Origin: Onishia taeanensis
GTDB lineage: Bacteria > Pseudomonadota > Gammaproteobacteria > Pseudomonadales > Halomonadaceae
Reading direction: 5' to 3'
Assembly (NCBI RefSeq): GCF_003268885.1
Contig: NZ_QLSX01000006.1
Coordinates: 186,001 to 250,000, forward strand
DNA: 64,000 nucleotides
Shown: piece after piece, positions 1-64,000 of the stretch
How positions within the stretch are numbered: the first letter of the stretch is position 1
Layout of the letters: every line of letters starts with the position of its first letter
Notes under the pieces: generated by a model
What the model saw: the letters and a program-made list of their open reading frames with translations, nothing else
Databases searched by the model: none
What the model was told of the DNA's origin: nothing
Made by a program: the position numbers and the translations under genes

Positions 1-14
1 TCGAATGATCAGCC

Positions 15-59
15 GGCTTTTTCTTGTCTGGCTTTTTCTTGTCTGGCTATGTCTTGTTC
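15..59. repeat. 15-bp tandem duplication, T-rich, upstream of chemoreceptor gene
   Basis: Two identical 15-base units beginning GGCTTTTTCTTG lie at 15-29 and 30-44, followed by a diverged third copy at 45-59. The stretch is pyrimidine-rich and precedes the chemoreceptor gene by about 140 bases. No convincing gene covers it, although short reading frames cross it. It could be the tail of an upstream terminator region lying outside the window. Confidence 0.6.
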
Positions 60-200
60 TGAAGAGCTCTCCAGAACCGCTTTCCCCTTCCTCCTTTAGT
101 CTTGGCTATCTCAAGTCGCTTTCCGAGCAGGCCGATATGGATAGTAATGCCGATATCGATAGTGATTACGCGCTTCGCAAACCACTTCAGGGAAGTATCC

Positions 201-1958
201 ATGACGACACAACACTCTCGTCCAAGCCGGTGGAACCTGCAGACCAAGGTGATGACGCTGGTGCTGGTACCGCTGTTGCTGATCACGCTCACCTTGGTGG
301 GCATGAGTACCTATCAACGAATTCAGTCTTCCCATGACAACCTGGCGCAGCAGCGTGAAGAGCTGCTGAAAGGGCGCCAGGAGGCGGTAAAGGATGTGGT
401 GCTGGCGGCCAAGAGCGCCATCGCCCCTATCTATGACAAGGCGGGGCCCAATGACGAGGACGCCAAGGCGCGTGCGGCAGAGATCCTGCGGTCGATTCGC
501 TTCGACGGCGATAACTACATCTTTGTGTTTCGTTACGACGGCACCACCGTTGCCCATATCAATCGCGATCTCGAGGGCAAGAACCTGATTGACCTGCAGG
601 GCCCTGACGGTGGCTACATGATTCGCACACTGATCGAGAACGCCAAGGCCGGCGGTGGCTTTCATGAATATCCATGGCCGCACCCCACGACCAAACAGGA
701 AGAGGACAAATACTCCTATTCGGTAGGGCTGGATAAATGGGGGTGGATGCTGGGCGCCGGTGTCTATGCGGTGGACGTGGAAGAGGCCATGGCCGATGCC
801 CAGGCGACGGCCAACGACAATCTGCGGAATTCGATCATCAGTTCTCTGCTGATGGCGCTGGCGCTGTTTATCGGCGTCGCGCTGGTGGCAGGTTGGGTGG
901 TCAAACGCACGCTGCAGCCGATCCGCTCCGCGGCCCAGACGATGAGCAACATCGCCAGCGGCAAGGGCGATCTGACCCAGCGCCTGAACGTCTCGACTCA
1001 CGACGAGGTCGGCCAACTGGCCGAGGGCTTTAATCTCTTCGTGTCCCGCATGCAGGACACCCTGCGTGAGGTGCGCAGCACCACCAGCCACGTGCGTGAC
1101 GCTGCGAGCGACATGGAACAGAGCAGCCAGGAGCTGGCCACCCGCACCGAGCAGGCGGCCGCCAACCTGCAGCAGACCTCGTCGTCGATGGAAGAAATTA
1201 CCTCCACCGTGGATCACAGCGCTCAGTCTGCCCAGCAGGCCAACCAGCTGGTGCTGGGCACCGGTGAGGTAGCGCGCCGCGGCGAGTCGGCCATGCAGGA
1301 TGTCGAACGCACTATGGCGGATATCAATGATTCGTCCAGCAAGGTCAGCGACATCGTCACCATGATCGATTCGATCGCCTTCCAGACCAATATCCTGGCA
1401 CTCAATGCCTCGGTAGAGGCCGCCCGCGCCGGTGAGCACGGTCGTGGCTTCGCTGTGGTAGCCGAAGAAGTGCGGACTCTGGCGCAGCGTTCAAGCGATG
1501 CCTCAAAAGAGATTCGCGCGCTGATCGATACCTCTGCCGCGCATACCGAATCGGGTGCCAAGCTGGTGCGCGATGCGGGTACGACCATGCAGGAGATCGC
1601 CGCGAGCGTGGCCAAGGTGACGGACGTGATCGGAGAGATCACGGCCGGCGCCAAGGAGCAGAGTTCCGGCATCGGTCAGGTCAACACGGCCGTCACCGAG
1701 ATGGACACCATGACCCAGCAGAATGCCGCCATGGTCCAGCAGTCGACCACCACGGCGAGCAAGATGCGCGATCAGGCCGAACAGCTGCAGCGCCTGCTCG
1801 GCTCCTTCGAGCTGGGCGATGATAACGCCCAGCCGCTCCCCCGCGGGGAGGAAAAGGCCCCTTCGCTGCCCTCGGCGTCCGGCGCATCCTCGCATGCATC
1901 GGCTACGACTCGTCCCAAGTCGGCGGTTCGCAACGAGGAGGAGTGGGAGGCCTTCTAA
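201..1958 (+). CDS. Methyl-accepting chemotaxis protein with periplasmic Cache domain
   Basis: Inner-membrane chemoreceptor of 585 residues that would signal through CheA/CheW. One membrane segment near residues 17-38 is followed by a periplasmic Cache-type sensor (about 60-200, with the [14 protein letters not shown] core), a second membrane segment near 212-234, a HAMP domain and a long signalling helix hairpin. The hairpin tip reads [20 protein letters not shown], which is diagnostic of the family. The protein ends in EEWEAF, matching the xWxxF pentapeptide that tethers CheR/CheB in some receptors. I chose the ATG at 201 because GGAAG lies just upstream and the membrane segment then sits at the N terminus; an in-frame start at 102 has no ribosome site. 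The ligand cannot be told from sequence; Cache domains of this type often bind small organic acids. Confidence 0.95.
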
Positions 1959-1981
1959 GGACGGAAAGCTTCTGATCGCCA

Positions 1982-2008
1982 GGCCCGCCATCGTCTCGGT
2001 GGCGGGCC
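1982..2008 (+). terminator. Hairpin after chemoreceptor gene, possible terminator
   Basis: GGCCCGCCA (1982-1990) pairs perfectly with TGGCGGGCC (2000-2008) around a 9-base loop, 23 bases after the chemoreceptor stop codon. The run of T after it is poor (AGCTTTG), so intrinsic termination is plausible but not certain. Confidence 0.5.
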
Positions 2009-2251
2009 AGCTTTGCGCTGCAAGCGAGAAGAAAGACAGACCGGGGGAAAGGAGGGGGTGATGGATATTCCCGTCCCGCTACTGCCTCATGTGCGGCTTT
2101 TCTGGGACAGCGTTGGTATCGAGTGACGTTTTAGCCTGATGGGCCTGGCGTCTTTGTATACCCTTGTAGACCTTCTGGGGGTACATGAGGACAGCAGGTC
2201 ATGAGGTCATTCGATGTTCTGACAACAACGGAGTGGAGGGATCGTGGGGAT

Positions 2252-3874
2252 ATGCTACCTGCTATCCACCATCTCAAGCGCTGCGTCAGCCTGGCACTGT
2301 TGTTGCTCATGGGCACCTGGATTGTCTATGCCACGGGAGGCACGGCCTACGCTTATCCTTATCTGATGCTGGCGCCCGTGCTGATCGGCGCCTTCTGGTA
2401 TGCGCTGGTCGGCGGGCTTTGCGTGGCGTTCGCCGCCGGCATCCTGATGGCGTTCATGCCTCAGGATGCCGCGCTCAGTATCGAGCAGAGCACATCCAAT
2501 TATCTGGTTCGAATAGCCCAGTACCTGTTGTTGGGTGGGGTGTCGGGGTGGCTGTTCCTGCTGCGTCGTCGGTCGGCCAGCCGTCATAGAACCATGGCGC
2601 GCACCGACCCTTTGTCGGGCCTCGCTAATCAGGTCGCGCTCAATGAAGATCTGGGCCGGCATCTTGACTTGCCCGCCACGCGAGGGGCGACGACCGGGCT
2701 GATGCTGGTGCGGATCACCGACATCACGGACGTCATCGATGCCATGGGCCTGGACGCCGCCGATGAACTGGTGCTCTCGCTGAGCGAGCGTTTGAAAGGT
2801 GCCGTATGTGGAAAGCCGTTCGCCTATCGGATCAATCACGATGAGTTGGCACTGATCCTTCACGATATCGATCTGCATGATATCGAACGGATCGCTACAC
2901 GACTGCTGGATGTCGGTGAAGAAAGCTATCTGATTCAGCAGGTACCTGTGCGCATGCAGCTGGCGATCGGCAGCAGCCTTCGACAAGGCGACACCGTCAA
3001 ACAGGAAGACCTTGTCCGTGAGGCCCGTATTGCTCTGTTCACGGCCATCCAGGAAGGCAGCGATCACAAGCATTTTTCCCCCGGATTCGAGCGGCATTCC
3101 CTCGATAGCCTGCAACTGATCGCCCGTGTGCGCTGCGCGCTCCAAGAGAAAGAGTTCTCGCTGCACTACCAGCCCAAAATCTGCCTGGTAAACGGTCATG
3201 TGTGTGGCAGCGAGGGACTGATCCGCTGGCCACAGGCCGATGGCAGCCTGGTTCCGCCCGGCCAGTTCATGCCCAAGGTGGAAAACACCTCACTGATCAA
3301 TCCCGTTACCCACTTCGTGGCTCGCGAGGCCGCCAGCTTTGCCTGTCGGCATGCGGGCTGGGGTGCCATCAGCATCAATCTGTCCGTGCACAACCTCTAT
3401 GATGACGAACTGATCGATCTGCTCATCGAACTGGTCGAGCAAGTCGACCTGACCGCCGAGTGGCTGGAGGTGGAAATTACCGAGACTGCACTGATTGGTG
3501 ACCTGGCGGCGGCACGCCGTGCCATTCAGCGCATTCGTGATGCGGGGATCGGGGTGAGCATTGATGACTTCGGAACGGGGTTTGCCTCTTTTGAGTACCT
3601 TCAGCACCTGCCGATCACGGGGCTAAAGATCGACCGTACCTTTGTCGCCCAGCTGGAAGTTAACGCTCGTGCCCGTAAGCTGATGGCCTGCATGATCGAG
3701 ATGGGGCATGCGCTGGACCTGACGGTCACCGCCGAGGGCGTGGAGACGCAAGGGCAGGCGGATATCCTGCGCGAGCTTGGCTGTGATCAGGCGCAGGGGT
3801 TTTTCTATACGGGGGCGCTGCCGGCGAGTGACTACCTTGCCTGGTGCCAGGCTCATGCCAACACCTTGCCCTGA
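2252..3874 (+). CDS. Membrane GGDEF-EAL protein with degenerate GGDEF site
   Basis: Predicted cyclic-di-GMP protein of 540 residues. Two hydrophobic stretches at about 10-30 and 35-90 anchor it, followed by a GGDEF-like domain (starts RTDPLSGLANQ) and an EAL domain. The GGDEF motif has become NHDEL near residue 195, so cyclase activity is unlikely. In the EAL domain the name motif reads EGL (near 321), keeping the metal-binding Glu, and EITET, SIDDFGTGF, LKIDRTF and TAEGVET are all intact, so phosphodiesterase activity is plausible. The ATG at 2252 follows GGAGGG and a G-rich stretch; an in-frame ATG at 2201 would add 17 residues and cannot be excluded. It is transcribed alone and converges on the LysR gene. 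Confidence 0.9.
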   Translation: MLPAIHHLKRCVSLALLLLMGTWIVYATGGTAYAYPYLMLAPVLIGAFWYALVGGLCVAFAAGILMAFMPQDAALSIEQSTSNYLVRIAQYLLLGGVSGWLFLLRRRSASRHRTMARTDPLSGLANQVALNEDLGRHLDLPATRGATTGLMLVRITDITDVIDAMGLDAADELVLSLSERLKGAVCGKPFAYRINHDELALILHDIDLHDIERIATRLLDVGEESYLIQQVPVRMQLAIGSSLRQGDTVKQEDLVREARIALFTAIQEGSDHKHFSPGFERHSLDSLQLIARVRCALQEKEFSLHYQPKICLVNGHVCGSEGLIRWPQADGSLVPPGQFMPKVENTSLINPVTHFVAREAASFACRHAGWGAISINLSVHNLYDDELIDLLIELVEQVDLTAEWLEVEITETALIGDLAAARRAIQRIRDAGIGVSIDDFGTGFASFEYLQHLPITGLKIDRTFVAQLEVNARARKLMACMIEMGHALDLTVTAEGVETQGQADILRELGCDQAQGFFYTGALPASDYLAWCQAHANTLP

Positions 3875-3917
3875 AGCGACTGGCTTGGCTTCCTGTTTGG
3901 CCTGTGTCGGGCATGCC

Positions 3918-4850
3918 TCAGCCGCTGAGCGCCTCGCGCAGAAACTCGCGAAACACGCGGACCCGCGCCGGGGCTTCGAGCCCTGATAGCGTGATGGCAT
4001 AGAGCCTCGCCGTCGCGACGCTATGGTCGGGCAGTACGGGCACCAGCTTGTGCTCATCCACCAGGGGCTGAACGATCAGGTCGGGCAGCACGCCAATGCC
4101 GCCACCAGCGGCCAGCAGACGGGCGAGGCTGGCGTAGTCGGTTGTACGCAGGCGAGGCTGGGCGTTGATCTCGCTGCGCTTGCCGCGTCGGTCGGTGAGC
4201 ACCAGCGGCGTGGGGCCTTCCAGTCCGCGACGGATCGCCAGTGCGTGATGCTGCAGGTCGCTCGGGTCTGCCGGTGTGCCGTGCCTTTCCAGATAGCCCG
4301 GTGCCGCATAGAGCCGCATGCAGAAGTCGGCGATACCCGAGGCACGATAGTTCATGTCGGGCAGGTCGTCGGCGCTGGCCCGCAGCGCCAGGTCGATGCG
4401 GTTGGCGGCCAGGTCCAGCGGCGTATCGGTGATCAACAGTTCGATGCGAATCTGCGGGTGGCGCTCCTGGAAGGCCACTACCAAGGCAGGCAACAGGTCG
4501 ATGCCCATGTCGATCGGGGCAGTGACGCGCAGATTTCCTTCGGGCACCGAGCGTGAGGCGCGGGCGCTTTCGGTGGCATCTCCCAACAGCCGCAGCGCCT
4601 CCCGGGCCTTGGCATGGAACAAGAGACCCTCTTCGGTGGCGGTGACCGCCCGCGGGGTGCGGGCCAGTAGCGCCGCACCGAGTCGGCCTTCCAGCCGCGA
4701 AATGCGCCGGCTGACGCCTCCTTTGGTTTCATCAAGCTCCCGCGCTGCCGCGGAGATGGAGCCGAATTCCACCACCGCACAGAACGCGCGGATGTCTTCC
4801 AGGGCGCCGCCCAGCGCTGCACTGCCTGAGGTTTCCATTTCATCAACCAT
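3918..4850 (-). CDS. LysR-family transcriptional regulator
   Basis: 310-residue LysR-type regulator: winged helix-turn-helix at about 18-75 (FCAVVEFGSISAAARELDE, then SRRISRLEGRLG) and a periplasmic-binding-protein-like effector domain after it. It is divergent from the DoxX and dioxygenase genes, the usual arrangement for a LysR protein and its target, so it probably controls them; the effector is unknown. The tandem repeats at 4965-5012 lie in the shared promoter region. The ATG at 4850 is used here; an ATG 12 bases downstream is an alternative start. Confidence 0.93.
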   Translation of the reverse strand: MVDEMETSGSAALGGALEDIRAFCAVVEFGSISAAARELDETKGGVSRRISRLEGRLGAALLARTPRAVTATEEGLLFHAKAREALRLLGDATESARASRSVPEGNLRVTAPIDMGIDLLPALVVAFQERHPQIRIELLITDTPLDLAANRIDLALRASADDLPDMNYRASGIADFCMRLYAAPGYLERHGTPADPSDLQHHALAIRRGLEGPTPLVLTDRRGKRSEINAQPRLRTTDYASLARLLAAGGGIGVLPDLIVQPLVDEHKLVPVLPDHSVATARLYAITLSGLEAPARVRVFREFLREALSG

Positions 4851-4964
4851 GAGTTGTCATTCCGCTATCTCCTGCAAAACTGGAAACCCCAATATGCTGT
4901 CTTCCATCGACAGGGCGCAAGCGCCTGTTGCGATCAACTAGCTGTCGCATCGCTACCCCAGATG

Positions 4965-5012
4965 TTGCAAACCACAGACGTTGCAAACCACAGACGTTGC
5001 GAACCACAGACG
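4965..5012. repeat. Three 16-bp tandem repeats in LysR/DoxX intergenic region
   Basis: Two exact copies of TTGCAAACCACAGACG (4965-4980, 4981-4996) and a third differing by one base (4997-5012). The array ends 16 bases before the DoxX start, so it overlaps the likely leader or promoter. It may be a duplicated binding site for the divergent LysR protein or a slippage expansion. Confidence 0.85.
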
Positions 5013-5028
5013 ATACGAGGACACGCTC

Positions 5029-5499
5029 ATGAACCAGAACATCAACGCCGCCGCTTCCAATGCCACGCCCGGTCCGGCGATCTTCCAGCGCCTGTCGGTG
5101 CTGTCCTATCCGCTGATTCGCGTGACCGCGGGCTTGCTGCTGATGCCTCACGGCGCCCAGAAGCTGTTTGGCTGGTTCGGCGGCTATGGTCTGGAAGCCA
5201 CCGGCCAGTTCTTCGCCGACAGCCTCGGCATGACGCCAGGGGTGCTGTTTGCCCTGATGGCGGGCCTGGTCGAGTTCTTCGGTGGCCTGGCATTGGTGCT
5301 TGGCCTGCTCACACGCCCTGCGGCGCTGGGGGTGATGGTGCTGATGGGCGTGGCGCTGAGCGTGCACATCCCCAATGGTTTCTTCTGGACCAACGGTGGC
5401 CTCGAGTATCCGCTGATGTGGGGGCTGGTGGCGCTGGGCATCTTTCTGCGCGGCGGTGATCGCTTCTCGCTGGATGCCAGGTTTGGCCTCAAGATCTAA
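5029..5499 (+). CDS. DoxX family membrane protein
   Basis: 156-residue integral membrane protein of the DoxX family, with four hydrophobic helices and the family signature RVTAGLLLMPHGAQKLFGWF near residues 27-46. Function in this family is poorly defined; members are often encoded beside oxidoreductases and dioxygenases, as here. The ATG at 5029 follows ACGAGG at a spacing of 8; an earlier in-frame ATG at 4981 lies inside the tandem repeats and has no ribosome site. It is divergent from a LysR gene and upstream of a LigB-type dioxygenase, with which it may be cotranscribed unless the hairpin at 5581-5620 terminates. Confidence 0.9.
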   Translation: MNQNINAAASNATPGPAIFQRLSVLSYPLIRVTAGLLLMPHGAQKLFGWFGGYGLEATGQFFADSLGMTPGVLFALMAGLVEFFGGLALVLGLLTRPAALGVMVLMGVALSVHIPNGFFWTNGGLEYPLMWGLVALGIFLRGGDRFSLDARFGLKI

Positions 5500-5508
5500 C
5501 AAGGCATC

Positions 5509-5581
5509 CTTGAGCGTCACTTCCTATCTTGAGCGTCACTTCCTATCTTGGGCTCACCCCTATCTTGAGCTCACCTCTTAT
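5509..5581. repeat. Four degenerate 17-19 bp tandem repeats after DoxX gene
   Basis: Units start CTTGAGCGTCACTTCCTAT (5509-5527), which is repeated exactly at 5528-5546, followed by shorter diverged copies at 5547-5563 and 5564-5581. The array lies directly between the DoxX stop and a strong hairpin. It looks like replication-slippage expansion. Confidence 0.85.
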
Positions 5582-5620
5582 CGCCGCAGAGCCAGCTTCG
5601 ATGAGCTGGCCCTGCGGCGA
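5581..5620 (+). terminator. Strong hairpin between DoxX and dioxygenase genes
   Basis: TCGCCGCAG (5581-5589) pairs with CTGCGGCGA (5612-5620), and inside this GCCAGCT pairs with AGCTGGC, giving 16 pairs with one mismatch and a short loop. It is followed by TGTTTCCTCC, a weak T tract. It could terminate DoxX transcription or act as a partial attenuator before the dioxygenase gene. Confidence 0.55.
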
Positions 5621-5652
5621 TGTTTCCTCCCTCGAGTCACGGAGGTTTGACC

Positions 5653-6477
5653 ATGACCCTTTCTGCTTCTTCCACTTCCTTGCCAGCAGTGTTTCTGCCC
5701 CATGGCGCCGGGCCCTGCTTTTTCATGGACTGGCAGCCGGCCGGGCTCTGGGATCGCATGGCCGCCTGGTTGAGCGGTTTAACCGAGGCGCTGCAGGTGA
5801 AGCCACGAGCGATCTTGGTCATCTCCGCGCACTGGCAGGCTGAAACCTTCACCGTCAATGCCCAGGCGTCACCATCGCTTTACTACGACTACTACGGCTT
5901 TCCCGATCACACCTATCGGCTGAGCTGGCCGGCGGCTGGGGATCCTGAACTTGCTGCGGCGGTGCGCGAGCGGCTGACCGAGGCAGGCCTTTCCTCTGGC
6001 CAAGAGCATCAGCGCGGGCTCGATCATGGCGTCTTCATTCCGCTCAAGCTGGTCTTCCCCGAGGCCGAGGTGCCGGTGGTGCAGCTGTCGCTGAAAGAGG
6101 GGCTCGACCCCGCCGAGCATCTGGCCCTGGGGCGCGCCCTGGCCCCGCTTCGCGAGCAGGGTGTGCTGATCATCGGCAGCGGTATGAGTTATCACAATAT
6201 GGCGCGCTTGAGGCGTGGCGGTGCGGCTGTCGATCCGGACTCCCGCGCCTTTGATACCTGGCTCGGCGAGACCGTAGCGCTCCCCGGCGCGGCCCGCTCG
6301 TCACGTTTGCAGGACTGGACGTCAGCACCCGGCGCCCGGGCATCCCACCCGGAAGAGGAGCACCTGCTGCCGCTGTTTGTGGTGGCTGGTGCCGGCGGTG
6401 ACGCCCCCGGTAAGAAGGTCTTCGAGGACGAGGTGATGGGCAGCGTACAGTCGGCCTTCGTGTTCGGTGCACCCTGA
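5653..6477 (+). CDS. 4,5-DOPA dioxygenase-like extradiol ring-cleavage enzyme
   Basis: 274-residue LigB-fold class III extradiol dioxygenase resembling E. coli YgiD. Metal-binding His candidates occur in FLPHGAGPCFF, ISAHWQ and DHGVF, and the family stretch YDYYGFP is present. The family opens catechol rings with non-heme iron (or zinc in some members); the true substrate here is unknown. The start at 5653 follows GGAGG (5641-5645). Its neighbours, a DoxX membrane protein and a LysR regulator, form a recurring cluster in proteobacteria. Confidence 0.9.
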   Translation: MTLSASSTSLPAVFLPHGAGPCFFMDWQPAGLWDRMAAWLSGLTEALQVKPRAILVISAHWQAETFTVNAQASPSLYYDYYGFPDHTYRLSWPAAGDPELAAAVRERLTEAGLSSGQEHQRGLDHGVFIPLKLVFPEAEVPVVQLSLKEGLDPAEHLALGRALAPLREQGVLIIGSGMSYHNMARLRRGGAAVDPDSRAFDTWLGETVALPGAARSSRLQDWTSAPGARASHPEEEHLLPLFVVAGAGGDAPGKKVFEDEVMGSVQSAFVFGAP

Positions 6478-6816
6478 CCGGTGCACGTGTAGGCAGAGAT
6501 CGAGGGCCGGTAGAGAGATGGTAGAGGTCTGATAGAGGATAAAGCCGGACGTGCAGCCGGAAGTGCTCCGGGAAATACCCGAGGGTGAAAGAATGAGGCG
6601 AAAGAACGCAGTGGAAGAACGAGGCAAAAGGAGCCGCGAATGCTGCATCGAAGGTCGGCTTGGCCGGGGCACGGCCGGCGCCTAATATAGTGCCCTTCTA
6701 TCGCGTCCTCGGTTATCCATCCAGCTATGGCCGGGGGCAAGTTTGCCTGGATAAGGCGTTGCCAAGGAGGGCGGCCGGCAAGGATTTGCTGCCAGCCATG
6801 AAATAAGGAGATGTTC
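6478..6816. other. Noncoding gap before LysE-family gene with leader and possible promoter
   Basis: No supported gene is present; the reading frames crossing it have no recognisable product. TTGGCC (6660-6665), a 17-base spacer and TAATAT (6683-6688) make a plausible sigma-70 promoter, which would give a leader of about 120 bases. TTATCCA (6713-6719) can pair with TGGATAA (6748-6754), closing a stem inside that leader. I cannot assign it to a known riboswitch class. Confidence 0.4.
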
Positions 6817-7425
6817 ATGCCGTTGACCCTGTGGCTGTCGCTTGCGGCAGTCTGCGCGATGGGGGCCATGTCGCCCGGGCCGAGCCTCGCGCTGGTGTTG
6901 CGCCATACCCTGGGCGGGGGTCGTCTGCCCGGCGTGGCCGCGGCGCTTGCGCATGCGCTGGGCGTGGGGCTCTATGCGCTGTTGACCGTCTGGGGGCTGG
7001 GTGCAGTGATCGCCCGCCATACGCAGCTGTTCCAGGTCATCACCTGGGCCGGCGCAGCCTATCTCGCCTGGCTTGGGGTGAAGGCGCTGCGGGCCGGCCA
7101 GGCATCAGCACTGCAGGCCAGTGGTGTGGCCACGACCCGGGCGCAGGCCGCCCGAGACGGAGTGCTGGTGGCGCTTGGCAACCCCAAGCTGATTCTGTTC
7201 TTCGTCGCGCTGCTCAGTCAGTTCGTCAGCCCTGATATGAGCGCGTCGGCCAAGGCCTTGATCGTCGCTACAGCGATGATCATCGACGGTGGCTGGTACG
7301 TGCTGGTGGCCGTTGCGCTATCGCATTCTGCAGTGCTGCCATGGCTTCAGGCCCGGGCTCACTGGCTCAATCGTCTTACCGGGGTGATCCTGCTGGGGTT
7401 GGCCGTACGGGTACTCATCGGATAG
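6817..7425 (+). CDS. LysE/RhtB-family amino-acid exporter
   Basis: 202-residue inner-membrane protein with about six hydrophobic helices and the family N-terminal motif GAMSPGPSLALVLRHTLGGG, followed by LGNPKLILFF in the middle. The family exports amino acids or derivatives such as lysine, threonine or homoserine lactone; substrate is not predictable here. AAGGAG at 6805-6810 directly abuts an ATG at 6811, so the next in-frame ATG at 6817 has the better spacing and is chosen. It is a single gene, preceded by a structured leader. Confidence 0.92.
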   Translation: MPLTLWLSLAAVCAMGAMSPGPSLALVLRHTLGGGRLPGVAAALAHALGVGLYALLTVWGLGAVIARHTQLFQVITWAGAAYLAWLGVKALRAGQASALQASGVATTRAQAARDGVLVALGNPKLILFFVALLSQFVSPDMSASAKALIVATAMIIDGGWYVLVAVALSHSAVLPWLQARAHWLNRLTGVILLGLAVRVLIG

Positions 7426-7533
7426 CGCAGTCATTTATACGCTAATCGCTTAGTTGGTCGTATCAGTTGGGTGTATAAGTGAGGGGCCAGGCTCCCTCTG
7501 GCCTAGCGACAACTTAATTGTGTGAGAGCTCTC

Positions 7534-8793
7534 ATGCTTCTGGATACTGCGCCACTGGCCGTCGTCGTCGACAAGGATCCAGGTGTTTTGGCCGACCTGA
7601 CTCAACTATTTCGCACTCTGGGGCTCGACACTCACCACCAGCCTACTGACCTACAAGCTTGCCTTACTCACCTTAGACCTCGGCTAGTGATCCTCGATCT
7701 GGAAATCGACGGGGTCGAGGGAATCGACACCCTGCGCTATCTGGCGGACGTCGGCTATCGAGGCTCGGTGATGCTGCTCAGCGCCGTGGACCCCAAGGTA
7801 ATGCGGATCGCCGAACGGATGGGTCATACCCTTGGCCTGAACATGCTGGATTCGCTGAGCAAGCCGTATGAACTGAATGCCCTGCACGACAGCCTCGATG
7901 GACTGCGGATGCCGTCCCAGAGCGAAGCCGCCGGCAAGCACGGTAAAGAATGGGGCCGCGAGGAGATCGTTCGCGCCCTGAAAGAGCAGGAGCTGGTGGT
8001 TCATTACCAGCCCCAGTTTGATTTGACTTCCCAGACCCTCAGCGGTGTCGAGGCGCTGGTGCGCTGGCAGCATCCCGAGTGTGGGCTGATCTGGCCGAGC
8101 CACTTCCTGAAGCTGATGACCCAGGAGCAGACGCGGCTGATGACGCGCCAGATCGTGGCGCAGGTGGCTCGTGACTCTCAGCTCTGGCGGGTGTCAGACC
8201 AGCAGCTGTCGGTGTCGATCAACATTTCTCCCAATGAACTGCTTCACGATGAGCTGGTCCCGCTGATGGACGAACTGCAGCAGTCGCTGGGGTGTCGGCT
8301 GTCGCTGGTGCTGGAAATCACCGAAAACGATGCCATGCATGATGAGCTGTTAAGCAGCGAGGTGGCGGCACGGCTGCATCTGCTTGGCATGGAGCTGTCG
8401 GTTGACGACTTCGGGATTGGCTTTTCGTCTCTGGCACGTCTGCAGCTGTTGCCGATCAGTGAAGTGAAGATCGACCGAAATTTCGTTCGCCACCTCCACG
8501 ACAACTCCGAGGATGCGGCTATCGTCGAAGCCGTGGCATTGCTCGGTCAGCGCCTCGGCATCCGGGTGGTGGCCGAGGGCGTTGAGACGCTGGAGAGCCT
8601 GGCGCAGTTGGCACGTTTTGGCTGCACCCATGCTCAGGGCTATGCGCTGGCGAGACCCATGCCGGTCGAGGGTCTGCTGGCGCTGATCGCGAGTCTGGGC
8701 AGCTGTCAGCCCGCGGCGTCCGATCCCGCCACGCCCCAGACCTATCAGTTCTGGATGCCACGCAACGCCAAGCCCGCCAGTAGCGCGCCCTGA
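7534..8793 (+). CDS. Response regulator with EAL phosphodiesterase domain
   Basis: 419-residue cytoplasmic protein: receiver domain (about 5-125, phosphoacceptor Asp55 in VILDLEIDG, Lys of SKPYEL) fused to an EAL domain. The EAL motif is intact (VEALVRW near residue 173), as are EITEND, SVDDFGIGFSS, VKIDRNF and VAEGVET, so cyclic-di-GMP hydrolysis under phosphorylation control is expected. No GGDEF domain and no partner histidine kinase are encoded nearby, so it is an orphan regulator. The start may be the ATG at 7534 or an in-frame GTG at 7522. Confidence 0.92.
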   Translation: MLLDTAPLAVVVDKDPGVLADLTQLFRTLGLDTHHQPTDLQACLTHLRPRLVILDLEIDGVEGIDTLRYLADVGYRGSVMLLSAVDPKVMRIAERMGHTLGLNMLDSLSKPYELNALHDSLDGLRMPSQSEAAGKHGKEWGREEIVRALKEQELVVHYQPQFDLTSQTLSGVEALVRWQHPECGLIWPSHFLKLMTQEQTRLMTRQIVAQVARDSQLWRVSDQQLSVSINISPNELLHDELVPLMDELQQSLGCRLSLVLEITENDAMHDELLSSEVAARLHLLGMELSVDDFGIGFSSLARLQLLPISEVKIDRNFVRHLHDNSEDAAIVEAVALLGQRLGIRVVAEGVETLESLAQLARFGCTHAQGYALARPMPVEGLLALIASLGSCQPAASDPATPQTYQFWMPRNAKPASSAP

Positions 8794-8867
8794 TCGAGGC
8801 ACTGCTGCTTTTCTGGCCACGCGTGGTGTACTTGTCTTGGCGGCAGCGGACGCTTCCTCCGTGGCGC

Positions 8868-10520
8868 TCAGGGCGTGATTCGCTCGAGGATCGCGGCCAA
8901 GGGGGCATCCACGGGAAGTACACCATAAGCCGGGCTCGGCGCCTCGCCGAGCCGCGTTCGGCAGAAGGTATCGGCCACTGCCGCCGGGGCGAAGCGCAGC
9001 AGCAGAGCGGCCTGCAGGGCCTGGGCCATGCGCTGGGCCAGCCAGCGTGCGCGCAGGGTCAGGGTCTCGCTGGGCTGCGTCAGCGCCTCGTCGAGCTCGA
9101 CCAGGGCACGGTCGAAGTCGGCCTGCTGACCGCGCGCCGCCCTGAGCTCGTTCACCAGCGCCTGGATGCTCTCCGGATGGCGCGCCATCACACGCAGCAC
9201 ATCCAGGCAAATGACGTTGCCCGACCCCTCCCAGATCGAGTTCACCGGCGCCTCTCGGTATAGCCGGGCCAGCGGCGTTTCCTCCACGTAGCCGATGCCG
9301 CCCAGGCATTCCATGGCCTCGGCCATGAAGCCGGGCCCGCGTTTGTTGTGCCAGTACTTGGCAAGCGTCGGCAGCAAGCGTGCCAGGGCTCGCTCGTGGT
9401 CGCTGCCGCTGGCTTCACCATCGAAGGCGCGGGCGGCGCGCAGACTCAGCGTCACGCCGGCCTCGACTTCTAGCGCCAGGTCGGCGATCACCATCCGCAT
9501 CAGCGGCTGCTCGGCGAGCGGCCGGCCAAAGGCGTGGCGATGGCGTGCGAAGCGCCATGCTTCGCGCAGGGCCTGTCGCATCATGCCCACCGGGGCCACG
9601 GCAGCGTCGAGTCGGGTCTGCTGGACCATCTCGAGGATGGTGGCGATGCCGCGGCCCGGCGAGCCGATGGGCTGCGCCCAGGCGTGACGGTACTCGATCT
9701 CGGCGGAGGCGTTGGCGCGATTGCCGCACTTGTCCTTGAGACGCTGAATCTCGATGGGATTGCGGCTGCCGTCGGGCTGGAAGCGCGGCACCAGGAAGCA
9801 ACTGAGACCGTCTGGCGTCTGAGCCAGGGTCAGGAAGGCATCCGACATCGGCGCGCTGCAGAACCACTTGTGGCCGGTCAGCCAGTTGCCGTCGTTGTCG
9901 GCCTTGGCGCGGGTGGTGTTGGCCCGCACGTCGCTGCCGCCCTGTTTTTCGGTCATCGCCATGCCCAGCGTCACCGCTGCCTTGTCATTGAGTGGCAGCG
10001 CTCGCGGGTCATAGTCCCAGGTCAGCAGCCGCGAGCCCCAGTTGTCCAGCATCCAATCGTCCTGAGCCAGCACCGGCATGGCGGCATGGGTCATGGTCAG
10101 CGGGCAGCAGACGCCGGGTTCCGCCTGGGTCATCAAATAGAGCGCGGCAACATGCGCCTGATGGCCGCCGCGGCCTTCTTCCTGCCAGGCCACTGCATGC
10201 CAGCCGTGGTCGAAGGCTTCGTGCATCAGCTCATGGTAGGCGGGGTGGTACTCGACCTCGTCCAGACGACGTCCATGCCGATCGAAGAGCCGCAGGCGCG
10301 GCGGGTGCTGGTTGGCGGCCTCGCCCAGCGCCTGCAGCCGCCGGCTGCCTACCGCCCGGCCGAGCGCGGCGAGGCGACCGGCGACCCAGGTGGGGGCTTC
10401 ACGCGCCAGCGCCTCGCGCAGCGGGGTGTCGTCGGCCAGCCAGTCCTCGTCTTCGGGCGGCGGCGGCTGGTTGATGACCTCATGGGTGGCGAGGTGTTCG
10501 CGGGGGGCGCTATCGGCCAT
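8868..10520 (-). CDS. aidB: AidB-like acyl-CoA dehydrogenase family protein
   Basis: 550 residues, close to the 541 of E. coli AidB. It carries the acyl-CoA dehydrogenase core with the AidB pattern: an N-terminal extension, TEKQGGSDVRANTTRA in the FAD/substrate domain, GTAG-like helices, and the AidB-typical C-terminal stretch LGGIGYVEE plus SIWEGSGNVICLDVLRV. AidB is a flavoprotein induced in the adaptive response to alkylation, binds DNA and has weak isovaleryl-CoA dehydrogenase activity. The gene converges on the EAL gene and is divergent from the Nudix operon. No ada or alkB gene is adjacent, so membership of an adaptive response is not shown by context. Confidence 0.92.
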   Translation of the reverse strand: MADSAPREHLATHEVINQPPPPEDEDWLADDTPLREALAREAPTWVAGRLAALGRAVGSRRLQALGEAANQHPPRLRLFDRHGRRLDEVEYHPAYHELMHEAFDHGWHAVAWQEEGRGGHQAHVAALYLMTQAEPGVCCPLTMTHAAMPVLAQDDWMLDNWGSRLLTWDYDPRALPLNDKAAVTLGMAMTEKQGGSDVRANTTRAKADNDGNWLTGHKWFCSAPMSDAFLTLAQTPDGLSCFLVPRFQPDGSRNPIEIQRLKDKCGNRANASAEIEYRHAWAQPIGSPGRGIATILEMVQQTRLDAAVAPVGMMRQALREAWRFARHRHAFGRPLAEQPLMRMVIADLALEVEAGVTLSLRAARAFDGEASGSDHERALARLLPTLAKYWHNKRGPGFMAEAMECLGGIGYVEETPLARLYREAPVNSIWEGSGNVICLDVLRVMARHPESIQALVNELRAARGQQADFDRALVELDEALTQPSETLTLRARWLAQRMAQALQAALLLRFAPAAVADTFCRTRLGEAPSPAYGVLPVDAPLAAILERITP

Positions 10521-10683
10521 GGCGGGGCTCCAGGCGGTGTCTCGAGGCAGGCGCTTATGACCGGTCTCAAGGCATGAGTCCTTTGAGCATGGTCAGCGCC
10601 CGGTAATCGGTCAAACGCCTTGAGGCTGGCCCCGACCCGGTGGACTGGTTAGGCTAAAAGGCTGATCCGATAGGGAGAGTCCG

Positions 10684-11223
10684 ATGACCGCCGATGATTC
10701 CACGCTGCCGACGCCGGTGATCGCCGAAGAACACATTCAGTTGGTCGATGCCCGCAATCGCCCCTGCGGCAGTGCACCCCGGGCGCTGATGCGCCGCTTC
10801 CACTTCTGGCACCGGGCCACCTACATCGTGGTGCGCAACTCAAGGGGAGAGATCTGCGTGCAGCGTCGCACCCTGATCAAGGAAGTTTTCCCCGGCGGTG
10901 ATGATCTGGCCGCAGGCGGGGTAGTCGGCGCCGGCGAAGCGGTACACCTGGCCGCCCGCCGCGAACTTGCCGAAGAGCTCGGCATTCGCGGCCAGCCGCT
11001 ACGCGCCTGTGGCGGGTTTCGCTATTCAGAAGGCGGCAATCATATCTACGGCAGCGTCTATCTGGTTGATTACGATGGGCCGCTTTGCCTGCAGCCCGAA
11101 GAGGTCGATTCGGTGCGCTGGATGCCGCTCAGGAAGGCACTGGCCCTCGACACCGCCACGCCGGATACCCGCTGCGCGCTGGGCATGCTATATGCGGGTG
11201 GCTGGCTCAAGGAGGTGGCATGA
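10684..11223 (+). CDS. Nudix hydrolase (YfcD-like)
   Basis: 179-residue Nudix protein. The Nudix box is complete: a Gly in VVGAGEAV, then ARRELAEELGI with the REUXEEXGU core at about residues 98-107. The upstream stretch FHFWHRATYIVV and FPGGDDLAAGG resemble the IPP-isomerase-like/YfcD branch. It would hydrolyse a nucleoside-diphosphate-linked compound; substrate unknown. Its TGA overlaps the ATG of the MoxR gene (ATGA), making it the first gene of the MoxR-DUF58-transglutaminase operon. Confidence 0.9.
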   Translation: MTADDSTLPTPVIAEEHIQLVDARNRPCGSAPRALMRRFHFWHRATYIVVRNSRGEICVQRRTLIKEVFPGGDDLAAGGVVGAGEAVHLAARRELAEELGIRGQPLRACGGFRYSEGGNHIYGSVYLVDYDGPLCLQPEEVDSVRWMPLRKALALDTATPDTRCALGMLYAGGWLKEVA

Positions 11224-12149
11224 ACCAGCTCTCGCAGCGCCAAGCAAGCTTCAATGAGGTCATTGCGGCGCTGTCGACGGTGGTGCGCGGCAAGCCGCGC
11301 GAGGTGCGGCTTGCGCTGTGCTGCCTGCTGTGTCGCGGCCATCTGCTGATCGAGGATCTGCCGGGGCTGGGTAAGACCACGCTGGCCCAGGCGCTGGCCA
11401 GGGTCACCGGGCTCGACATGCAGCGGCTGCAGTTCACCAGCGACCTGCTGCCCGCCGACGTGCTCGGCGTCTCGGTGTTTGACCCGGGGCAGGGGCGCTT
11501 TCATTTTCATCCTGGCCCGGTCTTTCATGGCCTGGTGCTAGCCGACGAGGTGAACCGCGCCACGCCCAAGACCCAGAGCGCGCTGCTCGAGGCGATGGAG
11601 GAAGGACAGGTGACCGTCGAGGGCGAGACCCGGGCGCTGCCGGATCCGTTCTTCGTGATTGCCACCCAGAATCCACAGGATCAGGCCGGTACCTTTCCGC
11701 TACCCGAGTCCCAGCTCGACCGCTTCCTGATGCGCCTGTCGCTTGGCTACCCCGAGCGCCAGGCCGAACGCGAGATTCTGCGCGGCGAAGCCGGGCGCTC
11801 GCGCCTCGATGAGCTGCCGGTGCTGCTCGATGCGGCTACCCTGCAAGACATGCAGGCACGCCTGGCAGGCCTGCATGTCGCCGAGCCATTGCTCGACTAC
11901 GTGCAGGCGCTGGCGGCGGCCAGCCGCAGTCATCGCGACCTGCCCTGGGGGCTCTCCACCCGCGGCGTGCTGGCGCTGCTACAGGCCAGCCGGGGCTGGG
12001 CGCTGCTCGAGGGTCGGGATCATGTCTTGCCCGAGGATATTCAGGCGGTGTGGGTGCCCGTTGTCGCCCACCGGCTTAGCAACGGCAGTCGCGATGCCGA
12101 CGAGAGGGTGGCACGCGACCTGCTTGCCGCCGTGCCGGTGCTGGGCTAG
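11220..12149 (+). CDS. MoxR-family AAA+ ATPase
   Basis: 309-residue AAA+ ATPase of the MoxR family, thought to act as a chaperone for assembly or activation of partner complexes. Walker A is DLPGLGKTT (near residues 46-54), Walker B is LVLADEVNRA, followed by the MoxR signature LLEAMEEGQVTVEG and the sensor region ATQNPQDQAGTFPLPESQ. The start ATG overlaps the Nudix stop, and the next gene begins three bases after its stop. MoxR next to DUF58 and a transglutaminase-like membrane protein is a widely conserved trio. Confidence 0.95.
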   Translation: MNQLSQRQASFNEVIAALSTVVRGKPREVRLALCCLLCRGHLLIEDLPGLGKTTLAQALARVTGLDMQRLQFTSDLLPADVLGVSVFDPGQGRFHFHPGPVFHGLVLADEVNRATPKTQSALLEAMEEGQVTVEGETRALPDPFFVIATQNPQDQAGTFPLPESQLDRFLMRLSLGYPERQAEREILRGEAGRSRLDELPVLLDAATLQDMQARLAGLHVAEPLLDYVQALAAASRSHRDLPWGLSTRGVLALLQASRGWALLEGRDHVLPEDIQAVWVPVVAHRLSNGSRDADERVARDLLAAVPVLG

Positions 12150-12152
12150 CCG

Positions 12153-13325
12153 ATGAAAAAGCGGGGCGCCCCCTTGGCTGGGCCGCTGACTCGTGGCTGG
12201 GCGCGGCTGCGTCACTGGAGCTGGACCCGGCGTTCAACCCCAGCCGATGCGCCGCTTTCCCAACATCGGCTGTTCGTGGTGCCGACTGGCTTCGGCCTGG
12301 CCTGGGCGGGCCTGATACTGATCCTTTTCCTGTTCGGCACCAACTATCAGAACAATCTGGCCTATGGCCTGTCCTTTTGGCTGCTCGCCATTGCCCTGGT
12401 GGCGCTGTTTCGCGGCTGGCGCAACCTGCTGGGCGTGCGTCTGACGATCACCCCCGAGGGCGAGGCCTTCGCCGGCGGCGAGGCGCGGCTTCGGGTGCGG
12501 CTCGCTGCCTCCCGGGATCGCCAGGCGCTGGCGGTGTGCCTCGGGCGGCGGCTCGGTCGCAGGGCAGGTCGACGGGCAGGCCGCAGTGCAGGTCGCCGCG
12601 TCGGGCGACACCCTGAAGGTCACCGCGAGGTGGTCGATCTCGTCGGTGGCGAGGCCAGCCTGACGCTTGGCTGGCCGGTCACTGTGCGGGGCGATCAGCC
12701 ACTGCCGCGACTGCGTCTGGAAAGCGACTGGCCGCTGGGGTTGGTGAGGGCGCTGGCCTGGGTCGATAGTGCCGAGACGCTGCTGGTCTATCCGACGCCC
12801 TGGTCGAGTACCGATGCCGCCATTCCCGAGCCCCGTTCGCTGGATGAGCCGGCGCCCCAATCGGCAGCGCCGAAAACGCCGCGTGAGGCGCAGGACTTCG
12901 CCGGGCTTCGGCGCTACGTGCCAGGGGATGCCCCTTCGCGGCTTGCCTGGAAGCAGTGGAGCCGCACCGGGGTGCTCGCCACCAAGCACTTCAGCGAGCC
13001 CCCCGCGGCGCCTACCTGGCTCGACTACGCTGCGGTGATGGGCGATGTGGAAACGCGTTTGTCGTGGCTCTGCTATCAGGTGAGCGCCTATCACCGCCGC
13101 GGCGAGTCCTTCGGCCTGCGCCTGCCCGGCCTCACGCTGCCGCCCGCCAGCGGTTCCGTTCAGCGGCGCCGCGCGCTTACCGCCCTGGCGCGCTTTTCTC
13201 TGGAAAACGCCGCGTTAGAAGGCCCTGTCCATGGCGCTTTAGAAGACGCTTTCCGCGACAATGACTCGCCCGCTGCGCCTGACGCGGGTGCACCGGGTGG
13301 CGAGGCACGCGAGGTGGGCGCATGA
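12153..13325 (+). CDS. DUF58 domain protein with two membrane helices
   Basis: 390-residue protein of the DUF58 family, partner of MoxR. Two adjacent hydrophobic helices (about 38-80) precede the DUF58 core, where RRYVPGDAPSRLAWKQW (near 250-266) is the family signature. Function is unproven; the von Willebrand-like fold suggests a target of MoxR remodelling. Unusual: residues about 130-153 are an Arg-Gly rich stretch (GRRAGRRAGR and similar) encoded by 12-base tandem repeats. The gene overlaps the next one by four bases. Confidence 0.93.
   Translation: MKKRGAPLAGPLTRGWARLRHWSWTRRSTPADAPLSQHRLFVVPTGFGLAWAGLILILFLFGTNYQNNLAYGLSFWLLAIALVALFRGWRNLLGVRLTITPEGEAFAGGEARLRVRLAASRDRQALAVCLGRRLGRRAGRRAGRSAGRRVGRHPEGHREVVDLVGGEASLTLGWPVTVRGDQPLPRLRLESDWPLGLVRALAWVDSAETLLVYPTPWSSTDAAIPEPRSLDEPAPQSAAPKTPREAQDFAGLRRYVPGDAPSRLAWKQWSRTGVLATKHFSEPPAAPTWLDYAAVMGDVETRLSWLCYQVSAYHRRGESFGLRLPGLTLPPASGSVQRRRALTALARFSLENAALEGPVHGALEDAFRDNDSPAAPDAGAPGGEAREVGA
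12541..12609 (+). repeat. 12-bp coding tandem repeats encoding Gly-Arg-Arg-Ala units
   Basis: Successive 12-base units resembling GGTCGCAGGGCA run through this part of the DUF58 gene and encode repeated G-R-R/S-A/V units. The insertion is strongly basic. It lies between parts of the protein that match the family, so it looks like an in-frame expansion. Confidence 0.65.
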
Positions 13326-15694
13326 GCGAGTTTTCCGCGCCTGTCCTGCTGGCCGACGGTGAGAGCCTCTCTGCGGCCATGCTGCGTCGGCTGTTCATCG
13401 GTCAGTGTCTGGTGCTTGGCATGCATCTGGCGTTCATGCCGCTGTGGCTGCTGGCGGTGGCCGCGCTGGTGGCTTGGCGTCGTCATCGCCAGCTCATTAA
13501 ACGTGCGCCCCGGGCCGGCGTGGCCCTGCGCCTGGTCTCGATTGCGGCGCTGCTGGGTGCGCTGTGGGTCCAATACGGTGGCTTTGGCGATCTCGAGGCG
13601 CTGCTCGGGATGCTGATCGGCATCTACCTGCTGAAGCTTCTGGAGGCTCGCACCCGGCGCGACGCGCGGGTGGTGGTCGGTATCGGCTTCGTGGCCCTGG
13701 CGGCGAGCTTCCTGCATGACCAGAGCATCGTGATGGCGCTGGGCGCGGTGGTGGCGGCGACCTGGCTGGTGCAATCGCTGGTCGCGCTGTCGGGAGGTTC
13801 GCAGGCCCACGCCAATCGCGTCGCCTGGCGTGAGACCGCCTGGCTGGTGGGCCTGTCGGCGCCGCTGATGGTGGCGCTGTTTATTGTCATGCCGCGGTTC
13901 GGGCCGCTATGGAGTCTGCCGACACTTGAGCGTGCCTCGACGGGGCTCACCGACAGCATGGCGCCCGGCGAGATTGCGAGGCTGTCACGAAGCGATGCGA
14001 GGGCCTTTCGTGTCAGCTTCGAGGGCCCGGTGCCGCCGCCAGCCAAGCGCTACTGGCGGGTCTATACCCTGACGCACTTCGACGGTGAGCGCTGGTCGCG
14101 GGAGACGCCGGAGGCACTGGCGACGACCCTCGAGCGACCGCTCAGCGACTTCGCCAGGACCTCGCGGCGCAATCCCTTTGCGGCAGATACGGCCACGAGG
14201 GCGGCCTCTGGCCTATCCGGCGACGTATCCAGTTCCCGCTCGAACACCAGTTCGAACTCAGGCTCGAACTCAGGAGCGAGCTCAGGCGACATTCCGCGCT
14301 CGCCACACTATCGCACGGAATTCCTGCTGGAGCCGGACAGCCGCCCCTGGCGTCCAGCGCTGGGAACGCCGCTTGCAAGCCCGGAACGACAGCGCTTTCT
14401 CGGCGATGGCACCCTCGAGGGGCTGACGGCGCTTTCCTCACGCGGCCTGGTCACCCTCGAAAGCAGCGGCCAGGCGCCGGCCTTCTCAGACCCGGCGGGA
14501 CGTGCCTGGCATACGCTGCTGCCCCGAGGGCGCAACCCTCGCACCCTGGCGCTGGCCAAGCGGCTGTGGCGGGGCGCCGAGGGCGATCCGCAGGCCTATC
14601 TGGCCGCCGTGATGGCGCGCTTCGGCGAGGCGCCATATCGCTATACCCTGGAGCCGCCGCGGCTCACGGGTGAGCACCGCGTCGATGCCTTCCTGTTCGA
14701 TAGCCAGGCCGGCTACTGCTCTCATTACGCCTCGGCTACCGCCGTGCTGGCGCGGGCGGTGGGCATCCCGGCGCGAGTGGTGGCCGGCTTTCAGGGCGGC
14801 GAGCGCCACCCGGATGGCCACCTGACGGTGCGTGATTACGACGCCCACGCCTGGGTCGAGGTCTGGCGCGACGGGGCCTGGCATCGGCTGGATCCCACAT
14901 CGGTGATCGCGCCCGAGCGCATCGAGCAAGGCACCGCCGCCCTGACGGCCGGGAGCGAGGCCTTCCTGGCCGATGCCGGCCTGTCGCCGCTGCGCTTTCG
15001 CGATGTCGCCTGGCTGAACCGTGCAAGGCTTGCCTGGGAGCGGCTCGAGTATCGCTGGCAGCGACAGGTCGTGGGCTATGAGAGTCGTGATCGTGAGGCA
15101 CTGCTGACGCGCTTGCTGCAGGTGCTGGAGACACCTTGGCAGGCGCTCAATACGCTCAAGGAGCGTGCGTTGTCACTGATGTCGAACGGCGGCTTCGGTG
15201 CCCTGCGCATGGGCGCTGAGATACTGGGCGTGCTGATGCTCGCGGCGCTGTTCGGCTTCGGCCTGAAGGAGGGAGTCCGACGCTGGCGCCGACCGTCGAC
15301 GCTACGCGAACTGCTGCTTGCCGACGCGGCCTGGCTTGCGCGTCATGGCTATCCGGCACGGCCCGGGGAATCGCCATCGGCGCACTTGCGTCGCCTGGCG
15401 GCAGCGTGGCCATGCGGAGGGTCGTCATGTGATGAGCCGGGCTTGGCCGGCGGGCGGGTGCCTGATGTGCTGAAGCATCAGCGAGACCTCGCGGCGGCCA
15501 GCCAAGCCCTGGCCGAGGCCATCGAGCGGCTCTATTACGCGCCTCTCGACGAAAGCGAGCGACGCCGCTGGCGGCAGTACTTCCATGCGCGGCGCCGACA
15601 CTGGCGAGGCGTTTTTCGCCGTGTGAGCCGATGTCGCTCGGGAGATGCCGGCAGGCTGGCGCGTTGGCGACAGACATGGCATCTTGGACGCTAA
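13322..15694 (+). CDS. TgpA-like membrane transglutaminase (DUF3488-type)
   Basis: 790-residue inner-membrane protein: about six N-terminal hydrophobic helices (residues 20-200), a periplasmic transglutaminase-like domain, one further helix near 640, and a C-terminal cytoplasmic part. The catalytic triad is visible: Cys in AGYCSHYASATA, His in YDAHAWVEVW and Asp in RLDPTS. Resembles P. aeruginosa TgpA, an essential periplasmic transglutaminase. A Ser/Asn-rich insertion of about 25 residues (14221-14290) is encoded by short repeats. Last member of the MoxR-DUF58-TgpA trio; the glutathione peroxidase gene follows after 19 bases. Confidence 0.93.
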   Translation: MSEFSAPVLLADGESLSAAMLRRLFIGQCLVLGMHLAFMPLWLLAVAALVAWRRHRQLIKRAPRAGVALRLVSIAALLGALWVQYGGFGDLEALLGMLIGIYLLKLLEARTRRDARVVVGIGFVALAASFLHDQSIVMALGAVVAATWLVQSLVALSGGSQAHANRVAWRETAWLVGLSAPLMVALFIVMPRFGPLWSLPTLERASTGLTDSMAPGEIARLSRSDARAFRVSFEGPVPPPAKRYWRVYTLTHFDGERWSRETPEALATTLERPLSDFARTSRRNPFAADTATRAASGLSGDVSSSRSNTSSNSGSNSGASSGDIPRSPHYRTEFLLEPDSRPWRPALGTPLASPERQRFLGDGTLEGLTALSSRGLVTLESSGQAPAFSDPAGRAWHTLLPRGRNPRTLALAKRLWRGAEGDPQAYLAAVMARFGEAPYRYTLEPPRLTGEHRVDAFLFDSQAGYCSHYASATAVLARAVGIPARVVAGFQGGERHPDGHLTVRDYDAHAWVEVWRDGAWHRLDPTSVIAPERIEQGTAALTAGSEAFLADAGLSPLRFRDVAWLNRARLAWERLEYRWQRQVVGYESRDREALLTRLLQVLETPWQALNTLKERALSLMSNGGFGALRMGAEILGVLMLAALFGFGLKEGVRRWRRPSTLRELLLADAAWLARHGYPARPGESPSAHLRRLAAAWPCGGSSCDEPGLAGGRVPDVLKHQRDLAAASQALAEAIERLYYAPLDESERRRWRQYFHARRRHWRGVFRRVSRCRSGDAGRLARWRQTWHLGR
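14231..14286 (+). repeat. Coding Ser/Asn/Gly repeat in TgpA-like gene
   Basis: Imperfect 12-base repeats around TCGAACTCAGG encode a run of Ser, Asn and Gly in the periplasmic part of the transglutaminase-like protein. They precede the catalytic Cys by well over 100 residues, probably forming a flexible loop. Confidence 0.6.
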
Positions 15695-15713
15695 AGCCGG
15701 ACCGGTGCTCGCC

Positions 15714-16208
15714 ATGCATATCCACGACATAGACTGTCAGACTGCCGCGGGCGACCCCTTCAACCTGCTGGCCCTGCGCGGGCAGGTACTGCTGGTAGTC
15801 AACGTCGCCAGCCGCTGCGGTTTTACTCCCCAGCTCAAGGAGCTCGAAAGTCTCTATCGGCGCTATCGCGACCGGGGCTTTACGGTGCTCGGCTTTCCCT
15901 GCAACCAGTTTGCCCATCAGTCGCCGGAATCGGCAGGCGCCTTCTGCACTTTCGGCGAGCAGGAATTCGGGGTGACCTTCCCGCTGCTCGAGAAGGTCAA
16001 GGTCAACGGCGCTGGCGCCCATCCGCTGTTCATTGAGCTGCGCCGCCAGGCGCCGGGGCTGCTGGGCACCAAGATGATCAAGTGGAACTTCACCAAGTTC
16101 CTGGTGGGTCGAGAGGGCCAGGTGCTTTGCCGCTTCGGCCCCCGGGACGGCGCGCGGGAGATCCGCGTGGCGCTGGAAGCGGCGCTGGATGCGCCTTTTT
16201 CTGCCTGA
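15714..16208 (+). CDS. Glutathione peroxidase family protein
   Basis: 164-residue thiol peroxidase of the glutathione peroxidase family (BtuE-like in bacteria). The peroxidatic Cys35 lies in NVASRCGFTPQ, the second motif FPCNQF supplies Gln and a possible resolving Cys, and WNFTKFLV supplies Trp and Asn of the active site. It reduces hydroperoxides, usually with thioredoxin in bacteria. The ATG at 15714 gives the normal family N terminus; its ribosome site is weak, and translation may be coupled to the upstream gene. The last codons merge into the 18-base repeat array at 16207. Confidence 0.93.
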   Translation: MHIHDIDCQTAAGDPFNLLALRGQVLLVVNVASRCGFTPQLKELESLYRRYRDRGFTVLGFPCNQFAHQSPESAGAFCTFGEQEFGVTFPLLEKVKVNGAGAHPLFIELRRQAPGLLGTKMIKWNFTKFLVGREGQVLCRFGPRDGAREIRVALEAALDAPFSA

Positions 16209-16242
16209 GGCACCTTTTTAGCCCGAGGCGTCTTTTTAGCCC
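16207..16242. repeat. 18-bp tandem repeat at the 3' end of the peroxidase gene
   Basis: Two units starting GAGGCACCTTTTTAGCCC lie at 16207-16224 and 16225-16242, the second with two changes. The last codons of the peroxidase gene (GCGCCTTTTTCTGCCT) look like a further diverged unit. Each unit holds a T5 tract. Confidence 0.7.
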
Positions 16243-16264
16243 GAAGCTGCGCCGCTGGGGCGGG

Positions 16265-16660
16265 TCAGCGCGAGTCGGGTGTTTCCCCGCGCGCCACCAT
16301 CACCCGCATCATCAGCTCGTTCCAGCGATGGCGGGTCATCATGGTGGTCAGTCCCGAGAACAGCATCCACATCTTCTTGCGCCAGCCGGAGAGCCGCTTG
16401 TAGTGCGCGACCAGCTGGCCTACCAGCTTACGGTCATCGAAGCGTCGCCACTCTCCGGCTACCGATAGCTGGTGGCGCGCCAGGACCGGCGCCAGTTCCA
16501 GGCGAAAGATCCACTCCAGCTCCTTGAGCGTCAGATCGTGGCGCTCGATCTCCTCGACCATGCGCGCGTAGTCGCTCTCGCGGGGCTCGCGTTCGAGCCA
16601 CAGCGGGGCCAGGGCGAGCCAGAGTTCGGCACGCAGGTCGACCAGGGTTTGGGTGTCCAT
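16265..16660 (-). CDS. Small conserved protein resembling DUF7079
   Basis: 131-residue, probably cytoplasmic, helical protein of unknown function. It matches what I recall of the DUF7079 family: an N-terminal [14 protein letters not shown] helix, then [20 protein letters not shown] and [11 protein letters not shown]. The ATG at 16660 is chosen because GAGAGG lies upstream; a longer in-frame start at 16762 would overlap the fabV promoter region. It is divergent from fabV. Family assignment is from memory and not certain; that it is a real gene is likely. Confidence 0.75.
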
Positions 16661-16799
16661 GGTTATCCTCTCGGTTGAGGAGAGCATCTTCGGTGATGGG
16701 CGCAGCCGACTCAAGGGGCGGACACTCGCGCGCCAAGTCGCTAGAATATGCACCACTGTCATTTTGCTTGCACTTTATCACCGACTGTCGAGGTTGCCT

Positions 16800-17999
16800 G
16801 TGATCATCAAACCCAAGGTTCGCGGTTTCATCTGCACCACCACTCACCCCGTCGGCTGCGAGAAGAACGTCCTCGAGCAGATCGAAGCCACCAAGGCGCG
16901 TGGTCTTGACAAGGCGAGCGGACCCAAGAAGGTGTTGGTGATCGGGGCCTCCAGTGGCTATGGCCTGGCGGCACGTATCACCTCGGCCTTTGGCTACGGC
17001 GCCGACACCCTGGGCGTGTTCTTCGAGAAGCCCGGTACCGAGAAGAAGACCGGCACCGCCGGCTGGTACAACTCGGCGGCCTTCGACAAGTTTGCCAAGG
17101 CCGAGGGCCTGTACAGCAAGTCGATCAACGGCGATGCCTTCTCTCATGAAGCCCGCGAGAAGGCCATCGAGCTGATCAAGGAGGATATGGGGCAGGTCGA
17201 TCTGGTGGTCTACTCGCTGGCATCCCCGGTGCGTAAATTGCCGGACAGCGGTGAGATGAAGCGCTCGGTGCTCAAACCGATCGGCGATACTTATCGTGCC
17301 ACCGCGATCGACACCAACAAGGACGCCATCATCGAGGCCGAGGTCGAGCCGGCCACCGAGCAGGAAATCCAGGACACCATCACCGTGATGGGCGGTGAGG
17401 ACTGGGAGCTGTGGATGAACGCCCTCGACGAGGCGGGTGTGCTGGCCCCGGGCGCCAAGAGCGTGGCCTTCAGCTATATCGGCACCGAGATCACCTGGCC
17501 GATCTACTGGCACGGCGCGCTGGGCAAGGCCAAGGAAGACCTGGACCGCGCCGCTCACGCCATCGACGCCAAGCTCAAGGCGACCGACGGCGGCGCCAAC
17601 GTGGCGGTGCTCAAGTCGGTGGTCACTCAGGCCAGCGCCGCCATTCCGGTCATGCCGCTCTACATCGCCATGGTCTACAAGGTGATGAAGGAGCAGGGCC
17701 TGCACGAGGGCACCATTGAGCAGCTCAACCGTCTCTACGGCGAGGCGCTCTACTCGGGTGCGCCAGCGGCCACCGACGAAGCCGGACGCCTGCGCCTGGA
17801 CGACTGGGAGCTGCGTGATGATGTCCAGAAGGCTTGCCAGGAGCTGTGGCCGCAGGTCACCACCGAGAACCTGTTCGACATCACCGACTACGCCGGCTAC
17901 AAGCACGAGTTCCTCAAGCTGTTTGGCTTCGAGCGTGACGATGTCGATTACGAGGCCGATGTGGATACTGTCGCCGATTTTGATGTCGTAACACTGTAA
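16800..17999 (+). CDS. fabV: Trans-2-enoyl-ACP/CoA reductase FabV
   Basis: 399-residue NADH-dependent enoyl reductase of the FabV type, which catalyses the last step of the fatty-acid elongation cycle and is naturally insensitive to triclosan. The N terminus [20 protein letters not shown] is diagnostic, [11 protein letters not shown] binds NADH, and the catalytic Tyr236-X8-Lys245 pair sits in [13 protein letters not shown]. The family length (about 400) requires the GTG at 16800, preceded by GAGG; an upstream in-frame ATG at 16653 would add 49 unrelated residues. Confidence 0.97.
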
Positions 18000-18064
18000 G
18001 AGGCCTTTGGCGCACAGCCTGACGGTCTCTGATGCCAACGAATCAGCGATCGCGGAGGTGCGTG

Positions 18065-18268
18065 ATGGACACACGAACCAGTCAGAGTTCCGAGGAAGAG
18101 CTTGAGCATCTCAAGGAGGTCAGCCAGCCCGAGGACTTCAAGCATCCGGAGCCCGACGCAAGTCAGCCCGAGGCGCTGGAGCCGGCTCATGGCCTGCACT
18201 GGGTGCTGCCGATCGTGGTGGTCCTGGTGTTGGTCGCGGGCGTGGCCTTCGTACTGCTGAAAGCCTGA
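18065..18268 (+). CDS. Small single-pass membrane protein
   Basis: 67 residues: an acidic, hydrophilic N-terminal part (SSEEELEHLKEVSQ) and a C-terminal hydrophobic helix (WVLPIVVVLVLVAGVAFVLL). The ATG at 18065 is preceded by GGAGGTG, a strong ribosome site, and a terminator follows the stop, so it is probably real. It follows fabV by 65 bases and may be cotranscribed. No function recognised. Confidence 0.7.
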   Translation: MDTRTSQSSEEELEHLKEVSQPEDFKHPEPDASQPEALEPAHGLHWVLPIVVVLVLVAGVAFVLLKA

Positions 18269-18340
18269 GTGGCGCCCACGCCACCCGTCGGTGACATGTC
18301 TGTTCGCACGGCCGCCTCGCGGCGGCCGTCGTTCTCGTAA

Positions 18341-18366
18341 CGCCCGTCCTCGCTCGGGCGTTTTTT
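18341..18366 (+). terminator. Rho-independent terminator after small membrane protein
   Basis: CGCCCG (18341-18346) pairs with CGGGCG (18355-18360) and is followed by six T residues. A second GC-rich hairpin (CGGCCGCC/GGCGGCCG at about 18309-18328) lies just before it. Confidence 0.85.
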
Positions 18367-18469
18367 CATGCTGGCACCGCTAGTTTCATCCTCGCTCCGC
18401 CGAGCTGTCGGCGGGACGGCGATGCCCTATGATGTGCTTCCCGCGCTGGATAGATGATGGCGATCCGCA

Positions 18470-19444
18470 ATGCATGACCTTTCTGTTGATCCTTCGGCTC
18501 AGCCGCCGCGTCAGGTGGGGGTGCTGCTGCTGACCGGTTTCTCGCTGCTGGCCCAGGCCTGTGCCCTGGAACCCCTGGCGGTGGCCAGCCAACTGGCCGG
18601 CCGGCGGCTCTATGCGCCGGTGGCCTTCGGCCTCGATGCCCGGGCGGTGACCAGCGCCGCCGAGCTGTCGCTTTCGCCGCCGCTGGTGCCTGGCGACGAC
18701 GACCGGGAGCTCGACGTGCTGCTGGTCTGCGCGCCGAGCCCGCTGGCCGCCGCGCTGCCGGCGAGCCTCGCCGACTGGCTCAAGCGCCTGGCGGGGCGAG
18801 GCGTGGTACTGGGCGGCATCGCCGGCGGCGCCGAGGTACTGGCCTGGGCGGGGGTGCTGGATGGCTACCGGGCGACGCTGCCCTGGCAGCGGGTCGATGC
18901 CGTGGGGCAGGAACATCCGGGCATCAATCTGTCGCCGCAGCTCTTCGAGATCGATCGAGACCGGCTGACCTGCGGCGGCGGCACCTCGGCCATGGACATG
19001 GTGATGACCCTGATCGGCATGCACCACGGCCAGCGACTGGCCGAGAAGGTGTCCGAACACTTCGTCTGTGAGCGTATCCGCATGGCCGACGAGCCTCAGC
19101 ACGTGCCGCTGCGCTCCCGGCTTGGTCATGCCCCGCAGAGCCTGATCGACGCCGTGTCGCTGATGGAGGCCAACATCGAGGAGCCGCTGACCACCCACGA
19201 ACTGGCCGAGCACCTGGGTATCTCCCGGCGCCAGCTCGAGCGGCTCTTCAAGAAGTACCTGCAGGCGGTACCGAGCCGCTACTACCTGGACCTGCGCCTG
19301 CAGGAGGCGCGCAAGCTGCTGCGCGAGAGTGATCGCGCGGTGGGCGACATCGCCCTGCAGACCGGCTTCTCTTCCGGCGCCCACTTCTCCACCGCCTATC
19401 GTAACCACTTCGGCATGACGCCCCGGGAAGAGCGCTTGGCGTAA
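18470..19444 (+). CDS. GATase1-AraC transcriptional regulator (ArgR/GlxA-like)
   Basis: 324-residue regulator: a DJ-1/PfpI (class I glutamine amidotransferase-like) ligand domain at about 12-190, then an AraC-type domain with two helix-turn-helices (ELAEHLGISRRQLERLFKK and IALQTGFSSGAHFSTAYRNH). This architecture includes Pseudomonas ArgR, which activates the arginine succinyltransferase operon, and the choline/glycine-betaine regulators. The ast operon lies 3.2 kb downstream, which favours an arginine role, but three unrelated genes intervene. It is transcribed as a single gene. Confidence 0.9.
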   Translation: MHDLSVDPSAQPPRQVGVLLLTGFSLLAQACALEPLAVASQLAGRRLYAPVAFGLDARAVTSAAELSLSPPLVPGDDDRELDVLLVCAPSPLAAALPASLADWLKRLAGRGVVLGGIAGGAEVLAWAGVLDGYRATLPWQRVDAVGQEHPGINLSPQLFEIDRDRLTCGGGTSAMDMVMTLIGMHHGQRLAEKVSEHFVCERIRMADEPQHVPLRSRLGHAPQSLIDAVSLMEANIEEPLTTHELAEHLGISRRQLERLFKKYLQAVPSRYYLDLRLQEARKLLRESDRAVGDIALQTGFSSGAHFSTAYRNHFGMTPREERLA

Positions 19445-19646
19445 CGGCCGCGGCGGCGTGTCCGAGCAGGATGACAGGGCAGAGCGCCTGAACGGTATAG
19501 CCGAAAGCCGGCCATCTGCCGCCGCCGCTGGGCGCGGGCGGCCCGGGACGCTACCATTGGCCGACATTCATGCACGCAGGATGCGGCGACCATCGAGCCC
19601 TGTCTCGACGCCCGTGTCATGCCCTCGACTCTCCACGGTTTCCCCC

Positions 19647-20810
19647 ATGGCACTCGACGCAAGCGATACCCGCCTCAACAAGTTCATCAGCGAAACCGGC
19701 ATCGTGTCGCGTCGCGAGGCCGACCGGCTGATCGAAGAAGGGGCGGTCAAGGTCAACGGTCGCCGCGCCGAGATGGGCATGCGGGTGACCGACGCCGACC
19801 GGGTCACGGTGCGCGGCAAGCCGCTGCGGGCCAAGCCCCGGCCGGTCTACCTGCTTTACAACAAGCCGGTCGGCGTGACCTGTACCACCGATCCCGCCGA
19901 CCCCACCAACATCGTCGATGCGATCAACTACCCCGAGCGGATCTTTCCCATCGGGCGGCTCGACAAGCCCTCCCAGGGGCTGATTCTGCTGACCAACGAT
20001 GGCGATATCGTCAACAAGATCCTGAGGGCCGGTAACGCCCACGAGAAGGAATACCTAGTGCGGGTCGATCGCCCGATCGATCAGAGCTTCATCGAGCGCA
20101 TGGGCGCGGGCATTCCGATTCTCGGCACCGTGACCCAGCCCTGTCCGGTCCGACAGACCGGACCCAACAGCTTCACCATCGTGTTGACGCAGGGCCTCAA
20201 CCGCCAGATCCGTCGCATGACCGAGTACCTGGGCTATGAGGTCACCTACCTCAAGCGTGTGCGGCTGATGAATATTCATCTGGACAGGCTGTCGTCCGGC
20301 CAGTGGCGCGAGCTGAGCGATGATGAGATGGCCACCCTTGAAGGTATGCTCGGCGATTCGCGCAAGACCGAAGATGCCTCGCTGCCCAAGCGCAAGGCCA
20401 AGCCCGCTAAGCAAGGGGCTGGGAAGACAGGCGCTGGTAAACCAGGCTCCGGCAAATCGGCCGCGGCCAAGCCCGGCGCCAAGCGCACCGCCGAGCCCGG
20501 GAAGCGTAAGCCCGGCCAGAGTAAGCCGGGTCAGAATAAGTCAGCGCAGGGTAAGCCCGCCGCCAAGCCCAAGCGGGCGATCAAGCAGGCGGCCAAACCG
20601 GGGGACGGCAAGCCCGCAGGCAAGGGCGGTCAAGGCAAGGCGGGATTCAATAGCAAATCGCCGACCAAGTCAGGCAGCAAGCCAGGGGCTAGCAAGGCAG
20701 ACAACAGGACAGGCAGCAAGAAAGGATTCAGTAAGCCAGGATCCAGCAAGCAAGGCCCGAGCAAGGCCGGCGGCCGACCCGCGAGGCGCTCACCGCGCGG
20801 GCGTTCCTGA
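19647..20810 (+). CDS. rluF: RluF-type 23S rRNA pseudouridine synthase with basic tail
   Basis: 387 residues. An S4 RNA-binding domain (about 6-55, FISETGIVSRREADRLIEEG) precedes the RsuA/RluF catalytic domain; the catalytic Asp is in FPIGRLDKPSQGLILLTNDG, and NRQIRRMTEYLGYEV is the family C-terminal motif. RluF modifies 23S rRNA position 2604 in E. coli; close paralogues RluB/RluE differ in detail, so the site is inferred. Residues about 245-387 form a Lys/Pro/Gly-rich low-complexity tail (repeated K-P-G), longer than the E. coli protein. The start at 19647 gives the usual N terminus; its ribosome site is weak. The end overlaps the convergent methyltransferase gene by 21 bases. Confidence 0.9.
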   Translation: MALDASDTRLNKFISETGIVSRREADRLIEEGAVKVNGRRAEMGMRVTDADRVTVRGKPLRAKPRPVYLLYNKPVGVTCTTDPADPTNIVDAINYPERIFPIGRLDKPSQGLILLTNDGDIVNKILRAGNAHEKEYLVRVDRPIDQSFIERMGAGIPILGTVTQPCPVRQTGPNSFTIVLTQGLNRQIRRMTEYLGYEVTYLKRVRLMNIHLDRLSSGQWRELSDDEMATLEGMLGDSRKTEDASLPKRKAKPAKQGAGKTGAGKPGSGKSAAAKPGAKRTAEPGKRKPGQSKPGQNKSAQGKPAAKPKRAIKQAAKPGDGKPAGKGGQGKAGFNSKSPTKSGSKPGASKADNRTGSKKGFSKPGSSKQGPSKAGGRPARRSPRGRS

Positions 20811-21422
20811 CTTTCGCGCCAGCAGGGCGCGAAACAGCTCGCCCATCATCACCGGCTCGTCGTTCTCGATCACGAATCCAGCGCCGTCCAGCAGTGGCTG
20901 GGCCTGGCGGGTAATATCGGTGGCGATGGCGCTGGTCACCAGGTTCAAGGCCCGCCTTACTGCGCCTGCCGGGCGGTGATCGGGCTGGAACTTGTCCAGC
21001 ACGCACAGCTGACCGTCATCGGCCAGCACCCTGTAGGCCTCACGCAGGCCCTGCTGTGGCTGCGGCATGACCGCGAGTATCAGGTGCATCACCACCACAT
21101 CGAAGTGAGCATCCGGGTAGTCGAGGTGCTCGGCGTCCATGACCCGGGCGCTGGCATCGATGCCCAGGCGGTCTGAGCGTGCCTGAAAGCGGCGCACCAT
21201 GGCCGGGGAGAGATCGGTGCCATGCAGCTCGATGCAGCGGGGCAGCCAAGGCAGGTCGAGCCCGGTGCCGGCGCCGACGATAAGCACTCGCTGGCCGGTT
21301 TGCCAGTCCACGGCGGACAGCGCCTGGCGGCGGGCGCGGCGAAAGGCGCCTTCGGCGACCAGGTCATAGACCGGGGCGTAGAGGGTATAGCGCAGTCGGT
21401 TCCAGCCGGTGGTATTGAACAT
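20790..21422 (-). CDS. Class I SAM-dependent methyltransferase (PmtA/UbiE-like)
   Basis: 210-residue methyltransferase. Motif I is VLIVGAGTGLDL (near residues 46-57), motif II includes LHGTDLSPAMV, and VMDAEHLDYPDAHFDVVVMH supplies the later SAM contacts. The N-terminal stretch YTLYAPVYDL resembles phosphatidylethanolamine N-methyltransferases and UbiE relatives; substrate is not certain. It lies alone on the minus strand between an SDR gene and rluF, with a 21-base tail-to-tail overlap with rluF. Confidence 0.88.
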   Translation of the reverse strand: MFNTTGWNRLRYTLYAPVYDLVAEGAFRRARRQALSAVDWQTGQRVLIVGAGTGLDLPWLPRCIELHGTDLSPAMVRRFQARSDRLGIDASARVMDAEHLDYPDAHFDVVVMHLILAVMPQPQQGLREAYRVLADDGQLCVLDKFQPDHRPAGAVRRALNLVTSAIATDITRQAQPLLDGAGFVIENDEPVMMGELFRALLARKSGTPAR

Positions 21423-21580
21423 CGCGATGTCTCCCTTGGGCTCACCTGGCCGCTTTTGGCTCCATGCATGTCTGCATCATGCGCCAGTCTCGCAAAGCTG
21501 AGAAGAGCCCCGGGCCTTGCCATCAACCAATGGCAAGGCGGATCTTTCCGACTGCTGTAGCTGCTGCGCCCCGGGATCGC

Positions 21581-22375
21581 TTAGGCCATGGTGTCCACGA
21601 TGCCACCTTCCACCCTGAGCGCCGCGCCGGTGGTGGCGCTAGCTTGGGGCGAGGCCGCGTAGACGCTCATGTTGGCGACTTCCTCTGGCGTTGCCAGGCG
21701 CTGAATGATCGAAGAGGGACGGTTCTCCTGCACGAAGCGGGCTTCCATCTCTTCTTGGGAGATGCCCGCCTCATCGGCGGCCTGCTTGAGCATCTTGATC
21801 ACGCCTTCGGAACGGGTCGGCCCCGGCAGGATGGCGTTGACGGTGACGTTGGTACCGGCGAGCACCTTGGCAAGCCCGCGGGAGATCGACTGCACCGCGC
21901 TCTTGGTCATGCCGTAGTGGACCATTTCGCTGGGAATGTTCAGCGCCGATTCGCTGGACAGGAACTGGATCCGCCCCCAGTCGCGCTCGCGCATGCCCTT
22001 GGCGTAGTGGCGCGACAGACGCACCGCGCTCATGACGTTGACGTCGAAGAACTGCTGCCAGGTCTCGTCGTCGGTCTCGAAGAAGTCTTGGGGGGCGAAG
22101 ATGCCCACGTTGTTGATCAGAATATCGGTTTCAGGCTTTGCAGCGATCAGCGCCTGACAGCCTTCAGCAGTGCCCAGGTCGGCGGCGACCCCCGTAATGC
22201 TCGCCTGAGGAAGCGCCTTCTTCAGGCTTGAGATGGCGTCATCGACGCGGGACTGGGTGCGCCCGGTGATCACCACCTCGGCGCCGGCTTCGGCGAGCCC
22301 ACTGGCAATGGAATAGCCGATGCCGGCGGTGGAACCGGTGACGATGGCATGCTTGCCGGATAGATCGATATGCAT
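21581..22375 (-). CDS. SDR family NAD(P)-dependent oxidoreductase
   Basis: 264-residue classical short-chain dehydrogenase: cofactor motif TGSTAGIG (about 13-20), NNVGIF, and catalytic Ser/Tyr/Lys in LSSESALN and HYGMTKSAV. The C-terminal stretch ATTGAALRVEGGIVDTM is typical of the family. Substrate unknown. The ATG at 22375 has GGAG eight bases upstream; a start at 22417 has no ribosome site. It is divergent from astC. Confidence 0.9.
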   Translation of the reverse strand: MHIDLSGKHAIVTGSTAGIGYSIASGLAEAGAEVVITGRTQSRVDDAISSLKKALPQASITGVAADLGTAEGCQALIAAKPETDILINNVGIFAPQDFFETDDETWQQFFDVNVMSAVRLSRHYAKGMRERDWGRIQFLSSESALNIPSEMVHYGMTKSAVQSISRGLAKVLAGTNVTVNAILPGPTRSEGVIKMLKQAADEAGISQEEMEARFVQENRPSSIIQRLATPEEVANMSVYAASPQASATTGAALRVEGGIVDTMA

Positions 22376-22580
22376 GTGGCAGACTCCTTGTGGAATAGGC
22401 CCTGGTGGGCTCGTCAAAAAGCCCTGGCGGGGCAGGAGATGTCTTTAGCCTGCTAAAAAGATGGGGCGCTCGCCGGATTCTTCAAGGGCCGTCTTCAAGG
22501 ATGGTTATCGACGCCGATGGCCTGATGGCCGCCCGCCGCTTTTCATAATTCGCCGTCCCATCGCTGAAAGCCGAGCGTGA

Positions 22581-23849
<1,269 letters not shown>

Positions 23850-23914
23850 GCGCGACCATGACGGCCTCAGCCCAAGGTTCAGCCCCCACTCATGGCCACG
23901 ATGGAGGACAGCCC

Positions 23915-24979
23915 ATGCTGGTCGTTCGTCCTGCTCGCTCGGCGGATCTGCCGGCCCTTGAGCGCCTGGCCGGCACCGCCACGCCGCGCCTGACCAACCT
24001 GCCGGCTCACCGCGATCGTCTGGAAGAGCGGATCACCCGCTCCCAGCGCTCCTTTGGTCGCGCGGTCGACTTTCCCGGCGATGAGCACTACACCTTCGTG
24101 CTCGAGGACCGGGAGCGCGGCGAGGTGGTGGGTACCGCCACCATTCGCGCTCAGGCAGGGGCGGTGGACGCGTACTACACCTATCGCCAGGAAACCCTGA
24201 TCCACGCCTCGCAGCAGCTCAACGTGCGCCGCGAGGTGCAGACCCTGTCGCTGTCCCACGAGGTCTCCGAGGCGTCGCTGCTCTGCGCGCTGTCGCTGGA
24301 CCCGCGCTACAAGGGCACCAGCGCCGAGAGCCTTCTGCGTCGGGCGCGGCTGATGTTCATCGCCCAGTATCCGGAGCGCTTCGCCGACCTCTTGGCGGTG
24401 GCCTTCCCGGGTTTTCTCGATGAGGCCGGTGAGTCACCGTTCTGGGCGAGCGTCGGCGAGCACTTCTTCCAGCGCGGCTATCAGGAGATCAACCACATCG
24501 CCGGAGTGCGCTCGAAAAGCTTCATCGCCGAGGTGATGCCGCAGTTCCCGCTCTATCTGCCACTGCTCACGCCGCCGGCGCGGGCCGCTATCGGTCGCGA
24601 GCACCCGGATCACGAGGTGGCGCTCGAGGAGATGCTGGCCGAGGGCTTTGTGCGTAGCCGACATGTCGACATCTTCGATGCCGGCCCGGTGATCAAGGGC
24701 GAACGTGACCGCCTGGAGACCTTCCGTCGCGCCAGCTGGCATCCGGTGCGGATTCGCCCGGCGTCGTCGCTGCCCGATGCGGAGCCGGCGATGATCGCCA
24801 ACCAGAAGCTCGGCGAGTTCCGCTGCGTGGTGGCCCGCTATGCCCTGTCGCCCACTGGCCAACTGATGCTGTCCCCCGAGCACGCCGAGATCCTCGGCGT
24901 CGAAGAGGGCCGCGCCGTGCTGGCCGCGCCGCTTGCGCTGCCCGACGCCATCGATGCCCTCGACGAAGGAGAACTGTGA
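23915..24979 (+). CDS. astA: Arginine N-succinyltransferase, alpha subunit (AruF-like)
   Basis: 354-residue arginine N-succinyltransferase of the GNAT-related AstA family, first step of the pathway (succinyl-CoA plus arginine). Family marks include ALERLAGTATPRLTNLPAHR near the start and SLDPRYKGTSAESLLRRAR, GYQEINHIAG and HVDIFDAGPVI later. In Pseudomonas the enzyme is a heteromer of AruF and AruG; this is the first of two paralogues here and corresponds to AruF by order. The ATG at 23915 is preceded by GGAGG (23903-23907); an earlier in-frame ATG at 23846 would overlap astC but lacks such a site. Confidence 0.92.
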   Translation: MLVVRPARSADLPALERLAGTATPRLTNLPAHRDRLEERITRSQRSFGRAVDFPGDEHYTFVLEDRERGEVVGTATIRAQAGAVDAYYTYRQETLIHASQQLNVRREVQTLSLSHEVSEASLLCALSLDPRYKGTSAESLLRRARLMFIAQYPERFADLLAVAFPGFLDEAGESPFWASVGEHFFQRGYQEINHIAGVRSKSFIAEVMPQFPLYLPLLTPPARAAIGREHPDHEVALEEMLAEGFVRSRHVDIFDAGPVIKGERDRLETFRRASWHPVRIRPASSLPDAEPAMIANQKLGEFRCVVARYALSPTGQLMLSPEHAEILGVEEGRAVLAAPLALPDAIDALDEGEL

Positions 24980-26037
24980 TGCGCATTCGTCCGATTGCCC
25001 GCGGCGACCTGGACGGCCTGCAGGCCCTCTCCCGACAGACCGGCGTCGGTTTCACTTCGCTGCCCGATAATCGCGAGTTTCTTGCCAGCAAGATCGAGTC
25101 GGCGGCGCGCGCCTTCGAGGAACGCACTCCGGTCGATGACCGCCTGTACTTCTTCGTGCTGGAAGACGAGGACAGCGGCGAGCTGGCCGGCTGCTGCGCC
25201 ATCGAGGCCCAGGTGGGGCGCGAGGTGCCGTTTTATCACTACCGGCTCGGCACCCTGGCGCACTCCTCGGTGCAGCTCGACTTGCACCGCACCATCGACA
25301 CCCTGTTCCTGAGTTCAGATCACACCGGCGATGCCGAAGTGGCCTCGCTGTTCCTGCGCCCGGAGTATCGCGGCGCGGATCGTCGCCATGAACGCAACGG
25401 GGCCCTGTTGTCCAAGGCGCGCTGGCTGTTTATGGCGCAGTTCCGCGATCGTTTCCCGGACAAGGTGCTGGCCGAGATGCGCGGCGTCTTCAACGAGGAG
25501 GGCGTGAGCCCCTTCTGGGAGAACCTGGGCAGCCACTTCTTCCCGCTCAATTTCAATCAGGCCGACCGCCTGACCGGCCTTGGCCAGAAGAGCTTCATCG
25601 GCGAGCTGATGCCCAAGTTCCCGATCTATACCACCTTCCTCTCGAAGGAAGCGCAGGCCTGCATCGGCGAGGTCCACGAGCACACCCGCCCGGCGCTCGA
25701 GATGCTCAAGAAGGAAGGGCTGCGCTGGGAAGGCTATATCGACATCTTCGATGCCGGCCCCACCGTTGAGGCCTATATCGACGACGTGCGCGCGGTTCGC
25801 AACTCGACGCTCTGCCAGGTTGAGGTGAGCGCCGAGCTCGCCACTGAGGCCGGGGGCAAGAATGAAGGTGAGAGCGGTGAGCGCCCGGAATGGCTGGTGT
25901 CGACCACTGCGATGGTCGGCTTCTGCGCCTGCTGGGTGGGCCGTGGCCCCGAGGGCGAGGTCATCACCCTGAGCGAGACCGAGGCCCGTCGCCTTGGCGT
26001 CGGCGCCGGCGACACCGTGCGGGTGCTCAGCACCTGA
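24979..26037 (+). CDS. astA: Arginine N-succinyltransferase, beta subunit (AruG-like)
   Basis: 352-residue paralogue of the preceding protein, with matching segments (MRIRPIARGDLDGLQALSRQ, FLRPEYRGADRRHERNG, YIDIFDAGPTV). Together they probably form the heteromeric enzyme known from Pseudomonas aruFG. The start ATG overlaps the stop of the upstream gene in TGATG, with AAGGAG at 24966-24971, so translation is coupled and stoichiometry likely equal. A short insertion near residues 295-305 (Gly/Glu/Lys-rich) is not shared with its partner. Confidence 0.92.
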   Translation: MRIRPIARGDLDGLQALSRQTGVGFTSLPDNREFLASKIESAARAFEERTPVDDRLYFFVLEDEDSGELAGCCAIEAQVGREVPFYHYRLGTLAHSSVQLDLHRTIDTLFLSSDHTGDAEVASLFLRPEYRGADRRHERNGALLSKARWLFMAQFRDRFPDKVLAEMRGVFNEEGVSPFWENLGSHFFPLNFNQADRLTGLGQKSFIGELMPKFPIYTTFLSKEAQACIGEVHEHTRPALEMLKKEGLRWEGYIDIFDAGPTVEAYIDDVRAVRNSTLCQVEVSAELATEAGGKNEGESGERPEWLVSTTAMVGFCACWVGRGPEGEVITLSETEARRLGVGAGDTVRVLST

Positions 26038-26151
26038 GCCGCTGACGATCCACCATAACAATTCGCGACCGGGCGTCACGGCAGCACCGCCCCCCGGTCC
26101 GCCACCCATTTCGCGAGCGCGGCGGCCCCGCCGCGCCGAGGGAGAGACTTC

Positions 26152-27621
26152 ATGCACGCCAAGCAGCAACTCCTGATCGGCGGTACCTGGCTCGACGGCG
26201 AGGCCGAGGGCTTCGTCAAAATCGACCCAGTGTCACACGACACTCTCTGGCAGGCCGGCAGTGCCAGCGCCGACCAGGTCGGCGCCGCCATCGAGGCCGC
26301 CCGCGCCGCCTTCCCGGCCTGGGCCCGCACGCCCTTCGCCGAGCGCCAGGCGCTGATCGAGCGCTTCCGCGACGTACTCGACAGCCGCCGCGAAGAACTT
26401 GCCACCGCCATCGCCCAGGAAACCGGCAAGCCGCTCTGGGAGGCCAGAACTGAAGTCGGCGCCATGATCGGCAAGGTGGCGCTGTCGGTGGCCGCCTATC
26501 ACGAGCGCACCGGCGAGCGCAGCAAGGATGTTAACGGCACCACCGCGGTGCTGCGCCATCGCCCCCACGGCGTGCTGGCGGTGTTTGGCCCCTACAACTT
26601 CCCCGGCCACCTGCCCAACGGGCATATGGTGCCGGCGCTGCTGGCCGGCAACAGCGTGGTCTTCAAGCCCAGCGAGCAGACTCCGCTGACCGCCGACCTG
26701 ACCCTGCAGTGCTGGCGCGAGGCCGGCCTGCCCGACGGCGTGATCAATCTCGTGCAGGGCGCCGCCCCGGTCGGCCAGGCGCTCTCCGCCCACCCCGGCA
26801 TCGACGGCCTGCTGTTCACCGGCAGCGCCAAGGTCGGCGGCATCCTGCAGCGCCAGTTCGCGGGCCAGCTCGACAAGATCCTGGCGCTGGAGCTTGGTGG
26901 CAACAATCCGCTGGTGGTCAAGGACGTGCCGGATGAAAACGCTGCGGTGCTGGCCATCCTGCAGTCGGCGTTCCTCTCCGGCGGCCAGCGCTGCACCTGC
27001 GCGCGCCGCCTGATCGTGCCGGAGGGTCCGGTCGGCGATCGTCTGATCGAGTCGCTGGTCACGGCCATCTCCAAGCTGCGGGTGGCCGGTCAGTTCAGCG
27101 AGGACGCGCCCTTCTACGGTGGCCTGGTCAGTGTCGAGGCCGCCGACGGCTTGCTCAAGGCCCAGGACGACCTGGAAGCCATGGGCGGCAGCGTGCTCGC
27201 GCGCATGCGCCGCCTGGAAGACGACACCAGCCTGCTGTCGCCGGCGCTGATCGACGTCACCGGCATCGCGGTGCCCGACGAGGAGCATTTCGGCCCGCTG
27301 CTCAAGGTGCATCGCTACGCTGACTGGGACGAGGCGATCGCGCTTGCCAACGACACCCGCTACGGCCTCTCAGCAGGCCTGATCGGCGGTGAGCGGGCCG
27401 ACTGGGACGACTTCCTGCTGCGCATCCGCGCCGGCATCGTCAATTGGAACCGCCAGACCACCGGCGCCTCCGGCGATGCACCCTTCGGCGGGGTGGGCGA
27501 CAGCGGCAACCATCGCCCCAGTGCCTATTACGCGGCCGACTACTGTGCCTACCCGGTCGCCTCCATGGAGGCCGAGAGCCTGGTGTTGCCCGAGACGCTG
27601 CCGGCGGGGGTGGTGCTATGA
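26152..27621 (+). CDS. astD: Succinylglutamate semialdehyde dehydrogenase AstD
   Basis: 489-residue aldehyde dehydrogenase (E. coli AstD has 492) oxidising N-succinylglutamate 5-semialdehyde with NAD. The general base Glu lies in [13 protein letters not shown], the catalytic Cys in [11 protein letters not shown], and the N terminus [12 protein letters not shown] plus [10 protein letters not shown] segment is typical of AstD. It follows astA2 after 114 bases and overlaps the astB start by four bases. Confidence 0.95.
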
Positions 27622-28961
27622 GTGACGTGCGGGAAGTGAACTTCGATGGTTTGGTGGGCCCGACCCACAACTATTCGGGGCTGGCCCACGGTAACGTGGC
27701 GTCGATGAGCCACGGTGGCCTGGTTTCCAACCCCCGGGAAGGCGCCCTGCAGGGCCTTGCCAAGATGAAGTCGCTGATGGACGCGGGCTATGCCCAGGGC
27801 GTGCTGCCGCCCCAGCAGCGCCCGGATCTTGGCGCCCTGCGGGCGCTGGGCTTCAGCGGCAGCGACGGCGAAGTGCTCGCCCGCGCCGCCAAGGAAGCCC
27901 CGCAGATCCTGCGGGCGGTGTGTTCGGCCTCCAGCATGTGGACCGCCAATGCCGGCACCGTGACGCCGAGCGTCGATGCCCCGGATGGCCGGGTGCACTT
28001 CACCCCGGCCAACCTGCAGTCGAGCTTCCACCGCTATCTGGAACCGCAGACCACTGGGCGGGTGCTTTCGGCGATGTTCCGGGACGAAGGCCACTTCGCC
28101 CATCATCCGGTGCTGCCGGCCACGCCCGCCTTCTCTGATGAGGGCGCTGCTAACCACACCCGCCTGTGTGGCGCCTACGGAGAGCCCGGCGTGCACCTGT
28201 TCGTCTACGGCCGCCAAGCCTTCGGCGGCGATGGCATCGAGCCCAAGCGCTATCCGGCCCGCCAGACGCTGGAGGCCAGCCAGGCCGTCGCTCGCCAGCA
28301 CGGCCTGACGGATGCCCAGACGGTGTTCGCCCAGCAGCACCCGGGCGCTATCGACGCAGGCGTCTTCCACAACGACGTGATCGCGGTGGGCAATGGCCCG
28401 GTGTTGCTCTACCACGCTAAGGCCTTCCGCGACGAAGAAGGCACGCTGGACGAGCTGCGCACCAAGATGGCTACGCCCTTGATCCCGGTGCGGGTGCCGG
28501 AAGAGGCGGTCAGCCTCGAGGACGCCGTGGGGTCGTACCTGTTCAACTCGCAGCTGCTCGCCAACCCGGATGGCTCGATGACCCTGGTGGTGCCAGGTGA
28601 GTGCCAGGAGAACGAGGCGGTCTGGCGCACCATCCAGGATCTCTTGATCGCAGGCCCAAACCCGATCAACGAGGTGCTGGTCAAGGACGTCAAGCAGAGC
28701 ATGCGCAACGGCGGTGGTCCCGCCTGCCTGCGCCTGCGCGTGGCGCTGTCCGACGCCGAGCGGGCCGCCGTGACCGGCCGGGTGCTGCTCAACGACGGCC
28801 TCTACGGCGACCTCACCGCCTGGGTCGAGCGCCACTACCGCGACCGTCTGGCGGTAGAGGATCTGGCCGACCCGAAGCTTGCCGTCGAGACCCTCAGCGC
28901 CCTGGATGAGCTGACACAGCTTCTGGAGATCGGCTCGGTGTATCCGTTCCAGTTGGGATAG
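27618..28961 (+). CDS. astB: N-succinylarginine dihydrolase AstB
   Basis: 447 residues, exactly the E. coli AstB length. It hydrolyses N2-succinylarginine to succinylornithine, ammonia and CO2, the second step. It has the guanidino-modifying-enzyme fold: N-terminal [17 protein letters not shown], His in the [12 protein letters not shown] segment, and the catalytic Cys370 in [12 protein letters not shown]. The start ATG overlaps the astD stop (ATGA). It is the last ast gene in this operon: a terminator follows and no astE (succinylglutamate desuccinylase) is present in the window. Confidence 0.96.
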
Positions 28962-29005
28962 GCCGCTGCCTCGAGGGCTTGTCCTTTGAGGCATGGCAAT
29001 GCGTC

Positions 29006-29044
29006 GCCCCCGTCGGCCTCCCTGGCTGGCGGGGGCATTTTTTA
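29006..29044 (+). terminator. Rho-independent terminator of the ast operon
   Basis: GCCCCCG (29006-29012) pairs with CGGGGGC (29030-29036), followed by ATTTTTTAT. It lies about 45 bases after the astB stop. Confidence 0.85.
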
Positions 29045-29217
29045 TTCTGGTAGCCTTGATTGCTGCTCCGACGCTGGCGCTTTTTATAGTGCCCCCACGC
29101 CGGCACCTTCTGCCGTGCCGCTTTTTACCTTGCCGCGAGGCTGGCACTTTCTACCGAGCCCCGACGCTGGCACAGTAACGCCTCTTCAGATTTCCTTTCA
29201 CGATGCAGGCCCTGCCG

Positions 29218-30366
29218 ATGACCTTCTCGCCGCTTGAAGCCTATGAGCACGCCCTTGAGAACGGCTTTGTCGAGGACGCTGCCCAGCGCCAGGCTGCCGA
29301 GGCGCTGGACGCCTGCGTCGCGGCGCTGCACAGAGCGAACTCCCAGGGATCAGGAGCAGGGACAACGTCCCCACGGGCAGAACGCGCCAGGGGCCTCTAC
29401 CTCTGGGGGCCGGTGGGGCGAGGCAAGACCTGGCTGATGGATCGTTTTGTGGCCTCGCTTGAGGTGCCGGCGCGCCGCCAGCATTTTCATCACTTCATGC
29501 GCTGGGTGCACCGGCGCCAGTTCCAGCTGATGGGTACCGCCGACCCGCTGGGCCAGCTGGCGGCTGAGCTTGCGGGTGAGGTGCGGGTGCTGTGCCTGGA
29601 TGAGCTCTACGTCAACGACATCGCCGATGCCATGCTGCTGGGCGGTGTGCTGATAGCGCTGTTCGAGCAGGGCGTGGTGCTGGTTACCACCTCCAATCAG
29701 GCGCCGGATCAGCTCTACGCAGACGGCTTCAACCGCGAGCGCTTCCTGCCGGCCATCGCCGCCCTTGAGCGGCATCTTGAGGTGATTCACCTCGACGGCG
29801 GCCAGGACCATCGCCAGCATCCGGGCGAGGCGCATGAGCGCTATTGGGTGGTCGAGCCCGGCACGCCGAGCCCGCTGCCGGCAGTCTTCGAGGAATTGGC
29901 AGCAGGGCAAACGACCACGCGCGAGCCCATCACCCTTGGCCACCGTGAGATCGACGTGAATCAGCGAGGCGAGGACGTGCTCTGGTGTCGCTACGCCATG
30001 CTCTGCGAGCAGCCGTTGTCGGCGCTGGATTTCATCGGCCTGTGCGACCGGTTTCGGTCCATCCTGCTGGATGAGGTGCCGAGCCTGGGCGGCGAGCCCG
30101 AGGCCGCGCGCATCGCCCGCGGCACCGAGGACGGCGTGGAGCGGGTGGTGGCAGGCGACCGGACGCTGCCCGCGCTCTCGCCCCAGGACGACGGCGTGCG
30201 CCGCTTCATTGCCCTGGTCGATGAGTGCTACGACCGGGGCATTCCTCTCTACCTCGCCGCCCGCGTGCCCCTCGAGGCGCTTTACTCCAAGGGGCACCTG
30301 GCCTTTCCGTTCCGGCGCAGTCTGAGTCGTCTGCAGGAGATGCAGCTTCGCCGCTTCGGTGCCTAG
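29218..30366 (+). CDS. zapE: Cell division protein ZapE (AFG1-like ATPase)
   Basis: 382-residue P-loop ATPase of the AFG1/ZapE family; ZapE associates with the Z-ring and destabilises FtsZ polymers in E. coli. Walker A is GPVGRGKTW, then the family-specific HFHHFMRWVH, Walker B in RVLCLDELYVNDIADAM, and TTSNQAPDQLYADGFNRERF near the centre. The ATG at 29218 gives the usual N terminus (TFSPLEAYEHAL); an in-frame ATG at 29203 is possible. It is transcribed alone, after the ast terminator and an imperfectly repetitive stretch at about 29060-29170. Confidence 0.93.
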   Translation: MTFSPLEAYEHALENGFVEDAAQRQAAEALDACVAALHRANSQGSGAGTTSPRAERARGLYLWGPVGRGKTWLMDRFVASLEVPARRQHFHHFMRWVHRRQFQLMGTADPLGQLAAELAGEVRVLCLDELYVNDIADAMLLGGVLIALFEQGVVLVTTSNQAPDQLYADGFNRERFLPAIAALERHLEVIHLDGGQDHRQHPGEAHERYWVVEPGTPSPLPAVFEELAAGQTTTREPITLGHREIDVNQRGEDVLWCRYAMLCEQPLSALDFIGLCDRFRSILLDEVPSLGGEPEAARIARGTEDGVERVVAGDRTLPALSPQDDGVRRFIALVDECYDRGIPLYLAARVPLEALYSKGHLAFPFRRSLSRLQEMQLRRFGA

Positions 30367-30421
30367 GCAGCGGCCGATCGGTGCTGAATGACCGGCCGTA
30401 TAAGGACGAGGAGGGATTCGC

Positions 30422-31809
30422 CTAGCGAGAACCGCTCGCTGCTTCGCTGGCCGCCGCGCGCTTGTCACCGCGCAGCCCGTCGATGGCCAGCAGAACCAGC
30501 AGGCTCACTCCCAGCACCGGCATGCCAACCCCCAGTCCCAGGGCGATAACACCAAGCGCGAGCAGCGTGGCCGGCGGCAGGCGGCGCAGCAGTGGCCACA
30601 GGGCCTGCCCGGTATTTGGCTGACGGCGCCGCCACCACATCATGTATCCCCAGCTCACCATGACGATGATGCCGATCCCGAGCCCGGCTAACATTAGTTG
30701 GTTGGGCAGGCCGAACAGCACGCCCATGTGGGCATCGATGCCCCAGCGGGTCAGCTTGGCCGGCAGCGAGTAGTCGCCAAAGCGTACCTGATCGAGCACC
30801 TCAAAACTGTGTGGGTGGATGGCCACCTCGTCGACCTGTGAGGGCCAGCCGCGGTCGATCTCGCGCACCTTCCACGCTTGATCAGGGCCGGGCACCCTTA
30901 GCTCGATCTTGCCGGCATCCAGGCCCGCGTGGCGGGCCACGGCCAACACTCGGTCGATATCGCCCGTATTCAGAAGGGCCGTCCGGGCGTGCGAGGGCTG
31001 ATGCTCCGCGTGGGCATTTGCGGCGGTGGGCGTACTGAGATCGAGCGACACCCTGGGGGTGCCCCAGCCACCGGCCTTGAGCAGGGTGAAGAAGTTGCCG
31101 CCTGCCCATTGCGACCAGGTCATGCCGGTGGCGGAGAGGGCAAGCATCCCTACCAGCAGCACCAGGCCCAGCAGGCTGTGGCGGCGTCGAGTGCGCAGGC
31201 GCTTGGCCGTCCGGGTCTGCTTGCGCGAATCGACCTGGGGCGTTGGTGAGAAGGCCCAGATGGCCAGGCCGCCGAGGGCCGCGAGCCACAGCCAGGACGC
31301 TGCCAGCTCACTGTAGAGCCGGCCGATATCGCCCTGCATCAGGTTGCGATGCAGTTGGTCGATGAAGCGCCGCAGCGGCAGCACGCCGCTGGTGCCGTAA
31401 ACCGTCAGGTCACCGCGTACCGCAAGGCTCATCGGATCGATGAAGATGGCGCGATGCTCGCCGCCCTCGAGGCTTGGGTCCGTGAACATCACGCGGGTGG
31501 TGGTGCCGGGCTCGGGAGCCGGGCGGATGGCGCTGGGCGTGCGGTCATCCCCCAGATAGGCCTGGGCCGCGGCGATCTGCTGGGCAAGCGGTGCTGGTAA
31601 GGCGCCCCCCGCGCTTTCTGCGGGATCAGTGGTCAAGGCCACATGATAGATCGCCTGCTCAAGCGCCGCGTCAGGGCATAGAGGGTGCCGGTCAGCGCCG
31701 CGAACAGGATGAAGGGGCCTACCATTAGGCCGATATAACCATGTAGGCGGATGATCAGCGCCTTGAGGGTGCTGGCGGTGCGCGGGGAAGCCGTCTCGGA
31801 TTCGGTCAT
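30422..31809 (-). pseudogene. PepSY-type membrane protein gene broken by one-base frameshift
   Basis: Reading from an ATG at 31809, the minus strand encodes 58 residues typical of the N terminus of PepSY transmembrane proteins (RLHGYIGLMVGPFILFAALT, then GTLYALT) before a TGA. The rest of the protein continues in another frame from about 31666: LEQAIYHVALTTDP and then 400 residues with further hydrophobic helices and PepSY-like regions to 30422. Restoring one base in ACGCGGCG (to give T-P-A codons) joins them into about 462 residues, the normal family size. Members reduce or bind iron/siderophore complexes at the inner membrane. Either a real inactivating deletion or a sequencing error; a GTG at 31642 could still start a shortened protein. 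Confidence 0.8.
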
Positions 31810-31910
31810 CGGGCGTCTCTGATGTATGGAGCGATGTCCTGCGGATCAGTGCAGGGCACAGGCCTGTTCGGCAGGCGCGGCCATGGCCGCCTGCCGTCAG
31901 GGGAGTGGGG

Positions 31911-32366
31911 TCACGACATCAGGGAGCGCGGCGGGGCGCGGGGCGCGAACGCCGGATAAGAGGCTTCGGAGTGCGCCAGCGGGAGACTGGCCACCGGACG
32001 TGCGCGGGCGGGTGGTGGCGTCGTTGCCAGCGGTGCCAGCGTCGGCACCAGCCCCGGGGTATGAGCGAACAGCAGGCAATAGCCGCAGGCGGCCAGGGCA
32101 TCGGCGTGGTGCCTCATCCCGCCGTGGTCGGCGGGCTCATGGGTCTCAGTCACGCTCGTAGCCTGAGCCTGAGCCTGAGCCTGAGCCATGGGCATGTCGG
32201 GCTGCTCATGCACCAGCAGGCGCTGCGATTGGCTGATCAGCGGGCCGACGAATACCAGCAGCATGGCGACCAGCGCCAGCCAGGCCAGGCGGCGGTCGGG
32301 TCGTATCCGCGGGCCGGTGTCGCCATGCGGGCGGTGGGCTCGGGAGTGACGTACAGGCCTTGGCAA
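31911..32366 (-). CDS. DUF2946-like protein with N-terminal membrane anchor
   Basis: 151-residue protein with a hydrophobic segment near 28-48 and the DUF2946-type motif RHHADALAACGYCLLFAHTP near 84-103, whose His and Cys residues suggest metal binding. Such genes commonly accompany TonB receptors or PepSY proteins in copper or iron uptake; here it is about 100 bases upstream of the broken PepSY gene in the same direction. Four 6-base repeats encode an Ala-Gln run (32161-32187). The only long start is a TTG at 32366 without a clear ribosome site, so the N terminus is uncertain. Confidence 0.7.
   Translation of the reverse strand: MPRPVRHSRAHRPHGDTGPRIRPDRRLAWLALVAMLLVFVGPLISQSQRLLVHEQPDMPMAQAQAQAQATSVTETHEPADHGGMRHHADALAACGYCLLFAHTPGLVPTLAPLATTPPPARARPVASLPLAHSEASYPAFAPRAPPRSLMS
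32161..32187. repeat. 6-bp microsatellite in DUF2946-like gene
   Basis: Four tandem copies of GCCTGA plus GCC, encoding alternating Ala and Gln on the minus strand. The array keeps the reading frame at any copy number. Confidence 0.8.
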
Positions 32367-32688
32367 GAGAGCGGATATCCGAAGTGAAAGGAAGAAAGGA
32401 AAGAAGCGGGCCCAGGAGCGACGCTCGCCTGAGGATGATATAGCGCACTATAAAACAGCGGCCCTATGTCGCCTACCGGCGACATAGGGCCTATTGTAGC
32501 AGGGCTCGGTGCGGCGCTTGCGACAGGGGGGTGATAGTGAGGGTTGGCCTTGAAGGCAAGTCCTGGCGCGAGCTTGCCGACGCGCTCTGACAGCCGGTGG
32601 CTAATGTTCAGAGCTCAGGAAGTAGAACCCAGGGCCTGGGCTTTCAGCATTCCACTTAGGCATCGATGGCCTTGCCAACGATCATGGC
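32367..32688. other. Noncoding gap with a long perfect hairpin
   Basis: No supported gene. It holds the 14-bp hairpin at 32460-32491 and a small palindrome TATAG-CGCA-CTATA (32439-32452) that could be an operator for the DUF2946/PepSY genes. I looked for a Fur box and found no convincing match. Confidence 0.5.
32460..32491 (-). terminator. 14-bp perfect inverted repeat, possible terminator of SPFH/NfeD operon
   Basis: GGCCCTATGTCGCC (32460-32473) and GGCGACATAGGGCC (32478-32491) are perfectly complementary around a 4-base loop. Read on the minus strand it is followed by GCTGTTTTATAG, an acceptable T tract, so it may terminate transcription coming from the SPFH gene about 200 bases upstream. 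It could also be a protein-binding site. Confidence 0.5.
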
Positions 32689-33738
32689 TCAAGAGCCGCT
32701 GCTGGCCCCGCCCAGCATGCCGCTGCGCAGCCCGGACTGGCTGGCATTTGAGTTGAGATGCTGGCGCACGCTGTCTTCCGGGGAGCCGGCCATCTCGCGG
32801 AACATGCCCATCGAACCGAGCAGCGCCGAGGACTCGTAGGGCACGAAGACCCGCTCGCCGTCCTTGGCCATGGTCGGCAGGGCCTTGATGTAGCTCTGAC
32901 CGAGCAGGTAGCCGACTACGGTGCGCTTGTTCTCCTCGCTCTCGCCGATGGCGTTGAGCACCAGCTTGATCGATTCCTGCTCGCCCTGGGCGCGCAGAAT
33001 GGCGGACTCCTTGTCGCCTTCGGCGTTGAGGATCGACGACTCGCGCTGACCCTGGGCCATGGCGATGGCGGCGGACTTCTCGCCCTCGGCTTCGGTGACG
33101 GTGGCACGACGCTTGCGCTCGGCGGCCATCTGCAGGCGCATCGCGGACTCGACCTCTTCGGGCATGGCGATGTCCTGCACCTCGACCCTTGAAATCTTCA
33201 CGCCCCACTTTGAAGCCGGTTCTTCCATCGAGGCCTGGATCTCGTTGTTGACCTCGGCACGGGACTCGAACAGCTTGTCGAGTTCCATCTTGCCGACCAC
33301 CGAGCGCAGGGTGGTCTTGGCCAGCACCTCGACTGCCTGGCTCATGTTCTCGACTTCGTAGACCGCCCGCTTGGGATCGATGATCTGATAGTAGAGTGCG
33401 CCGTTGATAGTCACGGTGACGTTGTCGGTGGTCACCACCGGCTGGCCGGGAAAGTCCATGACCGTTTCACGGCGGTCGATGCGAACCTCGTCGCTGGTCA
33501 GCGGCAGGTATTCCTCCCCCATCTTCTTGTAGCGGATCATGGTGATGGCGCGGGGCTGCTCGATGAAGGGGATGATGATATTGATGCCGCTCTCCAGCAC
33601 CCGGTTGAACGAGCCCAGCCGCTCGATGACCATGACCTCGGACTGACGCACGATCACCAGCCCCTTGGCGATGATCACGATACCTATGACGACCACGATC
33701 AGACTGAGGATCAGTCCCGGGCTCAACGGAAATTCCAT
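32689..33738 (-). CDS. SPFH/band 7 stomatin-like membrane protein
   Basis: 349-residue prohibitin-homology protein: one N-terminal membrane helix (about 8-30), band 7 domain (GLVIVRQSEVMVIERLGSFN onward), then a charged Ala/Glu-rich coiled-coil region with repeated AEG/AQG units and a Gly/Ser-rich tail. Such stomatin-type proteins form membrane scaffolds and pair with NfeD proteins, whose gene lies two bases upstream. The start at 33738 has AGGAG at proper spacing; the GTG at 33744 would overlap the NfeD stop. Confidence 0.93.
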   Translation of the reverse strand: MEFPLSPGLILSLIVVVIGIVIIAKGLVIVRQSEVMVIERLGSFNRVLESGINIIIPFIEQPRAITMIRYKKMGEEYLPLTSDEVRIDRRETVMDFPGQPVVTTDNVTVTINGALYYQIIDPKRAVYEVENMSQAVEVLAKTTLRSVVGKMELDKLFESRAEVNNEIQASMEEPASKWGVKISRVEVQDIAMPEEVESAMRLQMAAERKRRATVTEAEGEKSAAIAMAQGQRESSILNAEGDKESAILRAQGEQESIKLVLNAIGESEENKRTVVGYLLGQSYIKALPTMAKDGERVFVPYESSALLGSMGMFREMAGSPEDSVRQHLNSNASQSGLRSGMLGGASSGS

Positions 33739-33740
33739 TT

Positions 33741-34214
33741 TCACTGCTCCTGTGATGATGCGCTGGCGGATGCCAGCGTGACGATGGCGGTGGTGCCATC
33801 GAATTCCTTGAAGATGACTTCGGTGCCCGGAGGCAGTCGAGTGGTGGTGCCGTCGGCAACGCGCAGGCGGTAGAAGTCGCCGTTGATCTTGAGGCCGCTG
33901 GCGCCATCGAAGTCGCGGTCCAGCGTCAGGTAATGTCGACCCTGCTCGGCGCCGCTGCCGGTGGTGCCATAGGCCACACCCTTGGGCGAGAAGCGAGGCC
34001 GGATCACCTTGATGGTCAGCGGAACCAGCACACCGGCCAGCACGCCCATGGCGAGCAGTTGCCCGCTAACGGGTAGCCCGAGCACGGCGGTGGTAGCCGC
34101 GGTCAGAGCGGCGGCGATGGCGAGTGCCAGCAGCAGCAGAGTGCCGGATGTCAGCTCGGCCAGGCCGAGCACCAGGGCGGCGGCGAGCCAGAGCATCGCG
34201 GGGGTCCATTGCAT
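33741..34214 (-). CDS. NfeD family membrane protein
   Basis: 157 residues with two to three hydrophobic helices in the first 75 residues and a C-terminal beta-barrel OB-like domain (LKINGDFYRLRVADG). This is the short, protease-less NfeD form that forms complexes with stomatin-type SPFH proteins. The start has AAGGAA upstream, and the SPFH gene follows after two bases, so the two are an operon. Confidence 0.92.
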   Translation of the reverse strand: MQWTPAMLWLAAALVLGLAELTSGTLLLLALAIAAALTAATTAVLGLPVSGQLLAMGVLAGVLVPLTIKVIRPRFSPKGVAYGTTGSGAEQGRHYLTLDRDFDGASGLKINGDFYRLRVADGTTTRLPPGTEVIFKEFDGTTAIVTLASASASSQEQ

Positions 34215-34319
34215 GACGGTTCCTTGTGGGCAGGCAGCTAGTCGCCTGTGTTATGCCGAGTACAGTGTTTCAGGCGAGGGTATCCGCGCCATTATCCGTG
34301 CGCTGCGTCGCTGAGGGGG

Positions 34320-34529
34320 TCAGCGCGGCGCGTCGGAAATCGCGCGGGGTTCACCGGTTTCATCGAGGATCACGCCCGGCGAGTAGGGCGTGGGCGTCTC
34401 GTCGCCAGGCGCACCGAGCACGGTCTCGCGGTGTCCATCCGGGTAGGTGTTGATGGTGCAGCCGGTGAGCAGCATCGCGAGCAGGAGGCCGGCAATAAGT
34501 GGCAGGGCGCGCAGACGAGGGTGTGGCAT
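34320..34529 (-). CDS. Small putative lipoprotein
   Basis: 69 residues with a signal peptide and lipobox (LLLAMLLTGC, Cys at about 26), followed by a short hydrophilic domain (TINTYPDGHRETVLG). Start at 34529 chosen because AAGG lies upstream and it places the signal peptide at the N terminus. Function unknown. It is upstream of the nfeD gene on the same strand but separated by about 105 bases. Confidence 0.75.
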   Translation of the reverse strand: MPHPRLRALPLIAGLLLAMLLTGCTINTYPDGHRETVLGAPGDETPTPYSPGVILDETGEPRAISDAPR

Positions 34530-34714
34530 GGCGATGAGCCTTCTACGGATAGCACAAGATCGAAGCGTAATGCCGTGATCATACCCCGCCATTATGCCTG
34601 GTGACATCTTCGTGACCGCTCTCTTGGTGTCATATCATCGAACGTCATCCGCCTCTACCATGAAGGGACTGGCCGCTATCATGGCTATTGCCCCTTATCG
34701 AGGAGACACGCCGC

Positions 34715-36058
34715 ATGTCGCAGCCCCTGACACGCCATAACCGACCCCAGCAGGTGCTCGATGCCATCGATGCCGCCAACGCCAGCCTTTCCGATGCCGA
34801 CCGGGAGGCCAAGTTCGCCAAGCTGGCACAGTCGCCGTACCGCTTCTTTCGTGGCACCAATCATCTCTACTGGGACGATGTCTGGCACGATTGGCGCTTC
34901 GCGCTGTTCGGTGGCCTGCCCGAGACCCAGACCTGGCTGCAGGGCGATGCCCATGCCTACAATTTCGGCGCCTATGGCCACCACGACGATGCGGTGCGCT
35001 ACGGCATGGATGATTTCGACGATGCCCTGATCGGCGACTATCAGTACGATCTTTGGCGGCTGGCCATCAGCCTAGTGCTCGACGCCCGCGAGAACGTCGG
35101 CCTGTCGCGCAAGGGTATCCGCAAGGCATTGAAGAAGCTGCTCGAGAGCTATCACGACGAGCTGGCTGGCCACGTGCGCGGCGAGGCGCCGATGGCCGTG
35201 ACCCTCGAGACCGCCAAGGGACCGCTGGCGCCTTTCCTCGAGAAGGTGACCCGCAAGGAAAGCCGGGCCAAGATGCTCGACAAGTGGACCACCCTCGACG
35301 AGACGGGGCGGCGCTTCGCCGTCGAGGACCGCCCAGAGAAGCTGGCCCGGTTGCCTGCACACCTGGGCAGCCAGCTGCGTAAGGCCATCGAGGAGGAATA
35401 CCGCAATACCCTGGGCGGGGCGCGCGCCGAGGCCGAGGAGGATCACTTCCGGATCAAGGACATGGCGCGGCGTCTCGACGCCGGCACCGGCTCGCTGGGG
35501 CTTGAACGCTATTACGTGCTGATCGAAGGCGGGCGCGGGCTCGAACACAAGCATGAGCACGACGACGTGATTCTCGATGTGAAGGAACAGACGCCCCCTG
35601 AGGGCTGGCGCAAGATGAATGCCGCCGAGAAGCGTGCCTGGAAGGCCACCTTCCCCCATGAAGGCACCCGCCATGCCGCCGCCTTCAGCGCCATCGCCGA
35701 GTATCCCGATCTCTACCTGGGCTGGCTGCACCTGGGCGAAAGGGTGTTTTCGGTGCGGGAGCGCTCGCCGTTCAAGGAAGACTTTCCCACCCACAAACTC
35801 GACGGCGCCAAACCCTACCGTCAGCTGGTCAAACAGTGGGGGCGGATTCTCGCTCGCGAGCACCTGCGCGGCGCCCGTGCGCTCAACCAGGAAGACCCGG
35901 CGCGCTTTGCACGCAATGTTTGCGAGCGACTCGATGGCCGGCTGGAGCCGTTCGTCGAGGTCGTCAGCACCCTGGCGGTGACCTATGCCGACTGCGTGGC
36001 ACAGGATTACCGGGTCTTCGTCGAGGCCCGTATGCCCGGCTATTCGGACAAACCCTAG
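34715..36058 (+). CDS. DUF2252 family protein
   Basis: 447-residue protein of the DUF2252 family, whose members look like aminoglycoside-phosphotransferase/kinase-fold proteins. Recognisable parts are SPYRFFRGTNHLYW, LQGDAHAYNFGAYG and the acidic DDFDDALIGDYQYDLWRL, which resemble a catalytic loop and a metal site; later VLIEGGRGLEHKHEHDDVIL. The biological role is not established. The ATG at 34715 follows AGGAG (34701-34705). It stands alone before cysK. Confidence 0.88.
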   Translation: MSQPLTRHNRPQQVLDAIDAANASLSDADREAKFAKLAQSPYRFFRGTNHLYWDDVWHDWRFALFGGLPETQTWLQGDAHAYNFGAYGHHDDAVRYGMDDFDDALIGDYQYDLWRLAISLVLDARENVGLSRKGIRKALKKLLESYHDELAGHVRGEAPMAVTLETAKGPLAPFLEKVTRKESRAKMLDKWTTLDETGRRFAVEDRPEKLARLPAHLGSQLRKAIEEEYRNTLGGARAEAEEDHFRIKDMARRLDAGTGSLGLERYYVLIEGGRGLEHKHEHDDVILDVKEQTPPEGWRKMNAAEKRAWKATFPHEGTRHAAAFSAIAEYPDLYLGWLHLGERVFSVRERSPFKEDFPTHKLDGAKPYRQLVKQWGRILAREHLRGARALNQEDPARFARNVCERLDGRLEPFVEVVSTLAVTYADCVAQDYRVFVEARMPGYSDKP

Positions 36059-36071
36059 CCGGTGCTATGAT
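36043..36071 (+). promoter_or_regulatory. Candidate sigma-70 promoter of cysK
   Basis: TTCGGA (36043-36048), 17 bases, then TATGAT (36066-36071); the leader to the cysK ATG would be about 38 bases. The -35 element lies inside the end of the DUF2252 gene. Confidence 0.5.
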
Positions 36072-36115
36072 CGGCAGATATTCAATTTCACACATATATC
36101 CCCAGGGAAGGACTC

Positions 36116-37087
36116 ATGGCCAATATCCACAACGACAACTCGCTGTCTATCGGTAATACCCCGCTGGTGCGTCTGAACCGGGTAAACTCAGGCGCGACCA
36201 TCTGGGCCAAGATCGAGGGCCGCAACCCGGCCTATTCGGTGAAGTGTCGGGTCGGTGCGGCGATGATCTGGGACGCCGAGGAACGCGGTCTGCTGACGCC
36301 GGACATGACCATCATCGAGCCAACCAGCGGCAATACCGGCATCGCGCTTGCCTTCGCCGCTGCCGCTCGCGGCTACAAGGTGATGCTGACCATGCCAGCG
36401 TCGATGAGCCTGGAGCGGCGCCAGGTGCTCAAGGCACTGGGCGCCGAACTGGTGCTGACCGAGCCCGCCAAGGGCATGCCGGGGGCCATCGCCAGGGCCG
36501 AGGAAATCGCCGCGTCCGCGCCTGAACGCTACTTCATGCCCCAGCAGTTCAATAACCCGGCCAATCCGCGCATCCACGAGACCACCACCGGCCCCGAGAT
36601 ATGGAACGACACCGACGGCGCGGTGGATGTGTTCGTTGCCGGGGTGGGCACCGGCGGTACCCTGACCGGTGTTTCGCGCTACATCAAGCAGACCCAGGGC
36701 AAGGCGATTACCAGCGTGGCCGTCGAACCCACTGACTCGCCTATCATCACCCAGACCCTGGCCGGCGAGCCGTTGGCCCCCGCGCCGCACAAAATTCAGG
36801 GGATCGGCGCCGGTTTCGTGCCCAAAAACCTCGATCTTGAGATGATCGACCAGGTCGAGCAGGTCAGCAACGAAGACGCCATGGCCATGGCGCACCGGCT
36901 AATGCTCGAGGAAGGCATCCTCTGTGGCACCTCCTGCGGGGCCGCCGTGGCCGCTGCCGTGCGTGTCGGCCAGCAGCCTGAACATCGCGGCAAGAATATC
37001 GTCGTGGTGCTACCCGATAACGCCGAGCGTTATCTGAGTTCCGCGCTCTTTGCCGACTGCTTTAGCGAACAGGAAACGGTGCAGTAA
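36116..37087 (+). CDS. cysK: Cysteine synthase A
   Basis: 323-residue O-acetylserine sulfhydrylase, same size as E. coli CysK. It makes cysteine from O-acetylserine and sulfide with PLP. Lys43 in [11 protein letters not shown] forms the Schiff base, [11 protein letters not shown] binds the substrate carboxylate and [11 protein letters not shown] the PLP phosphate. The RVG after the catalytic Lys and the ...[12 protein letters not shown] end fit CysK rather than CysM. Ribosome site GGAAGG precedes the start. Separate transcription from its neighbours is likely. Confidence 0.95.
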
Positions 37088-37143
37088 GGCCGATTGATGC
37101 AAGGCTCACGTCATCGGCAACGACGAATCATAAGGGCAGAAGC

Positions 37144-39198
37144 ATGACGCTTGATCCAAGAATGATGGCTACGCTGGCGGCCATGGTAGCCTTCGTGCTG
37201 GGGGCGCTGGTGACTTCTGTGTTGGCCCGTCGACGGCGCCGTGAGGCGCTCAAGCAAGCCCAGGCCGAGGCACTGTCGCAGGCTGAGTCGCTGCGCGAGG
37301 CGTTGGCCCATCAGGCTGAGACGCTGGAAGCGCGTGACGCGATGCTTGCTGAGCGGGAGACGGCGCTGGTCGAGAAAGGCGAAGCGCTCTCTCAGGCCGA
37401 GCTTGCAAGGGCGCGTCTGGAGACCGAGCTTTCAAACCTGCGAGAGAGGCTCACCGCCCGCGAGCAAGACGTCGAGCGGCTTACTGATGCGCTTACCGAG
37501 TCTCGAGAGCGGGCTCAGGCGCTAGGCGAAGAGAAAGCGACGCTGACCGAGTCGCTGGCTCGGTTACGCGAGCACCAGACGGCACTCTCGGACGGTTTCC
37601 ATGAGCGGTTGGTGGAGCGTGAGGAACGGCTCGAGCGGGCCGAGTCACAGCGCGTCAGGCTCGAGCAGGCGCTCGAGGAGAGCCAGGAGAAGGTCGCCGA
37701 CCTGCGCGAGAATCTCCGCTCGGCAAGCACCCAGCGCGACGAGAAGCAGGCAGCGCTGGTCAACTACCAGGCCTGGTGGGAACGCGAGAAGGCAGCCCGC
37801 GAGACGCTGGCCGAAGAGCTTGCGAACCTGAAGACCACTCATGGCGAGCTGACCAGCACGCTCTCCCAGAAGCAGCAGCACTTCGACGAACAGCTGACGC
37901 TGATCAAGGAGAGTCGCGATCAGTTGAAGCAGGAGTTCGAGAACCTTGCCAATGAGATCCTCGAGCGCAAGGGCAAGGCCTTCTCGGACATGTCTCAGCA
38001 GCGCCTGACCGGCCTGCTGCAGCCGATACAGAGTGAGATGAAGGGCTTTCGCGAGAAGGTTGAGTCCATCCATCAGCAGGAGAGCGAGCAGCGCGTGCAG
38101 CTGCGCACCGAGCTCAAGCACCTGCAGAGCCTGAACCAGGCGATCACCGATCAGGCCGACAAGCTGACCAACGCCCTGCAGGGCCAGAAGAAGATCCAGG
38201 GCAACTGGGGCGAGCTGATGCTCGAGAACGTGCTGGATGGTGCCGGCCTGCGCCGGGGCAAGGACTATGACCGCGAAGTCAGCTTCACCACCGAAGACGG
38301 TCGTCGCCGTCCAGATGCCATCGTCTACCTACCCCAACAAAAGCATTTGGTGATCGACGCCAAGACGTCGCTTGCCGCCTATACGCGCTATGTGAACGGC
38401 GACAGCGACGGCGAGCGGTATCAGGCACTTGCCGAGCACTGCAAGGCGGTGGGCGATCGCATCAACGAGCTCTCCGATCGCCACTACTATGATCTGCCGG
38501 GGCTCAACTCGCCGGAAGTGGTGGTGATGTTCATTCCCGTTGAGTCCGCCTACGTCGAGGCCCTCAAGCACGACGAGAGCCTCTATCAGCGTGCTATCGA
38601 AAACAACGTCCTGGTGGCCACCCCGACCACGCTGCTGACCAGCCTCAATATCGTGCGTCAGCTTTGGCGCTTCGAGGATCAGAGCCGACACTCGGCGGAG
38701 CTTGCCAGCCGTGCCGAAAAGTTCTACGACAAGCTGCGTGTGTTCCTTAACAGCATGGAAGACGTCGGCAAGAAGCTCGACGGCGCTCGCCTGAGCTTTG
38801 ATAAGGCCATGAATCAGTTAAGCGCCGGCAAGGGCAACCTGATCAAGCAGACCAACGAGTTCCGCGAACTCGGCGTGGCGGTGAAGAAGGAACTGCCGCG
38901 GGAGATTACCGAGCGAGCGCGGCTGGAACTGGAGCCTGGCGGCATGGATAGCGGCGAGGTGGATAAAGGCAAGATCAATGACGATACGGTCGATGGCGGC
39001 GAAGAGGCTGAAGCGCCGGCCAAAATAGAGCAGGGCGAAGACTCGCATGGCGCGGCGCCGAACACCTCTGATCAAGCTGCCCCCGGCCAAGAAAACTCTG
39101 GCCAGGAAAGCTTGGCTCAAGAGAGCACTCATCATGAAGATTCAGGCGATGCGTCGTCACGGCCGACACTTGCCTGGGACTCCGCGGAGCGCCCATGA
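37144..39198 (+). CDS. rmuC: DNA recombination protein RmuC
   Basis: 684 residues: an N-terminal membrane helix (about 7-27), a long coiled coil (about 30-290, rich in Glu, Arg, Ala), the RmuC nuclease-like domain (about 340-580; QGNWGELMLENVLDGAGL, FTTEDGRRRPDAIVYLP, LVIDAKTSLAAY) and a long acidic, low-complexity tail of about 90 residues. RmuC limits recombination at inverted repeats. The acidic tail is longer than in E. coli RmuC (475 residues). The stop TGA lies inside the 8-bp target duplication of the downstream IS element; the insertion left the coding sequence unchanged. Confidence 0.94.
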   Translation: MTLDPRMMATLAAMVAFVLGALVTSVLARRRRREALKQAQAEALSQAESLREALAHQAETLEARDAMLAERETALVEKGEALSQAELARARLETELSNLRERLTAREQDVERLTDALTESRERAQALGEEKATLTESLARLREHQTALSDGFHERLVEREERLERAESQRVRLEQALEESQEKVADLRENLRSASTQRDEKQAALVNYQAWWEREKAARETLAEELANLKTTHGELTSTLSQKQQHFDEQLTLIKESRDQLKQEFENLANEILERKGKAFSDMSQQRLTGLLQPIQSEMKGFREKVESIHQQESEQRVQLRTELKHLQSLNQAITDQADKLTNALQGQKKIQGNWGELMLENVLDGAGLRRGKDYDREVSFTTEDGRRRPDAIVYLPQQKHLVIDAKTSLAAYTRYVNGDSDGERYQALAEHCKAVGDRINELSDRHYYDLPGLNSPEVVVMFIPVESAYVEALKHDESLYQRAIENNVLVATPTTLLTSLNIVRQLWRFEDQSRHSAELASRAEKFYDKLRVFLNSMEDVGKKLDGARLSFDKAMNQLSAGKGNLIKQTNEFRELGVAVKKELPREITERARLELEPGGMDSGEVDKGKINDDTVDGGEEAEAPAKIEQGEDSHGAAPNTSDQAAPGQENSGQESLAQESTHHEDSGDASSRPTLAWDSAERP

Positions 39199-39202
39199 AA
39201 AA

Positions 39203-39225
39203 GGCTATGTACCCGTTACGTGTTG
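39203..39225 (+). repeat. Left terminal inverted repeat of the IS
   Basis: 23 bases, the exact reverse complement of 40194-40216. The transposase stop codon TAG (39205-39207 on the minus strand) lies within it. Confidence 0.9.
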
Positions 39226-40151
39226 TATGTGACGCCCGACCGCTTCCTGAAGACAGTGAACGGGCTGTATCGCCTTGGCATAGCGCTCCAGCATGCGTCG
39301 CCAGCCGAGATAGTTGACCAAATACTTGGTGGCGACCCCATGGAAACGGCCCATCCAGCGCTTCAACCGGCTGTGGTAGGCAAAGCGCCCGCCCGGACTC
39401 GCTGCCCGGGCTTGGCATGCACCACCTGGTGGGTGATGCCGCAGTCTCTGGCAAAGGCCGCGTATACACTGGCACTGTCCGAGCACAACACGGACTCGCG
39501 ATCAACCAAGGGCTGGAGCGCCTCCCGCACATGACGGGCATCGAGCTTCTTCAACTGGAAATCGGCCGTGTGGCCGGCTCGGTCGCGAACGACCATAGCC
39601 GGAATCTGGTCCGGTCCTGTGCCTCGTGTCGCCCCGACACCCCCTCGCTTGCGCGATGGTCGTGGCAGGCGACGTTGGCCTTTGAAGGATTCCAGGAAGA
39701 AGGTTTCGTCCGCTTCGATGATGCCGGTTTCGCGTGTGTCGCTATGCTCGGCGACCCGCGCCAGAAAACGATGTCGCCATCGGAAGGCCGTATTCTTGCT
39801 GATCCCACAGCGTCGCGCTGCCTCTCTTACCGTGAGCCCCTCGATCAGTGCCTGGGCATAGCCCAGCCAGCACTCGACCTGACGGAGACGCGCCAGTGGT
39901 GTGGCCGTCAAGGCATTGCAGGTACGACGGCACTCCCGTCACCGGTAGCGGCGCAACCCGCGGCTCCAACCCCATGGGGCTAACTGCGCGGCACCGGCCG
40001 CACAGTGCGGGCAGGCCTGGAGCGTCGGCAAGGTATCGTGGAGTGCGTCCTGCTGGGGTCGCTTTTGAAGCTGACACCGAAGAAGGTTCTTTTGTCTGGT
40101 GTTGAGTTGGGTCAGTTGACCAAGCCAATGCTGGAAGGCGTGGGCATCCAT
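39205..40151 (-). pseudogene. IS1595-family transposase, interrupted by UGA and a small deletion
   Basis: The gene starts at 40151 (MDAHAFQHWLGQL). The N-terminal zinc ribbon has CPHC, but its second pair reads stop-R-E-C: a TGA at 39939-39941 stands where Cys is expected, in the same frame as the downstream part. The DDE-type domain follows ([38 protein letters not shown]). Near 39378 a short deletion removes the segment expected after the GA residues and shifts frame; the real C terminus continues in another frame ([20 protein letters not shown]) to 39205. The deleted part probably carried the third catalytic residue, so this copy is dead. Confidence 0.88.
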
Positions 40152-40193
40152 GAGCAGGTACCTCTCAAGGCATCTATCAACAGGATAGCTGTC

Positions 40194-40216
40194 CAACACG
40201 TAACGGGTACATAGCC
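40194..40216 (-). repeat. Right terminal inverted repeat of the IS
   Basis: 23 bases, reverse complement of the left repeat with no mismatch. The transposase ATG lies 43 bases inside it. Confidence 0.9.
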
Positions 40217-40408
40217 ATGAAAAAAGGGCAGGCAGGCTAGCAGCCTTAAACGTCATGCCTTTGGCTGTTGGAGAGCGACTGTCAGGATGCTCCGCCACGC
40301 CCTTCGATGGTTGTCATCACCCGCCAGGGGGCGGGCAGCATCGGCTGACGGGCGTGCCGATTGAGCTCCACGTTATCGCAGTCGACGTCTGAAATATCCT
40401 GACTCAAA

Positions 40409-40440
40409 ATGCCCCGCGCTCATGCGCGGGGCATTTCGTT
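40409..40440 (+). terminator. Rho-independent terminator
   Basis: ATGCCCCGCGC (40409-40419) pairs with GCGCGGGGCAT (40424-40434) around TCAT, followed by TTCGTTT; preceded by AAAA so it may work both ways. It probably ended rmuC transcription before the IS insertion. Confidence 0.85.
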
Positions 40441-40480
40441 TCTGGGTCGCTTGGCCCTTATGAGCTATAGCCTTTTGGCT

Positions 40481-40522
40481 TACGCCCTATTGCTACGCCG
40501 GGGGGGATGCGACGGAGGATGA
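40481..40522 (+). promoter_or_regulatory. Candidate MalT-type activator sites upstream of malE
   Basis: TACGCCCTATTGCTACGCC (40481-40499) contains two ACGCC copies 13 bases apart and matches a segment upstream of lamB at 15 of 19 positions. It is followed by GGAGGATGA (40514-40522), which contains the GGA(T/G)GA core of MalT boxes twice. The malE start is 87 bases downstream. Inference from comparison inside the window. Confidence 0.5.
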
Positions 40523-40608
40523 GCCGTTCAGGGTGAAGATTGACGAGGCTATCCATATCCACCATCAGCTGATCAATTAACGTCATAACAATGAAGAGGT
40601 CCGTTCGC

Positions 40609-41793
40609 ATGTCACTACGCCAAGCGTTCACCGCTATGCTCATGCTGCCGCTCGCAGCCAGCGTGGCCCTGCCGGCCATGGCTTTCGAGGATGATGGCCT
40701 GACTATCTGGATGGGCGACAACAAGGGGCCCGAGGGCATCCGCGAGGTGGCCGACAGGTTCGCCCAAGATACTGGCATCGCCATTAACATCGTCAATCCT
40801 GACAATCTCACCGATCGCTTTCAGCAGGCGGCGGGCAGCGGCCAGGGCCCCGATATCGTGATCTGGGCTCACGACCGCATGGGAGAGTGGGCCAAGAGCG
40901 GGCTGCTGAAGCCGTTGGCGCCTAGTGAGGACTTCCGTGATCGCTACTTCGACTTCACTTGGGATGCGATGATCTGGAACGGAGAAACCTATGGCTATCC
41001 TATCTCGGTGGAGTCCTTGGGCCTGATCTACAACAAGGCGCTGGTCGGCGAGGTACCACAGAGCTTCGACGAACTCGCTGATCTTGATGCCAAACTCTCC
41101 CCTGAGGGCAAGAAGGCTATCCTCTTTGACTATGGTGAACCGTACTATGGCTGGTCTCTGCTGGCCGCAAACGGTGGCTACCCCTTCAAGCGCACAGCCG
41201 ATGGCTTCGACGTCAATGACATCGGCGTCAATAATGCCGGCGCCGTAGAGGGGGCAAAGCGGTTGCGGGCATTGATCGAAAGCGGTGTGCTTCCTGAGGG
41301 TACCGATTACAGCGTCATGGACACACGCTTCAACCAGGGGGAAGTGGCCACCATGATAAGTGGGCCCTGGGCCTGGAATAACCTGCGCCAGAGCGGTATC
41401 GACTTCGGTGTGGCCCTGCTGCCCAAAGTCGGTGACGCCCGTGCCAAGCCATTGTTCGGTGTGATGACAGCGATGATCAATTCGGCCTCACCCAATGACT
41501 TCTTGGCCACCGAGTTCCTCGAGAACTATCTGCTCAGTGAGCCGGGTCTCCGCACTTTCAACAGTGATGGCTCGTTGGGAGCGGTAGCCCACAAGGTGTA
41601 CCAGCAAGACTTGGAGAGCGATCCCAAGATTGCAGCCACCCTAGCCAACGCCGAAGTCGGTGAGCCGATGCCTAATATCCCTGAAATGGGCGCCTTCTGG
41701 TCGGCCATGGAACCAGCCCTGCAGAACATCGGTAGCGGTCGGCAATCACCCGAGGATGCTCTAGACGCCGCCGCGCGGCGCATGCGTCAGTAA
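40609..41793 (+). CDS. malE: Maltose/maltodextrin-binding protein MalE
   Basis: 394-residue periplasmic binding protein (E. coli MalE has 396). Signal peptide of about 25 residues ending in PAMA, then EDDGLTIWMGDNKGPEG. Family motifs include DIVIWAHDRMGEWAKSGLL, YGYPISVESLGLIYNKAL and NQGEVATMISGPWAWNN. It delivers maltodextrins to MalFGK2. The ATG at 40609 has AAGAGG at 9 bases; an ATG at 40591 lies before this site. First gene of malEFG, separated from malF by 84 bases with hairpins. Confidence 0.95.
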   Translation: MSLRQAFTAMLMLPLAASVALPAMAFEDDGLTIWMGDNKGPEGIREVADRFAQDTGIAINIVNPDNLTDRFQQAAGSGQGPDIVIWAHDRMGEWAKSGLLKPLAPSEDFRDRYFDFTWDAMIWNGETYGYPISVESLGLIYNKALVGEVPQSFDELADLDAKLSPEGKKAILFDYGEPYYGWSLLAANGGYPFKRTADGFDVNDIGVNNAGAVEGAKRLRALIESGVLPEGTDYSVMDTRFNQGEVATMISGPWAWNNLRQSGIDFGVALLPKVGDARAKPLFGVMTAMINSASPNDFLATEFLENYLLSEPGLRTFNSDGSLGAVAHKVYQQDLESDPKIAATLANAEVGEPMPNIPEMGAFWSAMEPALQNIGSGRQSPEDALDAAARRMRQ

Positions 41794-41809
41794 CGCCACC
41801 TCACCCATC

Positions 41810-41854
41810 GGAGCCCCGGGCTCCTTGGTCGGCCCCAGAATCATGCCGGGGCCG
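41810..41854 (+). promoter_or_regulatory. Two hairpins between malE and malF
   Basis: GGAGCC/GGCTCC (41810-41824) and CGGCCCC (41830-41836) with GGGGCCG (41848-41854) form two stems right after malE, with no T tract. In E. coli the malE-malF gap holds REP hairpins that stabilise malE mRNA; these could play the same part. Confidence 0.55.
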
Positions 41855-41877
41855 GCCTGTCGAGCAGGATCAATTGC

Positions 41878-43431
41878 ATGTATACGACCAATGCTACGCG
41901 GGGTCTGCCGCGACATCGTTCCCGCGACCTGCGAGAGCGTTACTCCCGCTGGACAATGCGTGCGCTGCTTGTAGTGCTGATACTCGCCACACTTTGGCTT
42001 GTGGCGGCCTTCCATCTGCAGGGACAGTGGATGTTCGCGCTACTTTTCCTGGTACTGGGCACGTCGTTTGCCATCGTCTTCTTCAAGCGCTCGCTGATGA
42101 GCCATCGCTATATCTTTCCGGCTCTGGCCGGGATGGGCGTGTTCGTTATCTTTCCGTTGCTCTATACCATCGGGATCAGCTTCAGCAATTACAGCTCCAG
42201 TAACCTGCTAAGTGAGGAGCGGGTCCGCGATCAACTTCTGGATATGCGTTATCAGGCCGAAGGTGGCGCCTTCGATTTCTCGCTCTATGAAGAAGACGGT
42301 ATGGCCAGGCTCTATCTTGAAGGGGACCCCAGCCTGGTCAGCCCACCGCTCAACCTGGCCAATTCGGAACCGCGCAGGGTGGGGCTCGACCGTGCGTCTG
42401 AGCCGCCCGCAGGCAAGCCGCTGGCGATGCGCGAGGTGATCCGTCAGCGCACCCTGCTGCAGGGCCTTACGCTGCAGACCCCTGATGGTGTAGAGCTACG
42501 CATGGCCGGACTCCGCCAGTTTGCACCGTTGTTGCCGCGTTACTCACAACTGGCTGAAGGGCGACTTCTAGACGAGCGAGATGGGGGAGTACTGACGCCG
42601 GATGAAGAGATCGGCTTCTTTGTCGATGAGAGCGGCCAGAGGATCAACCCGGGCTGGCCGGTAGCGGTTGGATTGGATAACTATAAGAAGATCTTCACCG
42701 ACCCGGCCATCCGCGGTCCCTTCATGCAGATATTCGTATGGACCTTCGTTTTTGCCGGATTGACGGTGGTCTTCACTCTGGCGGTGGGGTTCATCCTAGC
42801 CACCCTACTGCAGTGGGAGCAGCTCAAGGGCAAGGCTGTCTATCGTACCCTTTTGATTCTGCCCTATGCGGTGCCGGCCTTTATCTCGATCCTGATCTTC
42901 AAGGGCATGTTTAACCAGAACTACGGTGAGATAAATCTGATCCTTGAGAACCTTTTTGGCATCAGTCCTGATTGGTTTACGGATCCGGCTCTGGCCCGAG
43001 CCATGCTGCTGATCGTCAACACTTGGCTGGGCTACCCCTACATGCTGTTGCTGTGCATGGGGCTGATCCAATCTATTCCTCGTGATCTATACGAAGCCTC
43101 GGCGGTGGATGGAGGTGGGCCGCTCACCAACATGATGCAGATCACCTTGCCATTGATCCTCAAACCGCTGACGCCACTGTTGATCGCCGCTTTCGCTTTC
43201 AATTTCAATAACTTCGTTTTGATTGCACTGCTTACGGGTGGAAGCCCCGACATACTGGGTGCGAGCACGCCAGCGGGTACCACCGATTTGCTGGTGAGTT
43301 ACACCTATCGCATTGCCTTTCAGGATGCCGGCCAGAACTTTGGCTTGGCAGCGGCCATCGCCACCCTGATTTTTCTGCTGGTGGTTGGCTTATCGCTGCT
43401 CAATCTGCGCTTGTCGAAGGTCAAGGTCTAG
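41878..43431 (+). CDS. malF: Maltose ABC transporter permease MalF
   Basis: 517-residue inner-membrane permease (E. coli 514) with MalF-type topology: several N-terminal helices, a large periplasmic loop after the third (about 110-270), and the C-terminal permease core. The EAA loop, which docks on MalK, is [20 protein letters not shown]. The long periplasmic loop (P2) contacts MalE. malG follows 13 bases after its stop. Confidence 0.95.
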
Positions 43432-43444
43432 AAGGATTTGTCTT

Positions 43445-44335
43445 ATGGCTATGGTTCAACCCCGTTCGATCCGCGCCCGCAAACTAGGCGCACACCTCGC
43501 CTTGCTAAGCTTTGTCGCGCTGGTGGTGTTTCCGCTGCTGTTGGTGATCTCAATTTCCTTTCGCGAGGGCAATTTTGCGACCGGTAGCCTGATCCCCGAG
43601 CGTTTCGCCCTTGAGCATTGGGCATTGGCGCTGGGCATTCCTTGGGAGCGTGCCGATGGCAGCGTGGTGCAGCCGCCATTTCCTGTTCTGCTATGGCTAT
43701 GGAACTCGATCAAGGTGGCGGTGGTGTCCTCGTTGATGATCCTGCTGCTCTCCACCACCAGCGCTTATGCTTTCGCCCGAATGCGCTTCAAAGGCAAGGC
43801 GCCGATTCTCAAGGGCATGCTGATCTTTCAGATGTTCCCAGCGGTACTCTCGCTGGTGGCTCTTTACGCCCTGTTCGACCGTCTGGGGCAACTGGTTCCC
43901 TGGCTCGGCATCAATACCCATGGTGCGCTCATCGTCGCCTCATTGGGGGCGGTGGCGCTACATATCTGGACCATCAAAGGCTACTTCGAGTCTATCGACG
44001 GTTCGCTTGAGGAAGCCGCCATGGTTGACGGAGCCAGCACCTGGCAGGCCTTTTGCCATATTCTGCTGCCGTTATCGGTTCCGATCCTGATGGTGGTGTT
44101 CATCCTCGCCTTCATCATGTCGATCATGGAGTATCCGATGGCCTCGGTGCTTCTGCTCGACGAAGACAAGCTGACCCTGGCAGTTGGTGCCCAGCAATAC
44201 CTGGCAGATCACAACCAGCGCTGGGGGGACTTCGCTGCAGCGGCGGTGCTTTCTGGCCTGCCTATTACGGTCATTTTCCTGCTTTGCCAGCGCTGGATCG
44301 TCGGCGGTCTGACCTCCGGCGGGGTCAAAGGCTGA
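43445..44335 (+). CDS. malG: Maltose ABC transporter permease MalG
   Basis: 296-residue permease, the same length as E. coli MalG, with six helices and the EAA loop [20 protein letters not shown]. It ends in SGGVKG, like the MalG tail that reaches into the MalK dimer. Start at 43445 follows AAGGA. A terminator ends the malEFG unit. Confidence 0.95.
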
Positions 44336-44378
44336 ACTCGCTTCGGCCCTTTGATGTGATTTCAAGCTTTGCTGCATT

Positions 44379-44403
44379 CCCCGCCTTTCGGCGGGGTTTT
44401 TTT
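44379..44403 (+). terminator. Rho-independent terminator of malEFG
   Basis: CCCCGCC, loop TTTC, GGCGGGG, then seven T residues; a textbook terminator 44 bases after malG. Confidence 0.92.
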
Positions 44404-44426
44404 CTTACACGCTCGACCTTTTATGA

Positions 44427-45875
<1,449 letters not shown>

Positions 45876-45911
45876 CTCTCAGCGCTCGCGATCGATAGGT
45901 CCTTTATGCTT

Positions 45912-45937
45912 GCCGGCTCCTCTGGGGCCGGCTTTTT
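45912..45937 (+). terminator. Terminator-like hairpin between lamB and malM
   Basis: GCCGGC (45912-45917) and GCCGGC (45927-45932) form a 6-bp stem followed by TTTTT. A short stem may allow read-through into malM. Confidence 0.7.
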
Positions 45938-45974
45938 GGCTTCACAGGTGGGGCGAAGCCCCTAGGAGATGCAG

Positions 45975-46841
45975 ATGTACGCCGATAAATGGTTGGCCAT
46001 GGGTCTACTCGCCACGCTGCTTTCCGGCTGCGCTTTGGCACCCGAGCCAGTCGAGGAGGGGCACGTGGTGTCGACGGACTGGCTGGCTCAGTCACCCGAC
46101 TGTTGCCAAGGTCTCGCGGATCTGCCGCCAACCGCTATGCAGTTGGAGACCCGTCAGGTGCTGGTTTTTGATGCCGATACGCCGGTACATGCCTTTGCCA
46201 GCGGCAAAAGCCCCTTTCATGCTCTGGACCTGCCGACCGATGTCGGTCCCGTGCAAGTCGAGGTGACGAGCGAGGTCATGCGGGACAGGCGCGGGTCCCT
46301 GGAGGTTATCGCGCCTACCCTGCTGTTGCTGGATCGCGAGGGCCGCGTGCAGCGGCGACTAGACTGGCAGGCCTTCGATTATCGACCTTCACGCGGCTTG
46401 GCTCCCGACCGCTTGACGGCATCACTCGGCATTAATCCTTCAGTCGAGGCGGCACGACTAGTGGTTCTGACCACGTCCGAGGCACTGGCGGCCACCACCG
46501 AGGTTCTGCATCCGTCCAGGGCCCGTGCTCAAGCCCGCCACCTGGCCGACCCTGCGTTGACCAATCCCCGGGCGCGCCATGTGGCTAGGGGTGAGGTGGT
46601 TCTTCGGGTGAGTGTCTTGGGAGAGCAAGGGCGCTGGAGTAAAACGCGACCCGCCGGGGCTTCACTTCCGCCAGCAGTCACCGAGGGCTCGGCTCTGGAT
46701 GGGCTCGCCATCCGGCGCCTGATCCGGGCGGCACTCAAGGCCGATGACATCGACCTTGCCATGGCACTGGCTGAGCGCGCCGAAGGTGCTGGTGAGACCG
46801 GAACCCGAGCATGGCTCGCCGAGCAGTTGCGGGTACGCTAA
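45975..46841 (+). CDS. malM: MalM-like maltose operon protein, lipoprotein form
   Basis: 288 residues. A signal peptide with lipobox (LLATLLSGC, Cys near 19) predicts a lipoprotein, whereas E. coli MalM is a soluble periplasmic protein. The stretch FASGKSPFHALDLPTDVGPV matches the MalM core. Its role in maltodextrin use is unclear even in E. coli. AGGAG at 45963-45967 fits the ATG at 45975 better than the ATG at 45969. It follows lamB and ends before a shared terminator. Confidence 0.85.
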   Translation: MYADKWLAMGLLATLLSGCALAPEPVEEGHVVSTDWLAQSPDCCQGLADLPPTAMQLETRQVLVFDADTPVHAFASGKSPFHALDLPTDVGPVQVEVTSEVMRDRRGSLEVIAPTLLLLDREGRVQRRLDWQAFDYRPSRGLAPDRLTASLGINPSVEAARLVVLTTSEALAATTEVLHPSRARAQARHLADPALTNPRARHVARGEVVLRVSVLGEQGRWSKTRPAGASLPPAVTEGSALDGLAIRRLIRAALKADDIDLAMALAERAEGAGETGTRAWLAEQLRVR

Positions 46842-46868
46842 ACACGCCTAGCAGTATGGCTCAATGAG

Positions 46869-46896
46869 AAGGCCCCGACGCCTGCGTCGGGGCCTT
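46869..46896. terminator. Bidirectional terminator between malM and malK
   Basis: AAGGCCCCGACG (46869-46880) pairs with CGTCGGGGCCTT (46885-46896). With A residues on one side and T on the other it can serve the convergent malM and malK transcripts. Confidence 0.8.
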
Positions 46897-46936
46897 TGTC
46901 ATGGGGCTAAGCGAGAAGTTGCTGGGTAAGGCGGGA

Positions 46937-48052
46937 TCAGCGTGTAACGCCGGGAACCTCGACCTGGCGGGGGCAAGCATCGCCGTTGGCAGCGAACAGG
47001 TGGCAATGCGCCCCTGATAGTCCGAGATTAACCCACTGGCCTTCTTTTAGCTCCGCGAGGCCATCCAGACGCTGGGTCATGGGTGCCTCGACCCCCTCCA
47101 CGGAGAGGTGCGCCAGACTTTCATAGCCTAGCTTTTCGGCAACCACCAGCCGTGCTTCGAGGGTGGCATCGGCCCCCTCGGCTGCGACGAAGTCTTCGGC
47201 ACGTACTCCTAACGTGGCTGTGTCGCCAACCTGTAAGCCTCGGCCGTCAACTGCTACGGCCAGGGTTTCTCCGGAGGGCAGGCGCACGCTTGTGTGCTTT
47301 GCTCCGGGGTCGATCACGGTCACTGGCAGGGTATTGATACGCGGCGAACCGATGAACTCAGCGACCTCAAGTGTATGCGGGAAGTGATAGAGCGACAGTG
47401 GGGCGCCCACCTGGGCGATACGACCGCTCGAGAGCAGCACGATGCGGTCGGCCAGGGTCATGGCCTCGACCTGGTCATGGGTCACGTAAACCATGGTCGC
47501 GCCGAGCCGTTTATGCAGCGCGGCGATCTGCACCCGCATCTCCACTCGCAGTGAAGCATCGAGGTTGGATAATGGTTCATCGAACAGGAACACCGCCGGC
47601 TCTTTGACCAGGGTCCGGCCGATCGCCACCCGCTGCCGCTGACCGCCGGATAGGTCCTTGGGCTTGCGCTCGAGCAGTGGCGTCAGCCGTAGAATCTCGG
47701 CCGCATGCTGGACGCGGCGCTGGATTTCGGACTTGTCGGTGCGGGCGAGCTTGAGGCCGAAGGCCATGTTTTCCGCCACCGTCATATGCGGATAAAGAGC
47801 ATAGGATTGGAAGACCATGCCGATATCCCGCTCCTGAGGCGGTATCTCGTTGATACGCTCGACGTCTAGGCACATCTCTCCTTGGCTGATGTCCTCGAGC
47901 CCGGCGATCATGCGCAGCAGGGTTGATTTACCGCAGCCCGAGGGGCCGACGAAGACCACGAATTCACCGTCCTCAATGGTCAGGTCGATATGTCGCGAGA
48001 TCTCGACGCCGTCGTAGTCCTTACCGATGTCATCGAGTGTCAGACGTCCCAT
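46937..48052 (-). CDS. malK: Maltodextrin ABC transporter ATPase MalK
   Basis: 371 residues, as in E. coli. Walker A GPSGCGKST (about 36-44), signature LSGGQRQRVAIGR, Walker B AVFLFDEPLSNLD and a C-terminal regulatory TOBE domain of about 135 residues. It powers MalEFG. GAGGAGG precedes the start, which overlaps the 3' end of the alpha-glucosidase gene by 13 bases, so the two are translationally linked. In E. coli malK is with lamB-malM; here it sits with the glucosidase on the opposite strand. Confidence 0.95.
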   Translation of the reverse strand: MGRLTLDDIGKDYDGVEISRHIDLTIEDGEFVVFVGPSGCGKSTLLRMIAGLEDISQGEMCLDVERINEIPPQERDIGMVFQSYALYPHMTVAENMAFGLKLARTDKSEIQRRVQHAAEILRLTPLLERKPKDLSGGQRQRVAIGRTLVKEPAVFLFDEPLSNLDASLRVEMRVQIAALHKRLGATMVYVTHDQVEAMTLADRIVLLSSGRIAQVGAPLSLYHFPHTLEVAEFIGSPRINTLPVTVIDPGAKHTSVRLPSGETLAVAVDGRGLQVGDTATLGVRAEDFVAAEGADATLEARLVVAEKLGYESLAHLSVEGVEAPMTQRLDGLAELKEGQWVNLGLSGAHCHLFAANGDACPRQVEVPGVTR

Positions 48053-49725
48053 TGTGCATCCTCCTCGTCGTTTTGCGGGCAGCGGGCGATGGCGATGCCG
48101 AAGGCTGGCAGGGTGAGGGAGGCGTCCTGCCAGCGGCCATTGACCATCGATGGCGCATCATCGATGGCCTTGGCTGCACGGGGAGCCGGAAGCTCGCGTG
48201 CCTGGTCGGAGAAGTTTAGTGCTACTAACAGACGTTGATCGGGATCGCTGGCCGCATGGCTGCGCTCGAAGCAGAGCACGTCGTCATGCACCGGATGGTA
48301 GCGGATGTCGCCCTTGATCAGCGCCGGTTGAGTGCGCCGGAAAGCTAGGAAGGAGCGATAGTGGTTGAGCAGCGAGTCAGGCTCATTGTCCTGCTGGTCG
48401 ACGGCAAGCCCCAAGTGACTTTCTGGCATCGGCAGCCAGGGCATGGCGCGGGAGAAGCCGCCGTGAAGGGTATCAGCCTCCCACGGCATAGGTGTTCGGC
48501 AACCATCACGCCCCTTGTAAGCTGGCCAGAACGCGATGCCGGCGGGGTCGACCAACTGCTCGAAGGTGAGCTCGGCCTCGGGCTGGCCCAGTTCTTCGCC
48601 CTGATAGAGGCAGATGCTGCCGCGCTGGGTGAGCAGGAAGGCCAAGTAAAGGCGCAGTGCAGCGTTATTGCCCTCGGCCTGCCAGCGGGTGGCGAGGCGA
48701 GTCACGTCGTGGTTGCCCAGCGCCCAGCACGGCCAGCCATCGCCGATACGCGCTTCCATCTCGGTCAGGGTCTTGTGCAGGAATGCCGGATCGTGGCGTT
48801 CGCCGAGCAGGTCGAAGGAGTAGGCCATGTGCAGGCGGTTACCGCCCCGCGTGTAATCGGCCATCACGCTCAGCGAGTCATCGTCGCCCACCTCGCCGAC
48901 GCTGGTGGAGCCGGGGTATTCGTCGAGTAGTGCGCGCAGCTTTTCGAGGAACACCAGATTCTCTGGCTGAGTTTTATCGTGGAGGTGAAGCTGGAAGCCG
49001 TAGGGGTTGTCGGGCCTAACGCCGATGAAGCCTTCGGCCAACTCCTCTCGGGGCGGGTTGTCTTTCAGCGCTCCGTGGGTGCAGAAATTGATCGCGTCGA
49101 GACGAAAGCCGTCGACGCCTCGCTCCAGCCAGAATCGCACCTCGCCGAGGATCGCCTCGACAACTTCGGGGTTACGGAAATTGAGGTCCGGCTGCTCGAC
49201 GAGGAAGTTGTGCAGGTAGTACTGGCAGCGACGGGTATCCCATTGCCAAGCGCTGCCGCCGAAGATTGCCTGCCAGTTGGTGGGTGGGGCGCCGTCAGCC
49301 TTGGGATCGGCCCATACATACCAGTCTGCCTTCGGGTTGTCGCGACTCGCTCGGCTCTCCTGAAACCAAGCGTGCTGGTCGGAGGTGTGTGAGAGCACCT
49401 GGTCGATAGTGACCTTCAGGCCGCGGGCATGAGCGGCTTCCACTAAGCGGTCGAAGTCCTCAAGGGTTCCAAACATCGGGTCGACGCTGCGGTAGTCGCT
49501 GATGTCGTAACCGAAATCTAGCATCGGTGAGGTGAAGAAAGGCGACAGCCATATGGCGTCGATGTTCAGTGACGCGATGTAGTCGAGCCGGTCGATGACG
49601 CCCTGCAGATCACCGATGCCGTCGTCGTTGGTGTCCATGAAACTGCGCGGATAGATCTGGTAGATCACCGCGCCGCGCCACCAGTCCGCACCTTGGTTAC
49701 TGAGCCGAGAAATGTCGTTGGTCAT
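48040..49725 (-). CDS. GH13 alpha-glucosidase (GH13_23, Halomonas HaG-like)
   Basis: 561-residue cytoplasmic glycoside hydrolase family 13 enzyme. The N terminus WWRGAVIYQIYPRSFMDTND and FFTSPMLDFGYDISDYR match exo-acting alpha-glucosidases; the nucleophile Asp is in GFRLDAINF, the acid/base Glu in TSVGEVGDD and the third Asp in LGNHDVTRLA. It closely resembles the alpha-glucosidase described from Halomonas sp. H11, which prefers short maltose-type substrates. No signal peptide, so it acts on imported maltodextrins and gives glucose, standing in for MalQ/MalP/MalZ. AAGGA precedes the start. Confidence 0.93.
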   Translation of the reverse strand: MTNDISRLSNQGADWWRGAVIYQIYPRSFMDTNDDGIGDLQGVIDRLDYIASLNIDAIWLSPFFTSPMLDFGYDISDYRSVDPMFGTLEDFDRLVEAAHARGLKVTIDQVLSHTSDQHAWFQESRASRDNPKADWYVWADPKADGAPPTNWQAIFGGSAWQWDTRRCQYYLHNFLVEQPDLNFRNPEVVEAILGEVRFWLERGVDGFRLDAINFCTHGALKDNPPREELAEGFIGVRPDNPYGFQLHLHDKTQPENLVFLEKLRALLDEYPGSTSVGEVGDDDSLSVMADYTRGGNRLHMAYSFDLLGERHDPAFLHKTLTEMEARIGDGWPCWALGNHDVTRLATRWQAEGNNAALRLYLAFLLTQRGSICLYQGEELGQPEAELTFEQLVDPAGIAFWPAYKGRDGCRTPMPWEADTLHGGFSRAMPWLPMPESHLGLAVDQQDNEPDSLLNHYRSFLAFRRTQPALIKGDIRYHPVHDDVLCFERSHAASDPDQRLLVALNFSDQARELPAPRAAKAIDDAPSMVNGRWQDASLTLPAFGIAIARCPQNDEEDAQWDV

Positions 49726-49840
49726 GTGCTTTGTCCTTGCCGTGTGGCTAGAGGCCAGGTGTGACCGCGCATCGGTTCGCGGGGCGCCAGCCTTACGAGA
49801 AACGTACGGGATATGTTGGCGGCAGTGCCGAAGAGGAACA

Positions 49841-49867
49841 TCCTCCTGGCGTCGATGTGGCAGGCGT
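49841..49867 (-). promoter_or_regulatory. Candidate MalT-type sites upstream of alpha-glucosidase-malK
   Basis: On the minus strand two ACGCC copies (49867-49863 and 49852-49848, 15 bases apart) lead straight into AGGAGGATG (GGAGGA at 49846-49841), 116 bases before the glucosidase start. Same elements as at malE and lamB but with different spacing. Confidence 0.45.
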
Positions 49868-49890
49868 AGGCGGGGGGAGGAGGGGAGCGA

Positions 49891-52617
49891 TTACTCCCCC
49901 TGAATGCGAGCCAGCAGGTCGCCGGCCAGGGCGATGGCCTCTGCACGATGGCGAATGTTCTGCTTCTGGTAAAGGCTGCGGATGTGGGTCTTGATGGTGG
50001 TGGGGGCTACTGTCAGCTGCTCTGCGATCTGCTCGTTGGATAATCCGGCGTGGATCAGTCCCAGTATCTGCCATTCGCGACGTGTCAGCGGCGATGTGCG
50101 AATCAGTTCGGGCACGTCGGGACGGGCGATAATATCGGCGATCTCGGTGTCGTCGAGCATCAGGCGCACCGCGCGACCGAAGTCGCGCTGACGGCCGGCC
50201 AGGGCTATCAGGCGTTTGGCCCGCTCTCGCGCCAGGCCATCGAGCTCATCGGTCTCGAGCAGAGCCGTGAGCATTTCTCTAAGCGGCGTGCCCAGACGCA
50301 GGAAACTGCCGGTGACGGCCGTGCGCGTGGCCAGTACGAGTGCTTTGGACATATGCGAGAGTGCTGGCCTGCGGTTGCCGCATTGCCATTCCAGAGCCGC
50401 CAGGCACAGCTGGTTTCGATTGGTGTCTGTGATCAGCCCGAAGCAACGGGTCTGCTGCTCCAGGGTCATTAATAATGTCCGGGCCTGCTCGGTGTGGCCG
50501 AGCAGCATCAGGGCGCGGGCATGATTGCGCACGTTGGCCTGGGCGAAGTGATTGCTGGCGGTGTCGGGTTCAGCGGTGGGCGCTTCTTGCAGCCAGCGGG
50601 CAACGGCATCGAGATCGTCGTTGGAGTGCCACCAGGCGAGCAGGGTGGCATGGGCGTTGGCTCGCCAGTCGATATGGTAGTCGCCATCGGCGAGGATTTT
50701 GCGAAGACGGCGGATGTGGTCGGCACACTGAACCTGGTCGCCGCGGGCCAGAGCGACCTTGGCGAGGCTTACGTGACATTGCAAGGTCCAGGACTCTCCC
50801 TGATTGTCGAGCACGGCGATGCCGTTGAGCGCCGCTTGTTCGGCCTCATCCAGCCGGTGCCATTCCCACAGCAGCTGGCTGCGTATGCGATACAGGAATT
50901 CGGCCACAGGCAGGCGGTCGAGTCCGCAGTGTTCGATATGAGCGAAGGCTCGCTCCTGGATATCGAATGCCGCCTGCAGGCGGCCTTGGGCCACCAGGGT
51001 CTCTGAATGGTGGCATAGCGCCCAAAGCATCAACTGATCGTCGCCGAGACGCATGGCTTCCTGTTCCACCACATGGATCCGGGTCAGCGATTCTTCCAAC
51101 TGGCCTTGGACGAATCGCGCTTCACAGAAGATGGCGGCGGCGGACGCTGGCGTGGAGTCCAGATAGCGTGCGGGCAGCGTTAGTGCCTGCTCAGCCAGCG
51201 GGGAGGCCCGTTCGGCGTTGCCTCGGTTGATCGCTAATTGAGCACGGAGGGTAGCGAACTCGGCGGCGAGCGCTTGCCAGGGCGGTTCTTCGAGCTGTGC
51301 CTCGATCCAGCCGATGGCCCTCTCGGTTCGGTCGTACTGGTACTGGGCATGGGTGACCCAGCCATAAATCAGGGTCAGGCGCGGCGAAGCACTCAGCTTT
51401 GGTTCGCCGAGGGTGTCCATGGCTCGTGCCAGCAGGGCGAAGTGGCCCTTGGCCAGTAGGTGAGGGCCATGATCCTCGATCAGATCAGCCAGCGCTTCAG
51501 GGTGGTCGGCATTAATGGCCTGGGCAAGCGCCAGGGCTGGTTTGCCCAGAGCCAACCATGCAGTGCCGGCACGGCGGTGCAGCTGGTGCTGGGAGTCAAG
51601 GCTCATTTCGTGTCGCCGATGGCACAGGTACTGGGAGAACAGGGTATGAAAGCGACACCACTGATCGTCAGGGGTCAGGCGAAGCAGGAACAGGCCGGCC
51701 TGATCCAGGGCCTCTAGACGTTGTGTGACTCGGTCACCTTCCAGCAGTCGTGCCACCAATTGCGGGGAAAAGCGTTCGAGAACACCTAGCTGCAACAAAA
51801 GCTGGCGATCGTGATCATCGAGATGTTCCCTCAGCAGGTCATCAAACCAGGCCACAAAGTCTGGATGCGCGCCGCTCAAACGCTCGAGTAGGGCGTCGAA
51901 GCCGGCACGAGTGGTGGTGCGCTCGACCAGCCAGTTGAGGGCCATGACCCAACCTTCGGTCAGGCGCAGGGCTCGCTCCAGGCTGACCCGGCTCGGCGGG
52001 AAGCTGAGTTGCTCGGCGCAAAGGGTCTGGGCCTCTTCATGGTCGAAGGCCAGTTCCTCGGCGCCGATCTCCTCCAGTTCGCCACGCATGCGCAGCGCCG
52101 GCAGGCCAAGGGCTGGCCAGGTGCGCGAGATCAGTGTCAGCGTCAGCCAGGGGGGCTGGTGGCGCAGCCAGTGAGCGAGTCCTGCCAGGATCTCGGGGGC
52201 AGAGATGTGCTCGAATTCGTCGATCACCAGCCGGCAGGGAGTAGCCTCGCTAGGCAGTTGTGACAGCCAGGTCTCGATGGCTTCGTCGAAGGCTATATCA
52301 GGTGCTTCGGCGAGGTCGCCCAGGGACGGGGGCGATAGCGCGAGATGCTCATGAAAAAGGGTGCTGAGAGCGGCCTCAAAATAGCGCAGGAAGCGAGTGG
52401 GGGTATCGTCCTTGGGGTCGAGGCGCAGCCAGGATGCCGGTTGCTCCAAGGCTGGCAAGCGCTCGGCGAGCAGAGTGGTCTTTCCGTACCCTGGTGGAGC
52501 ATGAATGACCTGCACGCGGATGCGTTCATCGAGCATGAAGTGATCATTGAGACGCTCACGAGCGACCGGTGTGGGCGGTAACGGTGGCGGAGTGAGCTTG
52601 TCTGGAATCAGTCGCAT
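49891..52617 (-). CDS. malT: MalT-like transcriptional activator
   Basis: 908 residues (E. coli MalT has 901), a STAND-class regulator: N-terminal start RLIPDKLTPPPLPP, Walker A VIHAPPGYGKTTLLAERL (near 35-52), a sensor arm of helical repeats, and a C-terminal LuxR-type helix-turn-helix (TRREWQILGLIHAGLSNEQI, then APTTIKTHIRSLYQK). It probably activates the mal genes on ATP and maltotriose-type inducer. It lies upstream of the glucosidase-malK pair on the same strand with 165 bases between, and is divergent from the GH32 gene. Confidence 0.93.
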   Translation of the reverse strand: MRLIPDKLTPPPLPPTPVARERLNDHFMLDERIRVQVIHAPPGYGKTTLLAERLPALEQPASWLRLDPKDDTPTRFLRYFEAALSTLFHEHLALSPPSLGDLAEAPDIAFDEAIETWLSQLPSEATPCRLVIDEFEHISAPEILAGLAHWLRHQPPWLTLTLISRTWPALGLPALRMRGELEEIGAEELAFDHEEAQTLCAEQLSFPPSRVSLERALRLTEGWVMALNWLVERTTTRAGFDALLERLSGAHPDFVAWFDDLLREHLDDHDRQLLLQLGVLERFSPQLVARLLEGDRVTQRLEALDQAGLFLLRLTPDDQWCRFHTLFSQYLCHRRHEMSLDSQHQLHRRAGTAWLALGKPALALAQAINADHPEALADLIEDHGPHLLAKGHFALLARAMDTLGEPKLSASPRLTLIYGWVTHAQYQYDRTERAIGWIEAQLEEPPWQALAAEFATLRAQLAINRGNAERASPLAEQALTLPARYLDSTPASAAAIFCEARFVQGQLEESLTRIHVVEQEAMRLGDDQLMLWALCHHSETLVAQGRLQAAFDIQERAFAHIEHCGLDRLPVAEFLYRIRSQLLWEWHRLDEAEQAALNGIAVLDNQGESWTLQCHVSLAKVALARGDQVQCADHIRRLRKILADGDYHIDWRANAHATLLAWWHSNDDLDAVARWLQEAPTAEPDTASNHFAQANVRNHARALMLLGHTEQARTLLMTLEQQTRCFGLITDTNRNQLCLAALEWQCGNRRPALSHMSKALVLATRTAVTGSFLRLGTPLREMLTALLETDELDGLARERAKRLIALAGRQRDFGRAVRLMLDDTEIADIIARPDVPELIRTSPLTRREWQILGLIHAGLSNEQIAEQLTVAPTTIKTHIRSLYQKQNIRHRAEAIALAGDLLARIQGE

Positions 52618-52767
52618 ATCACACCAGATATAGGCTTAATCGTTATAGATGCCTAGTAGTATGCCTAAACTGATGGACCCGCGAGATACCCTGCGACCAA
52701 GGTGGTAGGGTTGGGTCTTTTATTTCGACGCCCCTTCGTTCCACGCTATTAGCGCCGCGAGTCCGTT

Positions 52768-54345
52768 ATGACCGATGCCGTTTCCGCTTCGCCGGAATTT
52801 CGTCCGCTTTTGCACTTCACGCCGCCCAAGGGCTGGATGAACGACCCCAACGGGCTTGTGCATCACGCGGGGCAGTACCATCTCTTCTATCAGTATTACC
52901 CGCATGACACCGTCTGGGGGCCGATGCACTGGGGACATGCCAGCAGCGGCGATCTGGTGCACTGGACCCATCGGCCGGTAGCGCTCACGCCCGATGAGCA
53001 TGGTATGTGTTTTTCGGGCAGTGCGGTGGTCGACTGGCAGCATGCCTTCGTGCCGGAATGCGAGATCACCACGGCGCCGCGCAAGGCCGAGTGCGGCACC
53101 CTGCGTGCCGACATGATCACGCCCCTGGTGGCCTTCTTCACTCGCCATGTGCCGGGCGGTTCCCCCGAGCGAGACCATCAGTCCCAAGCGATGGCGGCCA
53201 GCCGCGATGGTGGTCGCAGCTGGCAGATGCGTGACGCGGCGATCCTCGACAACCCAGGGCTTCAGGACTTTCGCGATCCCAAGGTGTTCTGGCATGCCGA
53301 AAGCGAGCACTGGGTGATGATTCTCACCGAGGGGCAGGAGCTTGGCATCTATCGCACCCAGGGCGGCGCTGACTGGGAGAAGGTATCGGTGTTCGGTGCC
53401 GAGTACGGCGCCCACGACGAACTGGCCTGGGAATGTCCCGACCTCTTCCCGTTGCCGGTAGACGGCCGAGGCGGCGCCGATCATCAGAGCGGTGCGGAGA
53501 GCCTCGAGGAGCGCTGGGTGCTGATGGTCGGCGTGCAGCGCGGTGGCCCTGCCAGGGGCTCCGGCACTCAGGTGTTCATCGGTGACTTCGACGGCATTCG
53601 CTTCACGCCCCATCAGGCCCCTGAGACGGTGACCTGGTTCGATCAGGGCGCCGATTGCTACGCGGCCCAGAGCTGGTCGGATCATCCCGGCGAGCGCCTG
53701 GTGATCGGCTGGATGAGCAATTGGTTATACGCGCACGAGACACCGACCGGTGACTGGCGCGGGGCGATGACGATTCCCCGGGCGCTGAGCCTTGCTCGTG
53801 ATGAAGGAGGCAAGGGCTATGAGCTGCGCCAGACGATTCCGGATCGGGTTCGCGATAGCGCCATGGCCCTCGATGCGCTCGTGGTGCCGCGAAAGCCGGC
53901 ACCCGGCAGCGTACTGGAGCTTGGTGAGGCCGAAGCCGCGTTGGCCGAATTCCGGCTCGACCTCGCACCGGGCGCCGCGGTGGTGCTGCGTCCCTTCGGC
54001 GATGACAGCCTGATCTACCGGTTGGAAGGCTTGGACTCGAGCCTTGCGGTGACCGTTGAGCGCACTGCGCCGCGCGATCTTGGCGGTGATCCTTACGGCG
54101 ACCCATGCGTCAACGACTCGGCCGCGCTGAGCGAGCACTTTCCTCACCGCACCCAGTACCATTTGCCCGCGGGGCCGCGCATCGCCTGTCAGCTGCTGCG
54201 TGATCGCTGCTCGGCGGAGCTGTTTATCGATGACGGAAGGTTGGTGATCACTGAGCTTGCCTTCCCAAACGAGGCTCTGCCGATGACGCTGAGCGTTGAG
54301 CAGGGCGAGGTCGGCCTCGGCGCCGTCAGCGGTCGGCACTGGTAG
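52768..54345 (+). CDS. GH32 sucrase / beta-fructosidase
   Basis: 525-residue glycoside hydrolase family 32 enzyme. Catalytic motifs are all present: WMNDPNG (nucleophile Asp, near 30-36), FRDPKVFW and WECPDLFPL (acid/base Glu). The N-terminal five-blade propeller is followed by a beta-sandwich. No signal peptide, so a cytoplasmic sucrose or sucrose-6-phosphate hydrolase is expected. No sucrose transporter, PTS or fructokinase gene is near; its neighbours are malT (divergent) and a LacI gene (convergent). Inulinase-like activity cannot be excluded. Confidence 0.92.
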   Translation: MTDAVSASPEFRPLLHFTPPKGWMNDPNGLVHHAGQYHLFYQYYPHDTVWGPMHWGHASSGDLVHWTHRPVALTPDEHGMCFSGSAVVDWQHAFVPECEITTAPRKAECGTLRADMITPLVAFFTRHVPGGSPERDHQSQAMAASRDGGRSWQMRDAAILDNPGLQDFRDPKVFWHAESEHWVMILTEGQELGIYRTQGGADWEKVSVFGAEYGAHDELAWECPDLFPLPVDGRGGADHQSGAESLEERWVLMVGVQRGGPARGSGTQVFIGDFDGIRFTPHQAPETVTWFDQGADCYAAQSWSDHPGERLVIGWMSNWLYAHETPTGDWRGAMTIPRALSLARDEGGKGYELRQTIPDRVRDSAMALDALVVPRKPAPGSVLELGEAEAALAEFRLDLAPGAAVVLRPFGDDSLIYRLEGLDSSLAVTVERTAPRDLGGDPYGDPCVNDSAALSEHFPHRTQYHLPAGPRIACQLLRDRCSAELFIDDGRLVITELAFPNEALPMTLSVEQGEVGLGAVSGRHW

Positions 54346-54420
54346 GGCGGGGACCGTCAGGACCAGGATAATTGCAGCGTCGCAGGTCCTGGCCTGCGTC
54401 ACTGAGCATTGTTCATAGGC

Positions 54421-55449
54421 TCATGTGCTTTCACCGACCAGCAGCTCGAAGCCGACGTCATGCTGGTCGGGGGTTCGAGCGGCGCCCTCGAGCCTTGCAA
54501 TCACCCGGCGGGCGGCCTCGCGACCGATAGCCTCACGCGGTGAGCGGATGGTGGTCAGGCGCGGGGTGATGCGCTGGCCGATCGGCAGGCCGTTGAAGCC
54601 GGCGATGGCGATCTCTTCGGGCACCCGAATGCCCTGTCGCTGGGCGTGCAGGATGGCGCCGGTGGCCAGATCATCGTTGGCGAAGTGGATCGCCGTGGCC
54701 TCCGGGTGATGGGCGAGCACCTCTTCCAGCGCCTGGGCGCCGGTCTCGAACTGACCCAGGTGCGCCAGATCCAGCAGCGGTGCCGACAGGCCCTTTTCTT
54801 CCAGCACCTCACGGTGCCCCGCAAAACGCAGGCCGGCGCGATAGTCGCGTTCGAGCTGGGCGGCCACATAGACGATCCGGCGATGGCCGCGCGCCAGCAG
54901 GTGGCTCGCCATGCAGCGCCCGGCTTCGGCATGATCGAGGCCAATGTTCAGGTCGCGAGCTTCGCCGAGCTCCATGATCTCGGCGATCGGGCGCTCCCAG
55001 TTCTCGAGCACGCGCTGGCAGGCCTCGCTGTGACGCAGGCCGGTCAATACCAGCGCCGAGGAAGACCAGCCGAGAAAGGTGCGCACCAGCTCGCATTCCC
55101 GGTCCAGGTCGTAGTCGGTGTTGCCGAGCAGGATCTGGTAGCCGTGGCGCTCGAACTCCGTTTGCAGGCCGGCGATCACCTCGACGAAGACGATATTGGC
55201 AAGCGACGGCACGATCACCGCGATGAAGCGAGAGTTGGCCGAGGCCAGGCTGCCAGCCAGCATGTTGCGCACATAGCCGACCTTGTCGATGGCCGCCTCG
55301 ACGGTGGCGCGCGTCGCGGGACGTACCGCCTGCGGCGAGTTGAGCACCCTGGAAACGGTGATCGATGAGACGCCGGCCTCCCGCGCCACGTCAGCAAGCG
55401 TCGGCTGCATGACACTCTTGCGGTGGCGTCGTTGTTTGTCGCCCGCCAT
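54421..55449 (-). CDS. LacI-family transcriptional regulator of the tetronate operon
   Basis: 342 residues: helix-turn-helix TLADVAREAGVSSITVSRVL near residues 17-36, the hinge, and a sugar-binding-type effector domain, of the GntR-like LacI group. Its start follows AGGAGGG. It is divergent from ltnD and convergent with the GH32 gene, so regulation of the tetronate operon is the better guess, supported by the palindrome at 55734-55747. The inducer is unknown; an intermediate such as a tetronate is plausible. Confidence 0.92.
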   Translation of the reverse strand: MAGDKQRRHRKSVMQPTLADVAREAGVSSITVSRVLNSPQAVRPATRATVEAAIDKVGYVRNMLAGSLASANSRFIAVIVPSLANIVFVEVIAGLQTEFERHGYQILLGNTDYDLDRECELVRTFLGWSSSALVLTGLRHSEACQRVLENWERPIAEIMELGEARDLNIGLDHAEAGRCMASHLLARGHRRIVYVAAQLERDYRAGLRFAGHREVLEEKGLSAPLLDLAHLGQFETGAQALEEVLAHHPEATAIHFANDDLATGAILHAQRQGIRVPEEIAIAGFNGLPIGQRITPRLTTIRSPREAIGREAARRVIARLEGAARTPDQHDVGFELLVGEST

Positions 55450-55850
55450 GGGCTTTCCCTCCTGTGATCAGTCCCTGACTGCTGATGGTTCGATGGCTCG
55501 TTCCCTTACTGCTCGCCTCATTCCGTCTCTGTCAGCCGCTTTCTCAGCTGCTTTTTTCAGCTGCTCTCTCAGCTTCTTTTATCCGTCTTTCTCCTTTTCT
55601 CTCGGCACCGGGTTTGGCCTTCGATGTGGCCCCCTGCATGGGGCGGTGATCCGGGGCGAGGCGGGTGATTAGACATTGGTCTCGCTTTGTGCGCTGCGTC
55701 TTGCTCTGTCCAGAATCCTACTCTAAGAATGAATGGTAGCGCTAACATCAGCACATCGCCAGAGACAGTCAGCGGCCATTTTTGCCCCACTGTTGGCCCC
55801 TCTCGGCGAGCGGCCTATTCGCTCATGATCAACTCAGGTAGGAGTCTTCC
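55450..55850. other. Divergent LacI/ltnD intergenic region
   Basis: No supported gene. The part near the LacI gene is pyrimidine-rich with repeated CAGCTGCT/CAGCTTCT stretches (about 55540-55610). The part near ltnD holds a candidate promoter and operator. Confidence 0.6.
55701..55747 (+). promoter_or_regulatory. Candidate ltnD promoter with LacI-type operator
   Basis: TTGCTC (55701-55706), 17-base spacer, TAAGAA (55724-55729), then TGGTAGCGCTAACA (55734-55747), a near-perfect palindrome centred on GC with core TAGCGCTA. This core is typical of LacI/GalR/GntR-family operators, and its place over the start of transcription fits repression. Confidence 0.6.
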
Positions 55851-56804
55851 GTGTCCCCACAAAACGCCTCATCCATCGGTGTCGTCGGCCTTGGTGCCAT
55901 GGGTCTCGGCTCGGCTACGGCCATGCTCGAGGCCGGTCTGCCGGTCATTGGCTGTGATATTTCGGCCAAGGCCCGCGAGACCTTCGAGGCCCGCGGTGGA
56001 CGCAGCGTGTCCACCCCCGCCGAGCTTGCCGCCGAGTGCCGCGTGGTGGTGCTGGTGGTGGTCAATGCCGAGCAGGTCGAGAGCGTGCTGTTCGATGCGC
56101 CGGCCCCGGGAGAGGCGGCCCTGGCCGAGCGTCTGGCGCCGGGCAGCCTGGTGATGCAGTGCGCCACGGTGGCACCGAGCTATGCCACGGCGCTCGGTGA
56201 GCGGTTGGCGGCGCTGAACCTCGAGATGCTCGATGCGCCAATCAGCGGCGGCGCCGCCAAGGCGCGCAGCGGCGATCTATCGGTGATGGCCTCCGGCGCC
56301 GAGTCGGCCTACGCCAAAGGCCAAGCGGCGCTCGACGCCATGGCGGCCAAGGTCTATCGCCTCGGCGATGCGCCGGGGCCCGGCTCCAGCGTCAAGCTGG
56401 TCAACCAGCATCTGGCCGGCGTGCATATCGCCGCGGCCGCCGAGGCGCTGGCGCTGGGCATCCGCATGGGTATCGACCCCGAGGTGCTGTATGACGTGAT
56501 CACCCACTCGGCGGGCAATTCCTGGATGTTCGAGAACCGGGTGCCGCATATCCTCAAGGGCGACTACACCCCGCTCTCGGCGGTCGACATCTTCGTCAAG
56601 GATCTCAACATCGTGCATCAGACCGGCCGCGAGCTGCGTTTCTCGATGCCGGTGGCGGGCAGTGCCCTGCAGCAGTTCACCGCCGCCAGCGGCGCGGGCT
56701 TTGGCCGCGAGGATGACTCTGCGGTGATCAAGGTTTACCAGCGCCTTTCCGGCATCGACCTGCCGGCGGCCAACGACGGCGATGCGGGGGAGGGCCACTC
56801 ATGA
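55851..56804 (+). CDS. ltnD: L-threonate dehydrogenase LtnD
   Basis: 317-residue beta-hydroxyacid dehydrogenase of the LtnD branch: N-terminal NAD-binding GVVGLGAMGLGSA, substrate motif DAPISGGAAKARSG, catalytic Lys in SVKLVNQHLAG, and the C-terminal helical domain. It oxidises L-threonate at C2 to 2-oxo-tetronate. Start is a GTG preceded by AGGAG at 55840-55844. Its stop overlaps the next gene by four bases, and the neighbours complete the known tetronate pathway. Confidence 0.9.
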   Translation: MSPQNASSIGVVGLGAMGLGSATAMLEAGLPVIGCDISAKARETFEARGGRSVSTPAELAAECRVVVLVVVNAEQVESVLFDAPAPGEAALAERLAPGSLVMQCATVAPSYATALGERLAALNLEMLDAPISGGAAKARSGDLSVMASGAESAYAKGQAALDAMAAKVYRLGDAPGPGSSVKLVNQHLAGVHIAAAAEALALGIRMGIDPEVLYDVITHSAGNSWMFENRVPHILKGDYTPLSAVDIFVKDLNIVHQTGRELRFSMPVAGSALQQFTAASGAGFGREDDSAVIKVYQRLSGIDLPAANDGDAGEGHS

Positions 56805-58135
56805 GGCGTGAGCCTGCTCCCAACATCGTCCTCGGCGCGATCGCTGATGATTTCACCGGCGCCACGGATCTTGCCAACAACCTGGTGCGCTCGGGCATGC
56901 GCACCCTGCAGGTGATCGGCGTGCCGAGCGCTGCTCTGTCGCTGGAAAATGTCGATGCGGTGGTGGTGGCACTCAAGTCACGTTCCTGCCCCGCGGCGGA
57001 TGCCATCCGCGATTCCCTGGCAGCCCTCGACTGGCTTCAGGCCCAGGGCGCCCGCCAGGTATTTTTCAAGTATTGCTCGACCTTCGATTCCACCGATGAC
57101 GGCAATATCGGCCCGGTGGCCGATGCTCTCCTAGATCAGCTGGGCAGCAAGCAGACGGTGATGGTGCCGGCCTTCCCGATCAACGGCCGCACCGTCTATC
57201 AGGGCCACCTGTTCGTCGGTGATCGGCTGCTCAATGACAGCGGTATGCAGCATCATCCCTTGAACCCGATGCGTGACGCCGACCTGGTGCGGGTGCTCGC
57301 AGGTCAGACGTCTCACCAAGTGGGCCTGCTGAATCGGGCGACCCTTGCCAAGGGGGCGCCGGCGGCCAGTGCGCATCTCTCCGACCTGCAGCAGGCAGGG
57401 GGCCGCCATGTGATCTGCGACACCCTGGATGAAAGCGATCTCGAGGTCATCGCCGCGGCTGTGGTCGAGATGCCGCTGGTCACCGGCGGCTCTGGCCTCG
57501 GTCAGGCGCTGCCGGCGGAGTATCGCAAGAAGGGCTGGCTTTCACCGGTCGAGAACGCCGGGCGATTGGCGCCGGCCAGCGGCGCGGCCCTGGTGCTTTC
57601 CGGCAGTTGCTCACGGGCGACGCTTGGCCAGGTCGAGCACTTTCTCGGCCGCCACGAAGGCCTCGCGCTTGACCCGCTGGCGCTGGCCGAAAGCGACGCG
57701 CCGATCGAAGAAGCCCTTAACTTTGCGCGGGCGCGGCTATCCGGTGCGGCCGACGGCCCGGTACTGATCTATGCCTCGGCGGCGCCGCAGGCAGTGGAAG
57801 CCGCCCAGGCGAGCCTGGGCGCGGCGCGGGCCGGCGAGCTGGTCGAACGGGCGCTGGCCACTATCGCCCAGACGCTGGTCGCCGAGGGCGTGGGGCGGTT
57901 GCTGGTGGCCGGCGGCGAGACCTCCGGCGCGGTGGTCTCGGCGCTGGGCGTTGGCGAGCTGCGCATCGGCGAGCAGATCGACCCCGGCGTGCCATGGACC
58001 CAGACACAGGTGGCAGGCCGTGAGGCGCCTCTGTCGCTGGCGCTCAAGTCCGGCAACTTCGGCGGCGTCGATTTCTTCATCCGAGCCTTCGAGGTCCTTA
58101 ACGAGCAGTCGGCCGCTCGAGAGGAGGGCGCATGA
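56801..58135 (+). CDS. otnK: 3-oxo-tetronate kinase OtnK
   Basis: 444-residue four-carbon acid sugar kinase (formerly DUF1537). N-terminal IADDFTGATDLANNLVRSGM holds the catalytic Asp pair, FFKYCSTFDSTDDGNIGP is the family core, and LLVAGGETSGAVVSALGV binds nucleotide near the C terminus. It phosphorylates 3-oxo-tetronate with ATP. Overlaps both neighbours by four bases (ATGA), so translation is coupled. Confidence 0.93.
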   Translation: MRREPAPNIVLGAIADDFTGATDLANNLVRSGMRTLQVIGVPSAALSLENVDAVVVALKSRSCPAADAIRDSLAALDWLQAQGARQVFFKYCSTFDSTDDGNIGPVADALLDQLGSKQTVMVPAFPINGRTVYQGHLFVGDRLLNDSGMQHHPLNPMRDADLVRVLAGQTSHQVGLLNRATLAKGAPAASAHLSDLQQAGGRHVICDTLDESDLEVIAAAVVEMPLVTGGSGLGQALPAEYRKKGWLSPVENAGRLAPASGAALVLSGSCSRATLGQVEHFLGRHEGLALDPLALAESDAPIEEALNFARARLSGAADGPVLIYASAAPQAVEAAQASLGAARAGELVERALATIAQTLVAEGVGRLLVAGGETSGAVVSALGVGELRIGEQIDPGVPWTQTQVAGREAPLSLALKSGNFGGVDFFIRAFEVLNEQSAAREEGA

Positions 58136-58779
58136 GCACGCGTGATGACAACCGCTTGCGCGAGCAGATCGCGGTCTACGGTAAGTCGCTGTTCGATCGC
58201 GGCCTGACCATGGGCTCCAGCGGCAATATCAGCGTGCGCCTCGATGATGGCGGCTGGCTGATGACGCCCACCAATGCCTGCCTTGGGCGGCTCGACCCGG
58301 TGCGTATCTCGCGGCTCGACCGCGATGGCCGCCATCTGGATGGCGCCAAGCCGACCAAGGAAAGCGTGCTGCACATGGCGATGTACGGCGAGCGGCCTCA
58401 GTCCGAGGCCATCGTGCACCTGCATTCGACTCACTCGGTGGCGGTGTCCTGTCTGCCCGAGGTCGATCCCTGCGACTGCATCCCGCCGCTGACCGCCTAC
58501 TACGTGATGCGGGTCGGCCGGCTGCCGCTGGTGCCCTATCACATGCCGGGCGACCCGGCGCTGGGTGATGCGGTCAAGGGGCTCGCCGGCAAGCACAGTG
58601 CCGTGCTGCTGGCCAATCACGGCCCGGTGGTGGCCGGGAAGTCATTGGAAGCTGCGGTCTATGCCACCGAGGAGCTCGAGGAGACCGCCAAGCTCTATCT
58701 GCTGCTGCGTGGCCAGAACCCCCGCGGCCTGACGGATGAGCAGGTGGCCGAGCTCGAGGCGCGTTTTCCTCGCGATTGA
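58132..58779 (+). CDS. otnC: 3-oxo-tetronate 4-phosphate decarboxylase OtnC
   Basis: 215-residue class II aldolase/adducin family protein. Metal-binding His residues are in VHLHSTHSV and in ANHGPVV, and the catalytic Glu is in PTKESVLHM. It decarboxylates 3-oxo-tetronate 4-phosphate to dihydroxyacetone phosphate, the exit of the pathway. Start overlaps the otnK stop. Confidence 0.92.
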   Translation: MSTRDDNRLREQIAVYGKSLFDRGLTMGSSGNISVRLDDGGWLMTPTNACLGRLDPVRISRLDRDGRHLDGAKPTKESVLHMAMYGERPQSEAIVHLHSTHSVAVSCLPEVDPCDCIPPLTAYYVMRVGRLPLVPYHMPGDPALGDAVKGLAGKHSAVLLANHGPVVAGKSLEAAVYATEELEETAKLYLLLRGQNPRGLTDEQVAELEARFPRD

Positions 58780-58870
58780 CGTAGCCCGCCACTGAACACA
58801 ATGCGGCGCCGCTTGCGCCGGGCGAAATGATCGAAAAGATCGACATAACAGAGAGTAAACAGGAATCGAT

Positions 58871-59665
58871 ATGATCCGAGTGGCCGCCAATCTCAGCATG
58901 CTGTTCCCGGAACAGGCCTTCATGGAGCGCTTCTCGGCCGCCGCCGCGGCCGGTTTCCAAGGCGTCGAATACCTCTTTCCCTATGTCTTCGGTGCCCGGG
59001 AACTGCGCTCGGCGCTGGATGACAACGGCTTGCAGCAGGTGCTGTTCAACCTGCCGCCCGGGGACTGGGACGCCGGCGAGCGGGGGCTGGCGAGCCTGCC
59101 CGGCCGTGAGGCTGAATTCCGCGATAGCGTCGTTGAGGGTATTCGCTATGCGCAGGCGCTGGACTGTCCGCGGCTACACGCCATGGCGGGCCTGCTGCCT
59201 GAGGGCGCCGATGCGGCGACCCGAGACGCGCACCTGGCCACCTATATCGAGAATCTACGCTTCGCGGCCGGAGAGCTTGAGAAGGTTGGTAAGACGTTGC
59301 TGATTGAGCCGATCAACGGCCGCGACATGCCGGGCTTCTTCCTGCAGCGCCAGGGTCAGGCCCGTGAGGTAGTCGAGCGGGTCGGTGCCGACAATCTCAA
59401 GGTGCAGTTTGATCTCTATCACTGCCAGATCGTCGAGGGAGACCTGATCCGCAACATGGAGGCGCAGTTCCCGCACATCGGTCACGTGCAGCTCGCCGGG
59501 GTGCCGGAGCGTCATGAGCCGGACCTGGGTGAGGTGAATTACCCGGCGGTGCTCGCCCACCTTGATGCGTTGGGCTATCAGGGCTGGGTGGGCTGCGAAT
59601 ACCGGCCGGCCAGCGATACCCGGGCGGGACTCGCCTGGGGTCGCGATTATGGCCTGCACGGCTGA
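58871..59665 (+). CDS. otnI: 2-oxo-tetronate isomerase OtnI
   Basis: 264-residue TIM-barrel protein of the hydroxypyruvate isomerase family, with metal-binding residues in LLIEPINGRDMPGFF, FDLYHCQIVEGD, HVQLAGVPERHEPD and GCEYRP. In this operon it would convert 2-oxo-tetronate to 3-oxo-tetronate; hydroxypyruvate isomerase is the alternative by similarity. AGGA precedes the start. Confidence 0.9.
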   Translation: MIRVAANLSMLFPEQAFMERFSAAAAAGFQGVEYLFPYVFGARELRSALDDNGLQQVLFNLPPGDWDAGERGLASLPGREAEFRDSVVEGIRYAQALDCPRLHAMAGLLPEGADAATRDAHLATYIENLRFAAGELEKVGKTLLIEPINGRDMPGFFLQRQGQAREVVERVGADNLKVQFDLYHCQIVEGDLIRNMEAQFPHIGHVQLAGVPERHEPDLGEVNYPAVLAHLDALGYQGWVGCEYRPASDTRAGLAWGRDYGLHG

Positions 59666-59719
59666 ATCCTCGGCGATGCTTTTTCACGACACGTTTTTAA
59701 CAACCACCAGGTAGCTGAC

Positions 59720-60682
59720 ATGCACGTTCTGATCACCGGTGCCGCCGGTTTCCTCGGCCAACGCCTCGTCCACGCCCTCGCCACCTGTCGCGAACTGGAC
59801 GGTGAGCCGCTCACACGCCTGACCCTGGTCGACCAGGTGGAGGCACCCGCGCCCGAAATTGCAGGCGTCGAGTGCGTCGCTCGGGCCATCGACATCGCCG
59901 CTCCCGGTGCACTGGACTCAAGCCTCGACGAGCACCCGGAGGTCATCTTTCACCTCGCCGCGGTGGTCAGTTCGGCCGCCGAGGCCGACCTGGATCTGGG
60001 TATCACCGTCAACTTCGAGGCCACTCGGGCGCTGCTCGAGGGCTGCCGGGCCCGCAAGCTATCGACCACTCGCCTGATCATGGCCAGTTCGGTGGCGGTC
60101 TATGGCGGCGACCTGCCGGATGTCGTCGAGGACATGACCGCGCTGACGCCGCAGAGCTCCTATGGCACCCAGAAGGCGATGTGTGAGTTGCTGATTACCG
60201 ACTACAGCCGCCGCGGCCTGATCGATGGGCGGGTGCTGCGTCTGCCGACCATCGTCATCCGCCCGGGTCGGCCCAATGCCGCGGCCTCGAGCTTTGCCTC
60301 GAGCATCCTGCGCGAGCCGCTCAACGGCGAGGATGCCGTCTGCCCGGTGCCCACCGATCTCGAGCTGTTCGTGATGTCGCCGCGCCGGGTCACCGAGGCG
60401 CTGATCCACGGCGCCGAGGTGGCCGGCGAGGCCTTCGGCCCCTCCCGAGCACTGATGCTGCCGGGCATCACGGTGAGCGTCGCCGAGATGCTCGAGGCGC
60501 TGCGCGAGATCGGGGGCGACGAGGCCCTGGCTCGAGTCCGCCACGAGGCTGACCCGCGCATCGAGGCCATCGTCGCCAGCTGGCCGTCTCGCTTCATCAA
60601 CGCACGCGCCCGGGAGCTCGGCTTCCAGGGCGATGCCAACCTTCGCGACATCGTCGAGAGCTATCTCGGCGAGCGTGACTGA
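59720..60682 (+). CDS. denD: D-erythronate dehydrogenase DenD
   Basis: 320-residue extended short-chain dehydrogenase: NAD-binding ITGAAGFLGQRLVHAL, active-site Ser in MASSVAVYG and YGTQK for Tyr and Lys. It oxidises D-erythronate at C2 to 2-oxo-tetronate, entering the same pathway as LtnD. The operon thus has two entry dehydrogenases. The binding-protein gene of the TRAP transporter follows after 59 bases. Confidence 0.92.
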   Translation: MHVLITGAAGFLGQRLVHALATCRELDGEPLTRLTLVDQVEAPAPEIAGVECVARAIDIAAPGALDSSLDEHPEVIFHLAAVVSSAAEADLDLGITVNFEATRALLEGCRARKLSTTRLIMASSVAVYGGDLPDVVEDMTALTPQSSYGTQKAMCELLITDYSRRGLIDGRVLRLPTIVIRPGRPNAAASSFASSILREPLNGEDAVCPVPTDLELFVMSPRRVTEALIHGAEVAGEAFGPSRALMLPGITVSVAEMLEALREIGGDEALARVRHEADPRIEAIVASWPSRFINARARELGFQGDANLRDIVESYLGERD

Positions 60683-60741
60683 GTCCTCGATCCCGTCGAG
60701 GAACACCCCAGCGTGTCTCTGCAACCCAAGAGGTCATAACA

Positions 60742-61743
60742 ATGAAAGCCAAGTTTGCACGCCACAGCCTGTCCGTTGCCATCGGCAGCCTCACCACCGC
60801 TGCCCTGGCGCTCGGCGCCATGAATGCCCAGGCGGCCCAGACCATCAACCTGGGGCATACCCTCTCCGACAGTTCCCACTACTCGGTGGGCGCGGATGCC
60901 TTCAAGGAGACCCTCGAGCGACTGAGTGACGGTGAGTTCGAGGTGGTCGAGCATCCGTCCGGCGCCCTGGGTGGTGAGCGGGCGATGATCGAGGGGCTGC
61001 AGATTGGCACCGTCGATGTGGTCATCACCTCCACCGGCCCGCTGGGCAACTTCGTGCCGCAGACTTATGTGCTGGATCTGCCGTTCCTGTTCAAGGACTA
61101 CGATCAGGCCCGCTGCGTGCTGGACGGCGAGATCGGCCAGGATCTGCTCGACAAGATGGGCGAGCATAATCTGGTGGGGCTTGCCTGGTCGGAGAACGGC
61201 TTCCGCCACATGACCAACAGCAAGCGTCCGGTGACATCGCCGGAGGACGCCGCGGGACTGAAGATCCGCACCATGGAGAACAAGGTGCACATGGCGGCCT
61301 TCGAGCAGATGGGTGTGCATCCGACGCCGATGGCCTTCCCGGAGGTCTTCACGGCGCTGCAGCAGGGCACCGTGGACGGCCAGGAGAACCCCATCACGGT
61401 GATCGTGGCGAGCAAGTTCTGGGAAGTGCAGGATAACCTGTCACTGACCGGCCACGTCTACTCGCCGGCCATCGTGCTCGGCTCGCCGGTGCTGATGGAT
61501 GGCCTCAGCGAGGAAGAGCAGGGCTGGTTTGAACAGGCCGCTCAGGCCTCTGCCCAGGCCACTCGCGAGGAAGTGTCGCGCCTCGAGCGTGATGGCGTGG
61601 AGATGCTTCGCGAGAAGGGCATGACCGTCGAGACCGACATCGACAAGGCGCCGTTCCAGGAAGCCGTCAAGCCCGCCTACCAGATCTACACCGACCAGTA
61701 CGGCAGCGAGATGCTCGACCGTATCCGTGCCAGCGACTGCTAA
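60742..61743 (+). CDS. dctP: TRAP transporter substrate-binding protein DctP
   Basis: 333-residue periplasmic binding protein of the DctP family. Signal peptide of about 32 residues ends NAQAA. Family marks: INLGHTLSDSSHYSVGADAF, the carboxylate-binding Arg in LKIRTMENKVHMAAFEQMG, and GTVDGQENPITVIVASKF. Context points to tetronates (threonate, erythronate) as ligand. AAGAGG precedes the start. A hairpin separates it from dctQ. Confidence 0.93.
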   Translation: MKAKFARHSLSVAIGSLTTAALALGAMNAQAAQTINLGHTLSDSSHYSVGADAFKETLERLSDGEFEVVEHPSGALGGERAMIEGLQIGTVDVVITSTGPLGNFVPQTYVLDLPFLFKDYDQARCVLDGEIGQDLLDKMGEHNLVGLAWSENGFRHMTNSKRPVTSPEDAAGLKIRTMENKVHMAAFEQMGVHPTPMAFPEVFTALQQGTVDGQENPITVIVASKFWEVQDNLSLTGHVYSPAIVLGSPVLMDGLSEEEQGWFEQAAQASAQATREEVSRLERDGVEMLREKGMTVETDIDKAPFQEAVKPAYQIYTDQYGSEMLDRIRASDC

Positions 61744-61759
61744 CGCTGGCGACACCCTG

Positions 61760-61786
61760 ATCCGGCGCCGGGCGGCGCCGGATTTT
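61760..61786 (+). terminator. Hairpin with T tract between dctP and dctQ
   Basis: ATCCGGCGCC (61760-61769), loop GGGC, GGCGCCGGAT (61774-61783), then TTT. Ten perfect pairs. Because dctQM lie downstream in the same operon, it probably stops only part of the transcripts or protects the dctP message end. Confidence 0.7.
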
Positions 61787-61795
61787 CCCTAAAGT

Positions 61796-62473
61796 ATGGT
61801 GGATGTGATGGTGGAGCTCTTCCTGCGCTTCGAGCGCCTGACCACCCGGATCGCCCTGCTGGCGGCGATCGCGATGCTGATCATCTCGGTCACCCTGGGC
61901 TTCTATCAGGTAGTGACCCGCTTCGTGCTGGACGCGCCTTCGACCTGGTCGGAGGTGATCTCCCGCTCGGCGATGATCTGGTGCGTGTTCCTCGGCGCGG
62001 CGGCCGGCTTTCGCGGCGGCTTCATGATGTCTGTCGAGGTCATCTACAAGCTGCTGCCTACGCGTCGACTGATCTGGCTCGAGGCCTTCGTGGCCCTGTG
62101 CTGCCTGATCGTGTTTCTGGTGCTGGTCCAGTACGGCACGTCCATGACCCTGCGCGTGCGGACGCAAATGCTCTCTGGGCTAGAGGTGTCGATCGCCTGG
62201 GCCTATGCGGCCATGCCGGTCGGGGCGGGTTTCGCGCTGATCGCCGTGCTGGCGCGCCTGCTCGCTCAGGTCACCGGTCGCGAGACCATCGGCCCTGAGG
62301 AAAGTGAGACCCCCAAGGTCGCGGCGCCCACGCCGGACACCCATTCGCGCTCGGTGCATCAAGCCAGCGCTCCTGAATCAAATGCTCCTGAATCAAGTGC
62401 TACTCAATCAAGTGCTTCGCGCGATGGCGCGACGGCGCAGACGACCCATCCGCAAGACGAGGTGCGCCCATGA
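61796..62473 (+). CDS. dctQ: TRAP transporter small permease DctQ
   Basis: 225 residues with four membrane helices in the first 160 (FERLTTRIALLAAIAMLIIS, then TWSEVISRSAMIWCVFLGAA). The C-terminal 60 residues are hydrophilic, Ser/Pro/Ala-rich and built from 15-base tandem repeats, beyond the usual 160-180 residue length. An ATG at 61808 is an alternative start. Its stop overlaps dctM by four bases. Confidence 0.88.
   Translation: MVDVMVELFLRFERLTTRIALLAAIAMLIISVTLGFYQVVTRFVLDAPSTWSEVISRSAMIWCVFLGAAAGFRGGFMMSVEVIYKLLPTRRLIWLEAFVALCCLIVFLVLVQYGTSMTLRVRTQMLSGLEVSIAWAYAAMPVGAGFALIAVLARLLAQVTGRETIGPEESETPKVAAPTPDTHSRSVHQASAPESNAPESSATQSSASRDGATAQTTHPQDEVRP
62369..62413 (+). repeat. Three 15-bp coding repeats in the dctQ tail
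   Basis: Units of GCTCCTGAATCAAAT type at 62369-62383, 62384-62398 and 62399-62413 encode A-P-E-S-N, A-P-E-S-S and A-T-Q-S-S. They keep frame and lie in a tail beyond the transporter domain. Confidence 0.8.
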
Positions 62474-63744
62474 ATGCGGCCATTGGTCTGTCGTTGATCA
62501 TCCTGTTCAGCCTCGGGGTGCCGATCGCCATCTCGATTCTGCTGGCCTCGATCATAGGCATCGAATTCTTCTCGCGTCTGCCGCTGCTGCTGGTGCCGCA
62601 GCAGATGTTCGTCGGCATCGACAATTTTCCGTTGATGGCGATTCCCTTCTTCATCCTCGCCGGCAACCTGATGGCCGCCGGCGGGATCTCCCGGCGCCTG
62701 GTCGATCTGGCCAAGGCGATGGTCGGCGGCGTGCAGGGCGGCCTGGCCATGACCTGCGTGCTGACCTGCATGATGTTCGCGGCGGTGTCCGGCTCAAGCG
62801 TGGCGACTACCTTCGCCATCGGCTCGATCCTGATTCCGGCGATGGTTAAGCACGACTACCCGCGGCCGCTGGCGGCCTCCATCCAGGCCTCGTCGGCCGA
62901 GCTCGGGGTGCTGATTCCGCCCTCGATCCCGCTGATCCTGTATGGCGTCAGCACCGATACCTCGATCGGCAAGCTGTTTATCGCCGGCATCGGCCCTGGG
63001 CTTCTGATCGGCGGCGCGCTGCTGCTGTTTTTGTACCTGTTCTGCAAGATCCGCGGCTATGGCCTGCGGGACCGTGAGGATCGCCACGATCTGCCCACGG
63101 CCTTCAAGCGCGCCTGGGCAGCGATGCTGATGCCGGTAGTGGTGATCGGCGGTATCTACGGCGGCGTCTTCACGCCCACCGAGGCGTCCGCGGTGGCAGT
63201 GTTCTATGCGGTGATCGTCGGTGGATTGGTGTATCGCGAGCTGAACATGGACGAGCTGGTGCCGATCCTCAAGCAGAGTGTGATTTCCACTGCTGCGGTG
63301 ATGCTGATCATTGCTGCCGCGGCCCTATTCAGCTTCCTGATCAGCCGCTCGGGTCTACCGGCTCAGGTAGCGGGATGGGTGACGCAGGTCTTCGATAGCC
63401 CGATCTCCTTCCTGCTGGCGGTGAACGTGATGCTGCTGATCGTCGGGATGTTCATCGAGACCTCGGCGGCGATCCTGGTGCTGGCCCCGATCTTCACGCC
63501 GATTGCCGTCCAATACGGCATCGACCCGGTGCACTTCGGCCTGATCGTGGTGGTCAACCTGGCACTCGGCATGTTCACGCCACCGCTTGGCGTCAACCTG
63601 TTCGCCGCCTGTGCGGTGGCCAAGCTGTCGATCGACCAGCTGTTGCCCTGGCTGATGCGCTTCGTGCTGGTGGTGCTGGCCTGCCTGATCGCGATTACCT
63701 ATATGCCTTGGATCTCGCTCGGCCTGGTCGACCTGCTGTACTGA
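62470..63744 (+). CDS. dctM: TRAP transporter large permease DctM
   Basis: 424-residue membrane protein with about 12 helices, the DctM-type large subunit. Typical parts are FPLMAIPFFILAGNLMAAGG, AAVSGSSVATTFAIG, LGVLIPPSIPLILYGV and FTPPLGVNLFAACAVA. With DctQ it forms the sodium-driven importer served by DctP. Start overlaps dctQ stop (ATGA). Confidence 0.94.
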   Translation: MNAAIGLSLIILFSLGVPIAISILLASIIGIEFFSRLPLLLVPQQMFVGIDNFPLMAIPFFILAGNLMAAGGISRRLVDLAKAMVGGVQGGLAMTCVLTCMMFAAVSGSSVATTFAIGSILIPAMVKHDYPRPLAASIQASSAELGVLIPPSIPLILYGVSTDTSIGKLFIAGIGPGLLIGGALLLFLYLFCKIRGYGLRDREDRHDLPTAFKRAWAAMLMPVVVIGGIYGGVFTPTEASAVAVFYAVIVGGLVYRELNMDELVPILKQSVISTAAVMLIIAAAALFSFLISRSGLPAQVAGWVTQVFDSPISFLLAVNVMLLIVGMFIETSAAILVLAPIFTPIAVQYGIDPVHFGLIVVVNLALGMFTPPLGVNLFAACAVAKLSIDQLLPWLMRFVLVVLACLIAITYMPWISLGLVDLLY

Positions 63745-63828
63745 CCGCCACCGATCAATCAACGACGAACGACGTAGACATGAGCGCGCAACACTCAGAT
63801 ATAACAACAAGCAAAGGAGAGTTAATCG

Positions 63829-64000
63829 ATGCGTGAGCTGCCTATCACGCCTCCCGCGGGCGCCCTGATCGACGGCCGCTGGATGGACACTGCCGAGACG
63901 CTGGTGGTCGAGGCCCCGGCCAGTGCGGAGCCGCTGGCGCGGATTGCCCGCGGTGGCGAGGCCGAGATCGACGCCGCCGTGGTGGCGGCGCGCCGTGCCT
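63829..64000 (+). CDS. Aldehyde dehydrogenase, N-terminal part (cut by window end)
   Basis: The first 57 codons of a probable NAD(P)-dependent aldehyde dehydrogenase: GALIDGRWMDTAETLVVEAP followed by IARGGEAEIDAAVVAARRA, the usual family N terminus. AAGGAG at 63814-63819 gives a strong ribosome site. It continues past the window. Position after dctM suggests it belongs to the tetronate operon; the substrate cannot be named from this fragment. Confidence 0.75.
   Translation, partial: MRELPITPPAGALIDGRWMDTAETLVVEAPASAEPLARIARGGEAEIDAAVVAARRA

Follow-up and report, generated by a model that had tools for sequence, protein, structure and literature searches.

Maltose promoters in the window

The window, by which we mean the whole 64,000-nucleotide stretch of Onishia taeanensis DNA analysed, contains malE, lamB, agl followed by malK, and malT (Table 1). 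The preliminary description had noted ACGCC direct repeats followed by GGAGGA ahead of malE, lamB and agl, and the letters are indeed there. ACGCC occurs at 40482 and 40495 upstream of malE and at 44454 and 44467 upstream of lamB, 13 bp apart in both cases (ACGCC-N8-ACGCC), and at 49867 and 49852 on the minus strand upstream of agl, 15 bp apart. GGAGGA follows each pair, at 40514 (malE), 44489 (lamB) and 49846 on the minus strand (agl). Counted to the ATG starts used here (40609, 44604 and 49725 on the minus strand, respectively), it lies 89, 109 and 115 bases before the genes, close to the 87-116 bases given earlier.

Judged within the window only, the pattern does not stand out: ACGCC-N5..12-ACGCC has six matches in the window against 2.94 +/- 2.03 in shuffled sequences, and 16 of 100 shuffles reach six. 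It is conservation in relatives that makes it real. With a preceding T, the repeat unit TACGCC is GGCGTA on the opposite strand, and it occupies slots of a MalT-type array, which we name by their offset in bp (0, 13 and 35-36). Same-strand cores exactly 13 bp apart were found in all three window promoters and in all three E. coli promoters compared, in a scan that allowed six core spellings, one of which (GGCGTG) was added after viewing the lamB promoter of the window. All three window promoters also have a forward core at slot 35-36, presumably at the -35 position. At malE, GGAGGA (40514-40519), the core named previously, overlaps a GGATGA at 40517, and it is GGATGA that matches the register of the relatives.

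Table 1. Genes and candidate MalT-type cores in the window, with the basis of each assignment.
Feature	Position	Strand	Basis
malE array slot 0, inverted MalT-type core GGCGTA (TACGCC on +)	40481..40486	-	sequence
malE array slot 13, inverted MalT-type core GGCGTA	40494..40499	-	sequence
malE array slot 36, GGATGA as forward, promoter-proximal core	40517..40522	+	register with relatives
malE putative -10 element AGGCTA	40546..40551	+	conservation profile
malE, maltose-binding protein	40609..41793	+	NF007011 MalE, 522.8 bits, cut-off 291
lamB additional GGCGTA, 21 bp ahead of the array and outside its 13-bp register	44432..44437	-	
lamB array slot 0, inverted GGCGTA core	44453..44458	-	sequence
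lamB array slot 13, inverted GGCGTG core	44466..44471	-	sequence
lamB array slot 36, GGAGGA as forward, proximal core	44489..44494	+	sequence
lamB, maltoporin	44604..45875	+	NF006860, 545.5 bits, cut-off 394
malK, after agl	46937-48052	-	
agl, GH13 alpha-glucosidase-like enzyme	48040..49725	-	PF00128, 415 bits
agl array slot 35, proximal GGAGGA in agl sense	49841..49846	-	
Second ACGCC of the 15-bp agl repeat, unconserved, probably chance	49848..49852	-	
agl array slot 13, GGCGTA core facing away from agl, read as TACGCC along the agl strand	49863..49868	+	
agl array slot 0, GGAGGA core facing away from agl, read as TCCTCC along the agl strand	49876..49881	+	
malT, proposed activator binding at each of the three arrays	49891..52617	-	NF003420 MalT, 849.7 bits, cut-off 537

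Conservation of the arrays in relatives

Upstream regions of malE (25), lamB (8) and agl (61), window included, were taken from the window and 79 loci. Each was a full 300 bases ahead of a protein match starting at most 25 residues from the start, and exact duplicates were removed; MalE and LamB were additionally required to have at least 50% identity, and lamB-like paralogues (25-29% identity) were left out of the lamB set. Background frequencies came from 20,000 windows of 300 bases drawn at random from these loci, and thinned sets kept sequences with less than 50% of bases identical.

The preliminary description had proposed looking for the repeats in relatives, and at malE they are clearly conserved: the 13-bp ACGCC pair is present in 24 of 25 upstream regions (0.56% of random windows), and thinning leaves it in 19 of 20. 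Anchoring the slots on ACGCC-N8-ACGCC, we found T before each ACGCC in all 24 anchored promoters, and GGAGGA or GGATGA at slot 36 in 23 of them (window included), so that TACGCC/TACGCC/GGA(T/G)GA stands at 0/13/36 in 23/24; the exception (locus L022) has GGATGA at 37. The unanchored promoter, from Marinobacter (locus L052), reads TACTCC/TACGCC/GGGTGA at the same offsets. In the window, AGGCTA lies 29 bp from the proximal core of malE, within a conserved ATTGgCGAggCT block.

At agl, CTACGCC occurs in all 61 upstream regions (16/16 after thinning), and at lamB in all eight (5/5 after thinning), window included, compared to 4% of random windows. Agl slots were anchored on TACGCC at slot 13. Slot 0 then reads TCCTCC in 35 promoters, TACTCC in 14, TCCGCC in four, TCATCC in three, TACGCC in two and other hexamers in three, and slot 35 is GGAGGA or GGATGA in 51/61, a count that leans upwards because the anchor favours a CTACGCC with a proximal-like hexamer downstream; the other ten lack GGA(T/G)GA there. 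The 15-bp ACGCC pair of agl was considered as a functional repeat and rejected, its spacing being found in 1/61 promoters and private to the window; it is probably accidental. The TACGCC at agl has its conserved partner 13 bp upstream, in TCCTCC at 49881-49876 on the minus strand. This slot 0 core had been missed in the preliminary description.

The exact 13-bp pair at lamB, although present in the window as described, was found in only one of eight lamB promoters, that of the window. The other seven have CCCGCC (six) or CCCTCC (one) as second copy. Slot 36 of lamB reads GGAGGA in four promoters, GGAGGG in three and GGGAGG in one. The strict three-core array was found in none of the eight lamB promoters, and 14 of the 61 agl promoters failed it; a looser array, with spellings set after viewing lamB, matched seven of the eight. 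Across 2.31 million strand-bases of mal loci the strict array occurs 68 times, 66 of them in the analysed upstream regions, and we read the remaining two as malE-type promoters. A search of phage records gave no match to the lamB promoter.

Association with malT

MalT of the window shares 36% identity with its E. coli counterpart, and the two HTH regions are almost the same (APTTIKTHIRSLYQK in the window, AATTIKTHIRNLYQK in E. coli). It has one full-length match in its own genome, the other five matches being confined to the HTH region. Calling malT at E <= 1e-80 divided 201 genomes of the family into 47 with and 154 without the gene. CTACGCC-N7-TACGCC was found in 44 of the 47 and in 31 of the 154 (Fisher 1.9e-20); the three malT-bearing genomes without it include the window's own, whose malE promoter in the window reads TTACGCC. 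A spacing control one base shorter (CTACGCC-N6-TACGCC, 12 bp), present in 89 of the 201 genomes, showed no association with malT (23/47 vs 66/154). Among 30 matches with their loci listed, a proximal core followed the pair in 13 of 16 from malT-bearing genomes and in none of 14 from the others. Within the window's own genome, TACGCC-N8-ACGCC has six matches, two of which are the malE and lamB promoters; GGA(T/G)GA was absent from slot 36 of the other four.

Comparison with E. coli and other systems

The geometry of the window arrays is shared with the malPQ promoter of E. coli (malPp), which has TCATCC/TCCTCC/GGATGA at 0/13/36, and E. coli malK has an inverted 13-bp core pair as in malP. Both upstream cores of malPp are GGA(T/G)GA, whereas in Halomonadaceae both are GGCGTA at malE and usually one of the two at agl. 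The spelling itself is shared with the E. coli malEFG promoter (malEp), where a GGCGTA core (GGGGCGTAGG), presumably a footprinted MalT site, lies 13 bp before GGAGGA. That pair is oriented with the gene, GGAGGA being nearest to it, while the GGCGTA pair of the window malE is inverted. Just upstream of the malEp pair is AGATCACA, which we take to be part of a CRP site; by eye, we saw no such site in the window.

At E <= 1e-60, class-wide protein searches for MalE and for MalT each found two genomes out of 369, the window's own among them, and wider malE sampling was therefore taken from plasmid records. Ten other gammaproteobacterial malE regions were hand-picked for taxonomic spread among the 70 listed of 139 matching records, and include Vibrionaceae, Enterobacterales and an Acinetobacter plasmid, among the genera being Photobacterium, Vibrio, Salinivibrio, Pantoea, Erwinia, Providencia and Citrobacter. 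Nine of the ten have GGCGTAG 13 bp from GGA(T/G)GA, as a gene-sense pair like that of E. coli and unlike the inverted pair of the window. The array was absent from malE of Aeromonas caviae.

PMC7567727 gives the MalT consensus as GGGGA(T/G)GAGG and describes an Actinoplanes "MalT" motif, TCATCC-5nt-GGATGA, which shares the core spelling and forms an inverted pair over the -35 region. It differs in its 5-nt spacing and its actinobacterial regulator, and the same paper reports it without action on maltose metabolism genes. Among the literature matches listed (titles and beginnings of abstracts), none concerned MalT sites in Halomonadaceae, a weak negative since unrelated uses of "malt" and "male" ranked on top. 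In PMC5507952, on Halomonas sugar pathways, the six "malt" matches correspond in number to the mentions of maltose and maltodextrin. The "MalT" of PMC2996990 is an unrelated transporter.

Interpretation

These results suggest, with a probability of about 0.9, that MalT binds at the ACGCC repeats, which are its sites seen on the complementary strand and laid out as in E. coli, and that no second regulator is required. The promoters appear to be of a known MalT kind but to use a further core spelling, GGCGTA, that the quoted consensus does not cover. The array layout and its conservation agree with the earlier view of these as MalT-type promoters with GGA(T/G)GA as the MalT core. The repeats had also been offered as a possible "lineage-specific MalT half-site": a MalT site would fit, but GGCGTA is not lineage-specific, since it occurs in E. 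coli malE and in the gammaproteobacterial promoters above, and each TACGCC takes up an entire core slot, alternating at slot 0 of agl with TCCTCC and TCATCC.

The other earlier suggestion, a lineage-specific second regulator on the ACGCC repeat with MalT confined to GGA(T/G)GA, we consider very unlikely. TACGCC does look unlike the consensus in PMC7567727, it fills both upstream slots of every anchored malE promoter, and at agl CTACGCC is kept more strictly than the proximal core (61/61 against 51/61). However, the 13-bp-register slots that it takes are held by GGAGGA or GGATGA in the malP and malK promoters of E. coli and at slot 0 of agl, where TACTCC and TCCGCC are intermediate between it and TCCTCC, and the same spelling recurs in malE promoters well outside the family. 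The site of a second regulator would be expected to occur independently of malT or of a MalT array, and neither the genome counts nor the 30 located matches showed this: the pair tracks malT, and the other four matches in the own genome lack the proximal core. Chance is barely credible as a general explanation. ACGCC is common in GC-rich DNA, and the ordinary window count and the private 15-bp agl pair would fit; the malE, agl and lamB frequencies, far above random windows and stable to thinning, refute it for malE, agl slot 13 and lamB slot 0, and it stands for the second agl ACGCC.

It is also improbable that the upstream TACGCC slots are MalT-bound sinks or restraining sites that lower expression while the proximal box alone activates. 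The layout copies E. coli malP, and Vidal-Ingigliardi reportedly found in 1991 two MalT sites in direct repeat and a requirement of paired sites for activation. On the other side, GGCGTA is never the proximal core in our slot tables, which would fit a weaker, non-activating role, and PMC3161199 presents, for E. coli, a model of malEp inhibition by aggregating MalT when the protein is abundant.

Under the preferred reading of MalT arrays with two core spellings, the array in each of the three mal promoters consists of a 13-bp-spaced pair of MalT-type cores that face away from the gene and, 35-36 bp from the first of them, a third that faces it. If E. coli is a guide, MalT activated by maltotriose and ATP would oligomerise cooperatively on the three sites, and its proximal subunit, centred near -38.5, would contact RNA polymerase. 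Its cores would have two main spellings, GGA(T/G)GA and GGCGTA. In the family the upstream inverted pair is GGCGTA/GGCGTA at malE and usually GGAGGA/GGCGTA at agl; lamB has GGCGTA with GGCGTG, GGCGGG or GGAGGG, and the proximal site is mostly GGA(T/G)GA. The analysis shows the letters and their geometry, the conservation of that geometry, its counterpart in E. coli, its link with malT and a DNA-reading helix that is nearly the same in both MalT proteins. We infer MalT binding to GGCGTA, where transcription starts and how it is affected. More tentatively, and rather less likely than not, the spellings may form a code in which GGCGTA marks sites that build the oligomer without contacting RNA polymerase and GGA(T/G)GA the site that contacts it. 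Gammaproteobacteria would have retained this division even though the pair is turned round in the Halomonadaceae type of malE promoter relative to the E. coli type.

This reading would settle the ACGCC motif, which would otherwise stand as a lead to a new regulator. Scans with GGGGA(T/G)GAGG alone would overlook GGCGTA sites, although at malE and agl this core is conserved better than any other in the promoters studied, and it recurs in malE promoters elsewhere. The 0/13/36 geometry offers a cheap means of calling mal promoters in new genomes.

Conservation of the ACGCC repeats

The preliminary description had reported ACGCC direct repeats followed by GGAGGA upstream of malE, lamB and an alpha-glucosidase gene (agl), and suggested that the repeats may be a lineage-specific MalT half-site or the site of a second regulator. 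These letters are found in the window at all three genes. The gene names held for MalE, MalF, LamB and MalT, which score above the NCBIfam cut-offs, and the glucosidase is a GH13 protein; MalK (534 bits, cut-off 568) and MalM (82 bits, cut-off 295) match their families below the cut-offs of their own models. The host is a member of the Halomonadaceae, and its MalT shares 86% identity with the MalT from a strain of Onishia taeanensis. For the GH13 alpha-amylase-family protein (48040-49725), the top-scoring NCBIfam model is beta-galactosidase BglA (NF051899; 799 bits, below the cut-off of 900), a name in apparent mismatch with its fold family.

Genes and core arrays of the mal promoters (window positions unless a relative's locus is named)
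Feature	Position	Strand
malE start codon	40609	+
lamB start codon	44604	+
agl start codon	49725	-
malE array slots	40481, 40494, 40517	
lamB array slots	44453, 44466, 44489	
agl array, slots 0/13/35	TCCTCC 49881, TACGCC 49868, GGAGGA 49846	-
Distant maltoporin-like gene	L014, L023-L028 and other loci of relatives, about 8600-9890	+

Within the window alone, ACGCC pairs did not clearly exceed chance (six matches to ACGCC-N5..12-ACGCC, with 16 of 100 shuffles reaching six), and upstream regions were therefore sampled more widely, from 50 malT loci and the loci of further relatives. After filtering, and with the window included, the 300-base regions numbered 25 for malE, 8 for lamB and 61 for agl. 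Of the 25 malE regions, 24 have ACGCC-N8-ACGCC; among 20,000 random windows drawn from the same loci with the promoters left in, the share is 0.56%. The malE repeats are indeed conserved in relatives. CTACGCC was present in all agl and lamB regions (61/61 and 8/8), against 4% of random windows. When the sets were thinned to less than 50% identical bases, the malE pair remained in 19 of 20 regions, and CTACGCC in 16/16 (agl) and 5/5 (lamB). At lamB the exact 13-bp ACGCC pair is present in one region of eight, and the 15-bp pair proposed for agl is not a shared feature (1/61); in both cases the single region is the window's own.

Array geometry and core spellings

Read on the opposite strand, TACGCC is GGCGTA, and the promoters can be described as arrays of three MalT-type cores: an upstream inverted pair (slots 0 and 13) and a forward proximal core (slot 35 or 36). 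When 24 malE promoters are aligned by their ACGCC pairs, slot 36, a position itself unanchored, holds GGAGGA in 14 of them and GGATGA in 9. The exchange of TACGCC and GGA(T/G)GA-type spellings is directly visible at slot 0 of agl, with TCCTCC in 35 of the 61 regions, TACTCC in 14, TCCGCC in 4, TCATCC in 3, TACGCC in 2 and other spellings in 3. A Marinobacter promoter, where MalT is 45% identical, has TACTCC, TACGCC and GGGTGA at 0/13/36. Some results speak against the MalT-array reading. The strict array fails in 2 of 25 malE regions and the loose array in none (0/25); for agl, whose anchor was picked with regard to the downstream core, the failures are 14/61 and 12/61. No lamB region has the strict array (0/8) and 7/8 have the loose one, whose spellings were composed after inspection of lamB.

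Additional cores were also seen. A third inverted GGCGTA lies before lamB (44432-44437); it precedes the array by 21 bp and is off the 13-bp register. The malE upstream regions of five relatives (L021, L025, L026, L032 and L035) have a third TACGCC, 11 bp past the second and 24 bp past the first, a hint of an array with four cores.

In E. coli, the malP cores are TCATCC, TCCTCC and GGATGA at 0/13/36; at malK, TCATCC and TCCTCC are spaced by 13 bp, with GGTGGA at 37 and GGAGGA at 40. TACGCC thus sits in slots held by GGA(T/G)GA cores in E. coli. The E. coli malE promoter contains GGGGCGTAGG, with GGAGGA 13 bp past GGCGTA, a site reportedly among the footprinted MalT sites. Halomonadaceae malE, unlike E. 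coli malE, has the malP-type inverted pair. The consensus GGGGA(T/G)GAGG, as quoted in a passage of PMC7567727, leaves this GGCGTA site undescribed. GGCGTAG with GGA(T/G)GA at 13 bp recurs in nine of ten further malE promoters, picked among the plasmid matches listed (Photobacterium, two Vibrio, Salinivibrio, Pantoea, Erwinia, Providencia, Citrobacter and an Acinetobacter plasmid), and was not found at the tenth, Aeromonas caviae malE. The A. caviae sequence NZ_AP026896.1, a plasmid entry in PLSDB yet chromosome-sized at 4.9 Mb, showed no MalT array at the one MalE match examined.

Association with MalT

The window MalT shares 36% identity overall with E. coli MalT and a nearly identical helix-turn-helix; the helix in the MalT tails of five relatives is nearly the same as the window's. 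Among family genomes, CTACGCC-N7-TACGCC occurs in 44/47 with malT (called at E <= 1e-80) vs 31/154 without (Fisher 1.9e-20, which overstates independence because the genomes share kinship), and a 12-bp spacing control had no link with malT. Three malT-containing genomes miss the exact form, a point against the MalT reading; the window's own is among them, because its malE has TTACGCC. For the 30 matches with loci given, the proximal core followed in 13/16 with malT vs 0/14 without. Two of the six TACGCC-N8-ACGCC matches in the window's genome are malE and lamB; the other four have no GGA(T/G)GA at slot 36. Across 2.31 million strand-bases (the window and relatives' loci L007-L056) there are 68 strict arrays, of which 66 lie in the analysed upstreams, one precedes the malE of L019 in a region removed by the filter, and the last, followed by a downstream block of the malE type, lies at the end of L039.

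In L039 (uncultured Halomonas) this second malE-type promoter (array and GATTGGCGAGGCT block, 20446-20490) is found where the contig ends, some 8 kb downstream of malT, and its gene would fall past that end. The distribution of malT is patchy (47/201 family genomes, 8/24 genera), and in many relatives the distant maltoporin-like gene, 25-29% identical to the window LamB, lies directly upstream of it. The pattern scans also met tandem minisatellites with 13-bp (CTACGCCTCTCTT) and 12-bp units (G115:C17:598984-599055 and G006:C107:3895-3961 in two family genomes).

Proposed mechanism

The malE set has a conserved ATTGgCGAggCT block, with AGGCTA 29 bp past the proximal core in the profile (40546-40551 in the window). 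AGGCTA is a putative -10 element; if so, the proximal core would be centred near -38.5. A passage of PMC7567727 quotes -34.5 to -35.5 for one end of the E. coli box. Once maltotriose and ATP have activated it, MalT would, by analogy with E. coli, oligomerise on the three cores; MalT multimerisation and cooperative binding are treated in passages of PMC4381067 and PMC10427625.

Judging from sequence, the malE, lamB and agl promoters are most likely MalT promoters of the known kind, with GGCGTA as a second core spelling. In a more daring reading, which is easily testable, the two spellings may mark two jobs inside the array.
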